Part shown: positions 1 through 64,000 of the stretch, piece after piece
Numbering within the stretch: the stretch's first letter is position 1
Layout of the letters: each line of letters begins with the position of its first letter
Source: Gammaproteobacteria bacterium
GTDB lineage: Bacteria; Pseudomonadota; Gammaproteobacteria; S012-40
Direction: 5' to 3'
Assembly (NCBI GenBank): GCA_029881255.1
Contig: JAOUMY010000004.1
Coordinates: forward strand, 209,313-273,312
Length of the DNA stretch: 64,000 nucleotides
Program-made: the position numbers and the translations under genes
The notes under the pieces: generated by a model
What the model saw: only the letters and a program-made list of their open reading frames with translations
Database searches by the model: none
Told to the model about the DNA's origin: nothing

Positions 1-294
1 CAAACAAATTATGCGGCTGCCAAAGCGGGCATTATGGGATTTAGTAAGTCTTTGGCACGTGAAGTGGCTGCGCGTAACATTAGTGTGAACGTGATTGCGC
101 CGGGTTTTATCGAAACCGATATGACCAAGGCTTTGCCTGAAGATCAACGCGACACATTAATGACACAGATACCCATGAAGCGATTGGGTCAAGTTGAAGA
201 CATTGCTGCAACTGTTGCCTTTTTAGCATCAGCTGGTGCGGGATATATCACTGGTGAAACCATACACGTAAATGGTGGCATGTATATGGCATAA
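1..294 (+). CDS. fabG: 3-oxoacyl-ACP reductase FabG, C-terminal part
   Basis: NADPH-dependent reductase of the fatty-acid elongation cycle, which reduces 3-oxoacyl-ACP to 3-hydroxyacyl-ACP in the cytoplasm. Only the last 97 residues are inside the window; the start lies upstream. The reading frame is open from base 1 and begins [10 protein letters not shown], which holds the YxxxK catalytic pair of short-chain dehydrogenases (Tyr at bases 10-12, Lys at 22-24). It continues with the family features [12 protein letters not shown] and the C-terminal GGMYMA. Placement just before acpP and fabF is the classic fab cluster order and separates it from the many other SDR enzymes. Nothing is odd apart from the truncation by the window edge. 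Confidence 0.96.
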
Positions 295-537
295 ACCGAT
301 ACTTTAAAATTTACCGCCAAAAATTTGTTATCACTGTAAAAATGGCGGCCAGATTTTGAAGTTTTGCAAGTTGGAATTTGATAAAAGACTTTGCAAAATT
401 GGAATGTTGTCATAGAGTGACACAAAATGGATTTTAGGAGAGGCGTAGTAGGGCAAAATTTACTGGTACTGCCAGATAGATTTCACTACAATACGCCCAA
501 CTTTGTTGCAAATAACCTACTGGAGGAATTGTTTATC

Positions 538-774
538 ATGAGCAGCGTCGAAGAACGAGTTAAAAAGATCGTCGTTGAGCAGCTTGGTGTTAAGGAAGAG
601 GAAGTCACTAATGAAGCATCTTTCGTTGACGATCTCGGTGCCGACTCTCTGGACACTGTAGAATTGGTAATGGCTCTGGAAGAAGAATTTGAATGCGAAA
701 TTCCTGATGAAGAAGCCGAAAAGATTGGCACAGTTCAACAGGCTGTCGACTACATCAATGCAAATATCGGTTAA
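538..774 (+). CDS. acpP: Acyl carrier protein
   Basis: Small acidic carrier (78 residues) that holds growing acyl chains on a 4'-phosphopantetheine arm during fatty-acid and lipid A synthesis. The attachment serine is Ser37 in [15 protein letters not shown], the canonical DSL motif. The start at 538 ([10 protein letters not shown]) matches the family length. It is preceded by a strong Shine-Dalgarno GGAGG at 522-526. An upstream in-frame ATG at 427 would add 37 residues with no family match and is rejected. The gene is followed by a hairpin at 808-840 before fabF, which may set different levels of ACP and FabF. The 243 bases between fabG and acpP hold no other gene, so acpP may have its own promoter there. 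Confidence 0.97.
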
Positions 775-807
775 CAACCTTTTATTCTGCTAACCAATGT
801 TTGATAT

Positions 808-840
808 AAAGGCCGTTCCTTTGCAGGATACGGCCTTTTC
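808..840 (+). terminator. Stem-loop between acpP and fabF
   Basis: AAAGGCCGT (808-816) pairs with ACGGCCTTT (830-838) across a 13-base loop, followed by a short T run. This is a candidate intrinsic terminator or attenuator for acpP transcripts. The T tract is short, so partial read-through into fabF is likely. Confidence 0.6.
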
Positions 841-875
841 TATTCAATGAACATTCATTAGTTGAGGAAAATGTT

Positions 876-2117
876 TTGCGCGGAGATAGAAGAATCGTCA
901 TTACAGGTTTAGGTACGGTTTCCCCTTTGGGTCTAAACGTAAAAGACAACTGGGATGCGGTGCTTGCAGGTAAAAGTGGTATCAGGCCTCTCGAACACTT
1001 TGATGTATCTGATTTTGCTACCCGCTTTGGTGGTTCGGTTTGGGGCTTCAATGTCGAAGACTATATACCGAAAAAAGACGCCAAAAAGATGGATCCATTT
1101 ATTCATTACGGTATCGCAGCGGCATCAGAGGCAATCAAGGATTCGGGACTGGAAGTTACCGATGCAAATGCTGAACGCATAGGTGTTGCAATTGGTTCAG
1201 GTATCGGTGGACTTGGTGGCATCGAAAACGGTTACGCTGCCTGGTTGAAAGGTGGACCTCGCAAAATTTCGCCTTTCTTTGTACCCAGCAATATTATCAA
1301 TATGATTTCTGGCAATCTATCCATTATGTACGGATTGAAGGGTCCTAATATTGCGATCGTAACTGCCTGTACTACAGGTACGCACAGTATCGGTGAGGCC
1401 GCACGAATTATTGCTTATGGCGATGCCGATGTGATGGTTGCTGGTGGCGCCGAAATGGCGACCAGTATTACTGGTCTCGGTGGTTTTGCTGCAGCACGAG
1501 CTTTATCTTCACGTAACGATGATCCGCAAACGGCCAGTCGTCCGTGGGACGTCGACCGTGATGGCTTCGTATTGAGTGATGGTGCAGGTGTCGTCGTTCT
1601 TGAAGAATACGAGCACGCGAAAAAACGTGGTGCGAATATTTATGCGGAAGTCATCGGATATGGTCGCAGTGGTGATGCTTATCACATGACGTCGCCATCA
1701 GAAGGCGGTGACGGTGCACGTCGTTGTATGGAAAACGCATTAAACGATGCACGTATCAATGGCGTAGATGTGCAATATATCAATGCCCACGGTACCTCAA
1801 CTCCAGCTGGAGATAGGGCAGAAACTATGGCGGTCAAATCACAGTTTGGTGATTATGCTTATAAGCTCGCTGTGAGCTCGACTAAGTCGATGACCGGACA
1901 CATGCTTGGTGCTGCCGGTGGTATAGAGGCGATCTTCACCGCGCTGGCAATACGTGACCAGGTAGCTCCACCGACGATCAATATATTTAATCAGGACCCT
2001 GAGTGTGATCTGGATTTTGTAGCAGGTACCGCTCGCGAAATGACAATCAACGTTGCGCTTTCCAATTCCTTTGGTTTTGGCGGCACCAACGGTACGATTG
2101 TTCTAAGTAAAATCTAA
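876..2117 (+). CDS. fabF: 3-oxoacyl-ACP synthase II FabF
   Basis: Condensing enzyme that joins malonyl-ACP to acyl-ACP with loss of CO2; with FabG and AcpP it completes the elongation cluster. The 413 residues are the usual FabF length. The catalytic triad is visible: Cys165 in [10 protein letters not shown], His305 in NAHGTSTP and His342 in GHMLGAAGG. The C-terminal [10 protein letters not shown] loop is also present. Translation appears to begin at TTG 876 with GAGG at 864-867. The ATG at 871 is out of frame. A rho-independent terminator follows at 2126-2160, so this gene probably ends the fab transcript. Confidence 0.96.
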
Positions 2118-2125
2118 GACGACTG

Positions 2126-2160
2126 ACGACAGGCAGTTTAAGCTGTCTGTCGTTTTTTTT
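2126..2160 (+). terminator. Intrinsic terminator after fabF
   Basis: ACGACAGGCAG (2126-2136) pairs with CTGTCTGTCGT (2143-2153, one G-U pair) around a six-base loop. A run of T residues to 2160 follows. It ends the fab cluster 14 bases before the pabB start. Confidence 0.85.
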
Positions 2161-2174
2161 CTGAAGGCCTGCCG

Positions 2175-3521
2175 TTGTCTTCGATCATACAACATAGCAT
2201 TTCTTACGATGTCGACTTGCTCGCTTTGCATGAACGGCATCCGCACAAATACCCTTGTCTACTCGAGAGCGTAGCGCATGGCCCACAAGGTCGTTACGAT
2301 ATTTTGTTCGCTTGTCCGCAAGAGAGTTTTCAAATTGATGTTAATCAAATCAATCAAGATGATTTTCTGCAAAAACTCGATAATGTATTTTCGTTTGAAC
2401 GGATTTATGACAAAGATGAAAGTGGGCTGCCTTTTCGTGGTGGGTGGTTTGTTTTTCTTTCTTACGAACTCGCGCAACAAATAGAACCGGTTCTCGATCT
2501 TCCGCTAAAGGGTAGTGATTTACCCATTGCGGCAATGACACGCGTACCGGCAGCAGTGATAAAGGATCATCTGCATGACAGGGCAGTTGTGGTATTGGAG
2601 GGTGGTCATAGTGAACTCCTCGCAGAAATTCTCGCAGATTTACAATCAGCCGTAGATACACCAGACTTTCCATGTATGTTGCTGAATTTTGGGTCGCTGG
2701 TGGAGGAAGACTCGCAGCGATATCAGGAGCAGCTAGCAAAGATTCATCAATACATCGTCGATGGCGACGTGTTTCAAGTGAATTTGTCACGGCTGTGGCA
2801 GGTTGAACTAGCTGAGCGTGACGCTGCGACGCAGGTGTATAGACGACTACGCAAAAGTAATCCGTCGCCTTTCGCCGCGTTACTGAACTGGAAGAATCAT
2901 TACATAATCAGTTCTTCCCCGGAGCGTTTGTTGAGCGTAAATGACGGCATGGTCGAAACACGCCCTATTGCCGGTACGCGGCCGCGCCGGGAAGGCGACG
3001 ATGAAGCGCAAAGACTTGCTGAATTGATATCACATCCCAAGGAAAGGGCTGAGCACGTCATGTTAATCGATCTGGAAAGAAACGACCTTGGGCGTGTTTG
3101 TGTGCCTGGAAGCGTCGAGGTCAATGAACTCATGACACTGGAAAGTTACGCCCATGTTCATCACATTGTGTCCAATGTGCGTGGTCGTTTGAAGCCGAAC
3201 ACTTCACCGGGTGAGGTCATTGCAGCCGTTTTTCCTGGCGGCACTATCACTGGTTGTCCCAAGGTGCGATGTATGGAAATTATTGCAGAACTTGAACAGA
3301 CTCGACGTGGAGCGTACACCGGTTCGGTTGGCTACATCAATCGCAACGGTGATATGGATCTTAATATCCTCATTCGTACGATGACGCTATCTGCAAGTGG
3401 CGTTCTTAACTTTCGTGCCGGGGGGGGGATAGTGGTGGACTCTAATCTTGAAAGGGAGTTGGAAGAAACGCGAGCCAAGGCCAAAGGAATGATAAAGGTG
3501 CTCGATGAACACCTGGGTTGA
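2175..3521 (+). CDS. pabB: Aminodeoxychorismate synthase component I (PabB)
   Basis: Chorismate-utilising enzyme that makes 4-amino-4-deoxychorismate for p-aminobenzoate and folate synthesis. Its 448 residues carry the family core: SSSPERLL, LIDLERNDLGRV and GGTITGCPKVRCMEII. The start is TTG 2175, shortly after the fabF terminator. The next gene is the lyase pabC, overlapping by 17 bases, which supports PabB rather than anthranilate synthase TrpE. One oddity: residues 264-268 read PIAGT, as in TrpE, where E. coli PabB has PIKGT with its nucleophilic lysine. The ammonia-supplying glutaminase subunit (PabA) is not encoded here. Confidence 0.9.
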   Translation: MSSIIQHSISYDVDLLALHERHPHKYPCLLESVAHGPQGRYDILFACPQESFQIDVNQINQDDFLQKLDNVFSFERIYDKDESGLPFRGGWFVFLSYELAQQIEPVLDLPLKGSDLPIAAMTRVPAAVIKDHLHDRAVVVLEGGHSELLAEILADLQSAVDTPDFPCMLLNFGSLVEEDSQRYQEQLAKIHQYIVDGDVFQVNLSRLWQVELAERDAATQVYRRLRKSNPSPFAALLNWKNHYIISSSPERLLSVNDGMVETRPIAGTRPRREGDDEAQRLAELISHPKERAEHVMLIDLERNDLGRVCVPGSVEVNELMTLESYAHVHHIVSNVRGRLKPNTSPGEVIAAVFPGGTITGCPKVRCMEIIAELEQTRRGAYTGSVGYINRNGDMDLNILIRTMTLSASGVLNFRAGGGIVVDSNLERELEETRAKAKGMIKVLDEHLG

Positions 3522-4320
3522 CGGTATACCCTGTGAACAAGTCTCAGTGTTTGACCGGGGATTACAGTTTGGTGATGGTCTGTTTGAAACCATGCGTATC
3601 GTCGATGCCGACGTGCCGCTGCTGGATCGACATATCCAACGGCTATCGGCTGGTTGTGAGCGGTTGGGCATTGCGATGCCAGACGAAGACATACTGAGAC
3701 GTGAAGTTAACTGTGTCGCCTCCTTACATACAAATGGCGTATTAAAGCTTATCGTCAACCGGGGGGACAGTCGGCGTGGGTATCGCTGTCCGCAAGACAG
3801 TCATTCGAAACGCGTGATGTATTATTCTGAATTACCAGTCTACCCCCGAGAATTCACAGCGCGTATTTGTCGAATGCCTTTGTCCCAGAATAAGACCCTC
3901 GCAGGGATCAAACACCTCAACCGACTTGAGCAGGTCCTTGCGAGACGCGAGTGGGATGATCCCGAAATCCATGAGGGCATTATGCTGGACGTGGATGGCA
4001 TGGTCATTGAAGGGATAAGCAGCAATATTTTTCTCTTACATCAGGGACTTCTGCTTACTCCTAAATTGGATAGAAGCGGGGTTACCGGTATTATGCGGCA
4101 ATTGCTTATGGAGATTGCTCAGCAACAGGGTTTGAGGTGTGAAATCAGTACCGTGAACAAGGAAGCTCTCATTTCTGCGGATGCCGTATTTCTGACCAAT
4201 AGCCTGATGGGTATGCGCCCGGTGAGTCGAATTATTGGCCTGCGAGATTATTCTGCACCGGGTAGGGAATATCAAAAAATCAATCGTTTGATATGCAACT
4301 ACTTCAAAGAAAAGATCTGA
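3505..4320 (+). CDS. pabC: Aminodeoxychorismate lyase PabC
   Basis: PLP-dependent fold-type IV enzyme that splits 4-amino-4-deoxychorismate into p-aminobenzoate and pyruvate. The 271 residues contain the PLP lysine in LAGIKHLNRLEQVL (Lys136). The N-terminal DRGLQFGDGLFETM motif and the C-terminal TNSLMGMRPV are also typical of the family. The start codon lies inside the 3' end of pabB (17-base overlap) and the stop lies inside mltG (28-base overlap), so the three genes are likely translated from one message. A D-amino acid or branched-chain aminotransferase has the same fold, but pabB next door makes PabC the best reading. Confidence 0.93.
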   Translation: MNTWVDGIPCEQVSVFDRGLQFGDGLFETMRIVDADVPLLDRHIQRLSAGCERLGIAMPDEDILRREVNCVASLHTNGVLKLIVNRGDSRRGYRCPQDSHSKRVMYYSELPVYPREFTARICRMPLSQNKTLAGIKHLNRLEQVLARREWDDPEIHEGIMLDVDGMVIEGISSNIFLLHQGLLLTPKLDRSGVTGIMRQLLMEIAQQQGLRCEISTVNKEALISADAVFLTNSLMGMRPVSRIIGLRDYSAPGREYQKINRLICNYFKEKI

Positions 4321-5351
4321 TCGCCAAGTTACTCGGCGGATTCGCGTTGTTTCTCAGTCTGCTGGGGGGCGGCATGTGGTATAGCGTCAACAGCTATAGC
4401 TCGGACGCGTTAGAGTTGAGTGAATCCACGGTGATGTTTGTCATTCCTGCGGGTAGCGGGCTCATCAGTGTCGCAAACGATTTAAAAAAGCAGGGCATAA
4501 TCGAAAGCGCCAGAAAGTTGCGCTGGTTGGCGCGTATTCAAGGCAAATCGCGTGAAGTAAAAGCTGGAGAATACCAATTAGAAGTAGGTATGACGATTGG
4601 TGGGATGCTGGATATGTTTGTCGCCGGCAAGGTCAAGCAATATGCCTTGACGCTGGTTGAGGGTTGGACATTTAAGCAAATGATGTCTGAAATTTCAGCG
4701 CATCCAAAGATTCGCCAGACGCTGTCGGGATTGTCTCCAGAACAAATCATGTCCCAAGTAGGTTTTACCGGTGAGCACCCAGAAGGGCGGTTCTTACCCG
4801 ATACCTATCATTTCCCTGTTGGTACCATGGATGTAGATTTCCTCAAACGTGCGCATAAGGCAATGGAGGAGGTTTTGTCGCAGGCCTGGGAACAACGCCA
4901 ACTTGGTTTGCCATACCAATCGGCCTATGATGCACTGACGATGGCCTCTATCGTGGAGAAGGAGACTTCGGTAGAGACCGAGCGAGCCGCTATCGCCGGT
5001 GTATTTGTTCGACGTCTACAGAAACGTATGCGCCTGCAAACCGACCCTACGGTTATATACGGCATGGGGGATAGCTACGAAGGAAACATAAGGCGCAGCG
5101 ACCTGAAGCGCGATACTCCGTATAATACCTACACCCGTAGTGGATTGCCGCCGACGCCTATTGCCATGCCAGGTCGTGATGCAATAGTGGCAGCGCTGAA
5201 TCCAGAAGAAGGGGATGCCTTGTATTTTGTAGCCAAGGGCGACGGTAGCCATTTCTTTTCCAGTACCATTGAGGAACACAATAAAGCTGTCGTTCGTTAC
5301 CAGATACGCAACCGCAAACGCGACTATCGCAGTACACCAACAGAGAATTAA
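4293..5351 (+). CDS. mltG: Endolytic murein transglycosylase MltG
   Basis: Inner-membrane lytic transglycosylase (YceG family) that cuts nascent glycan strands and limits their length. A single N-terminal membrane segment lies at about residues 12-30, followed by a LysM-like region and the YceG catalytic domain. The catalytic glutamate is in MASIVEKET (Glu222). The downstream RMRLQTDPTVIYGMG and GLPPTPIAMPG motifs are diagnostic. Its 352 residues fit the family. It starts within pabC and ends three bases before tmk, the usual pabC-mltG-tmk-holB order of gammaproteobacteria. Confidence 0.95.
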   Translation: MQLLQRKDLIAKLLGGFALFLSLLGGGMWYSVNSYSSDALELSESTVMFVIPAGSGLISVANDLKKQGIIESARKLRWLARIQGKSREVKAGEYQLEVGMTIGGMLDMFVAGKVKQYALTLVEGWTFKQMMSEISAHPKIRQTLSGLSPEQIMSQVGFTGEHPEGRFLPDTYHFPVGTMDVDFLKRAHKAMEEVLSQAWEQRQLGLPYQSAYDALTMASIVEKETSVETERAAIAGVFVRRLQKRMRLQTDPTVIYGMGDSYEGNIRRSDLKRDTPYNTYTRSGLPPTPIAMPGRDAIVAALNPEEGDALYFVAKGDGSHFFSSTIEEHNKAVVRYQIRNRKRDYRSTPTEN

Positions 5352-5977
<626 letters not shown>

Positions 5978-5978
<1 letters not shown>

Positions 5979-6982
5979 TGATCTATCCCTGGTTGCAAAC
6001 CCAATGGCAACAATTAGTACAGACCCAACGTATGGGTGGGTTGGCCCATGCCTATCTTTTTTCTGGCCCGGCCGGAATTGGTAAAGAGGATTTCGCACAG
6101 GCCAGTGCGCGATTCCTGTTGTGCCAACAGAACGAGGCTATCGAATATCCCGGTTGCGGACATTGTCCGTCCTGCCAGTTGTTCGATGCGAAAACGCATC
6201 CCGATATCTTAATTGTGGAGCCGATTGGCGCCAGCCAGACGATACAGGTAGATCAGATTCGGTCTCTGATCGAATACCTTAGCCTCAAACCTCATCAGGC
6301 AGCGCGCAAGATAGCCATTATCAAGGCGGCCGATCGGATGAATGCTAATGCTGCAAATAGTCTGTTGAAGTCTCTTGAAGAGCCACCCCCGGCGTCTATG
6401 TTGATTCTGTCTACCTGTCATGGCAGCCGTTTACTGCCAACGATAAAAAGCCGTTGTCAGCAAATAACGTTTAGCGTTCCGGATGCTGACATTAGCCGCC
6501 CGTGGCTGGCAGCGCGCCTCGAAAAAGAGGCGCAGGCCGAGTTATTTTTACAGTTAGCGCAGGGGGCACCGCTAAGAGCAGTGGAATTGGCCGATGTAGA
6601 AACAATGTCTCAGCGGACGATGATATATGATGATTTACAGGCATTACTGGCAAAGAAAGCCGATGTGCTCGCAGTCGTAAAGCGTTGGACAAAACTGGAT
6701 ACGCAAATTCCACTGGCATGGATGCGGAGTTTTGTATTCGATATGGCACGCCTCAAAGTTGCGGAATACCCCCCGGCTGTTAATAATCCTGATTTCGCAC
6801 AGGCCTTTCGCCAGCTATGTGCTTCGATGTCATTGCAGAGTCTGTTGTCTTATCTCGCGCAGGTGCAAAACGCTTCCCGCTTCGCACAGGGAAATATGAA
6901 TCGCGAGTTGTTATTCGAAGAATTGTTGTTCAACTGGGTTGACTTGGGCAGAAACAAAAAACATTTGGTGAATACACAATGA
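5978..6982 (+). CDS. holB: DNA polymerase III subunit delta'
   Basis: Clamp-loader subunit that, with delta and tau/gamma, opens the beta sliding clamp. Visible features of the 334 residues are the P-loop-like SGPAGIGKED (29-38), a zinc module with Cys49, Cys60, Cys63 and Cys66 (CGHCPSCQLF), the NSLLKSLEEPP block and the IKSRCQQ sensor (SRC) motif. The start overlaps the tmk stop by one base and the end overlaps pilZ by four, so the three genes are coupled. The AAA-like site looks better preserved than in E. coli delta', but ATPase activity cannot be judged from the sequence alone. Confidence 0.93.
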
Positions 6983-7332
6983 GTTCATCTACTAAACCAC
7001 CCCGTTCCGGCAGCATAGTCAACCTGAGTTACAAGGAAAAGTCCGGTCTCTATACCGCATATATGCCATTCGTGAAAAACGGTGGACTATTTATACCGTC
7101 GAGTAAATCTTTCGAGTTGGGTGATGAAGTCTTTGTGGTCTTGACGTTATGGGATGTTCAGGATGAATTACCCATCCCGTGCAAAGTGGTGTGGATTACA
7201 CCCGTCGGCGCGCAGAACAAGCGCAAACCCGGTATCGGTGTGCAATTTCTCGATAATGGAACGGCACGCACGCGCATAGAAACCATTCTCGCAGGAACGA
7301 TCGAATCCGATCGCCAAACCGATACCATGTAA
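6979..7332 (+). CDS. pilZ: Type IV pilus PilZ-domain protein
   Basis: Small cytoplasmic protein (117 residues) of the PilZ fold needed for type IV pilus assembly; in Pseudomonas and Xanthomonas it bridges FimX and PilB. It sits between holB and tatD exactly as pilZ does in Pseudomonas. The usual c-di-GMP contacts, an N-terminal RxxxR and a D/NxSxxG motif, are absent; the second region reads KNGGLFIP. That matches PilZ proper, which does not bind c-di-GMP well. It overlaps holB by four bases (ATGA). It implies the organism has type IV pili, although no other pil gene is present here. Confidence 0.88.
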   Translation: MSSSTKPPRSGSIVNLSYKEKSGLYTAYMPFVKNGGLFIPSSKSFELGDEVFVVLTLWDVQDELPIPCKVVWITPVGAQNKRKPGIGVQFLDNGTARTRIETILAGTIESDRQTDTM

Positions 7333-7352
7333 ATTATTGGAACTGAGTCAAT

Positions 7353-8129
7353 ATGATTGTCGATTCTCATTGTCATCTGGATTGTCTGGAAGGGGGACAA
7401 AACCTCTCTGGAGTTGAAGAGTATCTTCAACGGGCGCAGGCGTCCGGAGTCTCCCGTTTTCTTTGCGTGTGTATTGATTGGGAGAACTTCCCAATGGTGA
7501 AATCGTTGGCACAACACTTTCCGCAAGTTTATGCTTCCGTCGGCGTGCACCCGAATCATAAAGATGGCAAAGAGCCTACGGTAGAGGAACTGGTAAACGA
7601 AGCCAAAGCGGATGAAATAGTCGCTATCGGTGAGACCGGGCTGGATTACTTTCGTAGCCAGGGTGATCTCGATTGGCAGCGCGAACGCTTTGCACGTCAT
7701 ATTGAAGCATCTAAGCAATCGGGCAAACCCCTGATCATACACACACGCGAAGCGAAACAGGACACTATCTCGATGATGCAATCCGAGCAGGCTATTGATG
7801 CCGGTGGTGTAATGCATTGTTTCGCTGAAGATTGGGATACCGCAAAGGCGGCGATGGACATGGGTTTCTATATTTCCTTTTCCGGAATCGTGACGTTTAA
7901 ATCTGCCACAGAGCTACAAGAGGTGGCGCGTCGCGTGCCGATCGATCGCATGTTAGTTGAAACCGATAGCCCGTATCTTGCTCCAGTACCGCATCGTGGA
8001 AAACAAAATGAACCGGCTTACGTGAAACATGTGGTGGATTTTATTGCGCAGTTGCGCGGTGAATCTTCTGACGCTATCGCGCAGTGCAGCAGTGATAATT
8101 TCTTTCGGCTTTTTAGTAGCGCGGCCTAG
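7353..8129 (+). CDS. tatD: TatD-family metal-dependent deoxyribonuclease
   Basis: TIM-barrel metal hydrolase of the TatD/YcfH family (258 residues), implicated in 3'-5' DNA trimming and D-aminoacyl-tRNA or DNA repair functions. Metal ligands are visible: DSHCHLD at the N-terminus, the glutamate in AIGETGLDYF, the histidine in PLIIHTREA, a further histidine in GVMHCF, and the aspartate in LVETDSPYLAPVPHRG. It is the last gene of the pabB-to-tatD run, 20 bases after pilZ, and matches YcfH, which neighbours holB in E. coli. The exact substrate of this paralogue is uncertain. Confidence 0.92.
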   Translation: MIVDSHCHLDCLEGGQNLSGVEEYLQRAQASGVSRFLCVCIDWENFPMVKSLAQHFPQVYASVGVHPNHKDGKEPTVEELVNEAKADEIVAIGETGLDYFRSQGDLDWQRERFARHIEASKQSGKPLIIHTREAKQDTISMMQSEQAIDAGGVMHCFAEDWDTAKAAMDMGFYISFSGIVTFKSATELQEVARRVPIDRMLVETDSPYLAPVPHRGKQNEPAYVKHVVDFIAQLRGESSDAIAQCSSDNFFRLFSSAA

Positions 8130-8205
8130 CTCGGATAGTTTCGCACACTGTAGAAAGCAATTTTTCCAAACAAACTGAAGATCATAACGAACAGGTGTAT
8201 CGCAC

Positions 8206-9390
8206 GTGGCGCTAAAAAATTTGCAGCTGAAGAAAAGTCAGGAGCGTCGCCTACAGGTTGGACACTTGTGGGTTTATAGCAATGAAGTCGATGTTGCTAA
8301 ATCGCCACTAAAATCATTTGAACCAGGCGAACTCGTTAATGTGGTACGCGTTGATGGAAAATCGATGGGTACTGCCTATATAAATCCGAATACGTTGATT
8401 TCGGCGCGTATTATAGATGATGAGCCGAATGTAACGCCTGATGCGGCCTGGTTTGAAAGGCGCATCCTCGATGCGCTTGCTTTGAGGAGCCAATATTACC
8501 AACAGAACTGTTATCGCCTAATACATTCCGAAGGTGACTATCTACCAGGGGTAATTATTGACCGCTATGGTGACTATCTGGTATTGCAAATCAATACCCA
8601 GGGCATGATGGCATTTCGAGATACACTAGTAGAAGTATTGCAGAAAGTATTTCAACCTAAGGGCATATTATTGCGTAATGATAATTCCGCACGCATACAC
8701 GAAGGCCTGGAGGCAGAAAGTGAATGGCTGTTAGGACAAGGTGAGTCCACTATTATCATCGAAAATGAAACGCGTTTCGAAATTCCTCTCGGTGAAGGGC
8801 AAAAAACTGGCTGGTTTTACGATCACCGGGAAAATCGTCGTTCTTTACAACGAATTGCCAGAGATAAACATGTTCTCGATGTGTTTTCCTATATGGGAGG
8901 TTGGGGCATCGCTGCGGCCCAGGCAGGCGCCAAAAGTGTATGTTGTGTTGATTCTTCAACCACTGCTATTGCCTATGTTCATAAGAACGCCGAATTGAAT
9001 AATGTTCAAGACAGAGTCGAAACCGTTTGCGATGATGCCTTCGATGCGTTAAAAAAACTCAAGGCGGAAAATAGGCGCTTTGACATTGTTGTAGTGGATC
9101 CACCGGCATTTATTAAACGGAAAAAAGATAAAGAGGCAGGAGAAAAGGCTTACCAGCAGCTCAATAATTTGGCTATGGATTTAATCGTGCCAGGGGGTAT
9201 GTTAATTAGCGCATCCTGTTCCCATCATCTTGAAGAAGAGTCGTTACAGCGGATTATTCTGCGTGCGGCGCGTCGCCAACGCCGACGCCTGCAAATTCTT
9301 TCACGCGGAGACCAGGCGCCAGATCATCCTGTGCATCCAGCAATCGCCGAAACACGCTATATCAAAACTATTTTCTGTCGTGTTATTTAA
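8206..9390 (+). CDS. rlmI: RlmI-like 23S rRNA m5C methyltransferase
   Basis: SAM-dependent methyltransferase of the COG1092 family (394 residues); E. coli RlmI methylates C1962 of 23S rRNA. An N-terminal PUA-like RNA-binding region (residues 1-80, GHLWVYSNEV) is followed by an RlmI-type linker (HSEGDYLPGVIIDRYG) and a Rossmann methyltransferase domain. The latter holds VLDVFSYMGGWGIAAA as SAM-binding motif I, DPPAFIKRKKD as motif IV and SASCSHHL as motif VI. The start is GTG 8206. It is a stand-alone gene after a 76-base gap. The family is certain; the target base is inferred from the family. Confidence 0.88.
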   Translation: MALKNLQLKKSQERRLQVGHLWVYSNEVDVAKSPLKSFEPGELVNVVRVDGKSMGTAYINPNTLISARIIDDEPNVTPDAAWFERRILDALALRSQYYQQNCYRLIHSEGDYLPGVIIDRYGDYLVLQINTQGMMAFRDTLVEVLQKVFQPKGILLRNDNSARIHEGLEAESEWLLGQGESTIIIENETRFEIPLGEGQKTGWFYDHRENRRSLQRIARDKHVLDVFSYMGGWGIAAAQAGAKSVCCVDSSTTAIAYVHKNAELNNVQDRVETVCDDAFDALKKLKAENRRFDIVVVDPPAFIKRKKDKEAGEKAYQQLNNLAMDLIVPGGMLISASCSHHLEEESLQRIILRAARRQRRRLQILSRGDQAPDHPVHPAIAETRYIKTIFCRVI

Positions 9391-9428
9391 ATAATCATTC
9401 GAACAAGCCAAGGTAAATTGAATTTACT

Positions 9429-10229
9429 ATGCTGGTCTTTCCCAATATAAATCCTGTTGCTCTGGAACTGGGCCCAGTGGCTATACACTGGTATGGAATT
9501 ATGTATGTGTTGGGTTTTTTAGCCGCCTGGCGATTAGGATTGTTTTATGCTCGGCGCCCGTATTCCGTTTGGACAGGACAACAGGTTAATGATTTAATCT
9601 TTTACGGCATGCTTGGTGTCATCCTGGGTGGACGTATTGGTTATATTTTGTTCTTTGATCTGTCCTCATTCATTAGCAATCCTGTCACGATGCTCCAAGT
9701 TTGGCAGGGTGGGATGTCATTTCACGGGGGATTGCTTGGCGTAATTATCGCCATGTTGTTGTTCGCGCGACGCAACAATAAATCGTTTTTCACAGTTGCC
9801 GACTTTGTCGCTCCCTTGGTGCCCTTAGGTTATTTCGCAGGGCGAATAGGTAATTTTATCAACGGAGAATTGTGGGGCAGGGTGGCACCGGCTGAATTGC
9901 CCTGGGCGATGGTTTTTCCCCATGTTGACCAATTGCCCCGTCACCCATCCATGCTATACCAGGCGCTATTGGAGGGGCTGGTTTTGTTTGCCCTGTTGTG
10001 GTGGTTTACGCTACAGCGGCGCCCGAGTATGGCGGTGTCCGGCGTGTTTTTGATCGGTATGGGTGGCTTTCGCATTTTTAATGAGGGATTTCGAGAGCCT
10101 GATGCACATATTGGTTATATTGCGTTTGATTGGTTTACCATGGGGCAGTTGTTATCTGTGCCGATGTGGGTCATTGGCGTTATACTGTTCTGGCTGGCCT
10201 ATCGCCCGGCGAAATCTGCTGTTCGCTGA
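9429..10229 (+). CDS. lgt: Prolipoprotein diacylglyceryl transferase
   Basis: Inner-membrane enzyme that moves diacylglycerol from phosphatidylglycerol onto the lipobox cysteine, the first step of lipoprotein maturation. The 266 residues form about seven membrane segments. Signature motifs are present: IHWYGIMYVLGF, the functionally important His99 in GGMSFHGGL, and AGRIGNFINGELWGR (137-151), which carries key Arg and Asn residues. At least five lipoprotein candidates in this window would be substrates. It precedes thyA as in many gammaproteobacteria. A divergent second member of the family lies at the window end (63612). Confidence 0.96.
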   Translation: MLVFPNINPVALELGPVAIHWYGIMYVLGFLAAWRLGLFYARRPYSVWTGQQVNDLIFYGMLGVILGGRIGYILFFDLSSFISNPVTMLQVWQGGMSFHGGLLGVIIAMLLFARRNNKSFFTVADFVAPLVPLGYFAGRIGNFINGELWGRVAPAELPWAMVFPHVDQLPRHPSMLYQALLEGLVLFALLWWFTLQRRPSMAVSGVFLIGMGGFRIFNEGFREPDAHIGYIAFDWFTMGQLLSVPMWVIGVILFWLAYRPAKSAVR

Positions 10230-10294
10230 TATCGCAGACAGCAATTCTGGGTGACTGTGTTTTTACAAAGGCGATAATTTTTGAAAGGTAGTAG

Positions 10295-11128
10295 ATGAAA
10301 CAATATCTGGAATTACTCAGACACGTATTGGATGAGGGTGTCAGAAAAGAGGACAGAACCGGAACGGGTACCATTAGCGTATTTGGCCACCAGTCACGTT
10401 ACGATTTGCGCGACGGCTTTCCTCTTGTTACCACGAAAAAACTGCATTTACGCTCCATAATTCACGAATTATTGTGGTTTTTAAAAGGTGAAACGAATAT
10501 CGCATATTTGCATGAGAACAAGGTCAGCATCTGGGATGAGTGGGCCGATGCGAACGGTGATTTGGGGCCATTATATGGATATCAATGGCGTTCCTGGCCG
10601 AGACCCGACGGTAGTTCTATCGATCAGATATCACAAGTCGTCGATCAGTTGAAAGCCAATCCCGATAGTCGACGTATTATTGTTTCGGCGTGGAACGTCA
10701 GCGGCTTGCCGGACGAAACGATAAGCCCCCAGGCCAATGTCGCAGAAGGTCGTATGGCGCTCGCCCCATGTCATGCCTTTTTCCAGTTCTATGTTGCGGA
10801 AGGTCGACTTTCCTGTCAGCTTTATCAGCGTAGTGCGGATTTGTTTCTCGGTGTTCCTTTTAATATTGCGTCATACGCGTTGCTTACACACATGTTGGCG
10901 CAGGTTTGCGATCTGGAAGTGGGAGATTTTATTCACACCCTGGGTGATGCGCATATCTATTCTAACCATTTCGAACAGGTTCATGAGCAATTGTCTAGAA
11001 CGCCACATGCACTGCCAACACTTCGTCTCAATCCGCAAGTGAAGGATATTTTTTCCTTTACATTCGATGATATTGAGTTGTCGAACTATCAGTGCGACGC
11101 GCCAATAAAAGCACCGGTAGCAATCTAA
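10295..11128 (+). CDS. thyA: Thymidylate synthase
   Basis: Converts dUMP to dTMP with methylene-tetrahydrofolate, which is oxidised to dihydrofolate. The catalytic cysteine is Cys159 in [14 protein letters not shown]. Other landmarks are [30 protein letters not shown], the [16 protein letters not shown] block and the C-terminal IKAPVAI. At 277 residues it is 13 longer than the E. coli enzyme, because of a surface insertion just before the active-site loop (about residues 138-152). AAAGG precedes the start. The stop overlaps the folA start by one base, coupling it to the reductase that recycles its product. Confidence 0.97.
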
Positions 11129-11622
11129 TGATTATTTCTCTTATAGCGGCAATGGGGCGAAACCGCGAGATTGGTAAGGACAATGCCTTGTTGTGGCGAC
11201 TTCCCAATGACATGCGTTGGTTTGTCGGTAAGACAAGAGGTAAACCAATTATTATGGGGCGCAAAACCTTTGAGTCCTTTGGCGCAAAACCCTTACCGAA
11301 TCGCCTAAATATAGTGGTTACGCGTGATCAGCACTATGCGGCTGAGGGAGCTGAAGTGGTTCATTCTATTGATGCCGCGCTTGCCGCTGCGCAGTCGGCG
11401 GAGGAAGTGATGGTTATTGGTGGCGCGGAATTTTACAAGCAACTCCTTCCCGTTTGTAATCGGCTCTATCTAACCTATGTCGATGGTCTATTTGACGCTG
11501 ATGCATATTTTCCAGATTTTGATCAGCGCGAGTGGCAAGAAAGCTTTTCAGAATATCATGATGTTGATAAAGATCATGCCTTTTCCTATCGTTTCGTGAT
11601 TCTGGATAAACCCATACACTAA
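11128..11622 (+). CDS. folA: Dihydrofolate reductase
   Basis: Reduces dihydrofolate to tetrahydrofolate with NADPH, closing the cycle opened by ThyA. The 164 residues begin [16 protein letters not shown]. Asp28 in LWRLPNDMRWF is the substrate-binding acid, and GRKTFESFG and VIGGAEFY are the cofactor and late-domain motifs. The start at 11128 is chosen because it overlaps the thyA stop (TAATG) and gives the family N-terminus; an in-frame ATG at 11092 would add 12 unrelated residues inside thyA. The thyA-folA pair is common in gammaproteobacteria. Confidence 0.96.
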   Translation: MIISLIAAMGRNREIGKDNALLWRLPNDMRWFVGKTRGKPIIMGRKTFESFGAKPLPNRLNIVVTRDQHYAAEGAEVVHSIDAALAAAQSAEEVMVIGGAEFYKQLLPVCNRLYLTYVDGLFDADAYFPDFDQREWQESFSEYHDVDKDHAFSYRFVILDKPIH

Positions 11623-11651
11623 AACAATTCAGATAGAAGTGTCAAAGGTGT

Positions 11652-11984
11652 TTACACGTAAACATCGACCCCGAATGTGCGCCTAAGCTGTTGCTGTTTT
11701 TCATAATTGTCGATTTGTGAATAGGTATGCATTGCACGGTTGTTGCCTTGTTTCAGTCGCTCAACATCGGCAACAAAAAAATCCAAGTTAAACGTGTTAT
11801 CACTTCTGCTTTGTTTTACCGACGAGGCCTGGAGTAACGCATTTTTCTCACGATCTGCGTGAGCTTTCGTCTGTTCAGATGAAACACGAGTTTGTCTATT
11901 ATGAGTCTGAGGATGTGAGTCGACGCGTCGGTTTACTGCGCGTAAACCAACCTGTCCATGCGCATTGATGGAAGATATCGACAT
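11652..11984 (-). CDS. Hypothetical protein, polar, unrecognised
   Basis: Reading frame of about 110 residues that I do not recognise. It begins MSISSINAHGQVGLRAVNRR, is rich in Ser, Gln, Arg and His in its first half, and ends in a more structured part (FNLDFFVADVERLKQG then YEKQQQLRRTFGVDVYV). There is no signal peptide or membrane segment. The start at ATG 11984 is preferred over TTG 12038. Its N-terminus loosely resembles that of the SprA-like protein at 21095-21934 (MNIANVSSSYLQ), which is only an impression. It is convergent with folA, with no terminator visible between them. It may be a real small cytoplasmic protein. Confidence 0.5.
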   Translation of the reverse strand: MSISSINAHGQVGLRAVNRRVDSHPQTHNRQTRVSSEQTKAHADREKNALLQASSVKQSRSDNTFNLDFFVADVERLKQGNNRAMHTYSQIDNYEKQQQLRRTFGVDVYV

Positions 11985-12122
11985 AGTTGAATATGTTTTC
12001 TCAGCATTTAACGGAGAATGCGAGCCCGCCCAATACAATCACTCTTTTGTGGAATTCGGTCATATAAACCGGGCATTGTCGGGCGTGGCTCGTATCCTCC
12101 AGTAGAAACGACTATGTAACCC

Positions 12123-12159
12123 TTGAGAGCGAATGGCCTCCTTGACAGATAGCTCTCAA
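12123..12159. other. Inverted repeat in the gap downstream of the pentapeptide operon
   Basis: TTGAGAGC (12123-12130) and GCTCTCAA (12152-12159) form a perfect 8-bp inverted repeat with a 21-base loop. Neither strand has a following T tract of terminator type, so its role is open. The rest of 11985-12244 shows no gene. Confidence 0.35.
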
Positions 12160-12244
12160 AATAAAATATAGATCATCAATAGCCAAAGTCCAGAAAATAG
12201 GCGGTAACCATGTCAATTATTTTATATGGCTGATGAAAAGCCTT

Positions 12245-13381
12245 TTAGAATAACGCAGTGTCTAGGTTTGTTGTTTTGGTGAAAGTGCCCGCCGATATTT
12301 TTCCCCCTCTAAAATCGGCTTTATGTATATCACTCTCTTGAATCGTGGCGTCGGAAAAGTTGACCATTATTGCTCTTGCCCAGTGGAATTTGCACTGATT
12401 AAAATTTGATCGACGAAAACTGGCGCGGACGAGTATGGCTTTGGTTAGGTTGCAGTGCTCAAACTGCGAATCATCCGCATTACTCCACTCAAAGTTACTC
12501 AGTTCGAGGTCCGTATCACTGAAACGGGCGTGTTCGAGTCTGGTTTCATCCATGCGCACTTCACGAAACACGCTTTTAACGACGGACACGTTTTTTAGTG
12601 AACTCTTTGAAAATCGTGCGGCAATCGCATTTGTTTCCAAGAAACTTGCGTTATCAAAATTCGAATCACTAAAGTCTGAAACTTGGAGATTGCTTTCTTG
12701 CCAGAGACTATTGGTGAATTTTGACCAACTCGCATTGCTTTTAAATAAAATGCTTTTGTAGTGTGTGCTGCCGACAGCAGATGTTCCTAGCAAATTAGAA
12801 AACCGAATGTCATTTTCACTGAATCTGGCCTGGTCAAGGATTGCATAGGAAAGATTGACATTGTCCAGTTTTGAATTGCTGATCGTAGCGCCGCTTAAGT
12901 TTGAGTCTGCCAGAATGCTACCGGAAAAGTCCGTTTTTTTTATTTGGCTATTTGCGAAAACAGTTTCTCTACTATCAGAGTCCTGGAAATTCGTTTTCTC
13001 TATAGAAGAATCTGTAAAACGCGCCCCTTGCATGATGGCCTTACTAAAGTCCACGTTGTATAAACGTGCCCCACTAAAGTCGGCATTTCTTAGATCACAT
13101 GCTTTGAAGCTGACTTCTTCGATATAAGTGTTGGAGAAGTCGGCTTCGACTAAACTACAATGTTCGAAATTTATGTTCTGGATCTGTAGATTTTGAAGCT
13201 TTGCCTGTTCGACTCTAATGCCATGAAATTCACGCGATGTTTCAGTCTGTTTTATGCGTAAATTGAGTTCATCATTGGATACGGCTGAATATCGTCTACT
13301 TTCATAAATAGTGTTCGTGTGGCTGCAAGCCTGAAAGCCTGTCAGGGTAATAAAAAGTATTAAGACATGAAAAAATTTCAT
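12245..13381 (-). CDS. Pentapeptide-repeat lipoprotein (second of a tandem pair)
   Basis: A 378-residue exported protein. The N-terminus is a lipoprotein-type signal ending FQAC at Cys19, although residues before the Cys do not fit the strict lipobox. From about residue 60 nearly the whole chain follows the five-residue A(D/N/R)(L/F)xx pattern, for example SNTYIEEVSFKACDLRNADF. That predicts a long right-handed quadrilateral beta-helix. It starts in a four-base ATGA overlap with the upstream paralogue and is probably translated with it. The role is unknown. Cytoplasmic pentapeptide proteins such as Qnr or MfpA act on gyrase, but an envelope lipoprotein cannot do so, so a structural or binding role is more likely. 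Confidence 0.85.
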   Translation of the reverse strand: MKFFHVLILFITLTGFQACSHTNTIYESRRYSAVSNDELNLRIKQTETSREFHGIRVEQAKLQNLQIQNINFEHCSLVEADFSNTYIEEVSFKACDLRNADFSGARLYNVDFSKAIMQGARFTDSSIEKTNFQDSDSRETVFANSQIKKTDFSGSILADSNLSGATISNSKLDNVNLSYAILDQARFSENDIRFSNLLGTSAVGSTHYKSILFKSNASWSKFTNSLWQESNLQVSDFSDSNFDNASFLETNAIAARFSKSSLKNVSVVKSVFREVRMDETRLEHARFSDTDLELSNFEWSNADDSQFEHCNLTKAILVRASFRRSNFNQCKFHWARAIMVNFSDATIQESDIHKADFRGGKISAGTFTKTTNLDTALF

Positions 13382-14535
13382 TTTTGCAAACCCGTGGCTA
13401 AATCCAGGTTCTGCGCATCTGTAAAATCAGCATCATCGAGATCTGCTCCGGTAAAGTCAGACTGCCGGAGGTCGGCCTTTTTGAAACTTGCCCCTTCCAA
13501 ATAGGCTTTCTTGAAGCTGGATGCAAATAAAATGGCATTGTCAAATCGTGATTCGTCGAGTATTGCGCGACTTAAATCGGTTTGCGATAGTATCGCGTTT
13601 TCGAAATTGGTTCTAGGCGCTCTAATTTTTGCCATTCGCGCCCCAGTCAAGTCGGCGAAGTTGAGATTGGTTTGTTCAAAAACACCTTCAGTAAATATGG
13701 CGTTTCTTAGATTTGCTTGTATAAGCTGTGCACTGGAAAAAACAGATGCCGTGAAATTGGTGTTTTCCATGATCGCACCGGTAAGATTCGAGTGGGTAAA
13801 ATTGGCCTCTTTTGCCACCGCGTGTGAAAGATCAACGTCGGCTAGATCGGAGTTACGGAAATCACTACGGGATAAATTACTCCCCGAAAGACTGGCTCCT
13901 TGAAAGACGGACTCGTGAAATTGAATTCGAGTTAAGTCTGACCGGTGTATGCTGGAAAAACGGAAATTGGATTTTTCAATTAAGGCCCCGTCAAAACTGG
14001 TAGCCAACATATGAGCTCCTACCAGATTTGAATCGGATATGGTGATCATTTCCAGTTTTGCACTATCGAGATTGACGCTTTCAAAGTTTGAATTAATGAT
14101 GAAGGCGTAACGCAATGTCGCATTTTTCATGTCGGCTAAGTGGGCATTGGTGTCTATGAAGCGAGTTTGGGTCATATTTGCGCTACGCAAAGTGGCCTCG
14201 CTCAAATTCGCATTGCGAAATGTTGCATAGGATAGATCTACTGCATTCAAAATACAGTGAGATAAGTTTGTGTTTTCGAAATTAGTGGCATAGAGATAGG
14301 CGCCGCTCAAATCCATCCGACTAAAATCAAGGCCGGATAGATCGAGTCCGGAGAGATTGGCGAATCGCAATCGTTTTTCCCGACGAGGTGACTCAAGTAT
14401 CGCGGTAACAGTTTTCAAGTCCAGACGCTTGCCTACGCGAAAGTCCTTCGGTTTTGGTATATAGGTACATGCCTGGAAGAAGAGCAAAAATAGGAGCGTA
14501 ATCACTAAATATGTATTTCGTTTAGCCACGTTCAT
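13378..14535 (-). CDS. Pentapeptide-repeat lipoprotein (first of a tandem pair)
   Basis: Envelope protein of about 385 residues from the preferred start ATG 14535 (MNVAKRNTYL). A hydrophobic signal ends LLFFQACTYIP, giving a lipid-attachment cysteine. After a short linker the sequence is almost unbroken pentapeptides (ANLSGLDLSGLDFSRMDLSG and onward, about 60 repeats), predicting a beta-helix rod. The start overlaps the tsaB 3' end by 14 bases and the stop overlaps the second paralogue by four, so all are likely on one message with yoaA. The pair probably arose by duplication followed by divergence. Function is not known. Confidence 0.87.
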   Translation of the reverse strand: MNVAKRNTYLVITLLFLLFFQACTYIPKPKDFRVGKRLDLKTVTAILESPRREKRLRFANLSGLDLSGLDFSRMDLSGAYLYATNFENTNLSHCILNAVDLSYATFRNANLSEATLRSANMTQTRFIDTNAHLADMKNATLRYAFIINSNFESVNLDSAKLEMITISDSNLVGAHMLATSFDGALIEKSNFRFSSIHRSDLTRIQFHESVFQGASLSGSNLSRSDFRNSDLADVDLSHAVAKEANFTHSNLTGAIMENTNFTASVFSSAQLIQANLRNAIFTEGVFEQTNLNFADLTGARMAKIRAPRTNFENAILSQTDLSRAILDESRFDNAILFASSFKKAYLEGASFKKADLRQSDFTGADLDDADFTDAQNLDLATGLQK

Positions 14536-15205
14536 GCTGTTTTTCAGCAACCTTATTACGTAGATATACAGGCTCAAGCGACGTAGCAGAAACAGTATGA
14601 CCCTTAAGGTGGTAGTCTAACGCGAGTGCAGGCATTGCACGTGCGTCTACGACTACGTCGGTAAATATATGGGAGAATTTTCCGTGTAATTTCGCAAGTT
14701 CTTGCGTATATTCCGCCCAAGCCGTTCCTACCGAAACCCAATCCCTATTTTCAGAGGGACAAATGTCGGCGGGCGCGTCAATTCCTTCTTCGATCACAGC
14801 CTGTGCGATACCGTTAACGATTTCGTACGCGCCATAATAGATTTCATTCATGCGCGCATCCTGAAGGCAGAAGATATTTTCGGATTGATGCATTAGCCAC
14901 GTATGTTGAGCCAACACTGCGAGCGAAGACAAAGGCGCAACGGGTATATCCAGCGCGTAGGCAATGCCTTGTGCAACACTGACGCCTATACGTACGCCTG
15001 TGAAAGAACCTGGCCCGCGTGTAACGGCAAGAAGATCGAGTTCGGTACGGGATATTCCAGCCTGAGCGATAACAGACTCGCACATGGAAAGTACATTTTC
15101 CGAATGGGCCTGTGGTTTGTCATCGAAAAGCGCAAACACGTCTTTATCTATGGCTAGAGCGACAGAACAACTCGCGCTACTGGTATCAATACACAGCGTC
15201 TTCAT
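14522..15205 (-). CDS. tsaB: tRNA threonylcarbamoyladenosine synthesis protein TsaB
   Basis: Non-catalytic partner (YeaZ) of TsaD in making t6A37 on ANN-decoding tRNAs. The 227 residues belong to the ASKHA fold. The N-terminus is MKTLCIDTSSASCSVAL, and the LLAVTRGPGSFTGVRIG motif (about residues 58-74) is diagnostic. The coding region begins inside the 3' end of the helicase gene (20-base overlap), the same yoaA-tsaB order as in E. coli. TsaD, TsaC and TsaE are not encoded in this window. Confidence 0.95.
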   Translation of the reverse strand: MKTLCIDTSSASCSVALAIDKDVFALFDDKPQAHSENVLSMCESVIAQAGISRTELDLLAVTRGPGSFTGVRIGVSVAQGIAYALDIPVAPLSSLAVLAQHTWLMHQSENIFCLQDARMNEIYYGAYEIVNGIAQAVIEEGIDAPADICPSENRDWVSVGTAWAEYTQELAKLHGKFSHIFTDVVVDARAMPALALDYHLKGHTVSATSLEPVYLRNKVAEKQHERG

Positions 15206-17117
15206 GTTCGCGTATTTTGCTCCAAAATTGTTTTACCTCACTGAGACGTCGTGTAACGGGCATTTTTGGCAGGCTGTCGAGAAACATTTTGCCATACCCC
15301 TTGCTACTGAGCCTTGGATCGCAAACCATGAGTATACCGCGATCACTTTCGTCGCGTATTAATCGGCCAATACCTTGCTTTAAACTGATTACCGCATGGG
15401 GGAGTTGATACTGCCAAAAGGGTTCTCCACCTTTTTCACGGATGTTAGCGATTTTTGCTTTGATAATGGGGTCTGCGGGGGAGGCAAAGGGCAATTTATC
15501 TATTACCACCAGTGACAATGCTTCCCCTTTGACGTCAACACCTTCCCAAAAACTCGCACTACCTAATAACACGCCTTTTTTGCTACGAATGAATGCTTCG
15601 AGGAGATGAGATTTGGGGAGCGTACCTTGAACAAACAATTCGTAATCGGTTTCCTTCAACTGTTCCGCGGCAGCATTTAACGCTGCCAGACTGGTGAACA
15701 GAATGAATGCCTTTCCTTGTGTTTCCTCCAGAACAGGAATCACAGCATTAATGACGGCTTCGCCAAAATAGGGGTGACTAGGTTCCGGTAAATTCTCGGG
15801 CAAATAGAGCAAACTGTTATTCGGATAATCAAAAGGACTGTCCCAACAGGCATTTTCTGATTCCTTGATTCCCAGCCGCTTACGGAAGTAGGAAAAATCG
15901 TCGTTGACGCTAATCGTCGCCGAGGTAAATATCCAGGCTTGACGAGAGTTGCTCATGCGTTCATGAAACGGGGTCGCAATCTCAAGCGGCGTATTGTGGA
16001 AACTGATGCTCTGTTTTCTTACTTCGTACCATTGGATAAACGCCGGATTAATTGTTGTCATCTCCGCCAGGGCGATGCAAAGTTTTTCACAGCGTTCAAA
16101 GCAATTATTCAACTCCGTACTGCGTACTGAGGTTTCCTCGAGATGTCCGCAATATACCGCAAGTCGATTGACCAGATTGGTGATCGCCTGGCTGACGGAT
16201 GGTAGATGATAGAATTCGGTCCAGGCGCCACGTGAGGGCAGGGCTTCAAAAGCCTTTTGCATGTCCAGCATTTGCCTGGTCAAGTCCTGATGAAATTCAT
16301 TGAACTCGGTTAACATATCACTGGCATGTTCGCTAATAGCGGTGGTCACATCGCTGATCAAATTGCGTATTTGAGCGCTGCTGAAATTGAACCCCAGGAA
16401 CTGATGGGCTATCTCCGCTAATTGATGAGCTTCATCGAAAATATAGGCATCCACGGTAGGTAGTAAATCGTCTATGCCTTCACGCAATAAGGCCATATCA
16501 GAAAAGAACAGGTGATGATTGCAGACAATGACATCGGCTTTATGCGCGTTGGCGCGCGCAAGATTGACATAGCACTTTTCGGCGTAGAGACAATCGCTGC
16601 CTAGACAGTTATCGCTGGTAGACGTCAGTTGTTGCCACAGTGATGATGTTTCTGGTACTTGATGTAGTTCGCTAATATCGCCGTGCCGAGTTTGATACGA
16701 CCATTCACGGACTTCATGTAATTGATTAATGTGTTCTCGAAAACTCAATCGTCCTTGAGCAAGCGTTTTGTCCATTCTGTGCAGACAGAGATAATTTTGT
16801 CGACCTTTGAGCAAAGCGACGCGTGGGCTAACGCCAAGCGCCTCGCAAAGTTTAGGTATGTCGCGGTTGAATAACTGGTCTTGAAGTGTTTTGGTACCGG
16901 TGGATATCAGAATTCTATTACCAGATAAAAGCGCGGGCGTAAGATAAGCAAAGGTTTTTCCGGTTCCCGTACCCGCTTCGACGATGAGAGTACTGCGGTC
17001 GGCGAGGGCATCCTGGATCTTCTGCGCCATTTCCATTTGCTGTGGCCGAAAACTAAATCCGGAAATATTGTGTGAGAGTTTACCCTCTGGCCCTAAAATG
17101 TCACTCAGTTCCGTCAT
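15186..17117 (-). CDS. yoaA: XPD/DinG-like Fe-S DNA helicase YoaA
   Basis: Superfamily 2 5'-3' DNA helicase linked to replication-fork repair; E. coli YoaA works with the HolC clamp-loader protein. The 643 residues show Walker A AGTGTGKT (48-55), the DEAH box (228-231, IFDEAHQLAE) and motif VI QGIGRLIRDESDRG. Four cysteines at 111, 171, 176 and 182 are placed to bind a 4Fe-4S cluster as in XPD. The order yoaA then tsaB is as in E. coli, which favours YoaA over DinG. It lies 57 bases downstream of a hypothetical gene on the same strand and probably leads an overlapping four-gene set. Confidence 0.92.
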   Translation of the reverse strand: MTELSDILGPEGKLSHNISGFSFRPQQMEMAQKIQDALADRSTLIVEAGTGTGKTFAYLTPALLSGNRILISTGTKTLQDQLFNRDIPKLCEALGVSPRVALLKGRQNYLCLHRMDKTLAQGRLSFREHINQLHEVREWSYQTRHGDISELHQVPETSSLWQQLTSTSDNCLGSDCLYAEKCYVNLARANAHKADVIVCNHHLFFSDMALLREGIDDLLPTVDAYIFDEAHQLAEIAHQFLGFNFSSAQIRNLISDVTTAISEHASDMLTEFNEFHQDLTRQMLDMQKAFEALPSRGAWTEFYHLPSVSQAITNLVNRLAVYCGHLEETSVRSTELNNCFERCEKLCIALAEMTTINPAFIQWYEVRKQSISFHNTPLEIATPFHERMSNSRQAWIFTSATISVNDDFSYFRKRLGIKESENACWDSPFDYPNNSLLYLPENLPEPSHPYFGEAVINAVIPVLEETQGKAFILFTSLAALNAAAEQLKETDYELFVQGTLPKSHLLEAFIRSKKGVLLGSASFWEGVDVKGEALSLVVIDKLPFASPADPIIKAKIANIREKGGEPFWQYQLPHAVISLKQGIGRLIRDESDRGILMVCDPRLSSKGYGKMFLDSLPKMPVTRRLSEVKQFWSKIREHEDAVY

Positions 17118-17174
17118 GAATAATGTTTTTCGTCCAGCAGTATGGTTATCAGGGTTAGCAACAGACAGGGCGGA

Positions 17175-17711
17175 TTATACAGAGGCTTCTTTTTCCCAGT
17201 TCCCACCCTCTATCAAGCCTTCTTCTTTAGTCCATACAAGGTCGGAAACAATCTTGAACTTGGCGAGCGACATCGCGCCACGCTTATTGCGCTTGCTACT
17301 CTTGCTTTCATCAAGAGATTTTTCGACAACGCTACGAGCACATTCGAAAATTTCTACCGGCTCATATTCTTCGTCCATGATGACCAGTACGATACTGTCC
17401 CAGTCCTGATCCAGTTTTAATTGTCCTACGCGCTGTCCAGACTTCTTTTCATCAAAAACTGCGCGTCCCTTGATCTGAACTTTCTTTCCCTGGCGCTTTC
17501 CCCGACCAATCGCGTCGTAACCACCCGTTTTCTGGTCGCAGATTTCCAGGTCGAGTAGTTTGGCGGCATCGAACTCGGCAATTTCACTGCTAATACCCAA
17601 AGGCTTTCCAGTGGCACGGCGATACTCCGCAGCCAGGCGGCGCGCCTCAGTTATCAGTTTGTCGGTTGAATAAACGCCCATTAACAGTAATGACTTTTTC
17701 GGTTTGTCCAA
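17175..17711 (-). CDS. Hypothetical protein, possible PD-(D/E)xK-like fold
   Basis: 178 residues with no signal or membrane segment and mixed charge. It begins MDKPKKSLLLMGVYSTDKLI. The middle reads GGYDAIGRGKRQGKKVQIKG, so Asp66 is followed by Gln79-x-Lys81, and an acidic residue lies earlier (Glu46). This D...QxK spacing resembles nuclease cores of the PD-(D/E)xK type, as an inference only. The gene lies 57 bases upstream of the helicase gene on the same strand, so a DNA-related task would fit the context. The C-terminal third is lysine-rich and could contact nucleic acid. No closer assignment is possible. Confidence 0.68.
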   Translation of the reverse strand: MDKPKKSLLLMGVYSTDKLITEARRLAAEYRRATGKPLGISSEIAEFDAAKLLDLEICDQKTGGYDAIGRGKRQGKKVQIKGRAVFDEKKSGQRVGQLKLDQDWDSIVLVIMDEEYEPVEIFECARSVVEKSLDESKSSKRNKRGAMSLAKFKIVSDLVWTKEEGLIEGGNWEKEASV

Positions 17712-18112
17712 CTAATAATAACGGTAGAGTACTCAAAATCTGAAGAATGCTTGAGACTCACTCTATATAAAAGTGACAACTTGCTGATAAAGAAGAAATA
17801 TAATCTATTAGCAATATTGCCCATTCGAACTGCCAAAGTCCAGCTTACGGGTATGCACGAATGAAGCCGCAATAGTAGCAATTTTAACCCGATGCGGGTA
17901 GAACCGAGTCGCTAAATAGTGAAAAAGATTGGGGTTATGGGCAAAATTCTTTGCGCCATTCCGAATTCCTGGCGTTTGTGTGTGACTGAGTAAAAAAGAC
18001 ATGGTAAGCTCTCGCGCATAATAAAGTCGTTGCAACGCACGGAAGCGAATCTGATAGCAATCCCTGTATTCGTTTTATAGCCATATCGATATCCGGCGTC
18101 ATTCGACACTGA

Positions 18113-18140
18113 TTGTCAATATCTGGAAATCTCTCACAAT
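18113..18140 (+). promoter_or_regulatory. Candidate promoter for the subtilase gene
   Basis: TTGTCA (18113-18118, 5 of 6 to the -35 consensus) and CACAAT (18135-18140, 4 of 6 to the -10 consensus) are 16 bases apart and lie upstream of the subtilase start. This is a consensus match by eye only. Confidence 0.28.
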
Positions 18141-18169
18141 AAAAACTTTTTCAACAGAAACTGAGTCCA

Positions 18170-18198
18170 TTCGTGATGTCGCAGTCTGTCATCACGAA
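18170..18198. promoter_or_regulatory. Hairpin in the subtilase leader
   Basis: TTCGTGATG (18170-18178) and CATCACGAA (18190-18198) form a perfect 9-bp stem with an 11-base loop, followed by an A run on the plus strand. The A run argues against a plus-strand terminator. It could be an mRNA leader structure or a protein operator. Confidence 0.4.
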
Positions 18199-18260
18199 AA
18201 AAAACAAGTTACAGGCAGATGGGGATGGGACAAACGCATTCAACAATGGCTTGCCAGGCA

Positions 18261-20585
18261 ATGGTAAGGCTTAAACGCTTATGCGTCGTGGCATTGCTTG
18301 CCGTGGTCGGCGCGTGTTCGGAACCCTTGCCGGTATATCACCATAGTGATCAAGCTGAAACTCCTGCCGCCGACGGTATACTCATCAAATTTACCCATTC
18401 CACGGGAACAAGCAGCCGCGCACGCTCAGTGCAGGCGGCCGGTTTGACGGAACGCTCTCGTTTTTCGCTTGTACCGGGTTTAACGCTGGCAAGCGTGCAA
18501 CCGGGATATACACTCAATGAAACGCTGAGTGAATTGGCTAAAGACCCAACTGTGGCATTCGCAGAACCGAATTATATTTATTCGATAAACGTGCTTCCCA
18601 ACGATCCGCGCTTTGCACGGCAATACGGTCTGCACAATACCGGTCAAAATGGGGGAGTTGCTGACGCAGACATCGACGCGCCGGAGGCCTGGGATATCCA
18701 GACCGGTAATGATGTCGTTGTCGCGGTTATCGACACTGGAGTGGACTATAACCATCCCGATCTGGTTAATAATATCTGGACCAATCCAGGAGAGATTCCG
18801 GGTAACAACCGGGATGACGATGGCAACGGTTTTGTCGACGATGTACGCGGCTGGGATTTCGCGCTAAATAATAATAATCCTATGGATAACCATAATCATG
18901 GAACACATGTCGCGGGTATCATCGCTGCGAGAGGCAATAATGGTATTGGTGTCGCCGGGGTCAATTGGCGCGCGCGCATAATGCCACTAAAGTTTATGGA
19001 TAACCAGGGCATAGGCACTACTGCGTCAGCAATACGTGCTATTGAGTACGCTGTGGCCAACGGTGCCAAGGTATCGAACAATAGCTGGGGTGGGACGAAT
19101 TTCAGTCAGGCCTTGTATGATGCAATTCAAGCGGCCAATAGTGCGGGGCATGTGTTCGTAGCCGCTGCCGGCAACGATGGCGTAAACAGCGATACCAGTG
19201 GCTATTATCCTAGTACGTATAATTTGCCTAATATCATTTCGGTTGGCGCCTCCGATCAGAATGATCAGATCACCACTTTTTCAAATTTTGGTACACGCAC
19301 TGTCGACCTGGTCGCCCCCGGAATGGGCATCGTCAGTACGGTTATACGCACCAATAATAACGGCTATCAGTTTATGACAGGGACTTCCATGTCTGCGCCC
19401 TATGTTACAGGTGCGATCTCACTCCTATATTCACAGAATCCTACGCTTTCTATCGCCCAGGTACGCAGCGCAATATTAAACACAGTCGACACTAAACCTG
19501 CGCTGAGCAACGTCGTGGGCAGTGGTGGGCGTCTGAATGTATTCAATGCGGTAAACAGTGTGCCTCAATCCGGTCCTATACCGATCAATCCTGTGCCCGC
19601 ACCAACGCCTAATCCAGCACCAGTCAATCCGAGCGTGGTCAGAGTTTCTCCACAAAATGCGGAAGTACCGATTGGAGGGAGTTTCCGATTTACGGTTTCC
19701 GGTGGACAGGCGCCTTATACGTGGTCGGTAGGGAATTCCATTGTCGGAACCATAGATGCGCTTAGTGGCCAGTTCCAGGGATTAGCTGTAGGCAGCACTA
19801 GCATAACGGCTACAGATTCGTCAGGTAGTACCAGCGCGCCAGTGAATGTTACGGTTACAAATTTATTGATTAGGCCGGTTAATAAAACCAGTTTACAGCT
19901 GACTGAAGTGGCGACGTTTACCGTAAACGGTGGAGTAGGTCCGTACAACTGGAGCACCAGTAATACTGGCGTCGCCGAGATTTCCATCACTGGCGCACAA
20001 AATGAGACAGTAACCGTAACACCAGCGGCACAGGGCAGTTTTAGTCTCACAGCAAGCGATGCATCCGGTAATAGTGTTGCCAACCGTCTTACCGTGGTCG
20101 TCAGCCCGATGGCTTTGGACCCGGTTACCAGCAGCATACGCGTTGGAGGTTCGCTACAACTCAATGTTAGTGGTGGTACTTCCCCGTATTCATGGACAAG
20201 TTCGAATACATCTGTCGCTACAGTAGATGGTGGCGGGATAGTTACTGGAATCGCCGCGGGCTCGGTGACAATTACTGCCACAGATGCTTTAGGTACGCCA
20301 CAGTCGGCACAGATTACTGTGGCAGCAAATACCACTCCGCTGGTTATCAATTCCCCGGCAAATACGGTCAATGTTGGGGCGACGCTGCAATTTAGTGCTA
20401 GCGGTGGAGTTAGGCCCTATTCCTGGGGTGTTGGCAATGTGGCACTGGCAAGTATAAATGGAACTGGTTTATTGACCGCGAACGCTGCAGGAACGGTGGC
20501 AGTAATCGTTACCGACTTTATTGGATCGGTGAGTCGTCAGACAATCACAATCAACGCAGCTCCACCGGCTACAGTTCATCACTAG
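18261..20585 (+). CDS. Subtilisin-like S8 serine protease lipoprotein with Ig-like repeats
   Basis: Exported endopeptidase. From the preferred start ATG 18261 a basic n-region (MVRLKRL) leads to a lipobox-like LAVVGAC, so it is probably a lipoprotein; in-frame starts at 18219 and 18246 would lengthen the N-terminus. Counting from 18219, residues 50-120 form an inhibitor-I9-type propeptide. The S8 domain follows (about 125-450) with Asp172 (AVIDTGVDY), His227 (HGTHVAG), oxyanion Asn319 (AAAGND) and Ser390 (GTSMSAPY), so all catalytic residues are present. After a Pro/Asn linker come four Ig-like BIG2-type domains (about 470-785, each with a PYxW core), likely for surface or polysaccharide attachment. 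It stands alone. Confidence 0.92.
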   Translation: MVRLKRLCVVALLAVVGACSEPLPVYHHSDQAETPAADGILIKFTHSTGTSSRARSVQAAGLTERSRFSLVPGLTLASVQPGYTLNETLSELAKDPTVAFAEPNYIYSINVLPNDPRFARQYGLHNTGQNGGVADADIDAPEAWDIQTGNDVVVAVIDTGVDYNHPDLVNNIWTNPGEIPGNNRDDDGNGFVDDVRGWDFALNNNNPMDNHNHGTHVAGIIAARGNNGIGVAGVNWRARIMPLKFMDNQGIGTTASAIRAIEYAVANGAKVSNNSWGGTNFSQALYDAIQAANSAGHVFVAAAGNDGVNSDTSGYYPSTYNLPNIISVGASDQNDQITTFSNFGTRTVDLVAPGMGIVSTVIRTNNNGYQFMTGTSMSAPYVTGAISLLYSQNPTLSIAQVRSAILNTVDTKPALSNVVGSGGRLNVFNAVNSVPQSGPIPINPVPAPTPNPAPVNPSVVRVSPQNAEVPIGGSFRFTVSGGQAPYTWSVGNSIVGTIDALSGQFQGLAVGSTSITATDSSGSTSAPVNVTVTNLLIRPVNKTSLQLTEVATFTVNGGVGPYNWSTSNTGVAEISITGAQNETVTVTPAAQGSFSLTASDASGNSVANRLTVVVSPMALDPVTSSIRVGGSLQLNVSGGTSPYSWTSSNTSVATVDGGGIVTGIAAGSVTITATDALGTPQSAQITVAANTTPLVINSPANTVNVGATLQFSASGGVRPYSWGVGNVALASINGTGLLTANAAGTVAVIVTDFIGSVSRQTITINAAPPATVHH

Positions 20586-20681
20586 CTTTAACCGTCTTTT
20601 GCATCTGAATTGACTCATAATGCATTAATGACAAGGAAAAATGAATTTAATGCCGTATAAGCAGTGTGGGTGTTACAATAC

Positions 20682-21098
20682 ATGACCATGTTAACACCAG
20701 ATTCCAATCCCTATGAACTCCTGGGCGGTGAACCAGCCGTACGTCGCCTGGTGGATCGCTTTTATCAGTTAATGGATGAGCAGCCGGAAACCTTTGGCAT
20801 ACGTAAAATGCATGCTGAAGATTTGGCCTCTGCCAGAGAGAAGTTGTTTGAATTTCTATCGGGCTGGTTGGGTGGGCCACCGCTGTTCGTAAAGAAATAT
20901 GGGCATCCGCGTTTGCGTGCGAGACATTTGCCTTTTTCCATTGGAAAGGAGGAGCGTGATCAGTGGTTGATGTGTATGAATCAGGCCATCGACGAACAGA
21001 TTGAGAACGAAGATTTAAAAGCGCATCTGAAAGATGCCTTTTTCAGAACAGCGGATTTTATGCGGAATAGGGATATGTCGTTACCGCTTCAGTCCTAG
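20682..21098 (+). CDS. Group II truncated haemoglobin
   Basis: Two-over-two haem protein of the trHbO/YjbI type, linked to O2 binding or detoxification of NO and peroxide. From ATG 20682 it has 138 residues; ATG 20688 is equally possible. Residues 72-86 (KYGHPRLRARHLPFS) carry the proximal histidine (His82 in RARHLPF). Trp95 (DQWLMCM) is the G8 tryptophan that defines group II, and the B-helix has the expected aromatic pair in DRFYQLM. It ends in a four-base convergent overlap with the metalloprotease-like gene. No partner reductase is adjacent. Confidence 0.92.
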   Translation: MTMLTPDSNPYELLGGEPAVRRLVDRFYQLMDEQPETFGIRKMHAEDLASAREKLFEFLSGWLGGPPLFVKKYGHPRLRARHLPFSIGKEERDQWLMCMNQAIDEQIENEDLKAHLKDAFFRTADFMRNRDMSLPLQS

Positions 21099-21934
21099 GC
21101 GGTTGCTCTGAAGCGCGTTTCCTCGGTATCAAACTGCCCAATGCCTGCGACGTTTTCATAGGCCTGGGCAAATCGTGAACGTGCTTGTTCAGAGCCAGTA
21201 GGTGTTGAGGCTTCTTCAGTAGTTTTGTCTTTTGATTCCAGTGTCTGCTTGATTTCTTCTTGCTTTTCCTTAGTGATCTCCATACGCGCTTCAGAAGCCA
21301 TACGTGCGGCTTCGATGGCCACAGACCGGTCCTGACCGGAAGGTTCAGCAGGGGCAATAGCTGCGGCGCGGATTTTCTGTGCTTTACGTAGAGTAGCTTC
21401 AGGGTCATTGGGTACTGGGCTGGTATCAATGCTTACATGACCGCCGACGGCATAACTTTTACCATCAGGGCCGCGCTTAGTTTCAAGGTTGATACCGCCT
21501 TTGGCATATTGCCCTGCAGCAGCCAGATGCGCGGCTTCATGCGCACGGACTTCACGGTCTCGACTTGCGAGTTCCTTTACTTCTTCAAGATCGTCTTCAT
21601 CAAGTCCGGCGGGGTTGTCTACGGGTTTTTCACTTTGTTCCTGTGCGAGCGTGCCCTTGTTTTCATCCTTGCGCTGTTCGTCTCTTTGCTTGTAGTCCTT
21701 TGTATTTCGTCCGAGTTGGGCTTTCTGGCTAAGTAGTTCGCCAATCCCGGCGTTCTGCTGATCCTGTTGTTGTGTGTTGGGTTTGTTTTCGCTATTGGCG
21801 GTATTTTGCGTGGAATTAATGCGCGTCAGCGACTCCGCCTGCGCTACAGGCGTCGCATTGGGTTGCAGCCCCGGAGCTGAATGCCCCTGATGGGTGGTCT
21901 GCAAATAACTAGAACTGACGTTCGCTATGTTCAT
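21095..21934 (-). CDS. Putative metalloprotease, SprA-related family
   Basis: A 279-residue protein whose core matches the SprA-related (CJM1_0395-type) putative metalloprotease family. That core holds REVRAHEAAHLAAAGQYA with an HEAAH zinc-type motif, then YAVGGHVSIDTSPVPNDPEA and RAAAIAPAEPSGQDRSVA. Start ATG 21934 is chosen for the GGAAAAG just upstream and the MNIANVSSS N-terminus; a longer frame runs to 21994. The first 110 residues are low-complexity, rich in Gln, Asn and Lys. There is no signal peptide, so location is cytoplasmic or by an unusual route. Catalysis in this family has not been shown to my knowledge. Confidence 0.85.
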   Translation of the reverse strand: MNIANVSSSYLQTTHQGHSAPGLQPNATPVAQAESLTRINSTQNTANSENKPNTQQQDQQNAGIGELLSQKAQLGRNTKDYKQRDEQRKDENKGTLAQEQSEKPVDNPAGLDEDDLEEVKELASRDREVRAHEAAHLAAAGQYAKGGINLETKRGPDGKSYAVGGHVSIDTSPVPNDPEATLRKAQKIRAAAIAPAEPSGQDRSVAIEAARMASEARMEITKEKQEEIKQTLESKDKTTEEASTPTGSEQARSRFAQAYENVAGIGQFDTEETRFRATA

Positions 21935-22153
21935 TTCACACTTTTCCGGGTGTCTCACAACCTTATTCGTCCAATGAAGCCAAAGTTTTAGCAAATCAAT
22001 CTCATTTTATGTGCGAACTGTATCTTAATAAATTTTTTGACTATATCTATAACATATCCTTTCGCAAAGGAATTCTGCCGAAAGTGAACCTAAAGACGCG
22101 TGTACGGGATGTCGATGACTCGGGAAGAAAATTACAGCTTCAAGGATTTGAAT

Positions 22154-23017
22154 ATGCCCATTACTGCGCGGGAATTTACTGCAGATATTGAGGATTTTGT
22201 TCATATACCATCCGTGTGTCTGCGGATTAATGAAATGGCAAACAATCCACGTTTCTCTGCAATCGACATGGCCAACGAAATCGCCAAAGACCCTATGACG
22301 ATGGCGAGAGTGATGCGCATGGCCAATAGTCCTTATTATCATTTCCCCGCAAAAGTGGATAATTTAACTCGCGCCATCACTATTATTGGAACGCAGGATT
22401 TGCAGGATATGTTGTTAATGGTCGCCTTACGCGCTGCCACGGAACAAAGCCAGCCAACGCTCATAGACCTCGATAACTATTGGAAACACTCATTGTTTGT
22501 AGGTCTGATGGCAAAGCGACTTGCGGGTATGATTAGCACGCCAGTGTTGGGGCGTGACCGTCTTTTTGTCGCCGGCGTTTTACATGAATTCGGCCGCATC
22601 GTTTTCGCGCAAAAGATTCCAGAACTTTTCAAGGTCATGTTAAACCGCGCGATGAATCAGCAAGAACCATTTTATGAAATAGAGCGTTTGGTTTTCGGTA
22701 TTGATCATACGGAGATTTCCTTAGAAATTATGAATCGTTGGCTGTACCCCGCGCGATTGTCTACCGTTATCCGGTATCAACACCATCCTGTGCGAGCGGG
22801 TGACCAGCGATTGGAAGCGTCTTTGTTGTTATTGGCCGATCATGCCAGCGCCATTGCGGGTTTGCCTGGCATAGGAGAAGACGGGCAAACAGAAGAACTT
22901 GCGCGTGCAATGCAGTTCTGTGGCGTTACCGAACGTTTAATGGATGATGCTATCGAGTTGGCTAGAAATGATTACTTCGAATTACTACCGGTATTTATGC
23001 AACGGAAAACTGCCTGA
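22154..23017 (+). CDS. HDOD-domain signalling protein
   Basis: Single-domain HDOD protein (about 287 residues). HDOD folds like an HD phosphohydrolase but lacks metal ligands, and its members act in regulation (chemotaxis, c-di-GMP output, phosphorelays). The core begins FVHIPSVCLRINEMANN and includes DPMTMARVMRMANSPYY, TRAITIIGTQDLQDML and GVLHEFGRIVFAQKIPE. ATG 22154 is preferred because AAGGA precedes it and it starts just before the domain; GTG 22100 and ATG 22109 or 22115 are in frame. It has no fused output domain, so its partner is not evident from the neighbours. Confidence 0.88.
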   Translation: MPITAREFTADIEDFVHIPSVCLRINEMANNPRFSAIDMANEIAKDPMTMARVMRMANSPYYHFPAKVDNLTRAITIIGTQDLQDMLLMVALRAATEQSQPTLIDLDNYWKHSLFVGLMAKRLAGMISTPVLGRDRLFVAGVLHEFGRIVFAQKIPELFKVMLNRAMNQQEPFYEIERLVFGIDHTEISLEIMNRWLYPARLSTVIRYQHHPVRAGDQRLEASLLLLADHASAIAGLPGIGEDGQTEELARAMQFCGVTERLMDDAIELARNDYFELLPVFMQRKTA

Positions 23018-23110
23018 TTATTGACGAATGCTAGCTCCTCCCACAACCAAAAGAGGTCCATAATAACTTTTCGGGCACCTTTGCAAGCTTGGGCTGTCTC
23101 CTACACATGG

Positions 23111-23134
23111 CATGGATTTTTTTACTTATCCATG
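23111..23134. promoter_or_regulatory. Inverted repeat upstream of the FKBP gene
   Basis: CATGGAT (23111-23117) and ATCCATG (23128-23134) form a perfect 7-bp inverted repeat with a 10-base spacer. It lies 50 bases before the FKBP start. It could be an operator or a leader hairpin. Confidence 0.3.
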
Positions 23135-23183
23135 ATCTAATGGCTGACCAATTTTAGATTGATACACAATCACAAAGGAAATA

Positions 23184-23855
23184 ATGATGGGTTTGAGAAT
23201 TTTTTGCCTGGTGTGCTTATTTGGCATTTCATCCGTAGCGTTTGCTGCCGGGCTCAAAACAGATAAAGAACGATTGAGTTACACCTTGGGTGTTCAGGTT
23301 GCAGAGCAATACAAGGCAAATGGAATTGACATCGACCCCGGTGTTTTTGTTGGCGCGGTGAAAGATATCTTAGGTGACAAACAACCAAAAATGACCCGCG
23401 ATGAGATGATACAGGCGATACAGAAACTTCAGCAGGAACAGGCCAACCACATGAAGAAGGTTGCCGATGAAAACCTCAAGAAAGGTGAAAAGTTTCTCGC
23501 AGACAACAAAAAGAAAGATGGTGTAATAGTGTTACCCAGCGGCGTTCAATATAGCGTCGAGAAGAAAGGTGACGGTAAGCGACCTGGTTTAGATAATAGC
23601 GTTGTTGCACATTACCGCGGAACATTAATAGATGGTTCCGAGTTCGACAGTTCATATTCACGTGGACGTCCAGCGACATTCCCCGTCAGTGGCGTTATCA
23701 AAGGTTGGCAGGAAATATTGCAACTCATGCAGGTTGGCGCGAAATGGAAAGTCTTTATTCCGGCCAGTATGGGTTACGGTGAGCGAGGAGCCGGACCTAA
23801 TATCGGTCCAAATGAGACTCTCGTATTTGATATAGAACTCATCGACATCAAATAA
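23184..23855 (+). CDS. FKBP-type peptidyl-prolyl isomerase, FkpA/Mip family
   Basis: Periplasmic or outer-membrane-facing folding catalyst (223 residues). A signal peptide ends SSVAFAAG. An N-terminal dimerisation segment follows (about 25-110; KERLSYTLGVQVAEQYKANG then Lys/Gln-rich helices), then the FKBP domain (about 125-223) with HYRGTLIDGSEFDSSYSRG, IKGWQEILQLMQVGAKW and FDIELIDI. This two-part layout is that of FkpA, Mip and FklB. AAGGA precedes ATG 23184 (a second ATG is at 23187). A shared bidirectional terminator ends the gene. The fkpA and mip names cannot be separated by sequence inspection alone. Confidence 0.92.
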   Translation: MMGLRIFCLVCLFGISSVAFAAGLKTDKERLSYTLGVQVAEQYKANGIDIDPGVFVGAVKDILGDKQPKMTRDEMIQAIQKLQQEQANHMKKVADENLKKGEKFLADNKKKDGVIVLPSGVQYSVEKKGDGKRPGLDNSVVAHYRGTLIDGSEFDSSYSRGRPATFPVSGVIKGWQEILQLMQVGAKWKVFIPASMGYGERGAGPNIGPNETLVFDIELIDIK

Positions 23856-23856
23856 G

Positions 23857-23883
23857 AAAAAGGCGCCTAAGGCGCCTTTTTTT
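23857..23883. terminator. Bidirectional intrinsic terminator
   Basis: AAAAGGCGCC (23858-23867) pairs perfectly with GGCGCCTTTT (23871-23880) around a three-base loop. It has a T run on the plus side and an A run on the other side, so it serves both convergent genes. It overlaps the stop region of the minus-strand gene. Confidence 0.88.
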
Positions 23884-25006
23884 ATCGTTGTACGGTTACC
23901 ACAACATTCTCGGTAGCCTGGCCAACCCAGGTTTCGTTCCCCTTTTTTAAACGCCATTGGAAGTTATAGATACCAGGATCTAACGGAGCGATTACTTTGA
24001 AAGTAAAAGATTTCAATTGGCCACTATGAACCACCTCGTTGTCGTGCAATTCAACACGTGAAACTGACCATACAATATCCGCCTTAGTGTCTAGTGCTTC
24101 GAGATGATAGATATCGGGTAACCAGGGTTGGCTACCGGTATTTTTAAACGTGATAGTGATTGGATAAATCTCGCCACTATTAAAAATGGTGAAGGGTGCT
24201 GTTGAGTGTTGCAGATTAGGTAGAACCTGGTGCATAAATTCTGCGTCCAGCTCTCTGGTCCCTTGGGTTACCGTTACGACGCTTACCGGAGTCGGTTCAC
24301 CAATCCAGTCTTTTCGATTCTTTTTTAAGCGCCATTGTAAGGCATAGTTACCAGGATCTGTGGGGGCAGCAATTTCGAATCGAAATGACGCAATCTCTCC
24401 AGGAGGGACGACCTCATTGTCGCGCATGGAAACCAATTTATTACCCCAAGCCTTTTCATCACTACCGGTTATGCCTAGACGATAACCATCATCATTGTTC
24501 CAGACATATTTTCCATCGTTGCGGAATTGCACGATGATCATGTATTTTTCACCCGCATTCATATTTTCAGGTACGACCTGCGAAATAAATCTGACCTGAT
24601 TTGATGCACTTTCAACGACGATTTGTTCTGAGGCCGTTGCTGGGGAGATTTCTTTCTGTTCCTGCTTAAGTCGCCAGTCAATCAGGTAGATGCCACTTCT
24701 TGAGGGGCCATTTACACGTAATTTGATATTTTCCGTTTGCCCCGGTTTGATTTTGAAGTTACCAAGACTTATTGCCTGATCGGGCCAGGCACGTTGATTT
24801 GTATTGAACAGCATTTCAACCCCATTTTGGCTGGACAGAGTTTCTGTTCCGTCGTTCCTGATTCTTAGATCGGCGACTATGCCTTGACCAGTATTCAATA
24901 TCTTGGGGATCTCTGCACGAAGTATCGTTGCCGCAAAGTTTTCATCGGCATATGACAAGGCGATGAAAGGATTCGACAAAAGCAGAATTGCCAGAAGGTA
25001 GCGCAT
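23882..25006 (-). CDS. Secreted protein with three NBR1/FW-like Ig domains
   Basis: A 374-residue exported protein. A signal peptide (MRYLLAILLLSNPFIALSYA) is followed by three repeats of about 115 residues. Each has a strand set around RNDG or KNTG, then a conserved block such as NEVVPPGEIASFRFEIAAP, then DPGNYALQWRLKK with GEP or GQA. The Trp-rich 'next to BRCA1' four-tryptophan (FW) Ig-like fold has this pattern, and it is known in both autophagy receptors and bacteria. The third repeat ends with WVGQATENVVVTV at the C-terminus. No catalytic residue is visible; a ligand-binding or adhesion role is inferred. It is transcribed alone. Confidence 0.82.
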   Translation of the reverse strand: MRYLLAILLLSNPFIALSYADENFAATILRAEIPKILNTGQGIVADLRIRNDGTETLSSQNGVEMLFNTNQRAWPDQAISLGNFKIKPGQTENIKLRVNGPSRSGIYLIDWRLKQEQKEISPATASEQIVVESASNQVRFISQVVPENMNAGEKYMIIVQFRNDGKYVWNNDDGYRLGITGSDEKAWGNKLVSMRDNEVVPPGEIASFRFEIAAPTDPGNYALQWRLKKNRKDWIGEPTPVSVVTVTQGTRELDAEFMHQVLPNLQHSTAPFTIFNSGEIYPITITFKNTGSQPWLPDIYHLEALDTKADIVWSVSRVELHDNEVVHSGQLKSFTFKVIAPLDPGIYNFQWRLKKGNETWVGQATENVVVTVQR

Positions 25007-25238
25007 ATGTCCCGTACGTCCTAACCCACACAGTTTTAAAGTGGAAATATCAATTCAAGATGTATTCCGTTTTACACCGGCGAAATACCACAGAATGCGA
25101 CTTTTCCCTTGGTTTGGCCTTGAAATCATTGGATAACAACTTGTCATTATGTGATCCGGTTGGCATTTTTCGGCGTTAGCTATCCATTTTTTCCTGTCGA
25201 CACCCTTCCCGTAAGCACAATGAAACGGGGCGTCAAAA

Positions 25239-25649
25239 GTGGCCAAACATACGGGAAAAAGTATAGCAATTATTGCGTCTATTGCCTTAGCGACGTCAGT
25301 AGGGCAGGCGGCTGAAATCCTAGCCACAAAACAGACATCGCATTGGAAGTTACAGGATTCGCTTTGGGAAGCGGCCTATTTGGTCACGCATATTGCCGAC
25401 TGGGGACAGACCAGAGATATAGCCATGAACTGTGGCGATGGTAGCTATGTTGAGATGAATCCGCTAATAGGCAGTTGTCCGCGTATGGCCAGGGTCAACG
25501 GCTACTTTTTGGCGACAGCATTATTACATGTAGGGGCGAGTGCGATGTTGCCTGCTCGCTATCGTCGGTTTTTTCAGACATCGACTATGGTGATGGAGCT
25601 AGGATATATCACTAACAACTACAATATCGGGCTTAGGGTTAACTTCTAA
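25239..25649 (+). CDS. Small membrane protein, unrecognised
   Basis: 136 residues from GTG 25239. It begins with a hydrophobic stretch (SIAIIASIALATSVGQA) that could be a signal peptide. Two or three further hydrophobic helices follow. The central DGSYVEMNPLIGSCPRMARV resembles small DUF5658-like membrane proteins that share an E-x-NP-x-x-G turn. Two cysteines flank this turn. The gene is divergent from the FW-domain protein and convergent with the phosphatase gene. Function is not known. Confidence 0.6.
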   Translation: MAKHTGKSIAIIASIALATSVGQAAEILATKQTSHWKLQDSLWEAAYLVTHIADWGQTRDIAMNCGDGSYVEMNPLIGSCPRMARVNGYFLATALLHVGASAMLPARYRRFFQTSTMVMELGYITNNYNIGLRVNF

Positions 25650-25659
25650 GTTTGTTTTA

Positions 25660-26385
25660 TTAGACCGAGATCACCTTTACCAATACCACGGTAATATTGT
25701 CTCTACCACCGCCATTATTTGCCGCAGCGACCAGGTTTTGCAGGGTTTGCTGCAGGTCAGACTCACCATGGAGCAGAATTGAGGCAATATCTGCTTCGCT
25801 AACCATATCGGTCAGTCCGTCAGAACACATCAGAAACAGATCACCCGCATACACAGGTTCGACATAGATATCAGCCGGGGTGTCATTCATATGGCCGACG
25901 GCGAGATAGATTGCATTGCTTGGCAGTGGTGTCTGCTCATCCGTCGGTAATCCCATATCAATTCGCTCCTGCATGACCGAATGATCTCGGGTAACACGCC
26001 TGAGCTGAACGTCGCGAAACAGGTAGCTGCGACTATCGCCTACATGTCCTATGACAAAATTTCCCTTGTCAAAGGTGAGTACTTCGGCGGTACAGCCCAT
26101 GCCTGCGGCATCGGGGTTAATTGTTCCGTATTTTGCAATATGTCGATTGGCGTTCTCGAAACAATCACTAACGGTTTGCCGGTAGTCTACTTCGCAATCC
26201 TGTACTTTGAGAAACTCGGTCTCGCAGCATTTTACGAAAATATGACTGGCGACCTCTCCGGCTGCCGCTCCGCCAACGCCGTCAGCAACGGCAAAAAGTT
26301 TAAGGTCGCTTCGAACCAGGAACTCATCTTCGTTATCATCTCGAAGTCGTCCGACGTCGCTAAGGGCCACCACATGTGTCTTCAT
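25660..26385 (-). CDS. PP2C-family serine/threonine phosphatase
   Basis: Metal-dependent phosphoprotein phosphatase of the bacterial Stp/PrpC type (241 residues). Metal-binding and catalytic motifs are in order: SDVGRLRDDNEDEF, FAVADGVGGAAAGE, IGHVGDSRSYLF, VTRDHSVMQ, LFLMCSDGLTDMV and GGRDNITVVLV. There are no membrane segments. These enzymes usually reverse a Hanks-type kinase or act in type VI secretion and cell-wall signalling. No kinase gene is adjacent. It lies 56 bases downstream of lpxH on the same strand and may share its transcript. Confidence 0.93.
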   Translation of the reverse strand: MKTHVVALSDVGRLRDDNEDEFLVRSDLKLFAVADGVGGAAAGEVASHIFVKCCETEFLKVQDCEVDYRQTVSDCFENANRHIAKYGTINPDAAGMGCTAEVLTFDKGNFVIGHVGDSRSYLFRDVQLRRVTRDHSVMQERIDMGLPTDEQTPLPSNAIYLAVGHMNDTPADIYVEPVYAGDLFLMCSDGLTDMVSEADIASILLHGESDLQQTLQNLVAAANNGGGRDNITVVLVKVISV

Positions 26386-26441
26386 TGTTAAACGTTTTCT
26401 CTGGTTAAGCTCACCGGGAATTTACTGCATTTTTCTCGGGA

Positions 26442-27188
26442 TTACCATGCCACAGCGCATTGCAGGGTGTCGAGACGGGGATCATGAAGTTCGATCGCCT
26501 CTTGGGTAAGGCGTATGTAACTGGGTTTGTCCAGCCAATCGCCAACAACGGCGCGCATTCCCAAACCTTCGTCCAGCTTGAATTCGTGTATGGCAGGACG
26601 ATGGGTATGGCCGTGTATCATGCGTTGAACCCCAGATTGTTTCAAGTAAGAAAGCACCGTAGTGGTATTGGCGTCCATGATTTCTGTAGATTTTTCAGCA
26701 TTTTGCATGCGACTTTGGGCGCGGGCCTGTGTTGCCATGGCGATGCGTTCAGCAATCTCGCGTTGCAAAAATTCCGCTATCCATTGCGGATTGCGGACTT
26801 GCTGGCGAAATGCCATATAGTCCAGATCATCTGTGCACAACAAGTCACCATGAAGCAATAAGACTTCTTTCCCATACAACATGATGACTTCCGTTTCTGA
26901 TAAGGCTTTTGCGCCTATCATATCCAGGAACCTTTCACCGACGAGAAAATCTCGATTTCCCGCCTGAAAATAAACGGGAATACACGCTGAAAGATTCTTA
27001 ATCTGACCAAGAAGGGGAGAGATTTGCGGTGGAATAGCGTCGTCTCCCAGCCATACCTCGAAAAAATCCCCGAGAATATAGAGTGCTTCTGCGTCGTCGG
27101 CGATATCGGAGAGAAATTTGACAAAAGCGGACACGCGTTCAGGCGTGTCCACCGACAAATGTAGATCAGCAATGATATAGGTAGCCAC
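26442..27188 (-). CDS. lpxH: UDP-2,3-diacylglucosamine diphosphatase
   Basis: Peripheral membrane metallophosphoesterase that makes lipid X in lipid A synthesis. The 248 residues carry all calcineurin-like blocks: IIADLHLSVDTPERV, YILGDFFEVWLGDD, FQAGNRDFLVGERF, LLLHGDLLCTDD and MIHGHTHRPAIH. The gene follows a cyclophilin by seven bases, the same order as ppiB-lpxH in E. coli. It shows that the organism makes LPS. Confidence 0.95.
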   Translation of the reverse strand: MATYIIADLHLSVDTPERVSAFVKFLSDIADDAEALYILGDFFEVWLGDDAIPPQISPLLGQIKNLSACIPVYFQAGNRDFLVGERFLDMIGAKALSETEVIMLYGKEVLLLHGDLLCTDDLDYMAFRQQVRNPQWIAEFLQREIAERIAMATQARAQSRMQNAEKSTEIMDANTTTVLSYLKQSGVQRMIHGHTHRPAIHEFKLDEGLGMRAVVGDWLDKPSYIRLTQEAIELHDPRLDTLQCAVAW

Positions 27189-27195
27189 GATACGG

Positions 27196-27771
27196 TTAGT
27201 CGACTATGGTCGCTTTTTCAATAATGACGGCCTCTACAGGAACGTCCTTGCCAAATTGTCCGCCCGGCCCAGTGCGGCTGCGGCGTATCTTGTCCACAAC
27301 GTCCATGCCTTCGACGACTTTGCCAAATACCGCATATCCCCAGCCACGGGATGTCTGGGCACGAAAGTCGAGAAAGTTGTTATTGACCACGTTGATGAAA
27401 AATTGCGCTGTGGCCGATTGGGGGTCTGCAGTACGCGCCATTGCAATCGTGCCGCGATTATTACGCAGCCCGTTATTAGCCTCATTTTTTATAGGGGCGC
27501 GCACGTCTTTTTGGACAAATTTTTCGGTAAAGCCACCACCCTGGATCATGAAATTTGATATGACGCGATGAAAAATAGTCCCGTCGTAGAAACCGCTACG
27601 GACGTATTCGAGAAAGTTTTCAACGCTGACTGGGGCTTTAGCGGGATTGAGTTCGAGTAGAATATCCCCCACATTGGTCTTGAGTTTAACGCGAGGCACC
27701 TTGTCTTCGGCGAATAAAGGCATGCTGAAACTAATAAGGGCGATGAAAACGAGTAATAGTCGTCGGTTCAT
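27196..27771 (-). CDS. Cyclophilin-type peptidyl-prolyl isomerase, exported
   Basis: Proline isomerase (191 residues) with an N-terminal signal peptide ending in SMPLFAEDK, so periplasmic as PpiA is. Catalytic blocks are present: [17 protein letters not shown], then [19 protein letters not shown] and the [18 protein letters not shown] segment. Position directly before lpxH recalls E. coli ppiB-lpxH, but PpiB is cytosolic, so this gene mixes ppiB context with ppiA location. It probably shares a transcript with lpxH. Confidence 0.92.
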
Positions 27772-27833
27772 GGTATTTATTCACTCTCCAAAGTCGGTGA
27801 AAAAGGATATCGTAAAAGGATTGCGATGTTTAA

Positions 27834-27839
27834 TATAAT
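27834..27839 (+). promoter_or_regulatory. Candidate -10 box for mrcB
   Basis: A perfect TATAAT lies in the divergent gap between the cyclophilin and PBP1b genes, about 37 bases before the mrcB start. The matching -35 region is poor (at most 3 of 6), so the call is tentative. Confidence 0.33.
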
Positions 27840-27875
27840 GTTTTTTCAAATTGTCCGAAAGAGATTGTAACAGAA

Positions 27876-30176
27876 TTGGCCGCTTATTCAGCACGAACCC
27901 GCCAACAGCGTCGACGTAGAATCATTCGAATTGCTTTGCTGGCGTCCGCGATACTCACGGTAATTTACTTCGCTGTTCTCGATTTTCTGATTACGTCCCA
28001 TTTTGAGGGATCACGCTGGCAAGTGCCGTCTCGCGTATATGCGCGCCCGCTAGAGCTCTATTCACAACAGAAGATAGACGCTGCTGACATTGTTTCGGAA
28101 TTGTCGCTGCTGAGCTACAAACGCGTTTCCTATATGCGAAATCCGGGGGAATTTGCAGTATCTCAAAATTTTTTGGATATCTATTTGCGCAAATTCAGTT
28201 TCTGGGATGGTGATGAACCGAAGCGTAAAGTTCGCGTAGTACTCAATGACGAACAGATAAGTCATATTGTCGATCTGCAAACCGATGAGAATATCGATAT
28301 TTTGCGACTTGAGCCGATGTTTATCGGCGCTATTTATCCCCGTCAAAAAGAAGATCGCGTATTGGTGTCACTCAAGGAAGTACCGGAGTCGCTAAAGCAG
28401 ACATTGTTGTTGGTGGAGGACAAGTCATTCTATGAACACAATGGAATCTCGATCAAATCTATCTTGCGGGCATTGTGGGTAAACATACAAGCTGGGGAGA
28501 AGGTCCAGGGTGGAAGCACTATCACACAACAATTGGTGAAGAACTTCTATCTTTCGAGCACCAAATCGTATTTTCGAAAGATCAATGAAGCTTTTATGTC
28601 ATTGCTACTGGAGCTGCATTATGAAAAAGATGAAATTCTAGAAGCCTATATTAACGAGATATATCTCGGGCAAGAGGGAAGTCGATCGATACATGGTTTT
28701 GGACTGGCCAGTCAGTTCTATTTTTCAAAATCTCTTACGGATCTTGGCGAACAAGAGATAGCCTTGCTCGTCGCCTTGGTAAAAGGTGCCTCTTTTTACG
28801 ATCCTCGACGTCATTCCCAACGCGCTCTGGAACGCCGCAATCTCATATTGCAAACGCTGTACGCTAACAAACCGCTGGAAAAAAATCGACTAAAACTCTT
28901 GCAGTCTTTGCCACTGGGCGTGACCGAGGAAAAACCAAGCGGCGTTACACCGTTTCCTGCGTTTATCGATGTAGTGAAACGTCAATTGGTAAGAGATTAT
29001 GACGAGAAAGATTTGCATTCTGAAGGTCTAAGAATTTTTACGACTCTGGACCCGCTTGTTCAGCGACGTGCAGAGGCCAGCTTTAATCGCGATGTGACGG
29101 CACTAGAGCGCATCTATCAGTTAAAGAGCGGTGAACTGGAAACTGCGGCGGTAATTAGTCGTCGACATTCCGCTGAAATACAGGCAGTTATTGGCGGCAG
29201 TCGTTCCGGTTTTGCGGGATTAAATAGAGCGGTCGCGATTGATCGCTCAATTGGCTCGCTTGTTAAGCCAGTGATCTATTTGCATGCGCTTGAGACCCCG
29301 GAGAAATACCATCTTGCAAGCATGCTGGAAGATGCACCGGTAGAAGTACAGATGGACAGGGAAACCATCTGGGCGCCAAAAAACTATGACAATGTGTCGC
29401 ACGGATCAATACCAATGTATGCGGCATTAGCCCAATCATACAATCTCGCTGCAGTAAAACTCGGATTGGAATTGGGAGTGGATTCGATTAATGAGACCTT
29501 GCATCGAATGGGTATCAGTCAGCCACTGGATTCCTATCCAGCGAATTTATTGGGAGCAATAGACTTGTCACCTATGCAGGTGGCGCAATTGTTTCAAACT
29601 TTGGCTGATAGCGGGTATCTAACGCCTCTGCGAGCTATTCGTTCGGTGACTACCGGCGACGGCAGACCGCTAAGTCGTTACGATATAGAAACCAAAAAGG
29701 TGGTTGCAGACGAGCAAGCATTTATGATGCATGTTGCGCTGCAAAACGTCGTAAAGACAGGTACCGCTTCGGCGCTGAATAAGATTGTCAGCAGTGATCT
29801 GAATGTCGCAGGGAAAACCGGTACAACGAATGATAAAAGGGATAGCTGGTTTGCTGGATATGGCAATGAGTTTGTTGGTGTTGTGTGGCTCGGGCGGGAC
29901 GATTTTCAATCGACCCCATTTAGTGGCTCCACAGGCGCAATGAGGCTGTGGGGTGGTATCATGAGTCAGTTGGAAAAAACACCACTACAATTGGAAGCCC
30001 CACTCAATATTGAGTTTGTTACGTTTGATCCCGAAGACGGCAAACGACTAAAATCCAGTTGTTATTACGGGGTGGATATTCCAGTAGTGAAGGGTAGTGT
30101 AAATCTTGAGGAATCAGCCTGTTTAAAAGGCAATATAATTGATAGGACCAGAAGTTGGATACAAAAGCTTTTTTAA
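27876..30176 (+). CDS. mrcB: Bifunctional penicillin-binding protein 1B
   Basis: Class A PBP that polymerises and cross-links peptidoglycan. Its 766 residues comprise a basic cytoplasmic tail, one membrane segment (about 18-40), a UB2H-type regulatory domain (about 60-150), a GT51 glycosyltransferase domain with Glu181 in EDKSFYEHNG and GGSTITQQLVKNFYLS, and a transpeptidase domain. The latter has Ser461-x-x-Lys464 (GSLVKP), SYN (AQSYNLAAVKLG) and KTGT at 647-650. The UB2H region and length identify PBP1b rather than PBP1a. The start is TTG 27876. The 3' end overlaps a TPR lipoprotein gene by 22 bases, as in the P. aeruginosa ponB-lpoP pair. Confidence 0.95.
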   Translation: MAAYSARTRQQRRRRIIRIALLASAILTVIYFAVLDFLITSHFEGSRWQVPSRVYARPLELYSQQKIDAADIVSELSLLSYKRVSYMRNPGEFAVSQNFLDIYLRKFSFWDGDEPKRKVRVVLNDEQISHIVDLQTDENIDILRLEPMFIGAIYPRQKEDRVLVSLKEVPESLKQTLLLVEDKSFYEHNGISIKSILRALWVNIQAGEKVQGGSTITQQLVKNFYLSSTKSYFRKINEAFMSLLLELHYEKDEILEAYINEIYLGQEGSRSIHGFGLASQFYFSKSLTDLGEQEIALLVALVKGASFYDPRRHSQRALERRNLILQTLYANKPLEKNRLKLLQSLPLGVTEEKPSGVTPFPAFIDVVKRQLVRDYDEKDLHSEGLRIFTTLDPLVQRRAEASFNRDVTALERIYQLKSGELETAAVISRRHSAEIQAVIGGSRSGFAGLNRAVAIDRSIGSLVKPVIYLHALETPEKYHLASMLEDAPVEVQMDRETIWAPKNYDNVSHGSIPMYAALAQSYNLAAVKLGLELGVDSINETLHRMGISQPLDSYPANLLGAIDLSPMQVAQLFQTLADSGYLTPLRAIRSVTTGDGRPLSRYDIETKKVVADEQAFMMHVALQNVVKTGTASALNKIVSSDLNVAGKTGTTNDKRDSWFAGYGNEFVGVVWLGRDDFQSTPFSGSTGAMRLWGGIMSQLEKTPLQLEAPLNIEFVTFDPEDGKRLKSSCYYGVDIPVVKGSVNLEESACLKGNIIDRTRSWIQKLF

Positions 30177-30607
30177 TAGTCGTTGTGTTATTTGTTTTAC
30201 TGACGTCTTGTGCCGGATTACCGGAAAAGTCCACGGAAGAAGTTACACCACAGCACGCACCCACGCAAAAGGATGCCTTTACGCAATTCAAACGGGAATC
30301 GGATAGAGACTCGTCTCAAGGTCGGCCGGACGACAGCATACGTAAGCTAGTTCGAGACGCGCAAACTGCGGAGCGTCAAGGTGACATAGACAAGGCTATC
30401 TCAATAGTCGAGCGAGCGATTCGCATACAGCCTCAAAATGCCTATTTATGGTATCAACTGGCGCAGTTGCAGTATGAAAAAGGGAATTATACCAAAGCCA
30501 TTCAACTGGCTCGGCGTTCAGACAGTTTTGCCGGCAGCGATATGCAGCAAAGAGAGTTAAATCGACAGTTGATAGCGCAGATTGAGAGTGGTTTGGCGAG
30601 CCCCTGA
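30155..30607 (+). CDS. TPR lipoprotein, LpoP-like PBP1b activator
   Basis: A 150-residue lipoprotein that begins at TTG 30155 inside the end of mrcB. The signal sequence ends in the clean lipobox LLTSC (Cys19). A polar tether of about 50 residues follows, then two TPR-like helix pairs (AERQGDIDKAISIVERAIRI and YQLAQLQYEKGNYTKAIQLA). In Pseudomonas aeruginosa the small TPR lipoprotein LpoP, encoded beside ponB, activates PBP1b from the outer membrane. Shared position, size and domain suggest the same role here. That role is inferred from context; sequence identity to LpoP was not measured. Confidence 0.85.
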   Translation: MDTKAFLIVVVLFVLLTSCAGLPEKSTEEVTPQHAPTQKDAFTQFKRESDRDSSQGRPDDSIRKLVRDAQTAERQGDIDKAISIVERAIRIQPQNAYLWYQLAQLQYEKGNYTKAIQLARRSDSFAGSDMQQRELNRQLIAQIESGLASP

Positions 30608-30620
30608 TCTTCCAATATTC

Positions 30621-30878
30621 TTATTTTCTGGCGTTTTTGATGAACTCTATCGCGTTTGCAACCGCAGTTTGAACTTTGTGCAATGTTTCATTTCGTTCTT
30701 CTGGGGATAGATAAAAAAAGAAGTCCACTTCGTGTCGAAAATAGCGAGGCGGCAGGTGATTGAGTGCGACACAGGCGATGTCCGAAAGCACACTGTCGTC
30801 ACGCAGTTTCCCAGACTGGCGTTTTACCTCTTCAAAAACCAGTGTTTCATAATAGTTTCTGACAGAATCAAATGGCAT
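30621..30878 (-). CDS. ComFB-family protein
   Basis: An 85-residue cytoplasmic protein of the late-competence ComFB family. The signature CVALNHLPPRYFRHEVDFFF includes the LPPxY turn, and FYLSPEERNETLHKV follows. ComFB was named from the Bacillus comF operon. Recent work in cyanobacteria links ComFB-type domains to cyclic dinucleotide binding, so a c-di-GMP or c-di-AMP sensing role is possible. It is convergent with the LpoP-like gene, 13 bases apart, with no terminator between. Confidence 0.85.
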   Translation of the reverse strand: MPFDSVRNYYETLVFEEVKRQSGKLRDDSVLSDIACVALNHLPPRYFRHEVDFFFYLSPEERNETLHKVQTAVANAIEFIKNARK

Positions 30879-31026
30879 GGAAATTTTTCCCCTCGCTATT
30901 TACACTTCTTTATCGGCTGGGCGGTTTTGGAGCTTTACCTCATAACCCTGATATAAAGGGCAAATTTCCTGGCTAGAAAATGGCATAGTTAGGCCTTCTG
31001 AAGGTCACGAGTAGATTCGGAGAACC

Positions 31027-31467
31027 ATGCGAAACGGAATTCCCAGCATAAAACAGGTAATGACATCTTTTCCGTACTGGATATCAAACGATACCACCGT
31101 ACAGCAGGCGCTACTGCTAATGAAGGAAAAGGGGATTCATCACCTGCCGATTAAAAATGAAAATGAACTCGTTGGTGTGATTACCAGAAAAGACATAGAA
31201 AAGTTTTTGCATTACCAGGAAAACGAAATCGAAGCGGCGAAGCAGCAGACCGTAACCGATTTGTATATCAAGAATCCATATATCGTCGATATCAATGAGC
31301 CGCTCGATAATGTGCTGATGCACATGGCGCATTCACATATCGGCTCAGTATTGGTGACAAGAAACGGCAGATTGGCCGGGGTATTTACCACCAATGATGC
31401 ATGTCGAACATTCGGCGAATTTCTACGCGAGCGTTACCGACCCAGCCCAGGCGACGATGTCGCCTGA
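31027..31467 (+). CDS. Tandem CBS-domain protein
   Basis: A 146-residue protein made of two CBS domains (about 8-60 and 75-135), the Bateman module that binds adenine nucleotides. Key stretches are TTVQQALLLMKEKGIHHLPI, ELVGVITRKDIEKF, DINEPLDNVLMHMAHSHIG and GRLAGVFTTNDACRTF. No catalytic domain is attached, so it is likely a stand-alone sensor or a subunit of another protein. It is preceded by a 148-base gap with no gene. Confidence 0.9.
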   Translation: MRNGIPSIKQVMTSFPYWISNDTTVQQALLLMKEKGIHHLPIKNENELVGVITRKDIEKFLHYQENEIEAAKQQTVTDLYIKNPYIVDINEPLDNVLMHMAHSHIGSVLVTRNGRLAGVFTTNDACRTFGEFLRERYRPSPGDDVA

Positions 31468-31479
31468 ACCGAAAAGGAT

Positions 31480-31827
31480 TTAACACCAGCAGTAATTATC
31501 GCAACCAAGCTCAACGATATTCTGCTTGCCATAAACTACCGCAGCGTGTGATGAGACACATGACTGGCATTTTGGTGTTTCACTCAGTTCATTGTGTACT
31601 ACAGCAGTAATACGGTTTTCTTCCAGTTTGATAATTTCAGTCCAATATGTCCTGTCGCCGTCTACGATTTTTACGTAGCAACCTGGCCCTAAATTGGATA
31701 TTTCTGATTCTGAAGGGGGCGGAGTATTGATGTTATTAAGCACGTTATCATGTCCTGGCACCCTTCCCACGCCAATGATTATTACTATTATGTATATGAA
31801 AATAGACGGGTACTTAGCGCTTGGCAA
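31480..31827 (-). CDS. Small exported Cys-rich hypothetical protein
   Basis: 115 residues from TTG 31827. No ATG is available in the frame, so the start is uncertain. The N-terminus has a strongly hydrophobic stretch (SIFIYIIVIIIGVG), either a signal or an anchor. The remainder is small and beta-rich (GCYVKIVDGDRTYWTEIIKL) and has six cysteines, several near the C-terminus (CQSCVSS, then GCDNYCWC), suggesting disulfides or metal binding. It overlaps the 3' end of the propeller gene upstream by 14 bases and is probably co-transcribed. I do not recognise the family. Confidence 0.52.
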   Translation of the reverse strand: MPSAKYPSIFIYIIVIIIGVGRVPGHDNVLNNINTPPPSESEISNLGPGCYVKIVDGDRTYWTEIIKLEENRITAVVHNELSETPKCQSCVSSHAAVVYGKQNIVELGCDNYCWC

Positions 31828-33400
31828 CTAAAAATAACTTATGACGACCAATAAAACGCAATAGGGTCATGAGAAAAATACCGAGTAGCATGCTAGGAAA
31901 CTCTATGCTGCAACACCACCAGCGTTTGGGTTTAGGGCTGGCTAGCTGGTCAGCGGGGAAATCATCGGTAGTAGTTGAGTAAAGCACTTCGGTGTTATTT
32001 GATCCTGAGAGAGCTTCACCAAGCAATATAAGCTGTTCATTTCTGACGCCGAACGTAATCTTGCTGGTGTTTGTGTATCCACTAAGATAGGAAGAATACG
32101 TCAGCGCACCCCGGCCTGATTTGTTTGGATCAAGTCGCATGATGAAGCCACTCGACTTCTGAGCGCATTGATCACCACATTCACGTTTACTCAGTGTTGC
32201 CTTGAGCGAGGTAGCAAAGTCATCAGAAAAGGTAATTCCAGAGACATAAATTTGGTCTTTAAACCACGCAATATGTGTTGGGGCTTCGTCTGAACTGCCC
32301 CCGTAAAGCGTAGAGTAGTAAGGTTGTTGGTGGTCGACATGGTCTATCATCGTAATGAAGATGTCAGTGTGGCTGCGATCGGGCGTATTGCAGGCCAATT
32401 TCTCCATCGCGCAAAACTTAGCAATAGGAGATCCTGAAACAGGAAAATCTGCAGAACCGGTTTCGCCGGTAGCAATGGTTTGGCCGATATCACTTACACT
32501 AATACGGCGCACGCTGTCGTAACCGCTGCCGCCCAGATAACTACTGTAAACCAGGCCGTTGTCTTCTCCGCCAAGATCGAATAAGGCGATAAACCCATCA
32601 TACTCACCCTGAAGCCGGTCGTAGCTGGGAAAACTTAAAGGGAGATCATTGGAATCAGTTTCTCCTCCGAGGTGTACGCGACCTAAATAGTCTAAGGCGA
32701 TGGTGTGGATGCTGTCGTATGATTGGCCGCCAAAATAGCTGCTGTATACCAGTGAAAACTGCCCGAGCTTGTTATCGATTTTACTCAAAAAGCCATTCGC
32801 ATTATTACAGATGCCAACCTCTGAGCAAGATGCGGTTAGTGCGTTAGAGGTGGTTGGGAAATCCGTTGAGCGGGTTTCTCCTACAACATAGATATTGGAC
32901 AGGCTGTCAACAGCAATGGCGTGCGCGTAATCTGTACCACTGCCGCCTAGATAGGCGGCTGTAAGAATGTTTCCAGTGGGAGTGATTTTGGTTATGTAGC
33001 CGTCCCAGTCCCCCTGATAGGGATAGGCGTCTTCTGTGACAGGTAAGTCGCTGGAATTCGTTTCAATTGCGATATAAATATCGCCACTAGCGTCCACCAC
33101 TGCGCCGCGAGCGATATCCTGCCCACTTCCTGCAATGAAGAAAATGCTTTTCGCTTGCTGTGTATCGTTATCCCATTTTATGACGAAGACATCGCTGTCT
33201 TGCGTTGTTTTAGATGGTCGTGACTCGATCAAATCCGTTGAATAGGTACTGCCGACGAAATAGACGCTGCCGCTTTCGGCGGTGAGGACAATGGTTGAAT
33301 AATCCGTTTGGCTACCGCCAATGGTAGCGGCCATAGACGAGGCGCAATAAATTGCCGCGGCAAAGACTGGCAGTAATCTGCCTGCTTTTGTTGTTGGCAT
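31814..33400 (-). CDS. Secreted SBBP-repeat beta-propeller with C-terminal anchor
   Basis: A protein of about 528 residues from ATG 33400 (MPTTKAGRLLPVF; a frame from 33430 is longer). It has a signal peptide ending SSMAA. Seven blades of SBBP type follow, each with a GGSGxD...A(V/I)D...IY(V)xGET(x)S(x)DFP pattern, predicting a seven-bladed propeller. The C-terminus has PKRWWCCSIEF, then a hydrophobic helix (PSMLLGIFLMTLLRF), then a basic tail (IGRHKLFLVAKR). That motif-helix-basic layout resembles C-terminal sorting signals of the CTERM kind, though it is not a textbook match. The protein is likely surface-held. No enzyme motif is seen. Confidence 0.83.
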   Translation of the reverse strand: MPTTKAGRLLPVFAAAIYCASSMAATIGGSQTDYSTIVLTAESGSVYFVGSTYSTDLIESRPSKTTQDSDVFVIKWDNDTQQAKSIFFIAGSGQDIARGAVVDASGDIYIAIETNSSDLPVTEDAYPYQGDWDGYITKITPTGNILTAAYLGGSGTDYAHAIAVDSLSNIYVVGETRSTDFPTTSNALTASCSEVGICNNANGFLSKIDNKLGQFSLVYSSYFGGQSYDSIHTIALDYLGRVHLGGETDSNDLPLSFPSYDRLQGEYDGFIALFDLGGEDNGLVYSSYLGGSGYDSVRRISVSDIGQTIATGETGSADFPVSGSPIAKFCAMEKLACNTPDRSHTDIFITMIDHVDHQQPYYSTLYGGSSDEAPTHIAWFKDQIYVSGITFSDDFATSLKATLSKRECGDQCAQKSSGFIMRLDPNKSGRGALTYSSYLSGYTNTSKITFGVRNEQLILLGEALSGSNNTEVLYSTTTDDFPADQLASPKPKRWWCCSIEFPSMLLGIFLMTLLRFIGRHKLFLVAKR

Positions 33401-33458
33401 CGTGTTCTTCCCACTTGTGACGGATGACAATATTTGTTTTGGTATGGTGGATACCTGG

Positions 33459-34805
33459 TTATGTATCGGCCGGGCCGAAGAGTCGATCCAGTTTTTTCAA
33501 GTCCTCCAGGTCGAGTTCTCCGGCAATTGCCTTCAGCTCTAACAATGCATACAGATACTTGAAACGTTGATTAATATAGTCGCGTTTGGTTTCAAAATAC
33601 TGCTGCTGAGCATTGAGTAAATCCAGATTAGTGCGGATGCCGACCTCAAGGCCTTTTTGCGTGGCTTCCATTGCGCTTTGGGATGACTTCACCGCCTGGG
33701 ACAGCGCATCCAGACGCGCATAGCCATCTATAACGCTGAGATAGGTGGTTTGAGTCCTGATTTCGACATCGCGCGCCATTTGTTCTTGCAGAAAGCGTTG
33801 GCGTTCCCGTTGGGCCACAGCCTGACGCAGCTTGCTGGAGGTAGCACCCCCGGAAAATATGGGCATCTCGAATTGAAGAGTAGCGGACGCCTCGTTACGT
33901 GTCTGATCACTTCCAAATGAAAGTCCTTCGTAATATGACAACGCGCCGACCAATTCGAGCTGTGGCAGAAACTCTGACCGAACCGCATTGACGTGTTGAC
34001 TTGCCTGTTGCAAAGACAGCATGGATTTTCGTAAATCGGCATTATTACTTTCCGATTTCGTCTTCCAGCCGTTGATATTGTCGTTGTCCAATTTGGGCAA
34101 TACATTGTCTTCGCGAAGCGGAAAGGGAGTATAGACGCTACCCGTAATCAAACGCATGTTTTCCCTTGCAGACGACAAGCGACTTCGTGCTTCAATTTCG
34201 TCCGAACTGGCCAAATCAAATCTGGCCTGGGCTTCCAGTTTGTCTGTAATCGTATTCGTTCCCAACTGAAAGCTGAGATTCGCTTTATCGAGACTCCTGA
34301 GAAAGGCATTCTTGCGTGCAACGGCTACGGACAGATTCTCAGTTTCACGCAAATTTTCGAAGTAAATACTGGCGATTCGCAGTATAAGGTTTTGTTCCGC
34401 GAGCTTCAGGTTTAGCTCACTCAACTGCTGGTTGATAGCATCACGGCGATAGCCAAAGTATCGGTCCACTCGTAAAACGGGCTGGCGCAGTTGCAGAGTC
34501 GCGCCTCGGCTTTTGAAGTCCCGTTCAAAGTCACTCAGGCTGGAACCCGGAGCATAATCCACCTGGTTGCGGTTGTAGGCGTAATTTGCCGATAGTCTGA
34601 CGTCAGGGAGTAATTGGGAGTTATAAAGACTCCCACTAGCATGTAGCGCATCCGCGTCAAATCTTTCCGCAGCGTAGGTAGCGTCATTACTAAGTGCGAG
34701 TTGGTAGATATCCAGCAATCCTCTGGAGGAAGTGTTTGTGGCATGAGCGGAAGACAGGAATGTCAGAAAAAAAACGCTACTGCTTACAAGTAATTTTTTA
34801 GACAT
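33459..34805 (-). CDS. TolC-family outer-membrane channel protein
   Basis: Outer-membrane efflux or type I secretion channel. ATG 34805 gives a clear signal peptide (MSKKLLVSSSVFFLTFLSSAHA) and 448 residues. It has the two-fold TolC repeat of long helices and short strands: LDIYQLALSNDATYAAERFD near the N-terminus, a second copy near DLRKSMLSLQQASQHVNAVR, and GLEVGIRTNLDLLNAQQQYF before the end. This is the conventional layout of TolC rather than of CusC-type lipoproteins. No membrane-fusion protein or ABC transporter is adjacent, as is usual for tolC itself. Confidence 0.92.
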   Translation of the reverse strand: MSKKLLVSSSVFFLTFLSSAHATNTSSRGLLDIYQLALSNDATYAAERFDADALHASGSLYNSQLLPDVRLSANYAYNRNQVDYAPGSSLSDFERDFKSRGATLQLRQPVLRVDRYFGYRRDAINQQLSELNLKLAEQNLILRIASIYFENLRETENLSVAVARKNAFLRSLDKANLSFQLGTNTITDKLEAQARFDLASSDEIEARSRLSSARENMRLITGSVYTPFPLREDNVLPKLDNDNINGWKTKSESNNADLRKSMLSLQQASQHVNAVRSEFLPQLELVGALSYYEGLSFGSDQTRNEASATLQFEMPIFSGGATSSKLRQAVAQRERQRFLQEQMARDVEIRTQTTYLSVIDGYARLDALSQAVKSSQSAMEATQKGLEVGIRTNLDLLNAQQQYFETKRDYINQRFKYLYALLELKAIAGELDLEDLKKLDRLFGPADT

Positions 34806-34974
34806 AAACGACTTCAAGTATGGATTATTTCGGCTTGTAGAAATAATAACATAGTGGGAAAATGCATGACTAACCAAATATGCGTTACGGAAATTTTGAC
34901 TACACAGTGTCCACCACGCTTTAAATGCCTCACGGCATTAATAACGACGGGAGCATCGTGCGGATTACCGCAAA

Positions 34975-35802
34975 ATGGAAGACATACTCAATAACCCGGC
35001 AGCGCAGGGGGGGATAATTCCCTTTATTGCCGCCTTTATGACATCTTTACTGTTAGTGCGCATTTGGCGGCTATATGGATTTGCCGTCTTGATCGCCTTG
35101 CTGTCTATGGTTGCTTTAACTACCGGTATTCAATTTGACCCGCTGACGTCTACTCGAAAAATTGTACTGCTCGCCATCTTCGCGCCTTTTGTTGGTATTG
35201 CCCTGGAATATTTGCATCCAGCTAAGCGCATACATAGGGGAGTGGCGGTCGTTTTTGGCGTTGCCGCGCCCTTATGGTTGTTGTGGCCATACCTGATGCG
35301 CCAGGAAACCTTGCCTATGATATCTATTGGGGGAGGTATGGTGGTATTCAGTTTATGGATGACGCTAGGTTTTGTGTCGTTAAAACAAGTCAGTTCACTA
35401 GCGGGCATGTCAGCTTTGTCTGCCGCAGGATTTGGCGTTGGTGGAGCTGCACTGTTGGGTGCCTCTGCTTTTTTAGGACAAATGGGGATTTCTATCGGAG
35501 TAGGCGGCTTGGCTGTGATTAGTACTCTACTGTTAAGTCATCACAATAGTAATGCCAGATTTATTGAACTATTGTTTGCCGGAGTTGTTATATCACTGAT
35601 TGGTGTCGCGGCGGTGATCTACGCCAGTATGCCTTGGTATGTCTTAATTGTGTTGGCCACAATACCAATACTTGCGCGCATAGGATTGGCGAATGATCAG
35701 GCGCCATGGTTGAGAGCGGTTATATGGTTCGGTTTTTGTATGGTCCCTGCGCTGGTCGCAATTGGACTTAGCTGGAAGGCGGCAGGGTCGGTGCCATTTT
35801 AA
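34975..35802 (+). CDS. Polytopic membrane protein, unrecognised
   Basis: 275 residues, almost entirely hydrophobic, with about nine predicted membrane helices. A short N-terminal tail (MEDILNNPAAQGGII) precedes the first helix. Small-residue motifs such as GGAALLGASAFLGQMGISIG suggest close helix packing. I see no transporter signature or charged motif that would name it. It is divergent from the TolC-like gene and ends 43 bases before the YceI gene, so co-transcription with yceI is possible. Confidence 0.7.
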   Translation: MEDILNNPAAQGGIIPFIAAFMTSLLLVRIWRLYGFAVLIALLSMVALTTGIQFDPLTSTRKIVLLAIFAPFVGIALEYLHPAKRIHRGVAVVFGVAAPLWLLWPYLMRQETLPMISIGGGMVVFSLWMTLGFVSLKQVSSLAGMSALSAAGFGVGGAALLGASAFLGQMGISIGVGGLAVISTLLLSHHNSNARFIELLFAGVVISLIGVAAVIYASMPWYVLIVLATIPILARIGLANDQAPWLRAVIWFGFCMVPALVAIGLSWKAAGSVPF

Positions 35803-35845
35803 AAAGTATTTTCTATTTGTTGAAACTATATCTAAGGAGAATGTA

Positions 35846-36406
35846 ATGCGTAAAACCATATTGGGCTTTTTGTTGGCGACACTTCCCGTAGCATCTATGG
35901 CGGCGTCTTATCAGTTAGATCCGACCCATACCTATCCGAACTTCACCATTAATCACTTGGGATTTTCTACCATGAATGGAACGTTTCTGGAAACAGCAGG
36001 AAGTTTCGAAATGGACCAGGATAAGGGCACTGGCTCCGTACAGGTCACTATCAAGGCAGATTCTATTTTTACCGGTTTCAAAAAGCGTGATGACCACCTG
36101 CGCTCACCGGATTTTTTCAATGTTGGTGAATTCCCTGAGATCACTTTTAAATCAACCTCAGTAAAATTTAGTGGAAAAGACAAGGCAACAGTGAATGGTA
36201 AACTTACCATCATGGGTGTAACTAAAGACGTGACTCTGGACGTCGATGCGATCCATTGTGGTCCACACCCGTTCAACAAGAAAGAAACCTGTGGCTTTAA
36301 CGCAACAACAAGCGTTATGCGTTCTGATTTCGGCATCAAGTACGGTGTACCAGCGATTGGCGATCATGTCTCCATTCGTCTTGAAGCTGAAGGTGTATTG
36401 CAGTAA
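35846..36406 (+). CDS. yceI: YceI-family periplasmic lipid-binding protein
   Basis: A 186-residue periplasmic lipocalin-like protein that binds polyprenoids or similar lipids. ATG 35846 has an excellent ribosome site (AAGGAGA, ending about six bases upstream), overriding the longer in-frame ATG at 35762. A signal peptide ends SMAASYQ. YceI landmarks follow: LDPTHTYPNFTINHLGFSTM, FKKRDDHLRSPDFFNVGEFP, TIMGVTKDVTLDVD and the closing RSDFGIKYGVPAIGDHVSI. Two cysteines in HCGPHPFNKKETCGFN could form a disulfide. A bidirectional terminator follows. Confidence 0.94.
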   Translation: MRKTILGFLLATLPVASMAASYQLDPTHTYPNFTINHLGFSTMNGTFLETAGSFEMDQDKGTGSVQVTIKADSIFTGFKKRDDHLRSPDFFNVGEFPEITFKSTSVKFSGKDKATVNGKLTIMGVTKDVTLDVDAIHCGPHPFNKKETCGFNATTSVMRSDFGIKYGVPAIGDHVSIRLEAEGVLQ

Positions 36407-36420
36407 TAGAAAGTATTGAG

Positions 36421-36448
36421 AAAAGGGTGGCTCGCGCCACCCTTTTTT
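36421..36448. terminator. Bidirectional intrinsic terminator after yceI
   Basis: GGGTGGC (36425-36431) and GCCACCC (36436-36442) form a GC-rich stem with a TCGC loop, flanked by AAAA on the left and TTTTTT on the right. It serves yceI and the convergent L,D-transpeptidase gene. Confidence 0.88.
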
Positions 36449-36941
36449 ATTTCACCAATTCGCCGTCTTTGATAAGGACCGGTGTTCCCGCTGGAACGGT
36501 ATCAAACAATGTGATCACGTCTTTATTACGCATTTTGACGCAACCGTGAGAGGAGGGAATACCCATCTCATCCTCATCTGGACAACCGTGTATATAGACA
36601 TAGCGACGCATGGTATCAACGTCACCCAGGCGATTAAATCCAGGTTCCAGACCGCTAAGCCACATAATACGCGTTAAGATCCAGTCGCGTTTTGGATGGA
36701 GTTCGCGCATGGATGGCGTATATATTTCCCCGGTCGGACGACGTCCAACGAATACCGTATTAGGCGCGGCCCCGGCGCCTACTTTTGCGCGTATGATATG
36801 TCGGCCGCGAGGGGTTTGTTCACTACCGAATTTTTCGCCCACGCCTTTTTTACCTGTAGCGATTCGAAATGTTTTGTGAACCGACTCGTTCAAGAAAAGT
36901 GTGAGTGTTTGATTGGGAACGTCAACTTCGATGCGATACAT
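36447..36941 (-). CDS. L,D-transpeptidase (YkuD domain)
   Basis: Protein of 164 residues from ATG 36941 with a GGTGGAAG ribosome site; GTG 36953 would add four residues. It is essentially one YkuD domain: RIEVDVPNQTLTLF strands, then RRYVYIHGC and IPSSHGCVKM, giving His118 and nucleophile Cys134. Such enzymes form 3-3 cross-links or attach proteins to peptidoglycan. No signal peptide is visible, which is odd for an enzyme that acts on the wall. Either it uses a cryptic export route or the true start lies elsewhere. Confidence 0.88.
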   Translation of the reverse strand: MYRIEVDVPNQTLTLFLNESVHKTFRIATGKKGVGEKFGSEQTPRGRHIIRAKVGAGAAPNTVFVGRRPTGEIYTPSMRELHPKRDWILTRIMWLSGLEPGFNRLGDVDTMRRYVYIHGCPDEDEMGIPSSHGCVKMRNKDVITLFDTVPAGTPVLIKDGELVK

Positions 36942-37101
36942 CACTTCCACCACTGCTTTCCCGCAAAACGTCTTCGTGAAAGACGGAGATGGCGTTGCAC
37001 AGGTTGGGGTTTATTGACGTCAAACGGGTAGTGGCGATGGTTCGGTAATTTGCGCTTATCGTGTAAACAATCAACCGACAATTCTCTCAAGCATTGTATA
37101 G

Positions 37102-37572
37102 TCACGACCAGTCCTTATAGGGATGTTTGACCAAACAAACATTGTAGTAACGAGTATCGTGCGAGACATCTTCACCTGCCCAATCGGGTACAGAAAACGT
37201 TTCCTGTTCATCTTCTAATTCTATCTCGGCAACGACCAATCCTGCATTGTCACCCTCAAATACATCCACTTCCCATGTGTTACCTTCAAATTCGACAAAG
37301 TGTCGGACCTTCTCGATAAGGGGTTTGCGACACAATTGATCTAACATCTCCTCGGCATCCGATACGGGAATTTCATATTCGTATTCGTGTCGCTGAATTC
37401 CAAGCGTGGCGCTCTTGATATTCAGAAACGCGCGGTCATTTTCGAGGCGCACACGTATCGAGGCCTTGTCATCGTTTCCCATATAACCCTGACGGAAACG
37501 GGACGAAGCAGTGGCCTGTGCTTTCCAGCCATCATGGATTACGGTAAATTTACGTTCTATCTCTTTTGCCAT
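37102..37572 (-). CDS. CYTH-domain protein
   Basis: A 156-residue protein starting MAKEIERKFTV, with the ExExK signature of CYTH (CyaB/thiamine-triphosphatase) enzymes. These act on triphosphates or inorganic polyphosphate with Mg2+ inside a beta tunnel. Supporting basic strands are FRQGYMG, ASIRVRLENDRAFLNIKSAT and HFVEFEGNTWEVDVFEG, plus the GLVVAEIELEDE acidic strand. ATG 37572 gives the family N-terminus; 37614 and 37584 are in-frame alternatives. Single-domain bacterial members are often tripolyphosphatases, so adenylate cyclase activity should not be assumed. Confidence 0.9.
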   Translation of the reverse strand: MAKEIERKFTVIHDGWKAQATASSRFRQGYMGNDDKASIRVRLENDRAFLNIKSATLGIQRHEYEYEIPVSDAEEMLDQLCRKPLIEKVRHFVEFEGNTWEVDVFEGDNAGLVVAEIELEDEQETFSVPDWAGEDVSHDTRYYNVCLVKHPYKDWS

Positions 37573-37652
37573 GCGATCAACCATGAGGTATTCAAACTGC
37601 CTGTATGGTAGCACAGGCCTAGAGCGGCGAAAATTCGACTAGTAGAAAAGAT

Positions 37653-38048
37653 ATGCAATTTCAAGACTCATCAGAACCCGTCCGTCTGGATAAATGGTTG
37701 TGGGCGGCGCGTTTCTACAAGACACGTTCTCTGGCGACTGAAGCCATCAGTGGCGGTAAGGTGCATGTGGATGGCGATCGCGTGAAACCGAGCAAGAAAG
37801 TCGGGCTGGGCGCCAAGCTGGAGATTACGCAAGGTGAATTTGTCACCATTGTAACGGTGAAACGCCTACTGGAAAAACGTGGACCGGCGAGCGTCGCGTT
37901 AACCATGTATGAGGAAACAGAAGAAAGTCGTGTTAAACGCGAAGCGCTGCAGCAACATCAAAAATACACGCGTATGGGTTTACAGAGCGAGGGACGACCG
38001 GATAAAAAAGGGCGACGTCAAATTCGCCGTATGAAATATGGTGATTAG
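37653..38048 (+). CDS. hslR: Ribosome-associated heat-shock protein Hsp15
   Basis: A 131-residue S4-domain RNA-binding protein; Hsp15 binds 50S subunits carrying blocked nascent chains and helps recycle them. The S4 motif is RLDKWLWAARFYKTRSLATE and GGKVHVDGDRVKPSKKV (about 11-47). A basic C-terminal tail (GRPDKKGRRQIRRMKYGD) is typical. The stop codon overlaps that of the convergent FadL-like gene by four bases. Confidence 0.93.
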   Translation: MQFQDSSEPVRLDKWLWAARFYKTRSLATEAISGGKVHVDGDRVKPSKKVGLGAKLEITQGEFVTIVTVKRLLEKRGPASVALTMYEETEESRVKREALQQHQKYTRMGLQSEGRPDKKGRRQIRRMKYGD

Positions 38049-39295
38049 TAAGAGTATCCGGCAGACATAAACGCTGTCAGACTGACACTGCTTACAGGCT
38101 GAACATCCGTACTACTGCCGATAATCTGAGCCATACCTTTGCCTATAGAGCCGTTTAGGCCGATAGTAAGTGAGGATGAGCGGGTAAAGCTGCTTACACT
38201 CATACTACCCCCATACATATCGATGTGTTCCTGAAAGTAGTATGCGCCTGGAACGTTCATTTCTGGTGTATTGGCGAAGTTTGTATAGGTACCGAGGCGT
38301 ACAGCGAGTGTATCGTTTAGATAGAGCTCCATACCTCCGGCGAAATTTATCGTGGGTTTGGCGTAATTGATGGGAGAATAGTAGTTGATGCTGCCCGTGA
38401 GTAATAGTGCGCTATTGACAAACCACGTTCCTCCCAGTCCAACTTCGAACGGAAACATTCGATCCGATGTGTAGGCACCTTTTTGACGGATTAAGACACC
38501 CTTTGCACAACTTTCGCTATCAGTGAGACCTTGATAAGTGCTCGCGCAGGAGTCTTGTCTTTTTAATGATGAATGGACTAAGGATGTCGCGGAAAAAGTG
38601 AGTCCCAGACTGACTTTGTCTAGAGGCGTATACATGATTCCAATTATAGGTTTATAACCATATTCTTCCGTGGCGAAATAACCATTTTCCCAGTGAAATT
38701 CGTTTGCATCTGTAAATTCGAATATCTGATTGAAAATTTGCTCCTGTTCTCGTGCATAGGCATAAATTGTCATGCCTAAGGAAAGATTTTTGGTGATAAA
38801 CCTGGCGTAAGATGGGCCGACCACATAGGTTTGATCCTGATTGTTAAAATTTATCGTGAATTTGTCGTTTACACCGGGAATGTTTAAAAATGTCTGGTCC
38901 TGATCTTCCAATGCGGAGTCTATTACCGCGTAGGAAAAACCCAGGGTTCCACCCGCAAACGGTTGTGTAACGCCAAAAAAATTAGGAACTAACATAGTCG
39001 AAGTACGAACCCAGTCGGAGCCGCCCAATACGCCTTGATAGGCGGTGCGGGTAATGTGATAGGCGTTCATGCTCGCAGATAGATTGCTGCTATTGCTATA
39101 GACGATGCCAGATGGATTGTAATACAAACCAGACGGGTCATCGGATATTGCGATATAGGCTCCACCTAAACCGGAGGCGCGATCTCCGATCAGCATATTG
39201 TTGTAGTGGAATTCGTTAGACCAGGTCATACCCGGGCTTAAAAACTGTATGGACAGAACAATCAATAGCTGACGAAAATATTTACCGCGCAACAT
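38045..39295 (-). CDS. FadL/OmpP1-like outer-membrane protein
   Basis: Outer-membrane beta-barrel of about 416 residues from ATG 39295, with AAAGG nearby upstream. A signal peptide ends PGMTWSNEF. The mature N-terminus has GDRASGLGGAYIAISDDPSG and LYYNPSG, the FadL/TodX-type plug signature. The remainder alternates aromatic-polar strands as in 14-stranded barrels, and it ends SAGYSY. FadL proteins import long-chain fatty acids or other hydrophobic compounds. It is the last gene of the probable cyclase-SH3-M48 operon, overlapping the protease gene by 14 bases. Confidence 0.85.
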   Translation of the reverse strand: MLRGKYFRQLLIVLSIQFLSPGMTWSNEFHYNNMLIGDRASGLGGAYIAISDDPSGLYYNPSGIVYSNSSNLSASMNAYHITRTAYQGVLGGSDWVRTSTMLVPNFFGVTQPFAGGTLGFSYAVIDSALEDQDQTFLNIPGVNDKFTINFNNQDQTYVVGPSYARFITKNLSLGMTIYAYAREQEQIFNQIFEFTDANEFHWENGYFATEEYGYKPIIGIMYTPLDKVSLGLTFSATSLVHSSLKRQDSCASTYQGLTDSESCAKGVLIRQKGAYTSDRMFPFEVGLGGTWFVNSALLLTGSINYYSPINYAKPTINFAGGMELYLNDTLAVRLGTYTNFANTPEMNVPGAYYFQEHIDMYGGSMSVSSFTRSSSLTIGLNGSIGKGMAQIIGSSTDVQPVSSVSLTAFMSAGYSY

Positions 39296-40133
39296 ATTGT
39301 TGGAACCTTTTCGCGCCACGCGCGAGTTCTATATCGTTTAAACCTTCGCTTTCAAGTACGGCGTTTAGTGCATCCAGGCGTTCAGTTGTCGGAGGGTGTG
39401 TGCTTGATCGCAATGCACTGTTTTGTTCGCTAGCCTGTATTTCACGCTGTAAAAATCGCTTTAATGCAGATGGATCGTATCCGGTCTGTGCCAGTAGTAA
39501 TGTCGCTACCTGGTCTGACTCAAGCTCATCGCTATGTTTAAATCCTTTTTCCAGAAGTAGCTCCATCGCCTTGTCTACTGCCTGAAAGAATGCCACGCGG
39601 GCAGAGTCACTGGAGCCACCTATAATGCGTGTAACGCCACTGACAGTGGAGTCGTCTTTCCCTTTTATGTTGAATTCATTGACAATGTGTTTCTGTGTAA
39701 TATGCGCAATTTCGTGCGCAAGAACTGCCGCTAACTCAGACTCGTCCTTCATTAGCTTAATTGCGCCAAGACTGACAAATATGTATCCACCGGGTGTAGA
39801 GTAGGCATTGACTTTTTCCATATCGAGAACACCGAAGTGAAATTCTAATTCGGGGCGTCCACAGTTACGTGCCAGGCTTTTGCCTACCAGAGATACGTAG
39901 TGCGTAAGATTGTAATTGTCGTTTAGGGAAATGCCGCCAAGCAAGCGAGCGGCAATGGTTTGTCCGAATTCAATTTCTGCGACGACGTCGCTTTGCGTGC
40001 TTTCATCAAATGCTTTGTGGTGTGCGCGTGAACGAAAGTCACTGGCCTCGGCTCGGCTCAATGAAAATACATAGCACAACAGTGTGCTAAGCAGTATCAG
40101 TAGCGAGAAACTCAGGCGGCGTGGATGGTTCAT
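39282..40133 (-). CDS. M48-family periplasmic metalloprotease
   Basis: Zinc endopeptidase of the BepA/YfgC-like M48 class (283 residues). A signal peptide (LLILLSTLLCYVFSLSRAEA) is followed by the M48 domain. HEIAH at 140-144 (LAHEIAHITQKH) gives two ligands and the catalytic Glu, and KHSDELESDQVA supplies the third ligand. The C-terminus ends in SSTHPPTTERLDAL, the usual STHP segment. These proteases assist outer-membrane protein assembly or quality control. Position directly before a FadL-like barrel gene (14-base overlap) is suggestive. There is no TPR domain, unlike BepA. Confidence 0.92.
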   Translation of the reverse strand: MNHPRRLSFSLLILLSTLLCYVFSLSRAEASDFRSRAHHKAFDESTQSDVVAEIEFGQTIAARLLGGISLNDNYNLTHYVSLVGKSLARNCGRPELEFHFGVLDMEKVNAYSTPGGYIFVSLGAIKLMKDESELAAVLAHEIAHITQKHIVNEFNIKGKDDSTVSGVTRIIGGSSDSARVAFFQAVDKAMELLLEKGFKHSDELESDQVATLLLAQTGYDPSALKRFLQREIQASEQNSALRSSTHPPTTERLDALNAVLESEGLNDIELARGAKRFQQYVAR

Positions 40134-40159
40134 GCGAGTCCCTTCGCAAAATGATCAAT

Positions 40160-40642
40160 TTAATTTAACTCGGCCAGGAATAGCTCTACGTCATGGTCTG
40201 TAATGTCACTGGTTTCGACGCGAGTAAGTGCAGTGAAATTGGCGACATTCTTGTCAGACACACGAGCACGGCTTCCATCATCACGTAATCCACGAACCGC
40301 CGCAGTGGTTGAAACGGCTGAAGAGCGCATACGGGATTGTTGAATCAGATTGTCGTCACCTTTAGCGAGCAGGCTCACGCGCTTCATAGGTGGGTGTGGT
40401 GACACAGATAAACGTGATAACCAGCCGACTTGATCGCGATATTTCACTTTAAACCAGTTATTGGTTTTTTGAAGTGACACAACCTTCTGTCCCTTTGAAA
40501 TCTTTTCAAGTGATTTAGACTGAAACGAAGGTTCGGCAAACAGCTTCGCTCTGGCACTCAATATGTAAAGAAAGCTCTCTTCTGCCTGAGCCATTCCACC
40601 TGCCATCATGAGTGCAGCTGCTAGTAGTAATTGTTTCCTCAT
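40160..40642 (-). CDS. Bacterial SH3-domain protein, exported
   Basis: A 160-residue protein from ATG 40642, with GGGGGAAG just upstream; a longer frame from 40672 is rejected. A signal peptide ends GGMAQAEES. An SH3b domain (about 17-82) contains LSARAKLFAEPSFQSKSLEK and NWFKVKYRDQVGWLSRL. The remaining 80 residues are polar and have no known motif. SH3b domains bind peptidoglycan or proteins. It lies 26 bases before the M48 protease gene and 129 bases after the cyclase gene on the same strand. Confidence 0.87.
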   Translation of the reverse strand: MRKQLLLAAALMMAGGMAQAEESFLYILSARAKLFAEPSFQSKSLEKISKGQKVVSLQKTNNWFKVKYRDQVGWLSRLSVSPHPPMKRVSLLAKGDDNLIQQSRMRSSAVSTTAAVRGLRDDGSRARVSDKNVANFTALTRVETSDITDHDVELFLAELN

Positions 40643-40771
40643 TGTATCTTCCCCCACAGATTGTCTTTGCATCTGATAGAAGTGATCGGATAAAACGACA
40701 AAATCTTTATCTCTTAAAGAGCATAAACCGGACCGATTTTTAGTACGATTCTAAAACTTCCAACAAGACAA

Positions 40772-42982
40772 TCATTTAGTGGTCATTGTGTGGGAGCCGT
40801 CCCAATCATCTCCGGGTGGATTTTTTCGCAGCCAATTACATCTTTTTACCAATTCTTCGCTCACAGGATCATCTGAGAATTGCGACCAGATGGCTTTGGC
40901 TTTCTCCCAATCGCGTTTGAGGTAGGCCGCGAAGGCGTTTTCAGAGGCTTCTGCGGCGAGTTTGGCCTGCTTGAGATGTTCAGTCGAGCTGCGCTCTGGG
41001 TGAGCCAACGGACGATAGATGCGAATTGGATGTTGTTTTCCCTTTACCTTTACCAGGTCTAACATTTGACACGGCATGTCGACGCTCAGTCGTTGGTAGG
41101 TGTCTTCGGTAATGAGAATTTGACTATGGTAAGTTTTGGTTAGACCTTCGATACGTGAGGCGAGGTTAACGTTATCACCGATGATGGTGTAGTCGAGCTT
41201 GTTCTCAGAGCCAATGTTGCCAAGTATGGCGTCGCCGGTATGAATTCCAACACCAATTGCGATGGAGGGATACTGATTGGCCTGCAGCCATTTATTGACC
41301 TCCTGCAGACGATACAGCATGTCAACAGCAGCCAGGGTTGCACGATCCGCATGATTTTCGACTTTAATCGGCGCGCCCCAAAAAGCCATAATGGCATCGC
41401 CAATGAATTTGTCTATTGTGCCTTCATAGGTAAAGATTGCGTCTGTCATAGAAGAAAAGTAGTGATTAAGCATCTCCACTACTTTTTCTGGCGCGAGTTG
41501 TTCCGACATATTGGTGAAACTGCGTATGTCAGAAAAAAGAATCGAAATATTTTCCCGCGTTCCGACTTCGGCTTTGGCAAATTCCTCGTGATTGCTGACA
41601 ACAGTTTGTAGCACCGCAGGTGAAAGGTATTGCGACATCATGCGTTTGAACCGGCGTTTTTCCTTGCCCTCAGTAAACACCAGAACAGAGAATGCCAAAA
41701 CCCATGCGGCAACAATGGCAGTTGACGGCGCTGCCATCTCCAGTACCCATCCATGTTGAAACGCAAAATAGGCAGCTGAACCAAATCCAAGCAATATCCA
41801 GGCAGGGTTTGCATTCTTCGCCCAGCTACTACGCGGCATAAGCGAGCCTATGCTCGTCAGAATGGCGAGAAGAATAACCAGTAGCAATGTAAAAATGCGA
41901 TTGGGTGGCGTCAGGAAATCCTGATTCAAAATACTACTGGCGATGGACGCATGTATCATCACACCGGGCAAACGTGCGTCTATAGGGGTGTGTTTTAAGT
42001 CTTCCAGACCCGCCGCGCTTGCACCAACGAATACTATTTTGTCTTCAAAGAGCGCAGGGTCAACCATTAAATTTTCGAGATCACCATTCTGAATCTGAAA
42101 CTGCGATGCAATAAGACCCGAGTAGGAATAAGCAGGATAGTTTTCATAAAATTTCACCCACATGTGTTCTCTTTCATCTACTGGAATCTTTAGATCGCCA
42201 AAGTGAATATTTCCACCACGACGTACAATGTTGGGTGGTAGTATCTGATCGACTACACTTGTGACAGAAAGCGCTGGATAGATTTGTTCACCATAACGGT
42301 GAAACAGTCTTGCGGTACGGTAAACACCGTCATTTTCGCTATTCATGTCAACGACACCGATACCGTTAGCGGCATCTGCGAGTTCTGGAAACGGCAAATA
42401 GAAAACATTATTGGAGGGTGTTTTAATATCGATATTTAAATTGGTCACATCGAACTGACTTTGATAGCGATTTTCAAGGGACAAACGTTGCGCAAATGAC
42501 GGAGGGATATCCTGGTTGAGCAAACCTTTGTTGACATCATCTTCCTTATCTACAACCAGACGCATCGCGTGGTAGACGTTTGGTAGAATATGCGTCGTCA
42601 GTACCAGACGCTGATCGTGTGGATTGATATCTTCCACTTTAGGGTTGAACAGGGCTTTTTCAAAAAACGTAATATCAAATAGGACCGCACGTGGATTACC
42701 CAATGACAGGAAATCGATTAAATCGGCATGTATCGATCGTGGCCATGGCCAACGACCAGCGACATCATCGAGCGCATTCAATGATGCATCGTCTATGAGC
42801 ACAACAGCGACTCTGTCATCAAGTTGAGTTCCTTTTTGCGTATATGTCATGCGCAAATCATAACTCCAGCCTTCAGGCAGATTGAGTAGGCCTGAATAGT
42901 AGCTCGCGAGCGTAAAAGCAATACTCAAGGCGGCAATGAGTAGCGCGCGATGCAATTTAAATTCAGTTTTTTCTCTCGCCAT
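40772..42982 (-). CDS. CHASE2-domain class III adenylate cyclase
   Basis: Membrane enzyme of 736 residues. After an N-terminal membrane helix comes a periplasmic CHASE2 sensor (about 40-345; DRVAVVLIDDASLNALD, GRWPWPRSIHADLIDFL). Three membrane helices follow (about 355-440), then a class III cyclase domain (about 475-645). Metal-binding aspartates lie in LFSDIRSFTNMSEQL and KFIGDAIMAFWGAP, and the substrate region is KLDYTIIGDNVNLASRIEG. The Lys and Thr there fit the class IIIb adenylate pattern and are not a guanylate pair. It likely heads the operon with the SH3, M48 and FadL-like genes. The ligand sensed is unknown. Confidence 0.9.
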   Translation of the reverse strand: MAREKTEFKLHRALLIAALSIAFTLASYYSGLLNLPEGWSYDLRMTYTQKGTQLDDRVAVVLIDDASLNALDDVAGRWPWPRSIHADLIDFLSLGNPRAVLFDITFFEKALFNPKVEDINPHDQRLVLTTHILPNVYHAMRLVVDKEDDVNKGLLNQDIPPSFAQRLSLENRYQSQFDVTNLNIDIKTPSNNVFYLPFPELADAANGIGVVDMNSENDGVYRTARLFHRYGEQIYPALSVTSVVDQILPPNIVRRGGNIHFGDLKIPVDEREHMWVKFYENYPAYSYSGLIASQFQIQNGDLENLMVDPALFEDKIVFVGASAAGLEDLKHTPIDARLPGVMIHASIASSILNQDFLTPPNRIFTLLLVILLAILTSIGSLMPRSSWAKNANPAWILLGFGSAAYFAFQHGWVLEMAAPSTAIVAAWVLAFSVLVFTEGKEKRRFKRMMSQYLSPAVLQTVVSNHEEFAKAEVGTRENISILFSDIRSFTNMSEQLAPEKVVEMLNHYFSSMTDAIFTYEGTIDKFIGDAIMAFWGAPIKVENHADRATLAAVDMLYRLQEVNKWLQANQYPSIAIGVGIHTGDAILGNIGSENKLDYTIIGDNVNLASRIEGLTKTYHSQILITEDTYQRLSVDMPCQMLDLVKVKGKQHPIRIYRPLAHPERSSTEHLKQAKLAAEASENAFAAYLKRDWEKAKAIWSQFSDDPVSEELVKRCNWLRKNPPGDDWDGSHTMTTK

Positions 42983-43120
42983 TGTAAGGATATATATCAG
43001 TTGACTATCAGCAAACAGATATCGGATTCAGCCAGGCAGCACTTAACCTTGCGAAGGACGTTGATTAAGTTGTGTTGTCTGGCGCCGATGTGAATTAAAG
43101 GGCAAACAGGCGTATAGGTA

Positions 43121-43546
43121 ATGCATATTTTATCGGCGGGCGTTGTTGTGGTTCACAATGTTGACGGTGAGTACCGTTATCTGTTGCTGCGCGCCTTTCA
43201 ACACTGGGATTTTCCCAAGGGTATGGTCGAGGCAGGAGAGTCTCCAATTGAGGCCGCAATACGGGAGGTGTGGGAGGAAACCACACTCCAGGAATTGCAA
43301 TTTCATTGGACGGAGCAGTACAAAGAAACAGGCCCCTATGGTAGGGGGAAGGTCGCTCGCTACTATATCGCTGAAACACTGACTGACAAAGTGGATTTAC
43401 CCATTAACCCGGCCCTTGGACACGCAGAACACGAAGAATTTCGCTGGGTTAGCTTTGAACAGGCCAAACAGTTGATCTCACCCCGGGTGCGTACAGTGCT
43501 TGAATGGGCTCATGACATCATCAAATATCACAATCCTCGCAACTAG
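43121..43546 (+). CDS. Nudix hydrolase, likely Ap4A hydrolase type
   Basis: A 141-residue Nudix protein. The box GMVEAGESPIEAAIREVWEE spans residues 34-53 and fits GX5EX7REUXEE, followed by Thr rather than the usual Gly. The N-terminal SAGVVVVHN and the DFPKG just before the box match bis(5'-nucleosyl)-tetraphosphatases. It starts at ATG 43121, divergent from the cyclase gene, and precedes the CheW-LysM gene by 121 bases. The substrate is inferred from family resemblance. Confidence 0.88.
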   Translation: MHILSAGVVVVHNVDGEYRYLLLRAFQHWDFPKGMVEAGESPIEAAIREVWEETTLQELQFHWTEQYKETGPYGRGKVARYYIAETLTDKVDLPINPALGHAEHEEFRWVSFEQAKQLISPRVRTVLEWAHDIIKYHNPRN

Positions 43547-43667
43547 ACGCCGAAAATCTGTGAGTTACGTCTTAAGATTCAATTCTAACCATCTATTCTC
43601 CATTAATTATTGGCAGATATAGCCGATAGTGGTGTTGAGAAACCCAAAACTATAACTATGTAAAACG

Positions 43668-45641
43668 ATGAGAGCTATTGCAGAACAGGAACCATTGCTA
43701 ATTTTCCGTGTTGGCCCCGTGCTTTGTTGCGCACGCGTGCACGACGTGGATTCTATCGTTGTCCCTCAAAAATTCACTTATTTCCCTGGTCAATCAGAGG
43801 ATATCGCCGGCGTTTTCAAATACCGTACACATACCGTCTCGGTCGTAAAGCTGCGGGCCAAGTTTGGCTTGCCCGACCATGATAATGAAGAAAGCGGCCG
43901 AATTATCATGGCATATACCCGGCACGGTTTGACCGGGTTCTGGGCCGATGAAATTGAAGAGATTACCTCAGGTTATGAAGACAATCTCGCTGCGCCGCCA
44001 ATGTATAGTGATGGCAATGTATTTGATAAAACGCTGATCTGGAACGAGCATATCGTTTTGCATACCGATTTTGACGCCTTGTATGCGATGAAAGATGCAC
44101 GTCCATTATCTGCCTGGCTTGACGAAAACGCTGGGGAAGAACAGGCCCATCAAAGTGCTGACATCGTTGCATTGTCGGAACGTACCTTTACTGAGACCGA
44201 TGCAGAAGAAGTACACGTGGATAGCAGTGTCGCTGAAATGGTGTCAACTACTGAGGCTGCTACTGTTGATCCTTCCGTACAAGCAATTCCGATTGACGAC
44301 ATACAGAACGCGCATCCAGATCCAGAGCGTGAGAACCTTAGTGAAACAGTTGAGGCACAAGCGTCGGTCACCGAGGCTGCTACTACCGTAGTCGACCAGG
44401 TGGCCACGGACGAGACTGATCAAAACAATGCGGCGATTCCGCACACAACGGCTTTGCATGCCCCAGTAACTGGCCTGAATACCTCAGCCATTACTGACAC
44501 GCAGTTCCATGAGGCTTTAGATGCCCTGGACGGTCAGACAGAGCCCATGTCGTTCGACGAATCTGTAGAAGAAGTGTCTGAATTTTCTATTTCTGCGATA
44601 TCTCAAGCCGCGCAAGATGAGGACTTCGAACACGAAGAAGAATACGCCGCGCAAGATTCTGGTGAATCTGCGTTATTTGTTGCGACGCAGGAAGACGTCG
44701 CTGATGAAGACTCACTGCTAGCGTCTTCGTCATTTTCTGAGTCTCAAACGGCGAGCAAGGATTTCAATCAGACGCCTGTCTCAGTTGAAACGCGAGTTGA
44801 AAACGAAACCGAAGCTGAGTTTGATACCGATATTGGGACTGAAGCAAAAAGCGATGTCACATTTTCACTGGAACGCGAAACCTTCGATTTTAAATCGCCG
44901 GTTTCGGCAAAGAATTCCGTGCTCGATGAGGATCATATACGTGCGCCAGCATACGCGCCAGATCCCGTAAGGACCACTGATAGTGAAGCTCACGACAGAG
45001 TTGCTGTACCAAGGTCAATATTCCCACCGGTACGTTTTGTTGCCAGTGCCTCAGCACTGGTGCTGGTAGCAGCGATTGCCGGTTACGTCATTTTTAGTAA
45101 CGAAAGTGCTGAAGATGTTACACATGTTGCGCCTGTCGCAATTCAGGAAAGCGTAGAAGAACCAGCTATAGATGAAGATCTGCAACCGCTTACACCAGTA
45201 GAAGAATCATCGGAAACGCTAGCGAATGCCGGTGACGGAGATTCAATGGCGCCTGTAGAAGACGTTGTTGAGGCGAAAGAAAGCACTGCTTCTGTTGAAG
45301 TAGAAGAAGTTGCCGCAATTGAAGCCACCGAGGAAAGCGAACCTCCAGCGATAGAAGCCGATGTCGAAGTCGCTATGCAGGATGAGGCAATAGAAGTTGC
45401 GAGCACACCAGTGTTAAGCAGTTCGCCAACACCTCTGGAGCCCTTGCAACCACAACCTTCTCCTGTATGGGGCATACATACGATAAGCGATGGTGATACC
45501 CTATGGGCACTCGCTGGTCGGTATCTCAATAATCCTTATCGCTACCCTGATCTTGTGCATTGGAATAAAATAAGCAACCCAAATCTGATCTTTCCAGGAG
45601 ATCAGGTAAAATACAAAAAAGAGAAAAAAGGCGGAAAATAA
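43668..45641 (+). CDS. CheW-like domain fused to membrane anchor and LysM domain
   Basis: A 657-residue protein with an unusual architecture. Residues 9-143 form a CheW-like scaffold (LLIFRVGPVLCCARVHDVDS, GVFKYRTHTVSVVKLRAKFG, GLTGFWADEIEEI). Residues 150-450 are a very acidic, Ala/Thr/Ser-rich linker. One membrane helix lies at about 457-476 (RFVASASALVLVAAIAGYVI). A second acidic linker runs to about 600. A LysM domain closes the protein (603-650; IHTISDGDTLWALAGRYLNN). Topology: CheW in the cytoplasm, LysM in the periplasm on peptidoglycan. There is no clear ribosome site. No chemotaxis gene is adjacent, but a CHASE2 cyclase operon is divergent nearby. The layout recalls FimV, turned around. 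Confidence 0.88.
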   Translation: MRAIAEQEPLLIFRVGPVLCCARVHDVDSIVVPQKFTYFPGQSEDIAGVFKYRTHTVSVVKLRAKFGLPDHDNEESGRIIMAYTRHGLTGFWADEIEEITSGYEDNLAAPPMYSDGNVFDKTLIWNEHIVLHTDFDALYAMKDARPLSAWLDENAGEEQAHQSADIVALSERTFTETDAEEVHVDSSVAEMVSTTEAATVDPSVQAIPIDDIQNAHPDPERENLSETVEAQASVTEAATTVVDQVATDETDQNNAAIPHTTALHAPVTGLNTSAITDTQFHEALDALDGQTEPMSFDESVEEVSEFSISAISQAAQDEDFEHEEEYAAQDSGESALFVATQEDVADEDSLLASSSFSESQTASKDFNQTPVSVETRVENETEAEFDTDIGTEAKSDVTFSLERETFDFKSPVSAKNSVLDEDHIRAPAYAPDPVRTTDSEAHDRVAVPRSIFPPVRFVASASALVLVAAIAGYVIFSNESAEDVTHVAPVAIQESVEEPAIDEDLQPLTPVEESSETLANAGDGDSMAPVEDVVEAKESTASVEVEEVAAIEATEESEPPAIEADVEVAMQDEAIEVASTPVLSSSPTPLEPLQPQPSPVWGIHTISDGDTLWALAGRYLNNPYRYPDLVHWNKISNPNLIFPGDQVKYKKEKKGGK

Positions 45642-45658
45642 GAAAGTTTCTGCTGTCC

Positions 45659-46711
45659 CTACTTGAACATGCCGGCAATAGGTTCAACGATTTTGTTTTG
45701 TATGGCCATGCCATAACGGCTATGGTTGTGCATGATGAGTGTCAACATCAGTGATCCCACCCCTTCATTGCCGATTAACTTGTACTGCCACAGTCCACGT
45801 GCGGAGAATTGATCGTTGTGTTTGTATTGAACACCGAGACCGAGACACGCTCCAAAGCCACTACTTGCTGTTACCTTGGAAGTGACTTCGGCAGGCGTTG
45901 TAAAGGTGCTGGTCATGGTACGAGACCACTGATGTACGCCAAGTATTGTCAACGCGTGCATTTTTGACGCACTGGGAAAGTTCATGAAATTGGCCAGCGG
46001 GAAACGCCCCAGAAAATTTACATCCAGGGAATGCATGTTGCCGATAATCTCATCGCTATAGTTCACATTTCCGTCTGACAGTGCAGCGCTAAATCCCACA
46101 GAACCAAGCAATGTGTAACCCGCCTCTAGCATAAATAGTGGATGAGCCATCAAACCCAAATTGAAATGCAGACCATAGCCGTGGGGATGGGGTGTAATTT
46201 CACCACTGAGCCCATTCGCCAAATAGTTGTCTTCAAGGCGAGCCTGATCAGCGTAGCTGGTCATAGACGCATAATTGCTATAGCCGGCAGCGAGTGAGAA
46301 GTACAGCCCCTGTAGATAGCGCTCGTTAAACAAGGCAAACCCGACCAGCTCATTACCGTCCATCTGTTCAGCCTTGGAAAAATCCACAAATTCGACGGAC
46401 TGATGTTTCTTCTCGCAGGTTACCGCCATGCCGTCAATCTCTACCTGCTCACCGATAGCTACACCCTGACAACTCTTCATTACCTTTTTTAAGAATGGAT
46501 CTATTTCTTTCTTTTTTACTGCGGTCGTTTCCGACGTTTTACTATCTGTGTCAGCATTAGATTTAGAACTAGTTTGGATTTCAGTCGGGTTTTGCGTTAC
46601 GTCTTCATCCGCCGCCAAAACCAAGGTACAAGGCGCGAGCGCGATCCACAGGCAGATTGATGACAGCAATCTCCATCGCGTATTTTTATTAGTGCGACCT
46701 ATACAATACAT
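45659..46711 (-). CDS. Probable outer-membrane barrel protein, unrecognised
   Basis: 350 residues. A signal peptide (SICLWIALAPCTLVLAADED) is followed by a Thr/Ser/Lys-rich tether and a short segment with a CQGVAIGEQVEIDGMAVTCE cysteine pair. The rest looks like an OmpA-type eight-stranded barrel: LYFSLAAGYSN, GYGLHFNLGLM, FMLEAGYTLLGS, SLDVNFLGRFPL, LGVQYKHNDQFSARGLWQYK. It does not end in the usual Phe or Tyr signal, but in VEPIAGMFK. It is convergent with the CheW-LysM gene, 17 bases apart. Function is unknown. Confidence 0.72.
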   Translation of the reverse strand: MYCIGRTNKNTRWRLLSSICLWIALAPCTLVLAADEDVTQNPTEIQTSSKSNADTDSKTSETTAVKKKEIDPFLKKVMKSCQGVAIGEQVEIDGMAVTCEKKHQSVEFVDFSKAEQMDGNELVGFALFNERYLQGLYFSLAAGYSNYASMTSYADQARLEDNYLANGLSGEITPHPHGYGLHFNLGLMAHPLFMLEAGYTLLGSVGFSAALSDGNVNYSDEIIGNMHSLDVNFLGRFPLANFMNFPSASKMHALTILGVHQWSRTMTSTFTTPAEVTSKVTASSGFGACLGLGVQYKHNDQFSARGLWQYKLIGNEGVGSLMLTLIMHNHSRYGMAIQNKIVEPIAGMFK

Positions 46712-47073
46712 AACACAATTCTATTATTGCTTTTCCTAAAATAACTAATTCGGCCTTTCACGATATCTGATCATTTCACTTCTCGATGATCACATAGAAC
46801 ATATAAGAGTTTTCCTAGACTTTTAACGTCAGTTGAAAAAAAAAAGTTCAATAAGAGGGTCTTGTATTTGTATCGCATTGTAAAAAGTAACTAACTCATA
46901 AGTGGTATTGGTTACTACAAACGAACTATGAAAAGTAAATCAAAATGTAAATTTGTATTGTTGTGTGAAAAGAGGGCGAAATTGCTGTCGGGAAACGACC
47001 CTTAACGTCTAAAAACACACAAAGAAATGGACGATGGATAGTCAGTGCACATAAGTAGTATTCGTCCGAGAAA
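46712..47073. other. AT-rich divergent intergenic region
   Basis: 362 bases between the barrel protein and the giant lipoprotein gene, with long A runs and no gene. It contains an inverted repeat TGATCAT (46768-46774) / ATGATCA (46786-46792), 18 bases centre to centre, which could be an operator for either gene. No well-formed -35/-10 pair stands out by eye. Confidence 0.5.
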
Positions 47074-50000
47074 ATGACTTTGATAAGGTTTTTAAAACAG
47101 TTCTTGTTTGTGTCGATTGTGACGGTTGTAATAGCCGGTTGCGACGGCGACACATTTACTGCTACTGAAATTCCTCAGCTAAAGCCTGACGTTATTCCCA
47201 CTCTGGCGGGAATACAACTATCTCGTGGTGAGTTGTCGCCGGAATTTAATTCACTCGTATTCTCCTACAAATCCACATTGCCAAACAGCGCGGACAGTAT
47301 TTCGATTACACCTTTTCTACCGTCGGGCGCCGTTATTGATGTGCACATAAACGGGAATGCTGCTGATTTGGAAAACGGCAATACGGTATCGCTGGCTGAA
47401 GGCGATAATGTAGTCAGCATAACGCTGAAAAAGAAAAATGCCGTGTTACGTAGTTATAACCTGACGATAACTCGTGAAACAGTGGCCAATGTCAATTTGA
47501 CCTCTCTGTCACTGAGCACTGGAGAGTTGTCTCCCTCATTTAACACCGCAACAACCGAATACAGCGCAAGCGTTACGTCGGATGTTATGGAGATGATGTT
47601 GACGGCAAACACGGAAGACCCGGAAGCATCATTGACCATCAACGGGGTAGTGTCTCAGAGTGGAGTTGAAAGCGCGCCGGTATCATTGATAGAAGGCAGC
47701 AATATTATCAATGTTGCGGTGACCGCTAGCGATAGGGTGCAACAAAAAATCTATCGTATCGTGGTAGTCCGAGCGAAGGATCCTGCCAACTCGGCCTATC
47801 TGATGAGCCTGTCGCATTCAGCCGGAAGTTTAGATCAAACTTTCAGCTCCAACCTGACGTATTACTCCAGTACTGTGGCCAATAGTGTAAGCAGTACCAG
47901 CATTACCGCAACTGCGATGAACAGCAATGCGTTCATAAGTCTTAATGGTGCGACGATATTATCTGGGGTAGCCAGTACAGCACAGAATCTGGCAGTTGGT
48001 GACAACCTTTTTACAATATCCGTCAGCGCAAGTGGTAACGATACCTTAAACTATGTATTAGTTATTAAGCGATTGGCCAGCGCAAATGCGGATCTGTCAG
48101 ACCTAAACCTTTCTACTGGGGCAATTTCACCGATTTTCAGTTCCGCCACGACGACATACACACAGACTGTTAGCAATAGCGAAGCAAGTGTAGCGATTAC
48201 AGCGATTTCTGCACATGCGGACGCGACTCTATCAATAAATGGCAGCAGCATTTCCTCAGGTGTGGCAAGCACTTCCCTGGCGTTAAATGTGGGTGATAAC
48301 ATTTTCAATGTACAAGTATTGGCTCAGGACAAAACCGTTAAAACGTATAGTATTGTTGTCACGAGAGAAGGAAGTAGCAATGCCGATCTTTCCGCGCTGA
48401 GTCTGTCTTCTGGCGCATTCGATCAGGCGTTTGATCCAGGCACGCTAGCCTATACCCAAACGGTATTGAACGCGGTCAATTCGACAACAGTAACCGCCAG
48501 CGTCGCTGATAGTGCAGCAGCATTGAAGGTCAATAATGTTAGCGTTCCTTCTGGCGCTGCCAGTACGCCAATCAGCCTTGCAGAAGGACAGAATACCGTT
48601 AATGTCACCGTGGTAGCGCAGAATGGATCAATAAAAAATTACTTTATCGTGATCAATCGAGATTTGGCATCTCAAAGTAGCGATGCCACGCTTGCGGATC
48701 TCAGCTTATCTTCCGGTTCACTGGATACTTCCTTTGCGCCGCTGAGTCTCAACTATACACAGACAGTCACCAATGCGACATCATCATTAACAGTAACGCC
48801 GACAGCCAGTGATTCCAATGCCGTTGTGGAGGTTAACGGCAGTGGCGTAACTTCGGGGACTTCGAGTACCAGCATTCCCTTAAGTATCGGTTCAAATGTC
48901 ATTTCCGTGCCAGTAAAAGCCCAGGCGGGAAATATCAAAACATATACTATTGTGGTAAATCGTCTTGGCAGTAGCGACTCGAGCCTGTCAACGCTGACGT
49001 TCAGCACTGGAGGCTTAACGCCAATATTCAACAGCTCGACGCTCTCGTATACACATGTGGTTAGCAATGCCACAACATCGCTGACTGTAACACCAACAGT
49101 CAACGATGCGAACGCCAAAGTCAGAGTGAATGACATTTCGCTGACTTCCGGCAGCACCAGTGCGCCAATCGCCTTGAACGTCGGAGAAAACATCGTAACC
49201 GTATTGGTGATTGCACAGGATAACTCGACCAGTACATACACAATTGTCGTTTCTCGCCAGGGTAGTAGTAATGCGGATTTGAGTTCATTGCTTGCGTCAA
49301 CCGGCGGATTTAGTCCGTCGTTTGACTCTGCCACAACTTCATATACGCAGTCGGTCGCGTTTGCAACAACAAGTGTGGATATTACGCCAACGCTTGCGGA
49401 TGCCAATGCGTCGGTGACAGTAAATGGATTTGCGGTGACCTCAGGTGGCACAAAGACTGTTGTGCTTGCCGTAGGTGTAAATGTTATTAATGTGATTGCC
49501 AAGGCTCAAGATGGTACGTTAAAGACGTATACCATGACCATTACCCGAGCAGGAAATAACAATGCGGACCTCAGTGCATTAGTCCTGAGTACTGGCGCTA
49601 TTAGTCCGGCATTTGATTCTGCAACCTTGGCTTATACGCAATCGGTATCAAACGCGGTCACTAATGTTGATGTTATAGCGACCTTGGCGGATACCAATGC
49701 AACTATGACGGTGGAGAGTTACGCGCCAAGCTCCGGGACAACCGTCAGCGTCCCCTTGCTCGTCGGCGCAAATATCATTGACGTAACGGTAACCGCCGAG
49801 GATGGCTCTACGGTCAAGGTATACCAGGTAACGATTACTCGCGCACAAAGTAATAATGCAAACTTGTCGAATATTACCTTGTCCAGCGGCGCATTGGACC
49901 AGGTGTTTTCGAGCGCTACAACAACATATACTCACACCGTTTCAAATATACAGAGCACGATTTCCGCAGTAGCCATCTTGGAAGATGGTTCGGCCTCGAT

Positions 50001-53000
50001 AAAGATAAACGGCGTGAGTGTTGCGTCAGGACAGGCGAAATCCATTAGTTTGGTGGTTGGTGACAACGTCGTGACGTTTGACGTCACAGCACAAGATGGT
50101 ACGACTACAAAAGCATATATGCTTACTGTTACACGGTTGAGTAATGTTGGTGATTTATCTAATTTGACCGCCTCAACCGGTCCATTTGATCAGGCTTACG
50201 ATCTCAGTGTTCATACGTTTACACAAACAGTTGCCAATACCGTAACGAACGTAACGATTACTCCCACAGCAATGAATAGTGCTGCGTCAATCACGGTCAA
50301 TAGCTTGCCAGTACTTTCCGGAACCGCAAGCGATCCAATATCACTGAGTGTCGGCAGCAATGTAATCGATGTCGACATGATTGCGCAGGATGGTTCGTTA
50401 CACAAAGATGTCATTGTCATCGACAGGCTGGGTAGTAATAATGCGCAACTGTCGGATCTCTTACTTGATAGTGGCGCATATACACCCGTCTTCAGTAATA
50501 CAACGTTTGTTTATGATCAAACCGTCAGTAGCGCAACGACTAGTGTCACTGTTACGCCGACAGTCAGCGCTCCAACATCAACGGTCAGCGTCAATGGTGT
50601 TGATGTGACATCGGGCACTGCCAGCGCGCCAATAAATTTGAAAATCGGCGAAAATACGATTTATGTTTTGGTGAGTGCGCAGGACGGAAGCAAACAGCTC
50701 TATCGTACAACTATCACCCGCACCGGAAGTACAGACAATACCTTGTCCGCACTGAGCGCTTCTACCGGTGTTTTTGATCAAGTGTTTGATGCAGCAACAT
50801 TGCTCTATACCCAAACGGTTTCTAATGCTGTGAATAACGTTTCCATTACGCCTACAGTAAACGATGCCAATGCCACAGTGACGGTCAACGGAATAACGGT
50901 GACATCAGGCTCTGCCAGCACGGCTATCGCGCTGGGAATAGGCGATAATGTCATTCCAGTTGCTGTAACCGCGCAGAATGGCAGTAACAAAGTCTATACT
51001 GTCGAGATTAGTCGTCAGGGTAGTCTGGATGCAGATTTAGCGAGCATGAGTTTCTCTACGGGCGCTCTTACACCGGTTTTTGATCCTGCTACGACAGCAT
51101 ATACCCAACTGGTGAGCAACGCGACGACATCGACAGATATCACGCCAACAGTTAACGATGCCAATGCATTTGTTAGCATAAATGGCGCGCCGGTAACATC
51201 GGGAACAGCGAGCACTCAGACATTGAATATCGGTACGACCGCCTTTAGTGTGGTGGCTACCGCGCAACAAGGAAATACCAAGACCTATACCGTTAATATC
51301 ACGCGTAAGAGTACGAATGCGGATCTACGCAATCTGGTATTGTCAGTAGGCGGCATGGATCAGGCATTTGACGCGAATACCACAGCCTACACACGCACAG
51401 TGGGTTTTGCTACGACTAGCCTGACAGTGACGCCAACGGTCGATGATACAAACGCTACACTCACCGTAAATAGTATTGGCGTCTCTTCTGGGACAGCAAG
51501 CGGGGCGATCGGGCTGGGATTAGGTGATAATGTTATCACTGTTGTGGTAACGGCACAGGATGGCAACACCAAAACATATAGTATCACCGTTACCCGGGCG
51601 TCGAATGTTGCAACGCTTTCAGGTCTTAGTACTTCAAGTGGCGCAATCAGTCCTGTCTTTAGTTCAGTTACGCTAGCCTATACGCAAACCGTCGCCAATG
51701 GCATTACAACGACTACTGTCACACCGACGGCGACTGACTCAAATGCCACAATTGAGGTCAATGGCGTACCGGTAAGCTCCGGCTCGGCAAGCGGCGCAAT
51801 CGGTCTGAATATTGGGGAAAACGTAATTACTATTGCCGTTCGTGCTCAGGACAATACGCTCAAAAGTTATTCGCTAGTTGTGCGTCGCCTGGGTAGCAAT
51901 GACGCGACATTAGCAAGTCTCACTGCATCCAGCGGTGCTTTCGATCAGACGTTCGATCCGGCAGTAACAACTTATACCACTACCGTGCCGTTCACTACGA
52001 CGAGTGCGACGGTCACACCAACGGTTAATGATTTGAATGCAACAGTTAAAGTAAACGCCGTGTCAGTAACATCTGGCACGGCAAGCGCGCCGATGTCGCT
52101 GAGTCTCGGGGACAATATCTTTAGTGTTTCCGTCACCGCGCAGGACGGAACCTTAAAGACTTATACGGTCATCATGACCCGTTCTGGCAGCAGTAACGCA
52201 ACGCTGTCTAATCTTGTCGCTTCTACCGGCGTGTTCCTACAGGCATTTAGTTCAGGTACTACAACGTATACACAGACCGTAGCTGAGACAACGACGAATG
52301 TAAGCTTGACGCCTACTGTCAGCGATATCAACGCAACTGTTGCTGTGAACGGTACGAGCGTGATTTCGGGCACGGCAAGTCCATCTATTAATCTGAGTAT
52401 CGGGACCAATATCATCAATACGGTTGTCACGGCTCAGGATGGAAGCGTTAAAACCTATGTTGTGATAATTTTCCGCAATGGAAGTGGTGACGCTACCTTG
52501 TCTGGGTTGACTGCATCGCTTGGCGCCTTCGGTCAGACATTTGATCCGGCGGTGACGGTGTACACCAAGACAGTAACCTTTGGTGTAACCGGTACAACGA
52601 TTACGCCAACGACCACTGATGCAAATGCGACTGTCAAGGTGAATGATGTTGGCGTGGTTTCAGGTACGGCGAGTGGCAATATCGGTCTTGCGGTAGGTGA
52701 TAATATCATTTCAGTCATCGTTACTGCCGCTGATAATTCGACCAAGACTTATACTGTTATCATTACACGTAATGCGAGTAATAATGCAGACCTAAGCAGC
52801 CTGACAATAACGGCGGGCACATTGAGTCCATCATTTAGTAGTGCGACGACCAGCTATACAGCCACCGTTTCCAATGCAACGACGAGTCTCAATGCCTCAG
52901 CAACTATCAGCGATAGCGGCGCGACCATGACGATAAATAGTATTGCCAAGGCATCAGGGGAAATTCTAGCGGTTGCGCTAAATGTTGGCGTGAACAATAT

Positions 53001-54777
53001 CAACTTTGTAGTGACCGCATCGGATTCCAGCACCAGGACTTATACGGTTGCGGTTACGCGTCTAAGCAATAATGCGAATCTGGCGTCGCTTAGTGTTACA
53101 GGTGGGGCCATCGATCAGACTTTTGATCCAGCGTTAACATCGTATACCGTCACTGTTGGCTATCTCGTCAACTCTCTACAGGTGACGGCAACTGTCGAAG
53201 ACACCGGCGTGTCATCGATGACGATGAATAGCGTGGCCTTGAGTGACGGCGTTGTGTCTTCGAATCTGGTTAGTCTCGCAGTCGGTGCGAATACCGGCGC
53301 CGTTAGCCTGATGGTTACTGCACAGGATGGTACGACGAAAACCTATACCATCGACGTCGCACGTGATGATGTGAGTACGTTTGCGCAGCAGGCCTACGCC
53401 AAGGCGAATGATGCTGCATCGGCCAATCCTGGCGCCACTTCGGCCACCTATGAAGCGCTGTCAGCAGGTTCGAGCATGCCGTTGGCCGCTATGAAGGTAG
53501 CCATCTCAGGAAACTACATGGTGGTCGGTAATCGCGCGGCCTATGGCGATCAGGGTATTGCATACGTGTATTATCGTGACCCGACAACCAATAACTGGAG
53601 TCAGCAGGCCACCTTGCTTGGCAATAACACAGAGGCAGGCGATCATTTCGGCGCCGCCGTTGCGATTGATGGCGATACGATTGCTATCGGCGCACCAAAA
53701 GAACGTGGCGGCATAGGCGGTATAAACGCGCCAGACAATAACAGTAATCCTGCAAGTTATGCGGCCGGCGCTGTTTATGTATTCCAGCGTAGCGGAACGA
53801 CCTGGATACATCAGGCCAAATTGAAAGAACCCGACGGCAACATCAATATCAAGTTCAATGAATTTGGATCCTCAGTGGCAGTATCTGGCAATGTAGTCAC
53901 GGTCGGCGTGCCACTGGAGGAGAGTAGCAGTACCGTCATAACGGATATGAATGTCAGCGCAGCGCCAATAGACAAACTCGCTGCTGAATCCGGCGCTGTC
54001 TATGCGTTCTTGCGTACTGGAACGACCTGGGCCTATGAGGCGCACATAAAAGTATCCAGCGGTGTTGGTGGTGATCGCTGGGGACATGATATTGCGATGG
54101 ACGGAAATACGCTTGCTGTAAGCAGCATTTTGAATAACGGAGGCACCGGTGCGGTGGCAGTATTTGTGCGTGATTCGCTTACTGCGACCTGGACGCAACA
54201 AGGCGGTATACTGACGGCCCCCGCGCCATCCTCAAATGATTTGTTTGGCTGGTCTGTCGATATCAATGCGAATACCATCGTCGTTGGCGCTCCGCTGGAA
54301 GATACTACGGCGGCAGATTCCGGTGCAGTTATGGCTTATTTGCGTACGGGCACAACCTGGGCATGGCAGGCTAATATTAAATCCAGTGTTGCGGATGCCG
54401 GTGACCACTTCGGTAAAGATGTCAGTCTCGCAGGAGATACCTTGGTAGTCGGTGCGCCAATGGAAGACAGCAATGCGATGGGAATTAGTGGAATGCCAAA
54501 CACTAATGACGATATCAATAACCCGAGTTCAACCGCGGAGCACGGTGCCGCAAACATATTTATACGCAGCGGCACAACATGGACGCAAACTGCCTATATC
54601 AAGGCATATAACACCGGACAGACAGATAAGTTTGGCGCTGCGGTCGCAATCGATGGTGATACGGTTGGTATTGCGGCCCCTCTGGAAGATGCGGATCATG
54701 TATCGGTCTCTAATCCGCAGCCGGCGACAGACAATGACTTAAGAAGTAATAGTGGCGCGGTCTATATCTTCAAATAA
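47074..54777 (+). CDS. Giant lipoprotein: 21 cadherin-like repeats plus FG-GAP propeller
   Basis: A 2567-residue surface-protein candidate. A signal sequence ends in the lipobox VIAGC (Cys23). From about residue 42 to 2095 it has 21 tandem repeats of about 98 residues, each following L(S/A)xLxxS(T/S)Gxxx(P/Q)xFxxxxxxYxxxV ... VxVNGxxVxSGxAS ... LxxGxNxIxVxVxAQDGxxKTYxxxxxR. This is the cadherin-like beta-sandwich family. The last 460 residues form seven FG-GAP-like blades (GDHFGAAVAIDGDTIAIGAP and six relatives, with SGAVYxFxR strands), predicting an integrin-alpha-type seven-bladed propeller at the distal end. It likely forms a long stalk with a binding head. It stands alone. Confidence 0.9.
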   Translation: MTLIRFLKQFLFVSIVTVVIAGCDGDTFTATEIPQLKPDVIPTLAGIQLSRGELSPEFNSLVFSYKSTLPNSADSISITPFLPSGAVIDVHINGNAADLENGNTVSLAEGDNVVSITLKKKNAVLRSYNLTITRETVANVNLTSLSLSTGELSPSFNTATTEYSASVTSDVMEMMLTANTEDPEASLTINGVVSQSGVESAPVSLIEGSNIINVAVTASDRVQQKIYRIVVVRAKDPANSAYLMSLSHSAGSLDQTFSSNLTYYSSTVANSVSSTSITATAMNSNAFISLNGATILSGVASTAQNLAVGDNLFTISVSASGNDTLNYVLVIKRLASANADLSDLNLSTGAISPIFSSATTTYTQTVSNSEASVAITAISAHADATLSINGSSISSGVASTSLALNVGDNIFNVQVLAQDKTVKTYSIVVTREGSSNADLSALSLSSGAFDQAFDPGTLAYTQTVLNAVNSTTVTASVADSAAALKVNNVSVPSGAASTPISLAEGQNTVNVTVVAQNGSIKNYFIVINRDLASQSSDATLADLSLSSGSLDTSFAPLSLNYTQTVTNATSSLTVTPTASDSNAVVEVNGSGVTSGTSSTSIPLSIGSNVISVPVKAQAGNIKTYTIVVNRLGSSDSSLSTLTFSTGGLTPIFNSSTLSYTHVVSNATTSLTVTPTVNDANAKVRVNDISLTSGSTSAPIALNVGENIVTVLVIAQDNSTSTYTIVVSRQGSSNADLSSLLASTGGFSPSFDSATTSYTQSVAFATTSVDITPTLADANASVTVNGFAVTSGGTKTVVLAVGVNVINVIAKAQDGTLKTYTMTITRAGNNNADLSALVLSTGAISPAFDSATLAYTQSVSNAVTNVDVIATLADTNATMTVESYAPSSGTTVSVPLLVGANIIDVTVTAEDGSTVKVYQVTITRAQSNNANLSNITLSSGALDQVFSSATTTYTHTVSNIQSTISAVAILEDGSASIKINGVSVASGQAKSISLVVGDNVVTFDVTAQDGTTTKAYMLTVTRLSNVGDLSNLTASTGPFDQAYDLSVHTFTQTVANTVTNVTITPTAMNSAASITVNSLPVLSGTASDPISLSVGSNVIDVDMIAQDGSLHKDVIVIDRLGSNNAQLSDLLLDSGAYTPVFSNTTFVYDQTVSSATTSVTVTPTVSAPTSTVSVNGVDVTSGTASAPINLKIGENTIYVLVSAQDGSKQLYRTTITRTGSTDNTLSALSASTGVFDQVFDAATLLYTQTVSNAVNNVSITPTVNDANATVTVNGITVTSGSASTAIALGIGDNVIPVAVTAQNGSNKVYTVEISRQGSLDADLASMSFSTGALTPVFDPATTAYTQLVSNATTSTDITPTVNDANAFVSINGAPVTSGTASTQTLNIGTTAFSVVATAQQGNTKTYTVNITRKSTNADLRNLVLSVGGMDQAFDANTTAYTRTVGFATTSLTVTPTVDDTNATLTVNSIGVSSGTASGAIGLGLGDNVITVVVTAQDGNTKTYSITVTRASNVATLSGLSTSSGAISPVFSSVTLAYTQTVANGITTTTVTPTATDSNATIEVNGVPVSSGSASGAIGLNIGENVITIAVRAQDNTLKSYSLVVRRLGSNDATLASLTASSGAFDQTFDPAVTTYTTTVPFTTTSATVTPTVNDLNATVKVNAVSVTSGTASAPMSLSLGDNIFSVSVTAQDGTLKTYTVIMTRSGSSNATLSNLVASTGVFLQAFSSGTTTYTQTVAETTTNVSLTPTVSDINATVAVNGTSVISGTASPSINLSIGTNIINTVVTAQDGSVKTYVVIIFRNGSGDATLSGLTASLGAFGQTFDPAVTVYTKTVTFGVTGTTITPTTTDANATVKVNDVGVVSGTASGNIGLAVGDNIISVIVTAADNSTKTYTVIITRNASNNADLSSLTITAGTLSPSFSSATTSYTATVSNATTSLNASATISDSGATMTINSIAKASGEILAVALNVGVNNINFVVTASDSSTRTYTVAVTRLSNNANLASLSVTGGAIDQTFDPALTSYTVTVGYLVNSLQVTATVEDTGVSSMTMNSVALSDGVVSSNLVSLAVGANTGAVSLMVTAQDGTTKTYTIDVARDDVSTFAQQAYAKANDAASANPGATSATYEALSAGSSMPLAAMKVAISGNYMVVGNRAAYGDQGIAYVYYRDPTTNNWSQQATLLGNNTEAGDHFGAAVAIDGDTIAIGAPKERGGIGGINAPDNNSNPASYAAGAVYVFQRSGTTWIHQAKLKEPDGNINIKFNEFGSSVAVSGNVVTVGVPLEESSSTVITDMNVSAAPIDKLAAESGAVYAFLRTGTTWAYEAHIKVSSGVGGDRWGHDIAMDGNTLAVSSILNNGGTGAVAVFVRDSLTATWTQQGGILTAPAPSSNDLFGWSVDINANTIVVGAPLEDTTAADSGAVMAYLRTGTTWAWQANIKSSVADAGDHFGKDVSLAGDTLVVGAPMEDSNAMGISGMPNTNDDINNPSSTAEHGAANIFIRSGTTWTQTAYIKAYNTGQTDKFGAAVAIDGDTVGIAAPLEDADHVSVSNPQPATDNDLRSNSGAVYIFK
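47197..53365 (+). repeat. Array of 21 tandem ~294-bp coding repeats
   Basis: Within the giant lipoprotein gene, 21 head-to-tail units of about 291-303 bp encode the cadherin-like domains. Units differ in DNA sequence but keep recurring phrases such as ACxGTxAAxGATGCxAATGC and GCxCAGGATGG. Such arrays can change copy number by recombination. Confidence 0.85.
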
Positions 54778-54801
54778 ACAACACAAATTGCAGACACGAT
54801 G

Positions 54802-55221
54802 CTAAGCGGGTTGAAATCTGCGCATAAAACCGAGCTCTCCCAATTCGGCAGTAAATCCCCATTTTTCGTAAAACGGAATCATTTCTGGCAGACAGTGCAA
54901 GTCAAAATGTTCTACGCCATGCAGTTTGGGATGGTTCATCACGGCTTCCATTAACTGTTGCCCCAGCTTCTGGTTTCGCCAATGGGGATGCACGATCAAA
55001 TCATAAATCGTCGCCTTGTATACAAAGTCGGTGAGTATGCATACGAAGCCGATTAATTTACTATTCTCATCTATCGCGCCAATCACGATATCGGTATTCT
55101 TCAGCATTTTGTCCACGTCAGGACGTGTACGCGTATGACACCAGAATTCATTCTGGTATAGCGCTACCAGGGTATCGGTCTGATTACTATTCAGTTCGTA
55201 TATAAAATTGGCGTGACTCAT
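54802..55221 (-). CDS. GNAT-family N-acetyltransferase
   Basis: A 139-residue acetyl-CoA-dependent acyltransferase. It shows the GNAT order: DIVIGAIDENSKLIGFVCIL (strands 2-4), ATIYDLIVHPHWRNQKLGQQ (motif A, with the pyrophosphate-binding QxxGxG/A-like RNQKLGQ loop) and LHCLPEMIPFYEKWGF (strand 6 and motif B). The acceptor substrate cannot be told. It is convergent with the giant lipoprotein gene and lies downstream of mfd on the same strand, with a 74-base gap. Confidence 0.9.
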   Translation of the reverse strand: MSHANFIYELNSNQTDTLVALYQNEFWCHTRTRPDVDKMLKNTDIVIGAIDENSKLIGFVCILTDFVYKATIYDLIVHPHWRNQKLGQQLMEAVMNHPKLHGVEHFDLHCLPEMIPFYEKWGFTAELGELGFMRRFQPA

Positions 55222-55295
55222 GTTGTTTGTGTTCGCATCCGTGCAAATGAAATAGTCGAAATATTATTTTTTACTAAAAAACAGAAAAACTAGAC

Positions 55296-58200
55296 TCAGG
55301 CCTGCAATTTATCAATCAGCTCATCTATAAACTGTGCACGTTCGTCAAAGCTCTGCATCACTTTGCTAATACGTAACTTGTCCTGCCCATCGAGACTATA
55401 AATCATCGGCCGTTTTTGAATCAGCGCGATAATTTTCATGGGATCAATATTGGGTTGCTGATTGAAGATAATGCGTCCACCACGGGCATGTAGTTCCAGC
55501 TTTTTGACTCCGAGCGGATTGAGCTTGAGTTTGATTTCGGTAATCGCAAACAGTTTTTTGGTCTGATCCGGTATTAGACCGAAACGATCAATCATCTCGA
55601 CTTGCAATTCGCGTAAGGAATCAGCGTCAGTTGCACTGGCAATACGTTTATACATGGTCAGACGTGTGTGTACATCAGGTAAATAATCGTCTGGAATCAG
55701 TGCGGGAGCACCGAGTTCCACTTCGGCACCGTGTTCCAAAGGACGGTCGAGTTCTGGCTGTTTACCTTCCTTGAGTGCCTTGACCGCACGTTCAAGCAAT
55801 TCGGTATAGAGACTGAAACCGATCTCATGCATTTGCCCGCTTTGTTCTTCACCCAATAATTCTCCAGCGCCGCGAATCTCCAGATCATGAGAAGCAAGCA
55901 TGAATCCGGCACCCAAATCCTCAAGCGATTCTATCGCCTCAAGACGTTTCTCGGCGTCCTTGGTCAAGGCGTTTCTAGGTGGCACGATCAGATAAGCGTA
56001 GGCGCGATGATGAGAACGACCAACACGTCCACGAAGCTGATGCAACTGCGCCAGCCCAAGTTTGTCGGCGCGATGTATAAGGATGGTGTTGGCAGTAGGG
56101 ATATCAATGCCGCTCTCAATTATCGTGGTGCATACCAGCATATTGAAGCGTCGGTGATAAAAGTCCGACATTACCTGTTCCAATTCGCGTTCGCGCATTT
56201 GTCCGTGGGCCACTTCAATCTTGGCTTCAGGAACAATTTCACCTAAATCGCGGGCTATGCGGTGGATGCTCTCGACTTCATTGTGTAGGAAATAGACCTG
56301 GCCGCCGCGTTTGATCTCACGTAGGCAGGCCTCCCGTATGCTTTGCTTGTTCCACTCACCAACAAATGTTTTCACCGCGATGCGCGTCGTTGGCGGTGTC
56401 GCGATAATAGACAGGTCGCGCAGGCTCGCCAGGGCCATATTCAATGTACGCGGAATCGGCGTGGCGGTTAGAGATAACAGGTCGATATTGGCAGCGATCG
56501 CTTTGACCTTTTCTTTTTGACGCACACCAAAACGATGCTCCTCATCGACAATGAGCAAGCCAAGATTCTTGAAGCGCACATTGTCCTGGATCAGCTTGTG
56601 TGTGCCGATTACGATATCCACTTTACCCTCGGCCAACGCCTTGAGCGTGTCATCCTGTTCCTTTTTGGTTTTGAAGCGTGACATGCCTTCGATGCGAAAC
56701 GGCCAATCCGCAAAACGGTCACGGAAATTATCAAAGTGTTGTTGCGCGAGCAGGGTAGTGGGGACAAGTACCGCTACCTGCTTACCATCATTAGCAGCGA
56801 CAAAGGCGGCACGCATGGCGACTTCGGTTTTACCGAATCCCACATCGCCGCACACCAGTCTGTCCATCGGTTTGTCGGAGCGCATGTCTGCGATAATCGC
56901 GTCGATGGTTTGTTGCTGGTCCGGGGTTTCCTCAAAAGGAAAGGCCGCGGCAAAGCTATCATAGTCATGCTGGTTGACGCGAAAGTGATGGCCTTTGGCC
57001 GCCTCACGCCGAGCATAGATATCGAGTAATTCCGCTGCCACGTCGCGTACTTTTTCTGCGGCGCGTTTTTTCGCTTTATCCCATTGATCGGAACCGAGTC
57101 GATGCAAAGGAGCAGACTCGGGGCTTGCGCCGGTATAGCGGCTGATGAGATGCAGAGACGAAACCGGAACATACAGTTTGTCCCCGGCGGCATATTCCAG
57201 CGCAAGAAACTCGTTCTCACTTCCGCCAATATTGAGTCGTTGTAAACCCAGGTAGCGACCGACACCATGGTCTTCGTGTACGACGGGCGAACCCATGGTG
57301 AGTTCGGAGAGGCTTTGGACGATCGCCTCGTTATCTTTCGTGGCGCGGGTGCGGCGTCGGCGTTGCTGAATCTTTTCGCCAAATAACTGCGCCTCGGTGA
57401 TGAGCGCGATGTCCGGGTCACTGAGTAGCAGTCCCTGATCAAGGGGTGCAATACCGATTGCGAGCCTTTCTTCGCCCTCGATAAAAGCGCGCCAGCTTTT
57501 CACGACTTTCGGCGTGAGCCCATTGTCGCGTAATAATTTAACCAGCGCTTCGCGGCGTCCATCGGTTTCCGCCGTGAATAAGGTCTTGCCTTTGTGCTGA
57601 TTTAAAAAGAGCTTCAGCGCTTGCGAAGGATCGGAAACGCGAGCGTTGAGTTGTACAACCGGCGGACGATGGGTGGAAAAGTTTTGGTGTAGTGGATTGG
57701 CATCGTCAAGTGCGGTGTCGATTTCGTATACCTGGTAGACGACTTTGGAATAACTGGCCAGGGCTTGCGAGGCCTGTTGTGGCGAGAGAAATAACATCTC
57801 AGGCGGCAAGATGGGTCTTTCTACGTCATGACATCGTTGCTCATATCGGTTGCTGACTTCTTCCCAAAATTTCGCAATTGCACTTTCACTGGAGTCGGAT
57901 AGCAGGAATAAGGTGTCATCGGGCAGATAATCGAAAAGCGTCCCGGTCTCCTCGAAGAACAGGGGAAGGTAATATTCGATACCGCCGGGCAAAATGCCAT
58001 TGGTCACATCTCGGTATACCTGGGCCTTATTCGGGTCACCTTCAAAACGTTCGCGCCAGTTTTGGCGAAAGCGCTTGCGCGCCTGTTCGGTGAAAGGAAA
58101 TTCCCGTGCAGGCAGCATGCGGATGTTATCGGCTTTGTCTACGGTGCGCTGGGTTTCAGGATCGAAGGTACGTATGCTTTCGACTTCGTTGTCGAACAAG

Positions 58201-58784
58201 TCTATGCGGATCGGCAGCTCGCTACCCATCGCGTAGAGGTCGATGAGAGAACCTCTTACAGTGAAATCGCCATGCTCGAGAACTTGGGAAACGTAGTTGT
58301 AACCGGCAGCTTCAAGATCGAGGCGGAATTGGTCTATATCCAGGGTCTGGCCCTGTTTGAGCAACAGGATGCTGGATTGCACAAACTGGCGAGGCGCGAG
58401 CTGCTGGCAGAGCATTGCGGCCGGCACAATCAGTATGCCGCTATGGGTATTCGGTAGCTGGTAAAGGGTTTCCAGGCGCTGAGAAATAATGTCCTGATGA
58501 GGAGAAAAGACATCGTACGGGAGGATTTCCCAGTCGGGAAATGCCATGATGCCAGAAGCAGCTGTTTTATCCAGGAAAAAACGCAGCTCGGCGTCAAGCT
58601 CAAGGGCCGCGCTCATGTCCTCAACTACCACGACGACCGGTGCTGAAGAGTGTTTTTCGGCTAATCTTGCGATTAGCAACCCACGTGAGGCCCCATACAG
58701 GCGTCCAAAACGGGCGGTTGTGCCACGTGAAACACGCAAGACAGGTTCTAAGATGTTTGTCAATAGGGTAGTTGCATCATTCAT
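55296..58784 (-). CDS. mfd: Transcription-repair coupling factor Mfd
   Basis: DNA translocase that removes stalled RNA polymerase and recruits UvrA. It has the full length of 1162 residues. In order it has a UvrB-like N-terminus (RLYGASRGLLIARLAEK, YDVFSPHQDII), the CarD-type RNAP-interaction domain (GSPVVHEDHGVGRYLGLQRL), RecG-type helicase motifs GDVGFGKTEVAM and LLIVDEEHRFGVRQKEK, VCTTIIESGIDIPTAN, QLRGRVGRSHHRAYAYL, and a C-terminal TRCF domain. No damage is seen. It is divergent from the DMT permease gene. Confidence 0.98.
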   Translation of the reverse strand: MNDATTLLTNILEPVLRVSRGTTARFGRLYGASRGLLIARLAEKHSSAPVVVVVEDMSAALELDAELRFFLDKTAASGIMAFPDWEILPYDVFSPHQDIISQRLETLYQLPNTHSGILIVPAAMLCQQLAPRQFVQSSILLLKQGQTLDIDQFRLDLEAAGYNYVSQVLEHGDFTVRGSLIDLYAMGSELPIRIDLFDNEVESIRTFDPETQRTVDKADNIRMLPAREFPFTEQARKRFRQNWRERFEGDPNKAQVYRDVTNGILPGGIEYYLPLFFEETGTLFDYLPDDTLFLLSDSSESAIAKFWEEVSNRYEQRCHDVERPILPPEMLFLSPQQASQALASYSKVVYQVYEIDTALDDANPLHQNFSTHRPPVVQLNARVSDPSQALKLFLNQHKGKTLFTAETDGRREALVKLLRDNGLTPKVVKSWRAFIEGEERLAIGIAPLDQGLLLSDPDIALITEAQLFGEKIQQRRRRTRATKDNEAIVQSLSELTMGSPVVHEDHGVGRYLGLQRLNIGGSENEFLALEYAAGDKLYVPVSSLHLISRYTGASPESAPLHRLGSDQWDKAKKRAAEKVRDVAAELLDIYARREAAKGHHFRVNQHDYDSFAAAFPFEETPDQQQTIDAIIADMRSDKPMDRLVCGDVGFGKTEVAMRAAFVAANDGKQVAVLVPTTLLAQQHFDNFRDRFADWPFRIEGMSRFKTKKEQDDTLKALAEGKVDIVIGTHKLIQDNVRFKNLGLLIVDEEHRFGVRQKEKVKAIAANIDLLSLTATPIPRTLNMALASLRDLSIIATPPTTRIAVKTFVGEWNKQSIREACLREIKRGGQVYFLHNEVESIHRIARDLGEIVPEAKIEVAHGQMRERELEQVMSDFYHRRFNMLVCTTIIESGIDIPTANTILIHRADKLGLAQLHQLRGRVGRSHHRAYAYLIVPPRNALTKDAEKRLEAIESLEDLGAGFMLASHDLEIRGAGELLGEEQSGQMHEIGFSLYTELLERAVKALKEGKQPELDRPLEHGAEVELGAPALIPDDYLPDVHTRLTMYKRIASATDADSLRELQVEMIDRFGLIPDQTKKLFAITEIKLKLNPLGVKKLELHARGGRIIFNQQPNIDPMKIIALIQKRPMIYSLDGQDKLRISKVMQSFDERAQFIDELIDKLQA

Positions 58785-58912
58785 GGGAAACCTGGAACGT
58801 CTTGAATTTGGTACGCAATTTGTACCTGGAATCTTGTTTCAGCCAAAAAATTCGGCCGCGTATTGTCCCACAAACAGGCCATCAGTTTAAGGGAAAAGGG
58901 CAAAAACCGGGC

Positions 58913-59773
58913 ATGCAGCTGCTACCTCACACAAATAAGCGATGGTTAGGGCCGGGGTTCGTGGTTTTGTCCGGGTTCGCATTCGCCTTCATGGGGGCAC
59001 TAATCAAGTATCTTTCCCCATCGCTACCGAGTGAAGTCATTGTTTTTTTTCGTAGTCTGATTGGGATCGTGGTGGTAGTTCCGCTGCTATTGCGCCAAAA
59101 AGTTAGCATGCGTACCGGCGTTCCCCATCTACACTTACTGCGCGGTGTGGTCGGCTTCGGCGCCATGTATACCTTTTTCTATTCCATCAGCCTGATCCCT
59201 TTATCCCAGGCAGTATTATTGAGTTACACAACCCCCTTGTTTGCGCCAGTGATAGCCTGGCTGTGGTTGCGAGAGGGCATGGGGCTTAAAGTGTGGGGCG
59301 CTATCCTGACCGGATTTTTGGGCGTGGTGTTTCTACTGCATCCAAAATCAGGTACAGAACTGCTGACTGTCGGGGGCTTGATTGCCTTGTCGTCCGGGTT
59401 ATTAGCTGCTGTCGCCCTGACCACTATCCGGCGCATGTCGGATACAGAAGCCACTACTCGTATTGTTTTCTACCATACCTTCATCAGCTTACTCGCGTCG
59501 GCAGTTTTGGCTGCCATTAGCTGGCAGACACCGTTATTGGAGCAGTTGCTGCTATTAATCGCTATCGGAATTCTCGCCACTGTTGGCCAAATGGCGATAA
59601 CCCGAGGATATAGTCTGGCTCCCGTCGCGACAGCCGGCCCGTTTACCTACACCACGGTGGTATTCGCTGCGGTCATGGGGGCCGTATTTTGGGGTGAGTT
59701 ATTTGATGTGTTTACCTGGGGCGGTAGTCTACTGGTAATCATCGGCGGCATACTCGCCCTACGAGCAAAATAA
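58913..59773 (+). CDS. EamA/DMT-superfamily transporter
   Basis: An inner-membrane protein of 286 residues with ten predicted helices and the two-fold EamA repeat. The first half contains GFAFAFMGALIKYLSPSLPS and YTTPLFAPVIAWLWLREGMG; the second half starts near GGLIALSSGLLAAVALTTIR and has YTTVVFAAVMGAVFWGELFD. Members export amino acids or other small metabolites, but the substrate is not predictable here. ATG 58913 is chosen because the longer frame from 58772 overlaps the divergent mfd start and adds 47 unrelated polar residues. Confidence 0.9.
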   Translation: MQLLPHTNKRWLGPGFVVLSGFAFAFMGALIKYLSPSLPSEVIVFFRSLIGIVVVVPLLLRQKVSMRTGVPHLHLLRGVVGFGAMYTFFYSISLIPLSQAVLLSYTTPLFAPVIAWLWLREGMGLKVWGAILTGFLGVVFLLHPKSGTELLTVGGLIALSSGLLAAVALTTIRRMSDTEATTRIVFYHTFISLLASAVLAAISWQTPLLEQLLLLIAIGILATVGQMAITRGYSLAPVATAGPFTYTTVVFAAVMGAVFWGELFDVFTWGGSLLVIIGGILALRAK

Positions 59774-60262
59774 CTGCGCCCTCTGTCATGGAAACTCTAC
59801 TGAGTCTTAAATCTACTCGACAAAACGGTATCTGATACCGAGCATATATTTTCGTGTATAGCGCTGAGAAACCCTATATACAGAAGTCAAAACTGAGCCT
59901 ACCCTCGCAAAACAAGGAACAAGGAACAAGGAACAAGGAACAAGGAACAAGGAACAAGGAACAAGGAACAAGGAACAAGGAACAAGGAACAAGGAACAAG
60001 GAACAAGGAACAAGGAACAAGGATCGGGGACTGTGTATCTATTCTTGCGAACCTTTTTACGAATCCTATTTTCCATATTTGCAGCCCGCTGAATTTCCAG
60101 CCACTCGCCAAATGTAACTAAGCCATAAAAAGCCTGATTTATACCCCTTCTATTACCTGTCGCCAAAGGTGAACTTTCTTTCGAGAATACCGATACATAC
60201 AGATAGAGAAGGCATTTTTGCCTGGTTCTGCACAAGGCTAGACAAGAGGCGCATAGGGAAAT
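59774..60262. other. Intergenic region holding a heptamer array
   Basis: About 490 bases between the DMT permease and the Slam-like gene. It contains the 16-copy AACAAGG array (59911-60022) and otherwise no gene. Open frames across the array on both strands are artefacts of a repeat that has no stop codon in any frame. No clear terminator for the permease or promoter for the next gene is visible by eye. Confidence 0.7.
59911..60022 (+). repeat. 16-copy tandem heptanucleotide repeat
   Basis: AACAAGG is repeated 16 times without interruption over 112 bases. Seven bases is not a multiple of three, so 21 bases encode the same seven residues (NKEQGTR) in every frame. It is a non-coding simple-sequence array about 240 bases before the Slam-like gene. 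Similar heptamer arrays are well known in cyanobacterial genomes. Confidence 0.97.
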
Positions 60263-61594
60263 ATGTCAGGAAATTCGATTTTTAAGGCGGGAAGCTCACT
60301 TTTTGCTTCAATACTAATCGGACTGGTTTTCATCGGGCCATGGGAGACGATTGCCCAGGCGGATGATAAGGCGACCATTTTTCAGGCCAAGGCATTGTTA
60401 GACAACGGGCAGGCAAAGGGGGCCTATCGTTTATTACTTCCACTTGAGAGTGAGTATGCCGGAAATCCTGAATTTGATTATCTTTTAGGTATTTCTGCGT
60501 TGGACGCAGATGTTCCAAATTATGCGGTTATTGCACTCCAGCGGGTATTGGCAATGGAGCCTGCATTTGTCGGCGCGCGTGTTGATCTCGCCCGTTCTTA
60601 TTATTATCTCGGTGAGTTTTCTACAGCGAGGGAAGAGTTCGAGGCCATCATGCAGTACAACCCGCCAAATAAGGTCAGAGAATTGGTGGTGTTTTATCTG
60701 GACGAGATCTTTCAGCGACAGAAAGGCCCACGCTACCGAGTGTCTTATGCATTGGACGCGGCGTTCGGTAGTGACAGCAATGCCAATAGTGCTACCGATC
60801 TTACGACTTATAAAGATTTCGCATTATCCGAACAAGCGCGTAAGTCACCTTCGGCATATGGACTCGGTGGACTTACCGCGAATCTCGCCTTTCAGGCCGG
60901 GGCGCGCTCGACCTTTTACATGGGCGCAGATATTCATTATCGATACAACGTCAGTGCGCCATTTGTGAATAACACGATTGCCAGCGGCAATATGAGCGTC
61001 AATTATTTCGATCGATATTTCAGTATGAATGTAGGGGCAAAGGGATTCTATTCACGCATCGGTGAATACGAAAGCTATACCGGCATGGCCACGGGGCGGT
61101 TACAGTTTTCCTTGAGTCGTCTACTAAAAGCCACGTTTATGGGGCGAGCCGGAGGTTCCGAATTTTTCGAAGAATTGAGCACACAGGACAATTTTAATGG
61201 CCTGGCCGGTGTTGGTTTGTCGACAGTTCAGGATATCGGCATATTGCCAAAAACCAATTTGATGTGGATTTATGGTCGGTCATACGCCCGCCATCGAGAT
61301 TCTTCAGAGTATGACAACGAAACGCGAGGATTACGCGCAAGTGGTACAAAGCACCTGACTGCAAAGTGGCGTTTGGTCGGTGCGGGTGGCGCTATCTGGA
61401 CCCGGTATCTCAATCTGTTCCAGGGAGTGCCCCGCGAAGAAAGGAGGCTTGACGCGATGGTTGGCGTCGAATGGAAAGCCACGAAACGTACTCTAATCAA
61501 AGCCGGTGTTTCGTACATTTACAACAGCAGCACCCAAGCTATCTATGCCTATGACAAACTGGATTACAACATCGGTTTGCGGAGGGAATTCTAA
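60263..61594 (+). CDS. Slam-like TPR plus outer-membrane barrel protein
   Basis: A 443-residue exported protein. A signal peptide ends ETIAQADD. An N-terminal TPR region follows (about 35-155; KALLDNGQAKGAYRLLLPLE, ARVDLARSYYYLGEFSTARE). From about residue 165 there is a beta-barrel beginning RYRVSYALDAAFGSDSNANS and ending YDKLDYNIGLRREF, with the terminal Phe of outer-membrane proteins. This layout and the DSNxN turn match the surface lipoprotein assembly modulator (Slam/DUF560) group, which moves TbpB-like proteins to the cell surface. The stop overlaps the FecR gene start by one base, so the two are translationally coupled and a shared function is likely. Confidence 0.8.
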   Translation: MSGNSIFKAGSSLFASILIGLVFIGPWETIAQADDKATIFQAKALLDNGQAKGAYRLLLPLESEYAGNPEFDYLLGISALDADVPNYAVIALQRVLAMEPAFVGARVDLARSYYYLGEFSTAREEFEAIMQYNPPNKVRELVVFYLDEIFQRQKGPRYRVSYALDAAFGSDSNANSATDLTTYKDFALSEQARKSPSAYGLGGLTANLAFQAGARSTFYMGADIHYRYNVSAPFVNNTIASGNMSVNYFDRYFSMNVGAKGFYSRIGEYESYTGMATGRLQFSLSRLLKATFMGRAGGSEFFEELSTQDNFNGLAGVGLSTVQDIGILPKTNLMWIYGRSYARHRDSSEYDNETRGLRASGTKHLTAKWRLVGAGGAIWTRYLNLFQGVPREERRLDAMVGVEWKATKRTLIKAGVSYIYNSSTQAIYAYDKLDYNIGLRREF

Positions 61595-63423
61595 TGAAGT
61601 CTGTCAAGCTGATGTTTGCTATCGGTCTTATGTCTATTCTCGTGTTAAATGTGGCCATCGCCGCCGAAGAAAAACATCCTGTTGGTACCGTGGTATTTGT
61701 ACTCGGTGATGCGTTGGCTCGTGGCATCGAGGGTACGGGTAGAAAACTTACTCGCAAGGCACCTGTCTATGCACTGGACACGATTCATACCAATCAAAAG
61801 AGCCAGGTGCAGATTCGCTTTAAGGACAACGCCTTCATTTCGGTACGCCCAAATAGCAGCTTTACTATTGACGCATATAGCTTTAATGATACCGAAGAAA
61901 ATAAACAACACTTGAATCTGGTCAAGGGAGGTTTTCGCGCAATTACTGGACAAATCGGGAAGATGAATAAGCAGGCTTTTAAACTAAAAACTCCAGTGGC
62001 TACTCTCGGCATACGCGGTACCGATTTTACCGTAATGTATTGCCGATCCGATTGTGGCGAAGGTGAGCGAGGTGATACAAGCGCGCAAAACGGATTGTAT
62101 GTTGGCGTAATCAGTGGTGGAGTTACGCTCCAGAATGAACTGGGAAACATTAACATCGGCGCCAATGAATACGGCTTTGTAAATGCGCTGGGTGATTTAC
62201 CCAAGACCTTACGACAGGCACCTAGCTTTTTAATGTTTGATCGGACTCAGCGAGACGTTAGAAAAATTCAGGAACCAGAATCACGGCGCACCCGAGAAAA
62301 TCCACCCGTCGGTAAGGAAGCCAATGAAGGGAAAAACGAATCGTCAACCCAGACGACAACATTTTCACCCGAACCAAGTGCAGTCATCGAATCCATTGCC
62401 GAAGATGTACGCAAACAAGCGGCCTTAACTTCGCCATCACTCGGTGCCGCCGACAGTAGTTATGCACTGTTTGGAGACATGATGGAAAGTCGCTTCGGTT
62501 CTGATGGAAATGTGCTGCTACCGTCTACGGAAAATGAAACAGTTTCATCGACCGCAGAGAGAGAGACAGTTGGGGAAGGTCTTCTTGGAATGTTAGAGCA
62601 GGCAATGTCCAGTGATAGCGCCAACAATCTTGATGATCCTTTGAACACTATTCCAGGCGTGTCGACCAATCAAAACCAGGCTTTTTCTATGGCGACCGGC
62701 TCTGTCGGTGGACGGATAGGCAGGCAGGTGATTAATCATAGCGAGGCTCGCGTCACAGGATATCGCGACAATCAGGTCGATGGCGTATTGGCTAATACCA
62801 CCAATGATGCCTATTTGTTTACACAGACGCAGTACCTGTTTGACGGCACGCAACTGGATCTGGGTTACGATGCCACCACTGGATTACGCTGGGGGCGGTG
62901 GGCAAGTGGAACCGTTACGTTTGAAGGCGAAACAGCCGACCCTTATTACACTCGTATCAAGGATCAGATGCATTGGGTCGCCGGAGACGAAAACAGCATG
63001 ATGCGTAGTCTACCGATTAGTGGAACGGCGACATACAGTCTCTATGGTGGCACGGCACCCACAGACAGCGCGGGCAATGTCGGCCAACTGGGCAGCGTGA
63101 CCTTAACCGCAGACTTCAATGCGCCTGCAATGGTGAGCAATGCGACAGTTGAACTCACCATCGATAACCAAAACTGGAAGGGTGAAGCGTCCACAATGCC
63201 GATACAAGCTGATACCGCGACGTTCTCGGGTCTTATGCAAGTCAATGTTACCTCGGACACCTCTGCGGGAAATCCAGGACTCGGCCATATCAGTGGTTTC
63301 TTCGTCGGCGGTGATAGTAGCACGGTGCCTAGCGGTGCAGGGATTAGTTATGAAATGACCGCTACATCAAATGGCGCCGCAAACACTGTGTCAGGTTCCG
63401 CTGCCTTGCGTAAGGATCCATAA
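61594..63423 (+). CDS. Secreted FecR-domain protein with beta-rich C-terminal domain
   Basis: 609 residues. A type I signal peptide ends NVAIAAEE and no lipobox cysteine is present. A FecR domain follows (about 30-190) with VRPNSSFTIDAYSF, VKGGFRAITGQIGK and LKTPVATLGIRGTDF. Two cysteines lie in VMYCRSDCGEG. A polar linker (about 235-400) leads to a Gly/Thr-rich beta domain (about 400-605; GLRWGRWASGTVTFEG, GNVGQLGSVTLTADFN, GHISGFFVGGDSSTVPSG, SYEMTATSNGAANTVSGSAA). This last part resembles the C-terminal eight-stranded barrels of Slam substrates such as TbpB. Coupled to the Slam-like gene, it is its likely cargo. That pairing is an inference. Confidence 0.82.
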   Translation: MKSVKLMFAIGLMSILVLNVAIAAEEKHPVGTVVFVLGDALARGIEGTGRKLTRKAPVYALDTIHTNQKSQVQIRFKDNAFISVRPNSSFTIDAYSFNDTEENKQHLNLVKGGFRAITGQIGKMNKQAFKLKTPVATLGIRGTDFTVMYCRSDCGEGERGDTSAQNGLYVGVISGGVTLQNELGNINIGANEYGFVNALGDLPKTLRQAPSFLMFDRTQRDVRKIQEPESRRTRENPPVGKEANEGKNESSTQTTTFSPEPSAVIESIAEDVRKQAALTSPSLGAADSSYALFGDMMESRFGSDGNVLLPSTENETVSSTAERETVGEGLLGMLEQAMSSDSANNLDDPLNTIPGVSTNQNQAFSMATGSVGGRIGRQVINHSEARVTGYRDNQVDGVLANTTNDAYLFTQTQYLFDGTQLDLGYDATTGLRWGRWASGTVTFEGETADPYYTRIKDQMHWVAGDENSMMRSLPISGTATYSLYGGTAPTDSAGNVGQLGSVTLTADFNAPAMVSNATVELTIDNQNWKGEASTMPIQADTATFSGLMQVNVTSDTSAGNPGLGHISGFFVGGDSSTVPSGAGISYEMTATSNGAANTVSGSAALRKDP

Positions 63424-63611
63424 GCAACACAAGTAGCGTGCTTCAAATAATTGACATCATAATCCTCGCCAAGGAAGATAGAAGCATAAGCCTCGCGAGG
63501 GAATGCGTCCGTTGAATTTTCTCAATACCCATGCTTTCCCACGAAACTGTTCCTACAGACGTTATAGCGGATCAGCAATTAGCGCATAGCTATTGTTAAC
63601 GGGAGTTGTGT

Positions 63612-64000
63612 ATGGCATTTCCATTTCTAGGTGATGTGTTCAATCATTTTTTCGGTCTCGACTGGAATCTTCCTATACCGATGTTTGGTCTGTTTGTCGC
63701 AACTGCGATAGTTCTCGCTACTTATGTTGCCCGTAAAGAAGTAGAACGTTACCAGGGGCTCTCGCTGTTAGGCAGCGCTCGGGTGATCGTTTCGAAAACG
63801 GGCGAAACACAATGGATTCCTGTTCATGGCGTCATAAGCGATCTTGCTCTGGTATGCGCGATTGCCGGGATAGTTGGCGCGAGAGTTTTTCATATTCTTG
63901 AATATCCGTCTGACTTTCTCGGTGACCCTATGAGTATGATATTCACTCAGGGTGGTTTTTCCATTTATGGAGGCCTGGTATTTGGCTTTGTCGCCGGCAT
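63612..64000 (+). CDS. Second Lgt-family protein, N-terminal part
   Basis: Open from ATG 63612 to the window end, 129 codons visible. It begins MAFPFLGDVFNHFFGLDWNL, then PIPMFGLFVATAIVLATYVA, and contains VGARVFHILEYPSDF and FTQGGFSIYGGLVFGFVAG. These line up with GGRIGYILFFDLSSF and WQGGMSFHGGLLGVI of the canonical Lgt at 9429. Tyr119 replaces the functionally important His. It also has an inserted hydrophilic stretch (about 41-72) between the first helices. It could be a prolipoprotein transferase with altered specificity or an Lgt-like enzyme with another substrate. It lies 188 bases after the FecR gene. Confidence 0.82.
   Translation, partial: MAFPFLGDVFNHFFGLDWNLPIPMFGLFVATAIVLATYVARKEVERYQGLSLLGSARVIVSKTGETQWIPVHGVISDLALVCAIAGIVGARVFHILEYPSDFLGDPMSMIFTQGGFSIYGGLVFGFVAG

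Follow-up and report, generated by a model that had tools for sequence, protein, structure and literature searches.

Organization of the locus

The stretch of DNA analysed here (the window, 64,000 nucleotides) contains at 43668..45641 a forward-strand gene that joins a CheW domain to a LysM domain within one open reading frame. The frame begins with ATG, has no internal stop, and encodes a protein of 657 residues. The CheW domain occupies residues 10-139 (43695..44084) and is followed by an acidic linker of ~300 residues (residues 151-457; 44118..45038; 23% Asp plus Glu) that is predicted to be cytoplasmic, a single transmembrane helix (residues 458-476; 45039..45095; mean Kyte-Doolittle value 2.3), a second acidic linker of ~120 residues that is predicted to be periplasmic (residues 477-600; 45096..45467; 26% Asp plus Glu), and the LysM domain (residues 604-648; 45477..45611), all on the same strand. 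There are three Lys or Arg residues in the 20 positions before the helix and none in the 20 after it, and this enrichment of basic residues on the CheW side is shared by the window protein and most of its relatives. From this charge distribution the CheW end is predicted to lie in the cytoplasm and the LysM end in the periplasm.

Both end domains score above the Pfam cut-offs and thus belong to their families. CheW (PF01584) matches with E 1.3e-14 for the whole protein and 1.5e-15 for the domain alone (57.4 bits against a cut-off of 23.5), and LysM (PF01476) matches with E 6.4e-8 (32.9 bits against 20.9). A first-pass annotation made from the sequence had described a CheW-like domain at residues 9-143, two long acidic linkers, a membrane helix at 457-476 and a C-terminal LysM domain at 603-650; each of these features is borne out, the best hydrophobic segment being 458-476, and its residue numbers are off by a few positions only. 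Its general plan of a membrane-anchored CheW domain, predicted to be cytoplasmic, joined to LysM through one helix likewise holds, and proves to be a recurring and conserved design.

Just upstream of the fusion gene and on the same strand is a NUDIX hydrolase gene (43121..43546; Pfam E 3e-21), and beyond it a divergently transcribed gene on the minus strand (40772..42982) encodes an adenylate/guanylate cyclase with a CHASE2 domain (CHASE2 E 4e-48; Guanylate_cyc E 2e-28). The fusion has no che, pil or flagellar gene next to it, and scans for promoters and terminators gave matches at chance level only. Further along the window (47074-54777) we note a protein of 2567 residues, apparently a giant surface protein, that contains 21 cadherin-like repeat domains together with FG-GAP repeats.

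Folds of the two end domains

An AlphaFold2 model of residues 1-151, built with nine input sequences, has a pLDDT of 82 and a pTM of 0.80 and shows the two-subdomain SH3-like fold of CheW. CheW structures are the best Foldseek matches (E 6e-12), and VIA-align superimposes the model on TtCheW (2qdl) with a Z score of 18.6 over 137 residues (rmsd 1.9) and on E. coli CheW (8c5v) with a Z score of 17.9. Z scores range from 11.5 to 18.6 across solved structures of CheW and CheA P5, no other structure fits well, and the structure prediction proposed in the first-pass annotation supports the CheW fold. A profile search of the PDB with nine CheW regions of the fusion type matched CheW proteins only. 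The LysM domain is closest in sequence, among solved structures, to the LysM of TsaP (6ve2 and 3jc8). The full-length AlphaFold2 model is uninformative (pLDDT 31).

Distribution of the fusion

Twenty intact CheW-helix-LysM proteins, counting only single frames that bear both domains, are present in 15 independently assembled genomes from six families, and the window protein and all twelve further relatives tested pass the Pfam cut-offs for both domains. These copies in separate assemblies dispose of the concern, raised with the original annotation together with a proposal to survey genomes for the same fusion, that two genes had been joined in assembly. That the fusion is an artefact of assembly or gene calling is scarcely credible: nothing about the window gene points to it, and the only observation that leans that way is that two of the more distant relatives have their domains in different frames, perhaps through frameshifts.

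The fusions fall into three groups. Group A consists of the window protein and its orthologues in family f1, which occupy the same genomic place; the fusion is absent from this conserved site in two f1 genomes (G002 and G010). Group B is a second paralogue, of which the window genome has a copy (G000:C13, 549 residues), as do most relatives, and the two paralogous lines co-occur in several genomes, that of the window included. Group C comprises more distant relatives in other families, and in three genomes (G249, G189 and G136) its gene lies between or near ksgA and apaG, as named by sequence recognition. Two group C loci near ksgA and apaG, L130 (G189) and L134 (G136), carry the CheW and LysM parts in different frames, which may reflect a frameshift, either programmed or arising from sequencing error.

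About a dozen of the 274 genomes sampled from the class are carriers, some with the fusion split over contigs or frames, and a phylum-wide sample of 398 genomes (E<=1e-24) yielded no carrier beyond the window genome, although scoring was confined to two candidates per genome and rare carriers could escape. The fusion is therefore recurrent but sparse. Scanning named genomes with the whole protein recovered no relative, and a scan with a four-row CheW alignment gave three relatives labelled 'Gammaproteobacteria bacterium' and otherwise only ordinary CheW proteins of the Geobacter type. Since several families of uncultured Gammaproteobacteria share the fusion, it represents a real and apparently undescribed type of protein. 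In a literature search limited to open-access papers no CheW-LysM protein was described, which is limited evidence that the type is new. The parts are known, their joining is new to us, and we place the protein among the array-anchoring CheW-like proteins.

Four long CheW frames (L135:6766-8322, L136:5927-7474, L137:6263-7702 and L138:5618-7216; 479-532 residues) were set aside, as they have CheW matches in three stretches and lack LysM; they are possible tandem-CheW proteins. A 774-residue protein at L128:6213-8537 (G112:C109) has a membrane helix and a LysM domain of the same type without CheW, and adjoins MCP-like and CheB-like genes; it is possibly a CheW-less relative of the fusion.

CheA is encoded in all 21 of the carrier genomes tested, and a FliG_C match is present in 19 of the 21.

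Conserved ends and unconserved spacers

Conservation was measured as mean pairwise identity over seven group A proteins relative to shuffled sequence. The CheW end is 43% identical (17% when shuffled) and the LysM end 48% (21%), whereas linker 1, the helix and linker 2 show 28%, 17% and 23% identity against shuffled values of 27%, 15% and 24%, respectively. The linkers and the helix are always present among these seven proteins even though their sequence is at the shuffled level, and linker length in group A varies from 72 to 624 residues. Since only the ends are conserved, selection keeps the two domains, their joining and the crossing of the membrane, not the sequence between them, which is the pattern of a tether.

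These same features bear on whether the protein might be a sensor of the wall or envelope, in which the CheW domain would pass strain or the status of murein from LysM to CheA and thus provide a signal input instead of a mere anchor. Such a protein would physically connect murein with a kinase-coupling fold without interruption, every carrier has a CheA for it to act upon, and the retention of a paralogue pair in several genomes suggests distinct inputs. However, unconserved linkers of such variable length are poorly suited to transmit force or conformational change, and the helix is conserved in hydrophobicity only. We consider signal input of this kind quite improbable.

CheW residues and phylogeny

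In Thermotoga maritima CheW the hydrophobic positions of the receptor groove are L14, V27, I30 and V33 (PMC5706961). Their equivalents in the fusion are L11, V24, V27 and I30, where every group A protein has a hydrophobic or small residue. In E. coli CheW numbering, R62 and G57 are important positions, and E38, N60 and G63 are further canonical coupling positions. All group A proteins have Arg and Gly at the R62 and G57 equivalents, and these and the groove positions are mostly retained in group B. The E38 equivalent is an invariant Ser in group A and those of N60 and G63 are changed, and in group C the R62 arginine is missing altogether. Departures of this kind seem to extend to ParP, judging by the ParP-like protein of the window genome, which has Asn in place of R62 and Trp in place of G57. 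Because some canonical positions are kept and others changed, and because the ParP-like protein departs as well, the residues permit docking in an array but do not prove it.

The CheW domains of the fusions form one clade apart from the CheW, CheV and PilI proteins of the window genome (support 99/99), and the fusion group persists with support of 96/99 when CheA domains and ParP are added. The ParP-like sequence joins near the fusions in this tree, on a very long branch (3.67).

A different partner for the CheW fold would also be consistent with parts of this picture. The fold could have been recruited into a polar or septal scaffold, a hub resembling FimV, in which it binds something other than an array, as the changed coupling positions (E38, N60 and G63), the loss of R62 in group C, the well separated clade and the varied gene surroundings without che genes, exemplified by the ksgA-apaG position of group C, would suggest. 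Against this stand the groove and the R62 and G57 equivalents, kept in group A and mostly in group B, and the presence of CheA in every carrier, and we regard recruitment to a non-array partner as unlikely, while giving it some weight.

Genomic context and relationship to type IV pilus chemosensory systems

Group A loci in family f1 share a syntenic arrangement in which the NUDIX gene lies upstream of the fusion and is accompanied by the divergent CHASE2-cyclase gene, SH3 and M48 peptidase genes, and a fourth conserved gene. The cyclase is present in 13 of 13 f1 genomes, including the two (G002 and G010) that lack the fusion at the site, and does not adjoin the fusion in groups B and C.

The first-pass annotation had proposed that the protein is a docking site specific to the Pil-Chp array of type IV pili, with a link to cAMP. 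Several observations appear to favour this. TsaP, whose LysM is nearest in sequence, is a pilus-secretin-associated protein; the window genome encodes a ChpA of 1840 residues; and in family f1 a CHASE2 adenylate cyclase is next door. However, a search at E<=1e-60 finds no ChpA in five group A carriers (G001, G004, G007, G008 and G009), three of which are 94-100% complete, so the fusion apparently does not depend on Pil-Chp. The cAMP link is weakened in a similar way, as the cyclase is kept with or without the fusion and is not its neighbour in the other two groups, and a likeness between LysM domains over 45 residues is weak evidence of common function. A role specific to Pil-Chp is consequently very improbable.

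Comparison with known CheW and polar proteins

Five CheA-type kinases are encoded at separate loci of the window genome, which include a che cluster with ParC-like and ParP-like genes and a pil-chp cluster; the ParP-like protein (L047:7820-8857) is encoded away from the fusion gene, and there is a canonical FimV of 1075 residues (FimV_N E 1e-35; FimV_core E 5e-20). Because this FimV and the ParC/ParP-like pair are kept, the fusion is an addition to the known positioning proteins and not a replacement for them.

FimV and HubP resemble the fusion in having LysM, one membrane helix and a long acidic cytoplasmic region, and the plan had been thought to mirror that of FimV. In FimV and HubP, however, LysM is N-terminal and periplasmic, the C-terminal cytoplasmic region carries TPRs, and CheW is lacking, so that both the order and the predicted topology of the fusion are the reverse. 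Pfam and NCBIfam scans find no match to FimV_N, FimV_core or TPR in the fusion at E<=1, whereas the genome's real FimV matches FimV_N and FimV_core, and the suggestion that the protein merges the roles of CheW and FimV is thereby undermined.

There is a parallel in design with ParP, which likewise links a CheW-like domain through a long linker to a localisation device. The CheW-like AIF domain of ParP is C-terminal and its anchor is a separate protein, ParC, whereas in the fusion CheW is N-terminal (residues 10-139) and the anchor, a helix and LysM, is part of the same chain; nor does the fusion gene lie beside parC in a che cluster, its neighbours being the NUDIX, CHASE2-cyclase, SH3 and M48 genes. 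Ordinary CheW shares with group A the fold, the receptor-groove positions and the R62 and G57 equivalents, but is a small soluble single-domain protein of ~160 residues, whereas the fusion has 657 residues, is predicted to be anchored in the membrane and wall, falls in a clade of its own and differs at the E38, N60 and G63 equivalents. CheV similarly combines a CheW domain with a further functional module, in this case a receiver domain, but it is soluble. With TsaP the comparison concerns the LysM part alone, TsaP being a periplasmic, secretin-associated protein that lacks CheW.

A proposed model for wall anchoring of chemosensory arrays

The best-supported scenario is that the fusion acts as a membrane-spanning tether with its CheW domain docked in an array of CheA and MCPs and its LysM domain on peptidoglycan, a reading that we hold to be about evenly balanced between right and wrong. 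The N-terminal CheW domain would dock into the CheA/receptor baseplate, the first acidic linker, which is probably disordered, would span the distance from baseplate to membrane, and the single helix would cross the membrane into the flexible periplasmic linker, beyond which the C-terminal LysM would grip peptidoglycan and so hold the array at its place on the cell wall. Docking, murein binding and positioning as the purpose are what we infer from two domains above their Pfam cut-offs, the CheW fold, the conserved ends, the retained groove with R62 and G57, and CheA in 21 of 21 carriers. Weighing against the tether are the changed E38, N60 and G63 equivalents and the loss of R62 in group C, by which docking may be weakened or different, and the lack of che, pil or flagellar neighbours.

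There is precedent for both halves of such a tether, which would act in the manner of ParP and of the LysM part of HubP and FimV but combine the two in a single chain. In Vibrio, ParP inserts its CheW-like domain into arrays by way of MCPs and CheA and links them to ParC, its anchor at the pole. Coupling a CheW-like domain to a polar anchor is enough there to place arrays, and a swapped-in CheA P5 domain is likewise sufficient for localisation (PMC5706961). The LysM domain of HubP is critical to its polar localisation (PMC8789113).

The tether might go further and be a self-contained wall-anchored coupler that needs neither ParC or HubP nor the clustering of receptors at curved membrane, with peptidoglycan setting array position directly and each of the cell's two paralogues devoted to its own array or site; this extension is tentative and we think it rather doubtful. 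Array positioning is known for few systems, namely ParC/ParP/HubP and receptor-driven clustering, and a conserved protein that has the coupling fold and a murein-binding domain in one chain would make direct anchoring to the wall testable with a single gene. If the tether is real, a membrane-spanning member would join the coupling proteins, of which the known ones (CheW, CheV and ParP) are soluble.

Other chemosensory and motility features

Among other features of the carrier genomes, we note that the only FliG_C match in the window genome is weak (E 2e-19) and lies in a 710-residue frame (G000:C4:69673-69990), although flagellar genes are present and completeness is 99%, whereas a strong FliG match in a frame of 333-374 residues is present in 18 of the 20 other carriers. 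The window genome also encodes on the minus strand a CheA of 869 residues (L049:12790-15399, G000:C3) that contains a Globin domain within the chain (residues 280-379; Pfam E 3.5e-10), and its cluster includes a second globin-bearing protein of ~980 residues (G000:C3:453833-454147). Similar pairs of globin-bearing frames share a contig with CheA in G006, G007 and G045, and this globin-bearing chemosensory cluster suggests a gas- or redox-sensing array.

Follow-up and report, generated by a model that had tools for sequence, protein, structure and literature searches.

Outer-membrane proteins of the type 11 secretion system (T11SS) such as Slam1 and Slam2 (PF04575 SlipAM, PF24575 TPR_Slam) combine a periplasmic TPR domain with a 14-strand barrel, and their genes adjoin those of their cargos. 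The surface lipoproteins TbpB, fHbp, NHBA and HpuA have a C-terminal handle followed by an 8-strand barrel. Soluble cargos with a signal peptidase I site and a single C-terminal barrel (haemophilin, HphA, HrpC) make up a whole subclass, TXISS-1B (PMC8406197). Surface proteins of Sphingomonas and Psychrobacter with multiple TbpBBD domains carry two to three handle-barrel copies together with proline-threonine repeats, and most of them are lipidated (PMC12282271). For most T11SS outer-membrane proteins a cargo is neither known nor predicted (PMC12282271), and no characterised protein falls in the nine sequence clusters outside cluster 1, whose members come mainly from water and soil bacteria (PMC8406197).

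The gene pair described here lies in a window of 64,000 nucleotides, by which we mean the whole stretch of DNA analysed. Its translocator shares the architecture and the gene adjacency of Slam1 and Slam2 but falls in a distinct, mostly environmental branch, and its partner is a FecR-barrel protein. The cargo has the handle and barrel of the TbpB group, whereas those proteins are lipidated and the window cargo has an N-terminal FecR domain instead. It resembles the soluble haemophilins in its signal peptide and single barrel; unlike it, they lack a FecR domain, and no TonB-receptor or haem genes were seen beside the Slam-FecR pair. The sequence-only reading had treated secreted haemophilin as an exception among Slam cargos; that it is secreted stands, but it is not a lone exception, since TXISS-1B is an entire subclass (PMC8406197). 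The same reading knew of no description of an unlipidated FecR-barrel Slam cargo, which agrees with our search: FecR does not occur in two T11SS papers (PMC8406197, PMC12282271), and in the literature library searched no paper connects FecR with any of DUF560, Slam, TXISS and T11SS, although supplementary tables may differ.

The Slam-like translocator and its FecR partner

Both open reading frames are present where they had been placed. The first (60263..61594, + strand) encodes a 443-aa Slam-like outer-membrane translocator of the SlipAM/DUF560 branch of T11SS, and the second (61594..63423, +) the FecR-domain cargo protein of 609 aa. The overlap of one base between them, pointed out earlier, is seen as TAATG at 61592-61596, where the translocator stop TAA (61592-61594) and the cargo start ATG (61594-61596) have one common base. 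GGAGGG stands about 7 bp 5' of the cargo ATG.

The translocator is composed of a signal peptide, a periplasmic TPR domain at about residues 35-154 and a barrel at about 158-442. The TPRs match Pfam TPR_19 (E 1.5e-7), and in the AF2 model residues 35-154 are helical while DSSP assigns 14 strands to the barrel (mean pLDDT 92). When only the barrels are compared by hhalign, the translocator family aligns end to end with canonical Slams (99.7%, E 1e-26, 286 columns). PF04575 is matched by 31 of 49 aligned homologues (best 3e-16) and TPR_Slam by 16 of the 49. A search with PF04575, suggested earlier as a check on Slam membership, was thus positive at the family level and negative for the window sequence alone, which gives no match at E 1 and is not matched in a scan of the source genome at 1e-3. 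We read this as a limit of sensitivity, because the homologues pass; the window member has diverged too far to be picked up by the Pfam model on its own. Taken with the barrel alignment and the predicted fold, PF04575 matches in its homologues indicate that the 443-aa protein is a member of the Slam family, as had been proposed for a TPR-plus-barrel protein of Slam type.

A FecR gene lies directly downstream in 34/34 matches of at least 300 bits to the Slam-like profile and in 15/24 weaker ones (below 300 bits). Among 30 loci of Gammaproteobacteria retrieved with PF04575, 19 show this arrangement. Conversely, a Slam-like gene is located upstream of 36 of 37 FecR proteins with a barrel vs 9 of 34 without (p 1.6e-10), the single exception being an ORF-boundary artefact. 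The source genome itself has three such pairs. Distance matrices of the two partners correlate (Mantel r 0.65), which partly reflects species phylogeny. Slam-like and FecR genes form a strict unit, with near-obligate pairing in many environmental bacteria. Some Slam-like genes are paired with a FecR protein in which no barrel is detected (e.g. at loci L158 and L172), which makes it possible that pairing is kept more constantly with the FecR domain than with the barrel. Relatives were found with an alignment as query; a scan of genome contigs with the single FecR protein gave none. Beyond the pair the neighbourhood is not conserved among loci, and a tRNA methyltransferase-type gene is found upstream in seven of them.

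The pairing proposes a cargo for much of the environmental T11SS branch in gamma-, beta- and deltaproteobacteria, and a likely secretion route for FecR proteins of a kind that is named as if they were regulators. For work on Slam-cargo recognition, it provides environmental test pairs that are simple and consist of two genes only.

The predicted C-terminal handle-barrel of the probable cargo

The C-terminal part of the cargo (62731..63420, +), of which about 200 residues had been likened to the small barrel of Slam substrates, is predicted to be the T11SS recognition domain. Its AF2 model has a handle and an 8-strand barrel (pLDDT 87, pTM 0.84), and comparison with the handle barrels of TbpB and HphA bears out a TbpB-like domain. 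The nearest solved folds by VIA Z are NHBA (14.4), fHbp (12.8), TbpB (11.3) and HphA (11.2), with HpuA also in the range from 14.4 to 11 and LbpB likewise among the nearest; HphA structures are 20-22% identical to the window barrel over the structural match. Note that OmpX reaches Z 13.1, as 8-strand meander barrels resemble one another. Foldseek with this domain gives no match below E 0.001; the argument is built on the Z-scores, on which families rank at the top and on sequence links. As to the latter, the sole PDB sequence matches of the barrel, both weak, are TbpB and GNA2132/NHBA. A profile built from FecR-cargo barrels only finds, at E 1e-6, an ORF adjoining a strong PF04575 gene, and Pfam itself matches this ORF with TbpB_B_D and FHBP_C. 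Our models indicate that the domain has the Slam-substrate fold. Neither of the two outcomes named earlier as refuting the proposal, another fold for this domain or a translocator barrel outside the Slam family, was obtained.

Membership in the curated families was rejected on scores under the cut-off and the missing lipobox: the slam_lipo model NF041636 matches the barrel at E 3.7e-6 with 27 bits vs a curated cut-off of 80, and PF01298 (TbpB_B_D) is found in 2 of 47 cargo homologues (best 6e-4) and is absent from the window protein. FecR cargos with tandem barrels occur in Gallionellaceae and Oceanospirillum, similar to the handle-barrel copies of the Sphingomonas and Psychrobacter proteins, in which proline-threonine repeats take the place of FecR.

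With family membership, predicted folds, strict pairing and the absent lipobox established from sequences and models, the two genes very probably form a translationally coupled unit in which a translocator of the type 11 (Slam) secretion family exports the FecR-barrel cargo. By analogy with known Slam/T11SS biology, from which recognition, translocation and final location are inferred, the 14-strand barrel of the 443-aa protein would be embedded in the outer membrane, and its TPR domain would lie in the periplasm. The FecR protein would pass the inner membrane via Sec and be cut by signal peptidase I; the translocator would then recognise the C-terminal 8-strand barrel, and the chain would be threaded outward, leaving at least the barrel on the outside.

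The FecR domain and the possible location of the cargo

The cargo begins with a Sec signal peptide of type I (MKSVKLMFAIGLMSILVLNVAIA-A; 61594..61665, +), read by eye from the sequence, without a lipobox cysteine. It is followed by a FecR domain with an RGTD motif (61675..62205, +; Pfam FecR, E 7.3e-14) and a low-complexity linker of about 175 aa (62206..62730, +). No N-terminal cysteine is present, and a genuine lipobox before the FecR domain occurs in 0 of 50 paired homologues, the one flagged case sitting upstream of the start Met. The description of the cargo as a FecR protein with a type I signal peptide and without a lipobox is therefore upheld.

The FecR name, and CHASE2-cyclase genes that sporadically adjoin 6 of about 45 loci, would fit a periplasmic signalling pair in which FecR senses a ligand, the barrel is a porin-like partner and nothing is exported. 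We consider this improbable. The 609-aa protein has no cytoplasmic anti-sigma domain, its signal peptide lies directly before the FecR domain, and no sigma factor was recognised beside the pair, and the class of FecR anti-sigma regulators, defined by such a domain with a transmembrane helix and a sigma-factor neighbour, was rejected for it; moreover, the translocator barrel belongs to the Slam family and the cargo bears the predicted Slam-substrate fold.

If the cargo is exported through the Slam-like protein, FecR could still fold in the periplasm as an anchor, only the C-terminal barrel end leaving the cell. The protein, which is not lipidated, would be held by FecR either inside the pore or at the peptidoglycan, in the way of a LapA-type retention module. 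Such modules are used by adhesins of both type I and type Vb systems (PMC13090378). Among PDB sequences, the FecR-domain profile of the family gave a single significant match, 5ix9 (deposited as 'Antifreeze protein', E 1e-4). This entry we take to be the N-terminal region that anchors the ice adhesin of Marinomonas primoryensis. In many FecR cargos that 60-residue stretch is also matched by the LapA retention model NF033682, LysM precedes FecR in several cargos (4.1e-7 at locus L046), and no cargo is lipid-anchored. On the other side, the NF033682 matches score 22-39 bits (22 in the window protein) vs a cut-off of 50, and the likeness to the RTX adhesin retention domain is confined to the first half of the FecR domain. 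FecR domains also occur in many proteins without translocators, and the linker varies widely in length among homologues, some cargos being nearly without one. LapA and the Marinomonas adhesin are secreted by type I systems and have a LapG site and RTX repeats; no LapG site ([TAP]AAG) and no RTX region was found in the window protein, and with 22 bits vs 50 the class of LapA-type retained adhesins was rejected for it. A periplasmic anchor is possible, and we put it forward tentatively.

Export of the whole FecR protein like the soluble haemophilins, with FecR binding a ligand, a surface or a polymer, has about an even chance of being right. The FecR half of the cargo matches the leptospiral surface proteins LipL45 and Lsa33, for which we know of no Slam partner; LipL45 is a lipoprotein, unlike the window cargo, and the C-terminal barrel is not matched in either. 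T11SS is known to have a class of soluble signal peptidase I cargos (PMC8406197). Against full secretion, neither a ligand-binding motif nor a TonB-receptor neighbour was found, and neighbourhoods are unconserved beyond the pair.

The Lgt-family gene and the heptanucleotide repeat

A divergent Lgt-family gene (63606..64000, +; LGT E 9e-44, 316 aa), cut by the window end, starts on the same strand about 180 bp downstream of the FecR gene. From this position it had been hinted that the three genes form a surface cassette with Lgt-dependent lipid modification. We find this highly improbable: none of the 34 paired loci with sufficient downstream sequence has Lgt after the pair, so the three-gene order is not conserved, the cargos lack a lipobox, and two other Lgt genes of the source genome score better, one of them within the window. 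On gene order, missing lipobox and redundancy, Lgt was ruled out as a functional partner and is judged an unrelated neighbour.

Upstream of the pair, in the gap between an EamA gene and the Slam-like gene, lies a perfect tandem repeat of 16.1 copies of the 7-bp unit AACAAGG (59911..60023, no strand assigned; TRF, 100% match), 240 bp from the latter. No sigma-70-like promoter was found between these two genes, and an Rfam search of the 64-kb window gave no match. The repeat, like the tandem barrels, the LysM domains and the RTX-retention likeness of FecR, was absent from the earlier reading. It is a candidate phase-variation element, and its 16 perfect 7-bp copies suggest phase variation. A broader and rather speculative proposal is that a T11SS cargo is kept at the surface without lipid: the barrel would be exported, FecR (sometimes with LysM) would act as periplasmic plug or peptidoglycan anchor, and expression would be switched by the heptanucleotide. 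The array is the only one detected by TRF in the window and occurs at this single place in the genome. In 794 kb, comprising the named loci and the window, there are only three simple sequence repeats with a unit of 4-9 and at least seven perfect copies, and each of them is located at most 500 bp upstream of a Slam-like gene.

Pairing of a Slam-like gene with a probable FecR cargo gene

The Slam-like translocator gene (60263–61594, + strand; 443 residues with signal peptide, TPRs and barrel) and the FecR cargo gene (61594–63423, + strand; 609 residues) belong together as a genuine and conserved unit, which represents a T11SS (type 11 secretion system) branch with a FecR-barrel cargo. Both the family assignment and the pairing have good support, and we infer that the first protein translocates the second to the cell surface. 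No description of such a branch was found in the T11SS literature searched. The genes overlap by one base (TAATG at 61592–61596), with GGAGGG ahead of the start. The cargo starts with a type I signal peptide; its FecR domain (Pfam E 7.3e-14) is joined by a ~175-residue linker to a C-terminal domain about 230 residues long.

Among 80 named loci selected by FecR domain, a Slam-like gene lies directly upstream of barrel-bearing FecR proteins in 36 of 37 usable cases, as compared to 9 of 34 for barrel-less ones (Fisher p 1.6e-10). The lone exception, L154, also has a Slam-like gene, which fell outside the distance limit used for the count. When genomes were searched with a Slam-like profile, FecR not being used, all 34 matches of at least 300 bits had a FecR gene immediately downstream, as did 15 of the 24 weaker matches. 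FecR also adjoins in 19 of 30 gammaproteobacterial loci retrieved with Pfam PF04575, the remainder being mainly canonical Slams. It is important to note that these samples are not fully independent, since some loci recur across them and the Slam-like profile was built mostly from FecR-paired loci. Matches to the Slam-like profile at E 1e-30 occur in 68 of 369 sampled gammaproteobacterial genomes (~18%), and the source genome has three Slam-like/FecR pairs. Distance matrices of the partners are correlated (Mantel r 0.65; partial r 0.46 when the FecR domain is controlled for), which may partly reflect species history.

At L160:1091–2421 and L049:5347–6220, each adjoining a FecR cargo gene, the Slam-like gene is split between two frames; these could be pseudogenes, sequencing errors or phase-off states. 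In some loci one translocator is followed by two FecR genes. Genes for CHASE2-guanylate cyclases adjoin 6 of ~45 Slam-FecR loci, e.g. L086:6759–9020.

The region upstream of the pair contains 16.1 perfect copies of the 7-bp unit AACAAGG (59911–60023), 240 bp before the translocator gene; the window has no other tandem array, and the genome no other such place. The 794 kb comprising the named loci and the window hold three repeats of this class (unit 4–9, at least 7 perfect copies): the array itself, a 4-bp unit ×10 in L102 and a 7-bp unit ×11 in L153. Each is no more than 500 bp ahead of a Slam-like gene, and 700-bp upstream regions make up ~4% of the 794 kb. The known parallel is in Haemophilus influenzae, where heptanucleotide repeats precede the hmw adhesin genes. 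A further 57 loci gave a single repeat of that length, which sits downstream of the Slam-like gene, around the FecR gene. A regulatory role of the upstream repeat is therefore a lead, and in most loci there is no such repeat.

Translocator and cargo barrels

As a single query the window translocator had no match to Pfam SlipAM. Of the 49 homologues aligned with it, 31 match SlipAM (best 3e-16) and 16 the Slam TPR model; FecR-paired homologues in three genomes (G020, G048, G046; whole-genome searches) pass the curated cut-off. Comparison of barrel-only profiles with six canonical Slams gave 99.7% probability (E 1e-26, 286 columns), and this alignment takes in the DSN.N motif at the start of the barrel as well as its closing N-SN-Y. 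AlphaFold2 (49 input sequences) predicts a TPR domain and 14 strands with pLDDT 92, and 14 is the number given for T11SS outer-membrane proteins (PMC8406197). We file the protein as a divergent member of the Slam family.

The AlphaFold2 model of the cargo's C-terminal domain (47 sequences; pLDDT 87, pTM 0.84) is an 8-strand barrel with a small handle. Its top structural match by VIA is NHBA (Z 14.4, 2.4 Å over 143 residues), followed by OmpX (Z 13.1), fHbp (12.8) and more NHBA and fHbp entries, and lower down by TbpB (11.3), HphA (11.2; 20–22% identity) and HpuA (11.0). Known T11SS substrates include TbpB, fHbp, HphA and HpuA (PMC12282271, PMC9090332); the OmpX match shows general resemblance among 8-strand barrels. 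The sequence evidence agrees with these matches. PDB sequence matches are only TbpB (0.13) and GNA2132/NHBA (3.5), both weak; NCBIfam slam_lipo matches at 3.7e-6, and Pfam TbpB_B_D is found in 2 of 47 homologues. A profile from FecR-cargo barrels alone picks up an ORF adjoining a strong Slam gene in L058, to which Pfam assigns TbpB_B_D.

Some cargos of Gallionellaceae, Oceanospirillum and deltaproteobacteria carry two or more tandem barrels and reach ~1900 residues. FecR proteins of 1800–1900 residues stand behind Slam-like genes at L128:4953–10418, L138:2075–7690, L127:4905–10598 and L153:4962–10598; 3–5 tandem barrel matches each were detected in the first three and none in the last, which is cut by the locus end. 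LysM precedes FecR in some barrel cargos (L046:4028–6250, L175:2176–4155, L178:1909–3996). Some paired FecR proteins have no detected barrel, and short barrel-less ones follow a Slam-like gene without an adjoining barrel gene at L172:1967–2728, L173:8717–9481 and L158:4914–5726.

Possible anchoring of the cargo, and neighbouring genes

A genuine lipobox was found in none of 50 paired FecR proteins. The single significant PDB sequence match of the FecR-domain profile is 5ix9 (E 1e-4), deposited as an antifreeze protein, which we take to be the part of the Marinomonas primoryensis adhesin that anchors it. A match to the LapA retention model falls on the same first 60 residues, with a score under the model's cut-off. 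Retention modules remain in the periplasm and so hold adhesins (PMC13090378), and these resemblances suggest that FecR could be a periplasmic anchor of the cargo. However, the retention match takes in only half of the FecR domain, and some cargos have very short linkers.

An Lgt-family gene begins ~180 bp after the FecR gene and crosses the window end (316 residues in the genome). The sequence-only reading placed it in a candidate surface-export cassette and took it as a hint of a lipid modification step or as an unrelated neighbour. Membership of a cassette was rejected: an Lgt gene is downstream in 0 of 34 paired loci with at least 1.5 kb of downstream sequence, and two of the three Lgt-family genes in the genome score better, one in the window (9453–10193, E 1.4e-76) and another on contig C3. 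We treat the gene as an unrelated neighbour.

Elsewhere in the window (47074–54777) a 2567-residue protein carries 21 or more Cadherin-like domains, with an FG-GAP region at its C-terminus. It looks like a candidate giant surface lipoprotein, because its N-terminus, TVVIAGC, resembles a lipobox.
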